From: Bacillota bacterium
GTDB taxonomy: Bacteria > Bacillota > Bacilli > Alicyclobacillales > SLC66
Direction: 5' to 3'
DNA length: 18,263 bases
NCBI GenBank assembly: GCA_021821185.1
Contig: JAKACU010000038.1
Coordinates: forward strand, 1-18,263
How positions within the stretch are numbered: the first letter of the stretch is position 1; every line of letters begins with the position of its first letter. Below are positions 1 through 18,263 of the stretch, piece after piece. Position numbers and translations under genes: made by a program. A model generated the notes under the pieces. The model was not told the origin of the DNA. It worked only from the letters and a program-made list of their open reading frames with translations, and ran no database searches.

Positions 1-219
1 AGGTACACCTAGACGACTAAGTTCATGTACCTCTTTGCGTAATTCCTCGATACTGAGATGTTCGACACCAGGCATGGAGGGAATAGCATGTCGCCCTTTT
101 TCATGCGTAACAAACAGTGGATAGATAAAATCTTTTGCTGATATCGACGTTTCGCGAATCATTTCGCGAATGGCTGGATGGTTACGAAGACGTCGGTGAC
201 GATCAAAATTTTCCATCAT
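1..219 (-). CDS. hemB: HemB, delta-aminolevulinic acid dehydratase (porphobilinogen synthase), N-terminal 73 codons only
   Basis: Condenses two 5-aminolevulinate molecules to porphobilinogen in the cytosol, the third step of the tetrapyrrole route started by HemA. Only the N-terminus is present; the frame is open to the left edge. The visible protein begins MMENFDRHRRLRNHPAIREM and contains FIYPLFV and IPSMPGVEHLS, the conserved opening of HemB proteins. The metal site and the catalytic lysines lie outside the window. Two in-frame ATG codons (219-217 and 216-214) are possible starts. The purine-rich AGAAAGG that serves as ribosome binding site overlaps the end of hemD, about 14 bases upstream, so translation is probably coupled to hemD. 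This is the last visible gene of the hemA-hemX-hemC-hemD-hemB operon. Confidence 0.93.
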   Translation of the reverse strand, partial: MMENFDRHRRLRNHPAIREMIRETSISAKDFIYPLFVTHEKGRHAIPSMPGVEHLSIEELRKEVHELSRLGVP

Positions 220-229
220 AATGGTGGTT

Positions 230-1024
230 TCATCCTTTCTCATGTTGAATATACTCTTCGACATCTTGCAGCATCACCTCGACAGTCGCCAAACGAGCCG
301 TCACGTGAGGCTGTAAACCGTGTTCCTGCATGACACGCGTCGTCTTACTTCCAATGGAAACGAGCATCACTTGCGGTGGCATGTCAGCCGCTGACTTGTG
401 CAGATCATGCAGCGCCTGTGCAAACGGCTGAACGGCTGAGCCACTCATAAAAACGATAAGATCAACAGCACCAGCGATAACATCTTTCGCAAGTTCTGTG
501 CCTTGCGAAGTCGAGGTCGTATCATACAAAATAATATCGCGAAAACCATGTGCAGATTGTGCTAAAGGCGAAAAAGCCTCTGAAGCTGCCAAATTACCGC
601 GCACCCACAGGAACCGTTTATGAACAAAATTCGATTCGATAAGTGATGAACAAAGCATTTGTGCATTGGCATCACTTGGCATCACCAGCACCTGCATGCC
701 GATCAGTCTGGCAGCTTCGGCCGTTTTAATCCCAACACAAGCCGCAGGAAGTGTCAACCACGGATAAGTTGGATCGCGCCGAAAAATCATTTCGTATGCA
801 CGCACACCATGCACGCTCGTAAACACAACCATCTCAGGCACAAAATCCCCCAGCTCATTTTGTACGCCATCTTGCGAGCGATACTCAATGTTTAATAATG
901 GGTATTCACGAACGAGCGCACCTCTTGCGCGAAGCAAAGTAGCAAGCTCACTGGATCCTTGCTCATCTCTCGTAACAGCTATCACAAGACCAGACAAAAG
1001 GCTCTTTCGCTGTTTTTGATCCAA
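230..1024 (-). CDS. hemD: Uroporphyrinogen-III synthase HemD
   Basis: Cyclises hydroxymethylbilane to uroporphyrinogen III with inversion of ring D, directly after HemC. The 264-residue length fits the family (about 250-265). Family features are loose, but the sequence keeps the expected opening LVIAVTRDEQGSSELATLLR and the two-lobed pattern with VVFTSVHGVRAYEMI near residue 65 and LIVFMSGSAVQPFAQAL near residue 190. HemD proteins diverge strongly, so position between hemC and hemB is a large part of the call. The start is TTG at 1024-1022, with a GGGTGA ribosome binding site formed at the hemC stop codon only 6 bases upstream. The TGA stop lies within the purine-rich segment before hemB. Both junctions suggest translational coupling. 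Confidence 0.92.
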   Translation of the reverse strand: MDQKQRKSLLSGLVIAVTRDEQGSSELATLLRARGALVREYPLLNIEYRSQDGVQNELGDFVPEMVVFTSVHGVRAYEMIFRRDPTYPWLTLPAACVGIKTAEAARLIGMQVLVMPSDANAQMLCSSLIESNFVHKRFLWVRGNLAASEAFSPLAQSAHGFRDIILYDTTSTSQGTELAKDVIAGAVDLIVFMSGSAVQPFAQALHDLHKSAADMPPQVMLVSIGSKTTRVMQEHGLQPHVTARLATVEVMLQDVEEYIQHEKG

Positions 1025-1030
1025 CTGCTA

Positions 1031-1987
1031 TCACCCGCTTGTTTTACTGAGAGCCTGCAAAATGGATCTTCCACCAGCAGCAAGTAATTCATTGGCAACA
1101 GTTCGCCCAAGATCAACCGAAAGACTTCCTTGACGGCTAGTTTTCAACACGACCATTCCATCTGGCGAACCAATAACAGCAACCATAGTACTTTGCTCCT
1201 TCACCGGATCAGGGGTTGCCAAAGCACCGACAGGAACCTGACAACTGCCGCCGACAGTCTCTAAAAAGGCACGTTCCTGCCGAACCGCTATGGCAGTCAT
1301 CTCATCATGTATCGATGCAAGAAGTGAAAGCACCCTCTGATCGTCGGTTCTACTCTCGATGGCAAGTGCACCCTGTCCAACAGCCGGTATCATATCCTGA
1401 ATCGCAAGCGGTTGTCCGTGAAAATTATAGGCGCTATGCGTTATATGTTCCCCATCCCACCAACCCATGCGTGCAAGCCCAGCAGTCGCAAGTGTGATGG
1501 CATCAAGCTCCTGAAGTTTATGAAGTCTCGTATCGATATTGCCTCTAATCGTCTGCACAATAACATCAGGACGTAGGGCTAAAATTTGTGCAGCACGCCG
1601 TAGCGAACTTGTCCCAATCACGGCGCCGGATTTCAATGTCAATAACGATTCTCCATATTTCGTTACAAGCATATCACGTGGATCTTCACGCTTAGGTATG
1701 GCCCCAATCGTCAAGCCACTGGCTACAACAGCAGGTACATCTTTCATGCTGTGCACGGCAAAATCGATCGTCTTGCCTAGCAGGGCTGCTTCAATATCTG
1801 ATACAAAGAGTCCCTTACCGCCTACCTTAGCCAAAGCTACATCCTGAATTTGATCGCCTTTCGTTACAATTTCTACCGTTTCAAAATGGACGTCGGGATA
1901 TTTGTCACGAAGTGCTTGCAACACTTGTGCTGTTTGCGTTATAGCAAGCTTACTTCGTCGTGTCCCTACTTTCAACGTTGTCATCAT
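1031..1987 (-). CDS. hemC: Hydroxymethylbilane synthase (porphobilinogen deaminase) HemC
   Basis: Polymerises four porphobilinogen units into hydroxymethylbilane, using a covalently bound dipyrromethane cofactor. The 318-residue protein has the family length. Visible signatures are VGTRRSKLAITQT at residues 7-19, FAVHSMKDVP at 77-85, GTSSLRRAAQ at 125-134, the arginine-rich VQTIRGNIDTRL around 144-155, and GGSCQVPVGA at 247-256, in which Cys249 is the expected cofactor-attachment residue. Two adjacent ATG codons (1987-1985 and 1984-1982) follow the ribosome binding site GAGGTGATAG; the second gives slightly better spacing and would shorten the protein by one residue. It lies 31 bases after hemX and 6 bases before the hemD start. 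Confidence 0.96.
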   Translation of the reverse strand: MMTTLKVGTRRSKLAITQTAQVLQALRDKYPDVHFETVEIVTKGDQIQDVALAKVGGKGLFVSDIEAALLGKTIDFAVHSMKDVPAVVASGLTIGAIPKREDPRDMLVTKYGESLLTLKSGAVIGTSSLRRAAQILALRPDVIVQTIRGNIDTRLHKLQELDAITLATAGLARMGWWDGEHITHSAYNFHGQPLAIQDMIPAVGQGALAIESRTDDQRVLSLLASIHDEMTAIAVRQERAFLETVGGSCQVPVGALATPDPVKEQSTMVAVIGSPDGMVVLKTSRQGSLSVDLGRTVANELLAAGGRSILQALSKTSG

Positions 1988-2018
1988 CTATCACCTCAAA
2001 AAAAGACTCTCCTTCACC

Positions 2019-2843
2019 TTACCACCGGTGAAATGAGGACACAAACGCACTTACCACGAGAAAATTGATAATCACAAGGACAAACGCTAGGATATTGAGC
2101 CATGCGGCCTTACGGCCGCTCACTTTGCCTTTTACATGTAAATAAAGATAGCTGGCATACAAAAGAAACAGCAAGACAGAGATGACAGGCTTGGCATCCA
2201 TATCCACAACATGCCCTGTAAGAATGTAGTACCAGATTGCGCCCAATACAATCGCTAAAAATAATAATGGCACGCCAACAAGGGATGCGCGAAAGGCAAA
2301 ACGATCGAGTTGTGCCAATGGTGGCAACCGTCGAAAGGGCCCACTATCGAATCGCTTCAAGCGAAGAGAATAAGACTCAAGTAAATACAAAAGGCTAAAA
2401 ATCGCCGCTATAGAAAATGCGATGTAGCTTAGTAAGGCCGCGCTGATATGAACAACAAGCAAATCACTCTGGTGAATGATTCCACTACCTACATGACCAT
2501 GCACCATAACATCAAAGAGAGCAAACAGGAGCCCACATAAATTGAGAAAGAACACAAAAAAATCAACCCGATAAAACAGGGTGATAATACCCGACAAAGA
2601 AATCAACAACCACGAAAATAGCATGGTGGCTTGAAATGCAGAGAACAAGGGCCACTCGTGAAGTAACAAGATACGTGCACCAATGAAAAGCGTATCAAGA
2701 ATCCAGACCAATAACAAAATCGCGACACCCATGCGGTTCGCGACTTTGTTGTCCTTGATAAAATCCATAAAGAAAAATCCATTGCTTATAAGATAGAAGC
2801 CAAGCACCATAAAGTAAAAATAGGGGGACAACAGAAACATCAT
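2019..2843 (-). CDS. hemX: HemX, CcsA-like integral membrane protein of the hem operon
   Basis: A 274-residue, very hydrophobic protein with about eight membrane segments (roughly residues 5-25, 39-60, 66-90, 94-112, 130-156, 186-208, 219-236 and 247-270). The segment LLVVHISAALLSYIAFS near 128-144 resembles the CcsA/ResC/HemX cytochrome-c-assembly-like family, including a conserved histidine. In B. subtilis, HemX sits between hemA and hemC and lowers the steady-state amount of HemA. The same position here supports the same role; a direct haem-handling activity is not proven for the family. The start has only a weak ribosome binding site (GGAT) and follows the hemA stop after 10 bases, which suggests translational coupling to hemA. 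MMF could start at either of two ATG codons. Confidence 0.9.
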   Translation of the reverse strand: MMFLLSPYFYFMVLGFYLISNGFFFMDFIKDNKVANRMGVAILLLVWILDTLFIGARILLLHEWPLFSAFQATMLFSWLLISLSGIITLFYRVDFFVFFLNLCGLLFALFDVMVHGHVGSGIIHQSDLLVVHISAALLSYIAFSIAAIFSLLYLLESYSLRLKRFDSGPFRRLPPLAQLDRFAFRASLVGVPLLFLAIVLGAIWYYILTGHVVDMDAKPVISVLLFLLYASYLYLHVKGKVSGRKAAWLNILAFVLVIINFLVVSAFVSSFHRW

Positions 2844-2853
2844 GATCGATCCG

Positions 2854-4233
2854 TTAAAGTGCCGGCAAAACAGTTACTGGATGTGTCACCTGACCTCGTA
2901 CCTCTAAGGCATCCATTTTTGTTTGTCGCGGCGCTTTCTCCTGTGTCACAGACTGCGTCATCGCATCTTCATACGTTAAGCCAAAAGCCCTTGCAAGAAT
3001 AGGCAATAACAAAGCGCTGTCCTGTTCAATCGCCACTTGTTTTGTCACAAGAATAGGATCGCGCAGTAATTGATGAACGACACTAGCCATATGTTTTTGA
3101 ATGATTTTCTTTTGCTTATCATCCAGATCAGGCATTTTATGAAATAAACTGTAGAGCACAGACTCTTGTACTTCAGTCGCTTTCTGTTGCAAAGAGGCAA
3201 TTAGTCGCACACCATTTTGTGAGGATAACCACGTTTCAAAAGCAGCTACTTGCTCTTCGATCATCCCATTTACATGACTTGCTTCCTGCTGCCTTGTCGC
3301 CAAACCCGAAGTTACGACAGTCTGCAGATCATCAATATCATAAACATAAACATTGTCGAGATGCGATAAAGATGGATCTACATTGCGCGGCACGGCGATA
3401 TCGATGAAAAATAACGGACGTGCTTTGCGTAGTGCCATGCGTTTTGCCACTGTGCTCGGCGTAATCAGATAAGATGCCCCGCCCGATGATGTAATCACGA
3501 TATCAGCGATCAAAAGCGCCTCTTCTAACTTGTCCATCGGCAAAGATACACCGCCCACTTGCTCTGCCATATCCTTCGCCCTAGCAAACGTGCGATTGAC
3601 GACAAACAATTGCTTGACACCTTGACTTTGCAGGTATTTCACGGTAAGATCAGCCATTTTCCCAGCGCCAAGTACCAAAACTGATTGTTCGTGAAGAGAA
3701 TCAAACACTTTTTTCGCTAAAGATACCGCCGCATAACTTACAGACACGGCACTTTGGCCAATCCCTGTCTCGGTTTGTACTCGTTTGCCAAACGTTATTG
3801 CATCGCGAAATAATTGATTAAATACATGCCCGGTCGCTTTTTTTGCTTGCGCAAATAAAAAGGCATCGCGCACTTGACCCAAGATTTGCGTTTCACCCAG
3901 CACCATGGAATCAAGGCCTGTAACCACACGGTGCAAATGAAAGACGACTTGTAAGCCCGTGTACACATAAATATGCGCGCGAAAATCCTGCGGTGAGACA
4001 TGTGAAATCGAAGCAAAAAAACTTTCAAGATCTTTTCGTGCGGTATCGATCATATCGGCAATGACATAGACTTCCGTGCGATTACATGTCGAAACAAGCA
4101 CCGCTTCTTCGATGCCAGTTGTTTCCTTTAAGCGTGTAAGAGCTTGCTCCAGTTCATCTTCCGGCACAGTAAAGTGCTCTCGAACTTCAACAGGCGCCGA
4201 ACGATAATTAAGTCCCACGAGTACAATATTCAT
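2854..4233 (-). CDS. hemA: Glutamyl-tRNA reductase HemA
   Basis: Reduces glutamyl-tRNA(Glu) with NADPH to glutamate-1-semialdehyde, the first committed step of C5-pathway tetrapyrrole synthesis. I chose the ATG at 4233-4231, eight codons inside the longest frame. It follows the strong ribosome binding site CAGGAGTG by 6 bases and gives the canonical opening MNIVLVGLNYRSAPVEVRE. The protein is 459 residues. Cys50 in VSTCNRTEVY is the catalytic thiol, GLDSMVLGETQILGQV around 108-123 is the conserved substrate-binding stretch, and VLVLGAGKMA near 185 is the NADPH-binding loop. The C-terminal helical dimerisation domain is complete. It is the first gene of the hem operon, preceded by an extended -10 promoter. 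I saw no PerR box, although B. subtilis hemA is PerR-regulated. Confidence 0.97.
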   Translation of the reverse strand: MNIVLVGLNYRSAPVEVREHFTVPEDELEQALTRLKETTGIEEAVLVSTCNRTEVYVIADMIDTARKDLESFFASISHVSPQDFRAHIYVYTGLQVVFHLHRVVTGLDSMVLGETQILGQVRDAFLFAQAKKATGHVFNQLFRDAITFGKRVQTETGIGQSAVSVSYAAVSLAKKVFDSLHEQSVLVLGAGKMADLTVKYLQSQGVKQLFVVNRTFARAKDMAEQVGGVSLPMDKLEEALLIADIVITSSGGASYLITPSTVAKRMALRKARPLFFIDIAVPRNVDPSLSHLDNVYVYDIDDLQTVVTSGLATRQQEASHVNGMIEEQVAAFETWLSSQNGVRLIASLQQKATEVQESVLYSLFHKMPDLDDKQKKIIQKHMASVVHQLLRDPILVTKQVAIEQDSALLLPILARAFGLTYEDAMTQSVTQEKAPRQTKMDALEVRGQVTHPVTVLPAL

Positions 4234-4268
4234 AGCTTTCACTCCTGAAAGACACACTTCATGGACGT

Positions 4269-4277
4269 ATTATACCA
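4269..4277 (-). promoter_or_regulatory. Extended -10 promoter of the hemA operon
   Basis: The minus strand reads TGGTATAAT, a perfect TATAAT preceded by the TGn extension. A -35 is weak (only AT-rich TTCAAT-like sequence about 20 bases upstream), which the extended -10 would compensate. The predicted start near 4262 leaves a leader of about 30 bases before the hemA ATG. Confidence 0.7.
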
Positions 4278-4426
4278 TTGGATAAGCAGATAAAATTGAA
4301 GGGTCTGTGACAGGTTGATTTTAACAGCCACTTGAACCTTGCTAATTGTGCCATAGAATCCCCAAAATTGTCATGGTCATGCAGTAACTACGCTTATGGT
4401 ACTCGTAAAATGTTACATCGAGCTTC

Positions 4427-4455
4427 TTGACTCAACTTAGCTACTTATGCACAAT
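4427..4455 (+). promoter_or_regulatory. Candidate sigma-A promoter of the EamA transporter gene
   Basis: TTGACT (4427-4432), 17 bases, CACAAT (4450-4455). The -35 is good and the -10 mediocre. The predicted start point falls almost on the ribosome binding site AGAGGTGA (4461-4468), leaving a very short leader, so another start site is possible. Confidence 0.45.
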
Positions 4456-4478
4456 GAATCAGAGGTGACTCCACAACC

Positions 4479-5408
4479 ATGAAACGGATCTTTGCTGATA
4501 GCATTTTACTAGCCGTAACTTTCGCGTGGGGCGCCACTTTTGTTGTTGTACAAGATGCGATTCGTGTCTTTCCCGTTTTCAACTTCCTCGGCTTACGGTT
4601 TACACTGTCAGGTCTCATCATGATTGCGTGTGTGATCATCGTACCCAAGTTTCGCCAACAACTGTACAACAAACGACTATGGCTGACTGGCGCTTGGTTA
4701 GGTTTATGGCTCTTTGCAGGCTATGCCTTACAAACAGTCGGTCTACTGTACACTACACCCGCTCAGTCAGGGTTTATTACGGGACTATCCGTAGTCCTTG
4801 TCCCAGCCTTGTCCTTAGTCATTTTGCATCACAAACCATCGATGGGCGTATGGTTAGGTGTTGTGTGTGCTGCAATCGGATTGTTTTTTTTATCGTACCA
4901 GCCACATAGAGGATTTAATGTCGGCGATATCTTGACATTTTTTTGTGCTGTGGCCTTCGCTGTTCAGATCGTCGCCGTGGGCAAATACGCAGAACGGTTT
5001 AGCCCCCTTGCGCTCGCTGCAGTACAAATCCTTGTGGTCGGAATCCTATCATTGATCAGTGCCTTTTTTGCAGGCACCGCATCATCCACCTTTGGGCCAG
5101 GGTGGATGCAACCGAGCGTGTGGGAAGGCTTGGTTATCTGTATACTTTTTGCAACCATTTTAGCTTATTTTGCCCAAATGGTTATTCAAAAATATACCAC
5201 TCCCACACGGACCGCCCTGATTTTTTCGGCTGAACCTGTTTTTGCAGCATTAACAGCATATTTGTTTGCAAGTGATAAGATTGGACTTTCAGGTCTTATC
5301 GGCTGTGCTCTGATCCTCGCAGGTATGCTAATCGCAGAATTTGCAGCAAAAGACAGAGAAGCAACAGCCAAATTGTCACAAAGTAGCTTGCTCGATAAAG
5401 TCCCATAA
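4479..5408 (+). CDS. EamA-type (drug/metabolite transporter superfamily) permease
   Basis: A 309-residue, ten-segment inner-membrane protein of the DMT superfamily. It has two EamA repeats, roughly residues 8-138 and 150-288. Family signatures are TFAWGATFVVVQDA near the N-terminus, LRFTLSGLIMI in helix 2 and ALIFSAEPVFAALTAYL in helix 9, the last a typical EamA motif. The substrate cannot be predicted: relatives export amino acids, metabolites or drugs. The start ATG follows AGAGGTGA by 10 bases. It is the only plus-strand gene in the central block. It separates engB from hemA, which are neighbours in B. subtilis, and its last 33 bases overlap the 3' end of engB in the convergent direction. 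It looks like a later insertion into a conserved cluster. I saw no separate terminator for it. Confidence 0.9.
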   Translation: MKRIFADSILLAVTFAWGATFVVVQDAIRVFPVFNFLGLRFTLSGLIMIACVIIVPKFRQQLYNKRLWLTGAWLGLWLFAGYALQTVGLLYTTPAQSGFITGLSVVLVPALSLVILHHKPSMGVWLGVVCAAIGLFFLSYQPHRGFNVGDILTFFCAVAFAVQIVAVGKYAERFSPLALAAVQILVVGILSLISAFFAGTASSTFGPGWMQPSVWEGLVICILFATILAYFAQMVIQKYTTPTRTALIFSAEPVFAALTAYLFASDKIGLSGLIGCALILAGMLIAEFAAKDREATAKLSQSSLLDKVP

Positions 5409-5960
5409 TTCATCCATACCAAGTCCGGTATCTGCTGAGGTGGCAAAGAGATGGTCCTCAGCAGACAACTGCAATGACTTGCGTAGCATTGCCACATGCC
5501 GCGCCAGCGTGCCACGGGAGACCTTATCTGCTTTCGTTGCCACGACAGCAAATGGTCGACCGATTCCGCGCAAAAATCCCGTCATTATCTTATCTTCTTT
5601 ACTCGGTTCATGGCGAATATCGACAAGATGCAAAATCAAACGCAGATTATCGCGATCGATGAGATACGACTCGATCATAGGCCCCCATTTCTGTTGTAAA
5701 GATTTGGACACTTTAGCATACCCGTACCCGGGAAGATCGACAAAATAAAATGCTTCGTTTATATGATAAAAATTCAGTGTCTGTGTTTTGCCGGGTGACG
5801 CCGATGTGCGAGCCAGGTTGCGACGATTGAGCAAACGGTTAATCAAGGACGACTTACCAACATTCGAACGACCTGAAAGTGTCACCTCAGGCTCTTGTCC
5901 TTGCGGACACTGTTGAAGAGATACTGCAGAAATCGTATATTGTGCATCACGAATGATCAC
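5376..5960 (-). CDS. engB: Ribosome biogenesis GTPase EngB (YsxC/YihA)
   Basis: A 194-residue GTP-binding protein of the TrmE-Era-EngA-EngB class, essential for late assembly of the 50S subunit in B. subtilis. All G motifs are present: GRSNVGKSS (30-38, G1), the TSASPGKTQ switch segment (52-60, G2), DLPGYG (75-80, G3), TKADK (142-146, G4), and SA(D) near residue 174 as G5. The start is GTG at 5960-5958, with AAAGGAG about 9 bases upstream; this ribosome binding site overlaps the lonA stop codon, so lonA and engB form one transcription unit. The 3' end overlaps the convergent EamA gene by 33 bases. Confidence 0.96.
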   Translation of the reverse strand: MIIRDAQYTISAVSLQQCPQGQEPEVTLSGRSNVGKSSLINRLLNRRNLARTSASPGKTQTLNFYHINEAFYFVDLPGYGYAKVSKSLQQKWGPMIESYLIDRDNLRLILHLVDIRHEPSKEDKIMTGFLRGIGRPFAVVATKADKVSRGTLARHVAMLRKSLQLSAEDHLFATSADTGLGMDELWDFIEQATL

Positions 5961-5973
5961 GAATGAGTCTCCT

Positions 5974-8307
5974 TTAGTTTAGAACGCACAGCGCCTCATC
6001 GAGGACTTGATCCATATGATTGACAAAGATAAGCTGTAATTCCTTACGAACGCTCTCAGGAATATCTTGCACGTCCTTTTCGTTTTCCGCAGGTAAAAGT
6101 ACCGTTTTAATACCTGCACGATGCGCACTCAAGCTTTTCTCCTTCACTCCTCCAATCGGTAATACACGACCACGCAGCGTGATCTCACCAGTCATAGCAA
6201 GATCCCGTCGAATGGGTCGACCCGTCAAAGCGGATGCGATGGCTGTGGCCATCGTGATCCCAGCAGATGGCCCATCTTTTGGTATCGCACCTTCTGGCAC
6301 ATGAATATGAATATCATGTTTTTCAGCAAAATCCGGTGCTACATCCAGTTGTTTTGAGCGTGTGCGAATGTAAGATAATGCAGCTTGAGCAGACTCTTTC
6401 ATCACATCACCCAATTGTCCAGTGATAATCAAGCGCCCTGTTCCATCCATCACAGACACTTCAATAGCAAGCGTGTCACCACCAGCCTCGGTCCAAGCAA
6501 GTCCGGTTGCCACGCCAATCTGATCTACAGCCTCCGCCGTTCCATAACGAAACCTTGGCACTCCTAAGAAAGTTGGCAAATTTTTCACTGTAACAACAAC
6601 ACGTCGCTTCGTACCCATTACAATCTCTTTAGCGGCCTTACGACAGATCGCTGCGATTTGCCGTTCTAAGTTTCTGACACCGGCCTCGCGCGTATACTCG
6701 CGAATAATTCGAGCCACCGCATCTTCTCCAAGACTTAACTGCTCTTTTTGTAACCCATGCGCGCTTCGTTGTTTCGGCAATAAATAGTTGGTGGCGATTC
6801 GCAACTTCTCAACTTCCGTATAACCGGACAAAGAAATCAGTTCCATGCGATCAAGTAGCGGTTGCGGAATCCCATGAACGGTATTGGCAGTCGTAATGAA
6901 CATCACATGAGATAAGTCATACGGCAATTCGATGTAGTGATCACTAAAGGTGCTATTTTGCTCTGGATCGAGAACTTCCAACATGGCAGAGGCCGGGTCT
7001 CCACGAAAATCATGTGCCATCTTATCAATTTCATCAAGTAGAAAAACGGGCGACTGTGTTCCTGATGTCTTCATTCCTTGAATGACGCGCCCAGGCATAG
7101 CTCCCACATAGGTTCGCCGATGTCCGCGAATCTCTGCTTCATCACGTACACCGCCAAGTGACATGCGTACAAACTTACGATGTAAAGCTCGAGCAATGGA
7201 TTTTGCCAAGGATGTCTTACCAACCCCCGGTGGTCCTACCAAACACAAAATGGGTCCACGAGGTTCTTTGACCAGTTTTTGCACCGCCAAATGTTCGATC
7301 ATACGTTCCTTGACCTTTTCAAGACCATAATGGTCTTCGTCAAGAACCGTTTTAGCGTGTGCAAGATCAATTTCTTCGATCGTACCCTCTTGCCATGGCA
7401 AGCTTAAGAGCCAGTCCACATAAGTGCGAATAACCGAGCCTTCAGCCGAAGCAGTTGGGATTTTTTCCAGACGGTCAAGTTCTTTCGTTACTTTCTCGAC
7501 AACCGTTTCTGGCAAAGACAATTGCTCCATCTGGGATCGCAAGTCATCTACCTCGGCTTGGCGGCCCTCTTTATCACCCAATTCTTTTTGGATAGCTTTC
7601 ATTTGTTCACGCAAATAATATTCCTTTTGCGTTCGTTCCATCTGTTTTCTAACACGTTGATTGATCGTTTTCTCCAGCTCCAGAATCTCCTTTTCGTCAG
7701 ACAGCATCTGCAAAAGGATCTCGAGTCGCTCCTTTATATCCAACGTTTCCAATATCGCTTGTTTATCTTTTATTTTTAGCGACAAATTGCCTGCAATCGC
7801 ATCAGCTACACGTCCTGGTTCTTCAATGTCCGACACGGACGCAAGCACTTCACTGGCTTGTTTGTTGGACAACTTTAAAAACTGTTCAAATTGCGAAATG
7901 ACCGCACGCACCAGCGCATCGATGCGTGGGGTGCGCGTCGTTGCTTCCACCAACATGTGTGCGTTGACTTGGTAATAATCAACACTGAGATCAAAATGTT
8001 CAATATGAGCTCTCTGAACACCTTCAACCAATACGCGAATCGTACCGTTGGGCAATTTCATCATTTGTTTAATGCGAGCTACCGTGCCCGTTAGATAAAT
8101 GTCTTCTGGCGCAGGGTCATCATCTTGTGAGTCCCTTTGTGATGCCAAAAGGATCATGTGATCATCCACCATGGACTTTTCTAAAGCGCGAACTGACCTA
8201 TCTCGACCAACATCCAAATGCAAAACCATAGCGGGGTACACGAGCAATCCACGAAGTGGCAACAACGGCAAAACTCGTTTTTCGACTGTCTCTATTTGTT
8301 GTGGCAA
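5974..8307 (-). CDS. lonA: ATP-dependent protease La, LonA
   Basis: A cytosolic AAA+ serine-lysine protease that degrades misfolded and selected regulatory proteins as a hexamer. Its 777 residues match B. subtilis LonA in length. Domain order: N-terminal substrate-binding domain (about 10-200), coiled-coil linker rich in E/K/Q (about 200-250), AAA+ module with Walker A GPPGVGKT (358-365) and Walker B VFLLDEID (421-428), and a C-terminal protease domain with DGPSAG (Ser681) and the GGVKEKSL lysine (Lys724). The start is TTG at 8307-8305 after GGGGGTG with 6-base spacing; the frame has no better upstream start. It has its own promoter downstream of the lonB hairpin and is followed directly by engB. 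No CtsR-like heptad repeat or CIRCE element was seen in the leader. Confidence 0.97.
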
Positions 8308-8338
8308 AATTTACACCCCCACATCAATATCCATGTGC

Positions 8339-8367
8339 ATTGTAACGAAAAGAGTCCCCTTTGTCTA
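8339..8367 (-). promoter_or_regulatory. Sigma-A promoter of lonA
   Basis: On the minus strand, TAGACA (8367-8362), 17 bases, TACAAT (8344-8339). Each hexamer matches consensus at 5 of 6 positions. Predicted start near 8332, about 25 bases before the TTG start codon. Confidence 0.75.
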
Positions 8368-8384
8368 ACCGCGAAGCAAGCAAA

Positions 8385-8417
8385 TGGCGACAAGCTGCCC
8401 AAGGCATCTTGTCGCCA
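8385..8417 (-). terminator. Hairpin after lonB, probable terminator with weak T-tract
   Basis: Perfect 10-bp stem (TGGCGACAAG with CTTGTCGCCA) enclosing a further TGCC/GGCA stem. On the minus strand it is followed only by TTTGCTTGCTT, so intrinsic termination would be inefficient. It separates lonB from the lonA promoter. Confidence 0.55.
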
Positions 8418-8438
8418 CAAAACAATTGCTACGCCAAG

Positions 8439-10145
8439 TTACACAGAACCTTGGGCAATAGCCGGAGGCAGCGTTGTTATGCCCGGATTTACGACAGTGG
8501 GCGGGGAAATAGGCACGCCATCCTCTTGATCCGCAAACGTCTCTCGCAATACAGCATGCAACGAATCGACATAGACAATCTCCATATCCTTCATATGGCC
8601 AAGTTGCTCTTGTTTATTTTCTACGGGTACTAACACCTTTGTCACACCGGCAAGGCGTGCTGCTGCCACTTTGACAGGGACACCACCAACAGCTCGTACG
8701 CCCCCATGGATGGTCACTTCACCTGTCATAGCCAATACATTGCTGATTTTTTGCTGTGTTATCGCAGAATAGATAGCCGTCGCAATGCTTACTCCAGCGG
8801 ACGGTCCGTCAACTGGGACACCCCCTGGAAAATTGACATGGATGTCAAAATCTTTAAGATTCACAGGCAACTCAGCTTGAAGTGCAGTCAACACATTGTC
8901 AATCGAGCTACGGGCCATACTCTTGCGACGAATTACGCGCGAACCTGACCCAAGTTCCTCTTCTTCCACAACCCCCGAGACAGAAACGATACCGCGGGAC
9001 TTGCCTGATGCAGGCATCGCTGTCGCTTCTACTTCAAGCAACATACCAAGTGACGGTCCATAAACGGCTAACCCATTGACCACACCAATTTGCGATTTGT
9101 CGGCAATTTTGCGCTCTGGCCGAGGCGACAACTGACTGCTTTGAATCACCCATTCCACATCGCTCGTTGCAATACCAGATCGATGGTCAGTAATCGCCGT
9201 TCCAGCAGCTAACTGCACCAAATTAACCGCCTCACGACCATTGGTGGCATGGCGAGTGATCAGATCAACAGCCATTTCCGGAATGCTGATACTAATTTTT
9301 GTCGCAGCGCCTCGAACAATGCTGCCAATTTCATCACCTGTCAGTGGGCGAAAAAAGATCTCCAAGCAACGCGAACGAATCGCGGGCGGAATCTCTTGCG
9401 GGCTTCTCGTCGTCGCACCCACCAAACGGAAATCTGCAGGCAAACCATTTTGAAAAATGTCATGAATATGCGCCGGAATGTTGTTATCGTCCTCACTATA
9501 ATACGCGCTTTCAAAATACACCCGACGATCCTCCAAAACTTTGAGGAGTTTATTCATCTGAATAGGATGAAGTTCTCCAATTTCATCGATAAACAACACA
9601 CCACCATGAGCCTTTGTAACCGCTCCCGCTTTTGGTTGCGGAATGCCCGCAACACCCATCGCTCCAGCACCTTGGTAGATCGGATCATGCACAGACCCAA
9701 TCAAAGGATCTGCAATCCCCCGTTCATCGAATCGCGCTGTAGTTGCATCAAGCTCAATAAACGTGGCATCATACTGAAAAGGTGACCCCGTCGTACGTTT
9801 TGCTTCGTCGAGTACCACGCGTGCTGCCGCGGTTTTGCCGACTCCAGGGGGACCATAAATCAGCACATGCTGGGGATGCGGTCCGCATAAAGCGGCTCGC
9901 AAGGCACGCAATCCATCCTCTTGCCCCACAATATCAGCTAATTTGGAAGGACGCGTGCGCTCAGCCAAGGGTTCCGACAGAGATACATTTCGCAAATGGC
10001 GCAAGCGCTCAAGTTCTCTCGCTGATTCTCGATCGATGGCACTGCGATTGCCTTGTTGCATGCGCAATAGGTTAAAAAAATACATCCCGATAATCACCGT
10101 GAAAACCAACTGTACTAACGCTATTACAACCGCCGCCGCATTCAT
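8439..10145 (-). CDS. lonB: Membrane-anchored ATP-dependent protease LonB (sporulation-type)
   Basis: A 568-residue Lon-family protease lacking the LonA N-terminal domain. One membrane segment lies at about residues 3-26. A second conserved block, ARELERLRHLRNVSLSEPL, follows, then an AAA+ domain with Walker A GPPGVGKT (98-105) and Walker B VLFIDE (183-188), and the protease domain with DGPSAG (Ser449) and Lys492. It closely matches B. subtilis LonB, a prespore-specific protease, including LDATTARFDERGIADPLIGS. I chose ATG 10145-10143, 28 codons inside the longest frame. It has GGAGG 7 bases upstream and begins directly with the membrane segment; the longer frame would read through the promoter and the ribosome binding site. 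The gene lies between two terminators with a sigma-F-like promoter in front, so it is probably monocistronic and expressed in the forespore. Confidence 0.95.
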   Translation of the reverse strand: MNAAAVVIALVQLVFTVIIGMYFFNLLRMQQGNRSAIDRESARELERLRHLRNVSLSEPLAERTRPSKLADIVGQEDGLRALRAALCGPHPQHVLIYGPPGVGKTAAARVVLDEAKRTTGSPFQYDATFIELDATTARFDERGIADPLIGSVHDPIYQGAGAMGVAGIPQPKAGAVTKAHGGVLFIDEIGELHPIQMNKLLKVLEDRRVYFESAYYSEDDNNIPAHIHDIFQNGLPADFRLVGATTRSPQEIPPAIRSRCLEIFFRPLTGDEIGSIVRGAATKISISIPEMAVDLITRHATNGREAVNLVQLAAGTAITDHRSGIATSDVEWVIQSSQLSPRPERKIADKSQIGVVNGLAVYGPSLGMLLEVEATAMPASGKSRGIVSVSGVVEEEELGSGSRVIRRKSMARSSIDNVLTALQAELPVNLKDFDIHVNFPGGVPVDGPSAGVSIATAIYSAITQQKISNVLAMTGEVTIHGGVRAVGGVPVKVAAARLAGVTKVLVPVENKQEQLGHMKDMEIVYVDSLHAVLRETFADQEDGVPISPPTVVNPGITTLPPAIAQGSV

Positions 10146-10184
10146 GGCATCCCCTCCACTCACCCATACAGACTTCATACTGGT

Positions 10185-10214
10185 TAGTATATCCAGAACC
10201 TGGTAAGTGTAACC
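10185..10214 (-). promoter_or_regulatory. Candidate sigma-F (forespore) promoter of lonB
   Basis: On the minus strand GGTTA (10214-10210), exactly 15 bases, GGATATACTA (10194-10185). Compared with the B. subtilis sigma-F pattern GYWTA-N15-GGNRANANTW, the -35 differs at one base and the -10 at one. A sigma-A reading of the same TATACT lacks a good -35. B. subtilis lonB is transcribed by sigma-F, which supports the call. Confidence 0.6.
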
Positions 10215-10217
10215 ATC

Positions 10218-10248
10218 AAAAAGGCGCACTCTAATGAGCGCGCCTTTT
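10218..10248 (-). terminator. Intrinsic terminator after clpX
   Basis: 13-bp stem AAAAGGCGCGCTC/GAGTGCGCCTTTT with one G-T pair and an ATTA loop, followed by T on the minus strand. Located 17 bases after the clpX stop codon. Confidence 0.93.
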
Positions 10249-10264
10249 ACGATGCAGTGTTTTC

Positions 10265-11545
10265 TTAAGCTGTCTCTTCTTTTTTCTTTTTCTTTCTACC
10301 ATCCGTCACAGGACCTGAATCCACCACCAACATCGGTTCTTCTCTGTTGGCAACTGTTTCTTTCGTTACGATGCATCGACGTACATCGGCACGGGAAGGC
10401 AACTCATACATAACATTGAGCATGATACTCTCAATAATGGCTCGTAAGCCACGCGCTCCAGTGCTACGTTTGATTGCCTCTTTGGCGATCTCCGTCAACG
10501 CCTCATCAGCAAACTCAAGTTCAACGGAATCCATTTCGAGCAAACGTTGATATTGCTTAACCAATGCATTTTTCGGTTCGACCAAAATTTGCTTCAACGC
10601 CGCTTCATCAAGCGCTTGTAAAGTGGCGATGACAGGCAAACGACCAACAAACTCTGGAATTAGGCCATACTTCAAGAGGTCTTCCGGCAACACTCGACTT
10701 AGAACTTCGGAGTCAACGGCAGATTCTCTCGCTTCAGGTGATGTACCAAACCCGATCACCTTTTTACCCAAACGTCGTTTGATGATTGGTTCCATGCCAT
10801 CAAAAGCGCCGCCACAGATAAACAAAATATTGCCTGTATCAATCTGTATAAATTCCTGATGCGGATGCTTTCTTCCACCTTGCGGCGGAACGCTGGCTAC
10901 CGTACCTTCAAGAATCTTCAGCAAAGCTTGTTGTACACCTTCACCCGATACATCCCGTGTAATGGACGGGTTTTCCGATTTTCTTGCGATCTTATCAATT
11001 TCGTCGATGTAGATAATTCCTTTTTCAGCTTTCTCCACATCATAATCAGCAGCTTGAATCAATTTTAATAAGATGTTTTCCACATCTTCACCGACGTAAC
11101 CAGCCTCTGTCAGTGAAGTTGCGTCCGCGATGGCAAAAGGTACATTTAAAATTCTAGCGAGCGTCTGTGCCAGCAACGTCTTACCGGACCCCGTCGGCCC
11201 AATCAGTAAAATGTTACTTTTCGAGAGTTCTACATCATCACTTTTCGATGTCGAGTTAATCCGCTTATAGTGGTTATAGACAGCCACAGAAAGCGTTCTC
11301 TTTGCCTGTTCCTGGCCGATCACATAAGAATCAAGAATACCCTTGATCTCTGTGGGCTTCGGTACATCTTTTAATTCGAACTCTTCATCATCGCCGAGTT
11401 CCTCCTCGACAATCTCGTTGCACAATTCAATACACTCATCACAAATGTAAACACCGGGACCCGCAACGAGTTTGCGGACTTGATCCTGGGTCTTCCCACA
11501 AAAGGAGCATTTGAGTTGTCCCTTGTCATCGTTAAACTTAAACAT
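10265..11545 (-). CDS. clpX: ClpX, ATPase subunit of the ClpXP protease
   Basis: A hexameric AAA+ unfoldase that recognises substrates and threads them into ClpP. At 426 residues it is full length. The N-terminal zinc-binding domain has Cys13, Cys16, Cys35 and Cys38. Walker A is GPTGSGKT (116-123), the GYVG pore loop is at 149-152, Walker B is IIYIDEID (177-184), and a KVIGFGTS segment supplies the IGF loop that docks to ClpP. The C-terminus is a lysine-rich tail (KKKKKEET). ATG at 11545-11543 follows GAGGAGG; the clpP stop codon is part of that ribosome binding site, so clpP and clpX are tightly coupled. In B. subtilis clpP is elsewhere and only clpX sits here; the clpP-clpX pairing is the common arrangement in other bacteria. 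Confidence 0.98.
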
Positions 11546-11557
11546 GCGTTTCCCTCC

Positions 11558-12148
11558 TCACGCAAGGTTTGGACGCACAATCACCTCGTCGATAAGCCCA
11601 TAGCTCTTGGCTTCTTCTGCGCTCATCCAATTGTCGCGATCCGTATCCTGTTCAATGCGTTCTAGCGATTGACCGGTGCGTTCGACATAAATCATGTTCA
11701 ATTTGCGACGGGTCTTTAAAATCCACTCGGCGTGAATTTTAATATCAGATGCCTGCCCCTGAACACCACCCAGAGGCTGATGAATCATAATCTCACTGTT
11801 CGGCAACGCGTACCTCTTACCTTTGGCGCCGGCTGTAAGCAACAACGATGCCATGCTTGCAGCAAGACCAACGCAGATCGTCGAAACTTGAGGTTTAATA
11901 TACTGCATTGTATCAAAAATAGCCATCCCAGCTGTGACAGATCCACCAGGGCTATTGATGTAGAGGCTAATATCCTTCTCACCGTCTTCAGAAGCTAAAA
12001 ATAACAGCTGAGCTACGACAGAGTTGGCAACGTAATCATCAATCGGTGTACCAATAAAAATGATGCGATCTTTCAGTAACCTCGAATAGATGTCGTATGC
12101 TCGTTCTCCGCGACTGGTTTGTTCAATCACCATCGGTACAAGACTCAT
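11558..12148 (-). CDS. clpP: ClpP, ATP-dependent Clp protease proteolytic subunit
   Basis: Serine peptidase forming a double-heptamer chamber used with ClpX and other Clp ATPases. The 196-residue length and the triad Ser98 (GLAASMAS), His123 (IMIHQP) and Asp172 (DRDNWM) are as expected. The N-terminus [20 protein letters not shown] is the usual propeptide and axial-loop region. ATG follows TTAGGAGGAT by 7-8 bases. The tig terminator lies 45 bases upstream, so a promoter is expected in or just before it. The best I can see is a poor TTGTGT-N18-CATTAT just before the terminator stem, which I do not list separately. No CtsR site was recognised, unlike many Bacillota clpP genes. Confidence 0.98.
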
Positions 12149-12192
12149 CTGTTTTATCCTCCTAACTAGACTGCGCCAATACGCCGCCTAGG

Positions 12193-12222
12193 AAAAAATA
12201 AGGCACATACATTGTGCCTTAT
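12193..12222 (-). terminator. Intrinsic terminator after tig
   Basis: Perfect 10-bp stem ATAAGGCACA/TGTGCCTTAT with a 5-base loop, followed on the minus strand by a run of six T. Lies 31 bases past the tig stop codon. Confidence 0.93.
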
Positions 12223-12252
12223 AATGATAATGCATACTCATTGTACACAATC

Positions 12253-13545
12253 TTAAGCTTGAACGCTATGCTGGACAAGAAATTCCACGGCTTTGCGTGA
12301 TAGAATGCCATCTTTAATCGATGCAAGTCCTGAATCATTGTTGCTTAGAAGTTCCTTTGCATCTGCAAATTCAAGGCGTGCTGCATCAGCGATTTTTTGT
12401 ACCTCAAGGTCAACTTCTTCATCGCTAATTTGAAAATCCTCTGCTTTAGCAATCGCTTCAAGAACTAAGGACGTGCGAACTCGACGTTCTGCATCTTCAC
12501 GAAACTGAGCCCTAAGTTCTTCCACCGTTGTGCCAGTGAACTCTTGGTAAGCATCCAAAGGAATACCTTGTTGCTCCAAGCGGGCACTAAAATCACGCAC
12601 TTGACTGTCGATTTCACTTTCGATCATGACAGCAGGCAGATCGATCGTCGCACCATCAACGACTTTTTCGATCACTGCGTCTTGCACATAATGCTCATGT
12701 TCATGTTCTGCGCGGTGTTCGAGTTCTTTGACAACACTTGCTTTATATTCTTCGATCGTATCGAATTCGCTGACATCGCGAGCGAAGTCATCATCAAGTT
12801 CCGGCAACACGCGACGTTTCACGTCATGCACATGCACTTGAAAGTGAGCTTCTTGGTTTGCTAAAGACTTCACATGGTAATCTTCCGGGAACGTGATCAC
12901 AATCTCCCGATCTTCACCAGCTGAGATACCGACAAGTTGATCTTCAAATCCAGGCACGAACGTTCCTGATCCAAGCTCAATCTGGTAGTTCTCGGCTTCA
13001 CCGCCTTCAAAAGGTTGTCCATCCACAAAGCCTTTAAAATCCATAACAAGAATGTCTTTGAGTTCTGCGGTTGAATCATCAACAACTTGCAATTCAGCAT
13101 GACCATTGCGGATACGGTCAAATTCGGCTGCTACATCCTCTTCGGTTACCTCAAAAGATTTGTCCTCATATGTAACGCCACGATAATCACCCAAAACAAC
13201 TTCCGGTCTTACCGTCACTGTGGCTTTAAAAACTAACGGTTTGCCCGCTTCCATTTGCACCACATCGATACTGGGACGATCGATAGGTTCAAGCATCGCT
13301 TCAAGTACAGCTGCCGAATAGGCTTCAGGAAGCAAGATATCCAAAGCATCTTGATATAACGATTCAATGCCAAAACGAGCTTCAAAAATCCGACGCGGTA
13401 CTTTACCTTTTCTAAAACCAGGAACATTGACTTGATTGACTACTTTTTTAAACGCACGATCAATCGCGCGATCGACTTGTTCAGAGGCAACCTCAACGTC
13501 TAAAATACCCACATTGGCTTCGGTTTTTTCCCATTTCACGCTCAT
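12253..13545 (-). CDS. tig: Trigger factor, ribosome-associated chaperone and prolyl isomerase
   Basis: Binds the 50S exit site and shields nascent chains. The N-terminal ribosome-binding domain carries the signature GFRKGKVPR (43-51), followed by an FKBP-type isomerase domain (around 150-240) and a helical C-terminal chaperone domain. I chose ATG 13545-13543, giving 430 residues, the family length. The longest frame begins 20 codons upstream but those codons overlap the 3' half of a tRNA gene (RGFESLLGRH is the usual false translation of a tRNA). GGAGG lies 10 bases before the chosen ATG. The gene starts 25 bases after the tRNA-Arg 3' end and is probably transcribed from the tRNA promoter. 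Confidence 0.97.
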   Translation of the reverse strand: MSVKWEKTEANVGILDVEVASEQVDRAIDRAFKKVVNQVNVPGFRKGKVPRRIFEARFGIESLYQDALDILLPEAYSAAVLEAMLEPIDRPSIDVVQMEAGKPLVFKATVTVRPEVVLGDYRGVTYEDKSFEVTEEDVAAEFDRIRNGHAELQVVDDSTAELKDILVMDFKGFVDGQPFEGGEAENYQIELGSGTFVPGFEDQLVGISAGEDREIVITFPEDYHVKSLANQEAHFQVHVHDVKRRVLPELDDDFARDVSEFDTIEEYKASVVKELEHRAEHEHEHYVQDAVIEKVVDGATIDLPAVMIESEIDSQVRDFSARLEQQGIPLDAYQEFTGTTVEELRAQFREDAERRVRTSLVLEAIAKAEDFQISDEEVDLEVQKIADAARLEFADAKELLSNNDSGLASIKDGILSRKAVEFLVQHSVQA

Positions 13546-13570
13546 GATAAGAGATCCTCCACTTCCTAAA

Positions 13571-13647
13571 TGGCGTCCCAGGAGGGATTCGAACCCCCGA
13601 CCCACAGCTTAGAAGGCTGTTGCTCTATCCTACTGAGCTACTGGGAC
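13571..13647 (-). tRNA. tRNA-Arg (anticodon UCU), CCA encoded
   Basis: On the minus strand the cloverleaf is complete. Acceptor is GTCCCAG/CTGGGAC with discriminator G and an encoded CCA. The D arm is GCTC/GAGC, the anticodon arm is ACAGC/GCTGT with loop CTTCTAA (anticodon TCT, reading AGA/AGG), the variable loop is five bases, and the T arm is GGGGG-TTCGAAT-CCCTC with one G-T pair. It lies between rdgB and tig in the same orientation and is preceded by a good promoter. Confidence 0.97.
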
Positions 13648-13661
13648 GCAGTAACTGCTGT

Positions 13662-13690
13662 ATTATAGCGTGATTCCACAAATTATTCAA
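13662..13690 (-). promoter_or_regulatory. Sigma-A promoter of tRNA-Arg and tig
   Basis: On the minus strand TTGAAT (13690-13685), 17 bases, TATAAT (13667-13662). The -35 lies inside the last codons of rdgB. The predicted start near 13655 is about 8 bases before the tRNA 5' end. No terminator is visible between the tRNA and tig, so the tRNA may be cut from the leader of the tig mRNA. Confidence 0.8.
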
Positions 13691-14276
13691 GTAAACAGAA
13701 ACTCGGATGCAAGAGGTGCAACGCTTGTGCCCTGTGGCTGATCTGATTCTTCTCTTCAGAACTCATCTGCGCGAACGTTTTTTTAAGCGCAGGAAAATAA
13801 AATAACGGATCATATCCGAACCCACCAGAACCCCGATATTCTCTGAGGATATAGCCATCACAATGACCCGTCACGGTAATCTCGCGTCCATCAGGAAAGA
13901 CCAAAGCAAGGGCCGCTGTAAAACGCGCGTGACGGTTATCGTCAGCAACTTCTTGAAGCGTCTGAAGAAGTTTCGTGCAATTTTGTTCATCAGTCGCATG
14001 AACACCTGCATACCGTGCAGAATACACACCTGGTCCCCCACCCAACGCCGCGACAGAAAGCCCCGAATCATCAGCGAGTGCTACCGTATGTAGGGTGTCA
14101 GAAACATACCTTGCTTTTAGCAACGCATTATCCAAAAAAGTTGCACCAGTCTCTTGCGGCATTACGAGATCATCTGGCACCGTCAAAAAATCAATACCAT
14201 GTGTCAACGCAAATGCCTGTTGAAATTCCCGCACTTTGCCAGGGTTTTTTGAAGCTAACACAACTCGCACGGTCAT
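13683..14276 (-). CDS. rdgB: dITP/XTP pyrophosphatase (RdgB/HAM1 family)
   Basis: Hydrolyses non-canonical purine triphosphates (dITP, ITP, XTP) to monophosphates, keeping deaminated purines out of nucleic acids. The 197 residues match the family. Motifs: ASKNPGK (8-14, nucleotide binding), LADDSGL (68-73) with the catalytic Asp70, GGFGYDPLF (151-159) and SHR (180-182, base recognition). B. subtilis ysnA is the orthologue. ATG at 14276-14274 has AAAGGGAG 8 bases upstream, itself overlapping the end of rph, so rph and rdgB are co-translated. The phosphodiesterase gene ysnB that follows in B. subtilis is absent; the tRNA-Arg promoter begins within the rdgB 3' end instead. Confidence 0.95.
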   Translation of the reverse strand: MTVRVVLASKNPGKVREFQQAFALTHGIDFLTVPDDLVMPQETGATFLDNALLKARYVSDTLHTVALADDSGLSVAALGGGPGVYSARYAGVHATDEQNCTKLLQTLQEVADDNRHARFTAALALVFPDGREITVTGHCDGYILREYRGSGGFGYDPLFYFPALKKTFAQMSSEEKNQISHRAQALHLLHPSFCLLE

Positions 14277-14290
14277 GCCTTGGACTCCCT

Positions 14291-15034
14291 TTATGCGCGT
14301 AATCCAATGTACTGACCATTGTCTCCAAGCACAAGTTTTTGTTGTTCGATCAATTGCAATACCCCATACTCTGCCAAGTCCATCAATTCATTCATTTGCT
14401 TACGTGTATATGTCGCTTCTTCACCCGTCGCCTGCACTTCGACTAGTTGGCCTGATCCGGTCATCACGACATTCATGTCCACTTCTGCTTCCACATCTTC
14501 TTTATACTGCAGGTCAAGAAGTAGATTGTGCTGTACGATACCAACGCTAGTCGCAGCAAGATAATCCTTGACAGGGAAATTTTTCAACGTTCCTCGTTGC
14601 TTTAGCGCCACGAGCGCATCCACAACAGCTAAAAACGACCCCGTGATCGCCGCTGTGCGTGTGCCACCATCAGCTTGAATAACGTCACAATCAATCCACA
14701 GCGTGCGTTCTCCCAAATCTTTGAGATTGATCACGGCACGCAGGGAGCGTCCAATTAAACGCTGAATTTCCATCGTCCTCCCGGACAAACGCCCACGAGT
14801 TGCCTCACGTTGTGTTCGCTGCTCTGTCGCACGCGGCAACATCGAATATTCAGCGGTTATCCAACCTTGCCCGTTTCCCCGCAAAAAAGGCGGTACTTTA
14901 TCTTCGATACTTGCGGTACAGATCACTTTCGTATCGCCCACTTCGATCAAGGCAGATCCTTCCGCATTTTTCATATAACCCCGCGTCATACTAACGGGGC
15001 GCAACTCGTCAAAATTTCGTTTATCTAAGCGCAC
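14291..15034 (-). CDS. rph: Ribonuclease PH
   Basis: Phosphorolytic 3'-5' exoribonuclease that trims the 3' ends of tRNA precursors. I chose GTG 15034-15032, giving 247 residues and the canonical opening [20 protein letters not shown] (read as Met); AAAGGAG lies 7 bases upstream. The longer frame starting at 15148 lies within racE and has no family similarity at its N-terminus. Recognisable stretches are [33 protein letters not shown] (phosphate/RNA site), [24 protein letters not shown] and [19 protein letters not shown]. It overlaps the racE 3' end by 14 bases, and the germination gene gerM, which sits between them in B. subtilis, is missing. Confidence 0.96.
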
Positions 15035-15863
15035 ATGACCACTCCTTTGATGGCTCCTCTGGTTCCCTCCACACATCGAAAAACCGCACATTAATTGACT
15101 GCCCCAGCCAAGCCTCGCCAATGGTACGAAACCGCAAAACATCATCACTCGTATAAAAAATATGCGCAGGTACGTTCAAATCTACACGCGTCATCGCATG
15201 TTCCGTCAGCCAGTGACTCACATCACGTGCCGTTTCTTCAGCGGAGTTGATCAGTCGCACACCTTGTCCAAGAACTTTCGCGATCACTTTCGCCAAGTGC
15301 GGGTAGTGGGTGCAGCCTAAGATAAGTGTGTCTATACCACAGTCTTTAAGGTCCTGTAGTGAGGTCGAAACAATAGGTAACGCTTCGTCCATCTGAATGG
15401 GGCCTTTTTCGACGAGTTCAACAAAACCCGGACATGCCAAACTGACCACATCGATACCGCGATGCGTCAGATGTAATGCCTTAGGATAACTATTTGACTT
15501 TATCGTTGCCCTTGTGCCAATAACACCAACTTTTTGCACTTCCGTTGCAGCAATTGCTGCACGTGCACCGGGACGAATCACGCCGATCACTGGCACATCA
15601 TAACGTTCCTTCGCTTCTTCTAAACACACCGCAGTTGCCGTGTTGCAGGCAATCACAAGCATTTTGACACCTTGATCGTACAAAAAATCAAGCGCCTTAA
15701 AGGTAAAACGACGGATCTCATCATTAGATCGATCGCCGTAGGGACATCGTAACGAGTCCCCATAAAATAACACGGATTCTCGTGGCAATTGTCGCCACAA
15801 TTCCGATACCACTGTCAACCCGCCAACGCCAGAATCCATCACTCCGATGGGTTTATTGCGCAT
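15021..15863 (-). CDS. racE: Glutamate racemase (MurI/RacE)
   Basis: Interconverts L- and D-glutamate by a cofactor-independent two-base mechanism and supplies D-Glu for peptidoglycan. The 280-residue protein has [11 protein letters not shown] (9-19) with Asp10, [10 protein letters not shown] (34-43), the first catalytic cysteine in ACNTAT (Cys73) and the second in GCTHYPHL (Cys184, with His186). ATG 15863-15861 follows GGGGTGA by 6 bases. The SLR in place of the more common TAR in the YGD motif is a minor variation. Named racE because of the B. subtilis-like neighbourhood (marR-like gene upstream, rph downstream); murI is equally valid. Confidence 0.95.
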
Positions 15864-15928
15864 GTGCTGTCACCCCGCCTGAAGTCTCCCACTCTACCAT
15901 ACGCTCACGATAAAAAGGCGTCTAACCA

Positions 15929-16384
15929 TCACATGTTGACGTGGTTATCATGCAACTGCTGTCCAAGAACATTCAGCACCTCGACGAAGACCAACCTTTT
16001 ATCCTCAGACATGACGGACAAGATTTTAGCTAGATAAAGACGCCTCGCCAGAAGCACCTCTTCAATCAATGCCTGTCCCTTTTCCATCACGCCAACTCTG
16101 ACCATACGCTTATCACTAACATCACGAATACGCTCGACGTAGCCATGTCGTTCCAAGCGATCGATTAAGTCGGTGACTGTACTATAAGCGAGACCCAGTT
16201 TGGCCCCAAGATCGCCAACAGTCAATCGTGGCGCATCCTCAGCCATGACAAGAGCTTCGAACTGTGCGGGGGTGATTTCAAAATCAGTTAAAATTGCTCT
16301 ACCTCGCCGACGCAGTTCTATCGTTAATTGGCGTAGCAGTCTCTCTACATCGTGCACAACATCCGCATGTTCATCAATCATCAC
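15929..16384 (-). CDS. MarR-family winged-helix transcriptional regulator (YsmB position)
   Basis: A 151-residue dimeric DNA-binding protein. A helical N-terminal arm is followed by the winged helix: LTVGDLGAKLGLAYSTVTDLIDRLERHGYVERIRDVSDKRM (about 54-94) contains the recognition helix and the typical MarR wing with D-x-x-D/S-K-R. C-terminal helices form the dimer interface. It corresponds by position to B. subtilis ysmB next to racE. The frame opens at GTG 16384-16382, immediately followed by ATG 16381-16379; GGTGA is spaced 9 bases from the GTG and 12 from the ATG, so either may be used. Its promoter is back to back with that of purU, with a palindrome between them. Ligand unknown. Confidence 0.92.
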   Translation of the reverse strand: MMIDEHADVVHDVERLLRQLTIELRRRGRAILTDFEITPAQFEALVMAEDAPRLTVGDLGAKLGLAYSTVTDLIDRLERHGYVERIRDVSDKRMVRVGVMEKGQALIEEVLLARRLYLAKILSVMSEDKRLVFVEVLNVLGQQLHDNHVNM

Positions 16385-16414
16385 AAAACAGGATCACCGC
16401 CAGTCTCCGCCTCA

Positions 16415-16444
16415 ATTGTACACACCACAAATACACGACGTCAA
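16415..16444 (-). promoter_or_regulatory. Sigma-A promoter of marR
   Basis: On the minus strand TTGACG (16444-16439), 18 bases, TACAAT (16420-16415). Both hexamers are 5 of 6. The -35 sits inside the palindrome at 16441-16453. Confidence 0.72.
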
Positions 16445-16453
16445 TGAAATTGA
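16441..16453. promoter_or_regulatory. Palindrome TCAATGAAATTGA, candidate MarR operator
   Basis: Perfect 5-bp arms (TCAAT/ATTGA) around GAA, overlapping the -35 elements of both the marR and purU promoters. A bound dimer would block both. Part of the symmetry comes from two opposed TTGA-type -35 hexamers, so the operator reading is tentative. Confidence 0.4.
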
Positions 16454-16478
16454 AAAGCGCTGGAAGCTGATCTATAGT
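16450..16478 (+). promoter_or_regulatory. Sigma-A promoter of purU
   Basis: TTGAAA (16450-16455), exactly 17 bases, TATAGT (16473-16478). Predicted start near 16485 gives a leader of about 43 bases. Confidence 0.78.
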
Positions 16479-16527
16479 TTACTTTAAGCACCAAACGATA
16501 GAGAGAAACTAGGAGTGTGGCAAACGT

Positions 16528-17403
16528 ATGACAGAGCTTTCCTCAACAAACATTTTGCACGGTCGCATTTTAATTTCTTGCCCTGATCAGCCAGGTATCG
16601 TGGCGAAGGTGTCAAAAATACTCTACGAACAAGGGGCTAATATCACCGAATCTGCACAACACACGACAAACCCCGTTGACGGAACATTTTTCATGCGTAT
16701 CGCCTTCGATACGGACCGAAATAATGAAGCATTATCACAGATGGAAGCAGCTTTATCTCCCGTAGCGAATGAATTTTCGATGAAGTTTCATATATCTATG
16801 GCCGAACAGAGGAAAAAAATGGCCATTTTTGTATCGAAAGAGGAACATTGCTTACTTGAACTTTTGTGGCAACACCAAACAGGCGCCATAGCAGCAGACA
16901 TTGCCATGGTGATTAGTAATCATCCTGATCATGGTGATATCGTGCGTTCCATGGGTTATCCATTTTATCGCATCCCTGTCGATAAGCACAATAAGCAAAT
17001 TGCAGAACAGCAACAACTTGAACTTATCCAAGGACAAGTTGATTTTATTGTTCTTGCTCGCTACATGCAAATTTTGTCACCCTATCTTGTTGATGCTTTT
17101 GAAAATCGCATCATCAACATTCACCATTCCTTTTTACCTGCTTTCGTCGGTGCACGTCCTTATGAGAGAGCCTATGAACGCGGCGTAAAAATCATCGGTG
17201 CGACAGCCCATTATGTAACGGCGGAGCTTGATGCCGGACCAATCATCGAACAAGACGTGCAAAGAATTCATCATGGTTACTCTGTTCATGACATGAAAGC
17301 GATGGGGCGATTGATTGAACGCACCGTGTTGGCACGAGCAGTGACTTTTCATGTTGAGGATAGAATCCTCATTCACAAAAATAAAACAATTGTCTTTAGC
17401 TAA
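16528..17403 (+). CDS. purU: Formyltetrahydrofolate deformylase
   Basis: Hydrolyses 10-formyl-THF to THF and formate, balancing the one-carbon pool and supplying formate. The 291-residue protein has an N-terminal ACT regulatory domain (about 12-88, starting RILISCPDQPGIVAKVS) and a C-terminal formyltransferase-like domain (about 96-278). Catalytic-region motifs are MVISNHPDH (127-135), INIHHSFLPAF (196-206) and TAELDAGPIIEQ (231-242) with Asp235, the Asn/His/Asp set expected for this fold. The ACT domain distinguishes it from PurN and Fmt. ATG follows TAGGAGTG by about 10 bases. It stands alone on the plus strand, and I found no convincing terminator after it. Confidence 0.96.
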   Translation: MTELSSTNILHGRILISCPDQPGIVAKVSKILYEQGANITESAQHTTNPVDGTFFMRIAFDTDRNNEALSQMEAALSPVANEFSMKFHISMAEQRKKMAIFVSKEEHCLLELLWQHQTGAIAADIAMVISNHPDHGDIVRSMGYPFYRIPVDKHNKQIAEQQQLELIQGQVDFIVLARYMQILSPYLVDAFENRIINIHHSFLPAFVGARPYERAYERGVKIIGATAHYVTAELDAGPIIEQDVQRIHHGYSVHDMKAMGRLIERTVLARAVTFHVEDRILIHKNKTIVFS

Positions 17404-17545
17404 CATCTAAGCGAATCACCGGACGTTGTCCAATTGTGAATAGCTTTCTCTCTCATAAAATGGCAGACTCATTGCTTAACCCAAACAATCTACACAAGCA
17501 TGAGCTTTATCATGGGTAATTCATGTACCAAGCTGCTAGTTTGAC
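17404..17545. other. Intergenic region after purU with no recognised gene
   Basis: Contains only short weak inverted repeats (GGAC-GTT-GTCC near 17421, CATGA...TCATG near 17501) without T-runs. No coding signal or RNA gene was recognised here. Confidence 0.6.
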
Positions 17546-17573
17546 AAAAAAATAAGCGCCTCCGAAGGTACGC
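17546..17573 (-). terminator. Probable terminator of the small-peptide mRNA
   Basis: On the minus strand, GCG..CCT-TCGG-AGG-CGC forms a six-pair stem with a 2-base bulge, followed by TTATTTTTTT. The stem is modest but the T-run is strong. It would end a minus-strand transcript running from about 17826, giving an mRNA of roughly 280 bases. Confidence 0.55.
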
Positions 17574-17577
17574 ATGA

Positions 17578-17606
17578 TTGTCGTCACATTTGGTGCATGT
17601 TATAAT
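17578..17606 (+). promoter_or_regulatory. Strong promoter of the convergent small RNA
   Basis: TTGTCG (17578-17583), exactly 17 bases, TATAAT (17601-17606), with TGT directly before TATAAT as an extended -10. One of the best promoter matches in the window, yet it heads no open reading frame. Confidence 0.78.
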
Positions 17607-17612
17607 AACGGT

Positions 17613-17684
17613 GAATAGAGGGCCAAAACCTCGCTTGTCGGGATTTAACGCCGCTACTAGCCGCAAACTAGTAGCGGCATTTTC
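17613..17684 (+). ncRNA. Predicted antisense RNA (about 72 nt), putative type I antitoxin
   Basis: Begins about 7 bases after the TATAAT at 17601-17606 and ends at the intrinsic terminator at 17650-17683. It contains a GAGG/CCTC hairpin near the 5' end and then the terminator stem. No credible open frame is present. Its whole length is complementary to the minus-strand transcript downstream of the 28-codon peptide gene, stopping 2 bases short of the peptide stop codon. This is the layout of RatA (txpA) and SR4 (bsrG) in B. subtilis. Start and end are inferred from promoter and terminator only. Confidence 0.62.
17650..17683 (+). terminator. Intrinsic terminator of the convergent small RNA
   Basis: Perfect 11-bp stem GCCGCTACTAG/CTAGTAGCGGC with a 7-base loop, then ATTTT on the plus strand. 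The minus-strand side is followed by GTTAAATCC, so it should not stop the opposing transcript efficiently. Confidence 0.82.
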
Positions 17685-17685
17685 G

Positions 17686-17772
17686 TTACCGCAAAGCTAG
17701 CTTAATGATTGCTACGACTAACAGCAAGAGCGTTAAAATCGCCATGGCAAGACGATAATCGTGTGAATTCAC
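17686..17772 (-). CDS. Small hydrophobic membrane peptide, putative type I toxin (holin-like toxin type)
   Basis: A 28-codon frame starting at GTG (17772-17770), with AAAGGGGG (17788-17781) exactly 8 bases upstream, the strongest ribosome binding site in this part of the window. The peptide starts MNSHDYRLAM and ends VVAIIKLALR: a short polar head, one membrane segment at about residues 8-23 made of A/I/L/V, and a basic tail (K24, R28). Size and pattern resemble the Bacillota holin-like/TxpA-BsrG class of type I toxins, which insert into the membrane; I have not matched it to a named family. A convergent RNA unit overlaps its 3' untranslated region. A shorter start at ATG codon 10 would remove the polar head and lacks a ribosome binding site. 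Function is inferred. Confidence 0.65.
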   Translation of the reverse strand: MNSHDYRLAMAILTLLLLVVAIIKLALR

Positions 17773-17832
17773 AGCTCTCGCCCCCTTTGATGTTATCTCT
17801 GGCAAGCGAGTTTTCTATCCACCGTCTCGCTT

Positions 17833-17841
17833 ATTCTACCA
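17833..17841 (-). promoter_or_regulatory. Candidate extended -10 promoter of the small peptide
   Basis: Minus strand TGGTAGAAT, a 5-of-6 -10 with TGn extension, but no -35 at 16-18 bases. The predicted start near 17826 gives a leader of about 53 bases. It lies only 8 bases past the transposase stop codon, so insertion-element sequence may shape it. Confidence 0.4.
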
Positions 17842-17849
17842 AATCCCAC

Positions 17850-18263
17850 CTACCTTCGCGAGATTTCAACCGTCCAAAAAGGCCCCAGAAGGGGCCTCTG
17901 TACTAGTTCTCCATTGGAGGTGCGCACAGCGATATGGAATTGGTTCCTCGTCCAGTATCGGCCAGAATACACGAGCTTCCCCGCAATTTTGACCAGCTTG
18001 GTTCGCAGCGTTTCCATCCGGCTTGCTTTCATCTTCTGTGGCAGACACAATCGGCGAAACCAGTTGTTGAAATCATTGGCCAGCATGGCAATTTGCAGTT
18101 TTACGGCGTTCGACTCAAAGTCTGTACTGCTCATCGTATCGCAAGCAAATCCATTTTTAGCTTCCTTGATGAAATTCTCCATGTGGCCACGTTGGCAATA
18201 TAAATGAATGACGTTCTTGGGTTGCAGCGTCATATTGGTTACGATAAAAGTGAACTGAAACAA
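17850..18263 (-). CDS. IS1380-family transposase, C-terminal part (open at the window edge)
   Basis: 137 codons of a DDE transposase; the frame is open to the right edge, so the N-terminus and the first two catalytic aspartates are outside. The segment HLYCQRGHMENFIKEAKNGF carries the YREK signature of the IS4/IS1380 superfamily with exact spacing (Tyr22, Arg25, Glu29, Lys36, counted from the first visible codon); Glu29 is the third catalytic acid. NDFNNWFRRLCLP and the following RTKLVKIAGKLVYSGRYW match the C-terminal region of IS1380-type transposases. The last 13 or so codons cross a strong terminator hairpin at 17876-17896, so the mRNA may end before the stop codon. Whether the element is intact cannot be judged here. 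Confidence 0.88.
   Translation of the reverse strand: MFQFTFIVTNMTLQPKNVIHLYCQRGHMENFIKEAKNGFACDTMSSTDFESNAVKLQIAMLANDFNNWFRRLCLPQKMKASRMETLRTKLVKIAGKLVYSGRYWTRNQFHIAVRTSNGELVQRPLLGPFWTVEISRR
17850..18263 (-). mobile_element. IS1380-family insertion sequence, 3' end
   Basis: Defined by the transposase. The terminal inverted repeat and target duplication could not be located because the other end lies outside the window; the true boundary may lie between about 17815 and 17850, close to the small-peptide promoter. Confidence 0.6.
17876..17896 (-). terminator. Intrinsic terminator inside the transposase 3' end
   Basis: Minus strand GGCCCC-TTCT-GGGGCC followed by TTTTT, a textbook terminator. 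It ends 24 bases before the transposase TAG codon and would shield the downstream small-peptide gene from transposase read-through. Confidence 0.85.

What the first reader, a model, noticed from the sequence alone, without database searches (positions are those of the whole stretch)
17546..17841. Unannotated candidate type I toxin-antitoxin module between purU and the insertion element
Seen: a 28-codon, single-membrane-segment, basic-tailed peptide with an 8-base-spaced AAAGGGGG ribosome binding site on the minus strand; a convergent plus-strand unit with TTGTCG-N17-TATAAT (extended -10) and a perfect 11-bp-stem terminator lying wholly in the peptide mRNA's 3' untranslated region; and a T-rich terminator further on for the peptide mRNA. 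Known: B. subtilis txpA/ratA and bsrG/SR4 share this layout of a small hydrophobic toxin with an antisense RNA overlapping the mRNA 3' part. Inferred: this pair is a type I module, and I do not recognise it as a described family.
Basis: partly seen in the sequence, partly recalled or inferred. Interest (0 to 1): 0.85.

Follow-up and report, generated by a model that had tools for sequence, protein, structure and literature searches.

The report
New leader-copying type I toxin-antitoxin family
Between two broken insertion-sequence pieces lies a compact gene pair that likely makes a 28-residue membrane toxin and a convergent antisense RNA predicted to silence it; relatives in two bacterial orders share the layout, and the antisense gene carries a copy of the toxin gene's own leader.

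Summary
A type I toxin-antitoxin module is the best reading. No Pfam or NCBIfam model matches the peptide, and a word-based search of 5.8 billion predicted proteins gave no match. Iterated genome searches found relatives in 4 of 59 genomes of one order and 2 of 14 of another. In the six loci with an intact 3' side (window included) the antisense gene begins with a copy of the toxin leader, different in each locus but matched within it (best of 720 permutations). A covariance model built without the window finds the window locus end to end (E 7e-4). The same leader copy occurs in most tested Hol_Tox loci of that order and in B. subtilis bsrG/SR4, where published probing shows SR4, bound at the toxin mRNA's 3' end, closing the ribosome site further. 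The module is therefore read as a compact relative, in mechanism, of bsrG/SR4. Its peptide is not detectably similar to BsrG and misses the Hol_Tox cut-off. Transcription and toxicity are untested.

The parts
17856..17861 (-). possible toxin -35 (TCGCGA), 17 nt from the -10
   Evidence: by eye; same spacing and similar surrounding bases in G049; not listed by the scan
17833..17838 (-). likely toxin -10 (TAGAAT)
   Evidence: TAGAAT, TAGCAT or TATAAT at the same place in the seven loci with an intact leader (by eye)
17773..17828 (-). toxin mRNA leader (predicted transcript start about 17828-17826)
   Evidence: transcript start inferred from the -10
17815..17825 (-). leader tag ACGGTGGATAG, copied in the antisense gene
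   Evidence: alignment
17801..17810 (-). anti-SD arm CTCGCTTGCC; predicted to pair with SD GGGGGCGAG or with the 3' UTR
   Evidence: folds
17781..17788 (-). ribosome binding site AAAGGGGG, 8 nt before GTG
17686..17772 (-). 28-codon ORF (GTG start), predicted single-membrane-segment toxin
   Evidence: HMM of 5 relatives ranks this frame first of 693; 0 of 4000 shuffles reach its score
17578..17606 (+). antisense promoter TTGTCG-N17-TATAAT, extended -10
   Evidence: scan also lists an antisense promoter at this place in G002, G217, G108 but not in G049, G052
17609..17685 (+). predicted antisense (antitoxin) RNA, about 72-77 nt, wholly complementary to the toxin mRNA 3' UTR
   Evidence: ends inferred
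17608..17637 (+). copy of the toxin leader (ACGGTGAATAG...AAAACCTCGCTTG) at the antisense start
17650..17686 (+). antisense terminator: 11-pair perfect stem plus T-rich tail
   Evidence: matching stem in relatives with two-sided changes; scan calls it a terminator also in G052 and G108, not in G002, G049, G217 (weak T tails)
17546..17573 (-). likely toxin mRNA terminator (imperfect stem, T-run)
   Evidence: sequence by eye; not listed by the scan
17877..17900 (-). terminator-like site upstream of the toxin promoter; would insulate it from the transposase fragment
17448..17549 (+). decayed IS1380 transposase fragment (residues 258-291, in-frame stop)
17949..18263 (-). IS1380 transposase fragment (residues 307-411, 85% identical to the SO9 protein), runs off the window
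16528..17403 (+). purU-like gene (name from the finding; not checked against a family library)

Best explanation
The locus is most likely a chromosomal type I toxin-antitoxin module: a GTG-started 28-codon ORF for a predicted membrane toxin, and a convergent, roughly 75-nt antisense RNA, predicted to act as antitoxin, whose gene starts with a copy of the toxin leader. Shown: the anatomy, its relatives, and leader and antisense sequences that change together from locus to locus. Predicted by folding: the toxin mRNA leader pairs with its own 3' UTR (a 5'-3' clamp). Inferred, by analogy with bsrG/SR4: the antisense RNA pairs with the 3' UTR and takes the place of the leader. The freed anti-SD arm then closes over the SD, and RNase III cuts the duplex, so no toxin is made. 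If antisense RNA is lost or short-lived (loss of the element, stress), toxin would be translated and act at the membrane.
For: Window peptide is first of 693 frames against an HMM of five relatives; 0 of 4000 shuffles reach its score. Leader/antisense match in 6 of 6 loci with an intact 3' side: shuffles reaching it 6, 1, 0, 0, 0, 0 of 300; true pairing best of 720 permutations in three measures; none of 35 antisense stretches scores higher than the own one for any of the six leaders. RNAalifold on a sequence-only alignment recovers clamp, SD hairpin and antisense stem: 15 of 32 pairs changed on both sides against a shuffled mean of 7.1, 0/500; slid controls 0-7. Covariance model without the window hits 17829-17602(-) over its full length, E 7e-4, next 0.076. 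No shared neighbour gene seen in 7 loci. bsrG/SR4 has the same leader copy; its folds give the clamp and a longer SD stem when the 3' UTR is blocked (5 to 9 pairs). Published probing reports SR4 pairing with the 3' part of helix P1 and the SD stem growing from 4 to 8 bp (PMC7430163, PMC6562991, passages).
Against: No transcript or toxicity data. Relatives were found by iterating from the window peptide, so peptide similarity is partly circular; the first link was only E 0.26. The window has the weakest leader match of the six (6/300; 7/500). RNAalifold's own covariation term is near zero (+0.39 on six loci, -0.32 on five), and the counted structure came from the same alignment after I left out one 5-pair helix inside the ORF. 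SD accessibility, free to 3'-UTR-blocked, on the 5-nt core: falls in 3 of 6 (window 0.19 to 0.15, G052 0.34 to 0.00, G217 0.26 to 0.06), same in 2, rises in G108; on 8 nt: falls in 2 (window 0.02, G052 0.16), same in 2, rises in 2. So folding does not show the switch; the 8-nt measure also rises for bsrG (0.39 to 0.43). The scan lists the antisense promoter in 4 of 6 and the antisense terminator in 3 of 6, and a toxin promoter at the expected place in none. Some copies are decayed (G050 C47 and C5, G052 ORF, G002 C94).
Confidence: 0.72

Rival explanations
1. The locus is a type I module of the same origin, but in the window it is a decaying relic stranded in a broken insertion sequence, with no working toxin or antisense RNA.
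For: Flanks are transposase fragments, one with an in-frame stop; G050 copies, the G052 ORF and G002 C94 are decayed; the window has the weakest leader match and no scan-listed toxin promoter.
Against: In the window the ORF, SD, antisense promoter, antisense terminator and leader copy are intact, and the full-length covariance match persists.
Confidence: 0.15
2. The peptide is a small membrane regulator or signalling peptide, controlled by an antisense RNA but not a toxin.
For: Toxicity is inferred only from layout and hydrophobicity. In G049, G002 and G108 the next same-strand ORF looks like an exported protein by eye.
Against: Those exported-looking proteins are not alike (best non-self blastp E 0.15); distribution is sporadic with decayed extra copies; SD hairpin and convergent antisense resemble proven bsrG/SR4.
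Confidence: 0.14
3. The matched sequences are DNA-level inverted repeats (operators of a regulator, or ends of a small mobile element), not RNA pairing partners.
For: The copies sit just inside both promoters, and inverted repeats also bound small mobile elements. For the tag helix alone, further pair types do not exceed shuffles (354/500).
Against: Repeat sequence differs from locus to locus while staying matched within each; two-sided changes exceed shuffles; sequence outside the repeat is conserved between window and G049; reviews describe a probed helix P1 in bsrG whose 3' part SR4 invades (PMC7430163).
Confidence: 0.09

Closest known systems
bsrG/SR4 (B. subtilis prophage SPbeta)
   Same: Small hydrophobic toxin, SD in a hairpin, convergent antisense complementary to the mRNA 3' part, antisense gene carrying a copy of the toxin leader, predicted 5'-3' clamp (PMC7430163 passages).
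   Different: Toxin 38 residues and antitoxin 180 nt there, 28 residues and about 75 nt here; overlap there is at the 3' ends, here the antisense lies wholly inside the 3' UTR; BsrG does not match the HMM of the window's relatives (-0.8 bits).
Hol_Tox loci (PF16935) of the same order
   Same: 23 of 28 tested loci show leader/antisense similarity at 25 or fewer of 500 shuffles, 16 at 5 or fewer; C-terminal membrane half aligns in a profile comparison (94.5%; 0 of 200 column shuffles reach it).
   Different: The window peptide has no Pfam match at E up to 10; only 1 of 6 family members reaches E 0.0026.
txpA/RatA
   Same: Convergent antisense over the mRNA 3' part; RBS held in a short GC helix (PMC6562991 passages).
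   Different: 59-residue toxin; RatA reported to act by RNase III decay without a change at the SD (PMC6562991); leader copy not tested here.
hok/Sok and aapA/IsoA
   Same: 5'-3' long-distance pairing of the toxin mRNA (PMC6733600 passages).
   Different: There the clamp keeps the mRNA inert until 3' trimming; in the passages seen the antitoxin is not described as a copy of the leader. Peptides not compared here.
fst (RNA I/RNA II, pAD1)
   Same: Convergent RNAs with repeats in both genes (PMC4147584 passages).
   Different: Fst repeats are direct, so the antitoxin is complementary to the leader; here they are inverted, so it copies the leader.

Membership tests
Type I toxin-antitoxin (general) | Short hydrophobic peptide ORF with its own SD | tested here: met
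Type I toxin-antitoxin (general) | Antisense RNA gene overlapping the toxin transcript, with promoter and terminator | tested here: met
   Sequence level only, for the window. Of the six loci the scan lists the antisense promoter in 4 and the terminator in 3. Transcripts not tested.
Type I toxin-antitoxin (general) | Peptide toxic, antisense RNA neutralises it | not testable with these tools
   needs expression tests
Hol_Tox (PF16935) | Match over the curated cut-off | tested here: not met
   window: no family at E up to 10; 1 of 6 members at E 0.0026. Not filed as a member.
Hol_Tox (PF16935) | Distant homology | tested here: inconclusive
   hhalign 94.5% over 24 columns of the hydrophobic half; 0 of 200 column shuffles reach its score; BsrG itself gives -0.8 bits against the relatives' HMM
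bsrG/SR4-like regulation | Antitoxin gene copies the toxin leader, making leader-3' UTR pairing possible | tested here: met
   that this defines bsrG/SR4 is my inference
bsrG/SR4-like regulation | Antitoxin binding lengthens the SD-closing stem | tested here: inconclusive
   folds show it for bsrG and, as a leader-SD hairpin, for the window, but SD accessibility changes little or both ways
fst/RNA II | Direct repeats making the antitoxin complementary to the leader | tested here: not met
   the matched sequences found are inverted
hok/Sok, aapA/IsoA | 5'-3' clamp of the toxin mRNA | tested here: met
   prediction only: folding and two-sided changes
hok/Sok, aapA/IsoA | 3' trimming activates translation | not testable with these tools
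   needs RNA mapping

The most novel reading that the evidence does not exclude
Antitoxin as forged leader: in this new family, and across Hol_Tox loci and bsrG/SR4, the antisense RNA carries a copy of the toxin mRNA's own leader, so it can replace the real leader in the mRNA's 5'-3' clamp and thereby lock the ribosome site. The matched sequences drift together locus by locus, giving each copy a private key and keeping paralogous modules from cross-silencing.
Probability: 0.4. Interest if true: 0.72.

Novelty: new member of a known kind. Interest (0 to 1): 0.5.

Why it matters
It adds a likely toxin family that gene callers and profile libraries miss: three queries of 5.8 billion predicted proteins returned one member, unnamed. 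It also gives comparative evidence that the leader/3'-UTR switch probed in bsrG/SR4 may be a wider rule for this class. Locus-private keys would explain how one genome keeps several such modules without cross-talk, which can be tested by swapping leaders in laboratory strains.

Tried and rejected
Rejected as relatives: six of nine hits of the class search, that is all but G002, G217 and G108. L185 is a 197-residue frame; L150 lies in a 100-residue frame; L189 has an internal stop and gave no motif match; L186, L187 and L188 were dropped on frame length alone (343, 572, 571 residues) without reading. L193 (51-residue frame) and L192 (Hol_Tox-like by eye) were set aside. L214 was dropped. The remaining weak rows were not inspected one by one.

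Led nowhere: DNA search of the locus in 59 genomes found only the IS1380 piece plus weak hits that I took as chance. Plasmid and phage searches with one relative, G002 (DNA in plasmids; protein in plasmids and phages), found nothing. One exact leader pattern in viral contigs gave 0. Protein searches with window, G002 and G108 frames gave none, itself, none. The purU scan kept 80 of 580 relatives, all at 63% identity or less. First idea dropped: that the module is a passenger inside an IS1380 element; the two transposase pieces point in opposite directions. Second idea weakened: that antisense binding changes SD access; folding shows little or mixed change. Third idea corrected: that the leader copy is unique to this family; the Hol_Tox and bsrG controls show it too. 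Left out of six-locus counts: G050 C54 and C47, which lack an intact 3' side and show no leader match (16 and 16), and G050 C5. Left out of the Hol_Tox control: 2 of the 30 loci (L121, L122). In four loci used (L113, L114, L119, L120) the profile match starts inside the peptide, so their leader window is displaced.

Full report
What is there. The minus strand holds GTG-28 codons-TAA at 17772-17686 with AAAGGGGG 8 nt upstream. The plus strand holds TTGTCG-N17-TATAAT (17578-17606) and a perfect 11-pair terminator (17650-17678), wholly inside the peptide mRNA's 3' UTR. I add a possible toxin promoter TCGCGA-N17-TAGAAT (17861-17833), matching G049 at 26 of 31 bases by eye; the scan does not list it. 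By count, promoter- and terminator-like sites are not above shuffles; conservation must carry the case.

Surroundings. 17448-17549(+) matches residues 258-291 of an IS1380 transposase (Alicyclobacillus sp. SO9 plasmid) at 62% with an in-frame stop; 17949-18263(-) matches residues 307-411 at 85% and runs off the window. The module sits between two oppositely oriented relics. No whole genome is held for the window. Of the two genomes I reached through loci, G002 (the MAG of L002) has a ClpX 90% identical to the window's, so I worked in its order.

Relatives. The peptide has no Pfam or NCBIfam match at E up to 10. In the 59 genomes of G002's order 8 hits at E up to 10 came up, most inside long frames; G050:C54 (E 0.26, 43-codon frame) is 12 of 28 residues identical without gaps and has a strong SD. 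A two-row profile then found G049 (4.5e-9), G002 (1.1e-7) and two more G050 copies, with G052 weaker at 0.0125. A four-row profile over 398 genomes of the class gave 9 genomes at E up to 0.01, of which I accept G002, G217 (5.4e-8) and G108 (1.1e-4). G217 and G108 lie in a second order, of which 14 genomes are held: 2 of 14 (the same genomes twice). In the first order 4 of 59 have clear members. The RNA model also finds these four, but G049, G002 and G052 by construction; G050, not in the model, scores 2.4e-25. Because the search started from the window, I tested it back: an HMM of five relatives without the window ranks the window frame first of 693 (E 3.7e-5, next 1.8), and 0 of 4000 shuffles reach its score. 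Codon differences are 185/109/267 at positions 1/2/3 over 407 aligned codon pairs, as for coding sequence, though hydrophobic codons bias position 2.

The RNA architecture. In the six loci with an intact 3' side (window, G049, G002, G052, G217, G108) the antisense gene begins with a copy of the toxin leader: tag plus anti-SD arm. Shuffles reaching the match: 6, 1, 0, 0, 0, 0 of 300. The tags differ between loci but match within them: true pairing is the best of 720 permutations by alignment, duplex energy and longest word. One exception: the G217 leader pairs more strongly with G049's 3' UTR (-49.2) than with its own (-42.3), and scores higher against G049's antisense (24) than G049's leader does (23). 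A sequence-only alignment, folded by RNAalifold, shows the 5'-3' helix, the SD hairpin and the antisense stem, plus a 5-pair helix inside the ORF that I left out of the count. Of the 32 remaining pairs 15 have two-sided changes (shuffled mean 7.1, 0/500), and 85.5% of cells pair against 39-44% for slid versions; the structure came from the same alignment, which favours it, and RNAalifold's own covariation term is near zero (+0.39; -0.32 on five loci). The tag helix alone has two-sided changes in 5 of 13 pairs (8/500 shuffles), while its further pair types do not exceed shuffles (354/500). On the five relatives alone RNAalifold prefers the anti-SD arm paired with the 3' UTR; that helix has two-sided changes in 6 of 11 pairs (0/500; 4 when slid by +2). 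So anti-SD/SD and anti-SD/3' UTR look like competing conserved helices. A covariance model from the five relatives hits the window at 17829-17602(-), full length, E 7e-4 (next 0.076; E-values rough). G002 also holds a decayed copy with its own matched tag (E 0.024, by eye).

Promoters and terminators in relatives. The scan lists an antisense promoter at the expected place in window, G002, G217 and G108, not in G049 and G052, where I read a -10 by eye; it lists the antisense terminator in window, G052 and G108, not in G002, G049 and G217, whose T tails are weak. It lists a toxin promoter at the expected place in none of the six, and a toxin terminator only in G108 (1321-1301).

Neighbours. In seven loci the flanking ORFs differ by eye. 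In G049, G002 and G108 the next same-strand ORF looks exported, but these proteins are not alike (best non-self E 0.15).

Control that changed the reading. I asked whether the leader copy is unique. It is not: of 28 Hol_Tox loci of the same order (28 of the 30 loci), 16 have 5 or fewer of 500 shuffles at their score, 23 have 25 or fewer, 5 do not; 15 of 28 score 21 or more, against 336 of 20000 random places, mostly Paenibacillus DNA. These loci are related, so they are not independent. I then fetched part of SPbeta: bsrG/SR4 shows the same copy (3 of 500 shuffles with an 80-nt leader window, 60 nt for the others). Folding bsrG mRNA gives the clamp, and blocking the 3' UTR lengthens the SD stem from 5 to 9 pairs. 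Reviews of the published probing say SR4 pairs with the 3' part of helix P1 and lengthens the SD stem from 4 to 8 bp (PMC7430163 and PMC6562991, passages; the original paper is not held).

Mechanism. Shown: anatomy, relatives, sequences that change together. Predicted: clamp in all six loci. Inferred: antisense RNA takes the leader's place, the anti-SD arm closes the SD, RNase III cuts the duplex. Against it: predicted SD accessibility, free/blocked on 8 nt, is window 0.49/0.47, G049 0.50/0.50, G002 0.50/0.50, G052 0.54/0.38, G217 0.33/0.36, G108 0.52/0.63, bsrG 0.39/0.43; on the 5-nt core it falls in 3 of 6, stays in 2 and rises in 1. Duplex decay may matter more than the switch.

Family standing. 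It works like bsrG/SR4. It is not filed as Hol_Tox: the Pfam cut-off is not met. A distant tie is likely but unproven: hhalign 94.5% over the hydrophobic half, 0 of 200 column shuffles reach its score, yet BsrG gives only -0.8 bits against the relatives' HMM. It is not fst-like, since the repeats are inverted. Paper searches for type I systems with Alicyclobacillus, Acidibacillus or Hol-Tox terms listed no paper that, by title and abstract start, describes this family; searches with bsrG/SR4/inverted repeat and covariation terms listed six papers, of which I read passages of one, PMC6733600. Only the held open-licence library was searched.

Verdict. A conserved, likely working type I module and founder of a small, nearly unannotated family; new member of a known kind, with an architecture worth testing across the class.

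Noticed in passing
17448-17549(+) and 17949-18263(-): Two oppositely oriented IS1380 transposase fragments flank the module; the first has an in-frame stop, the second runs off the window end.
   Followed up: yes
L093-L120 (Hol_Tox loci of the same order) and L225 about 12560-12940 (bsrG/SR4): Antisense genes of most tested Hol_Tox loci and of bsrG/SR4 also carry a copy of the toxin leader.
   Followed up: partly
L223 about 915-1104 (G002:C94): Decayed second copy in G002 with its own matched tag (GGCAAGAAAGG and its complement), different from the intact G002 copy.
   Followed up: partly
L178 about 3750-4345 (G050:C54): A type II antitoxin/toxin-like pair (Phd/VapC-like by eye, names recalled) lies just upstream of the G050 peptide copy.
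   Followed up: no
16528-17403: The purU-like protein is at most 63% identical to the kept hits in genome contigs, and 60% to that of G002, whose ClpX is 90% identical; the gene may have been acquired separately.
   Followed up: no
L176 1137-1256: In G002 a gene caller starts the peptide at an upstream ATG (40 residues, P0003) that lacks a spaced SD; the GTG after GGAAAGGAGG looks the better start.
   Followed up: partly
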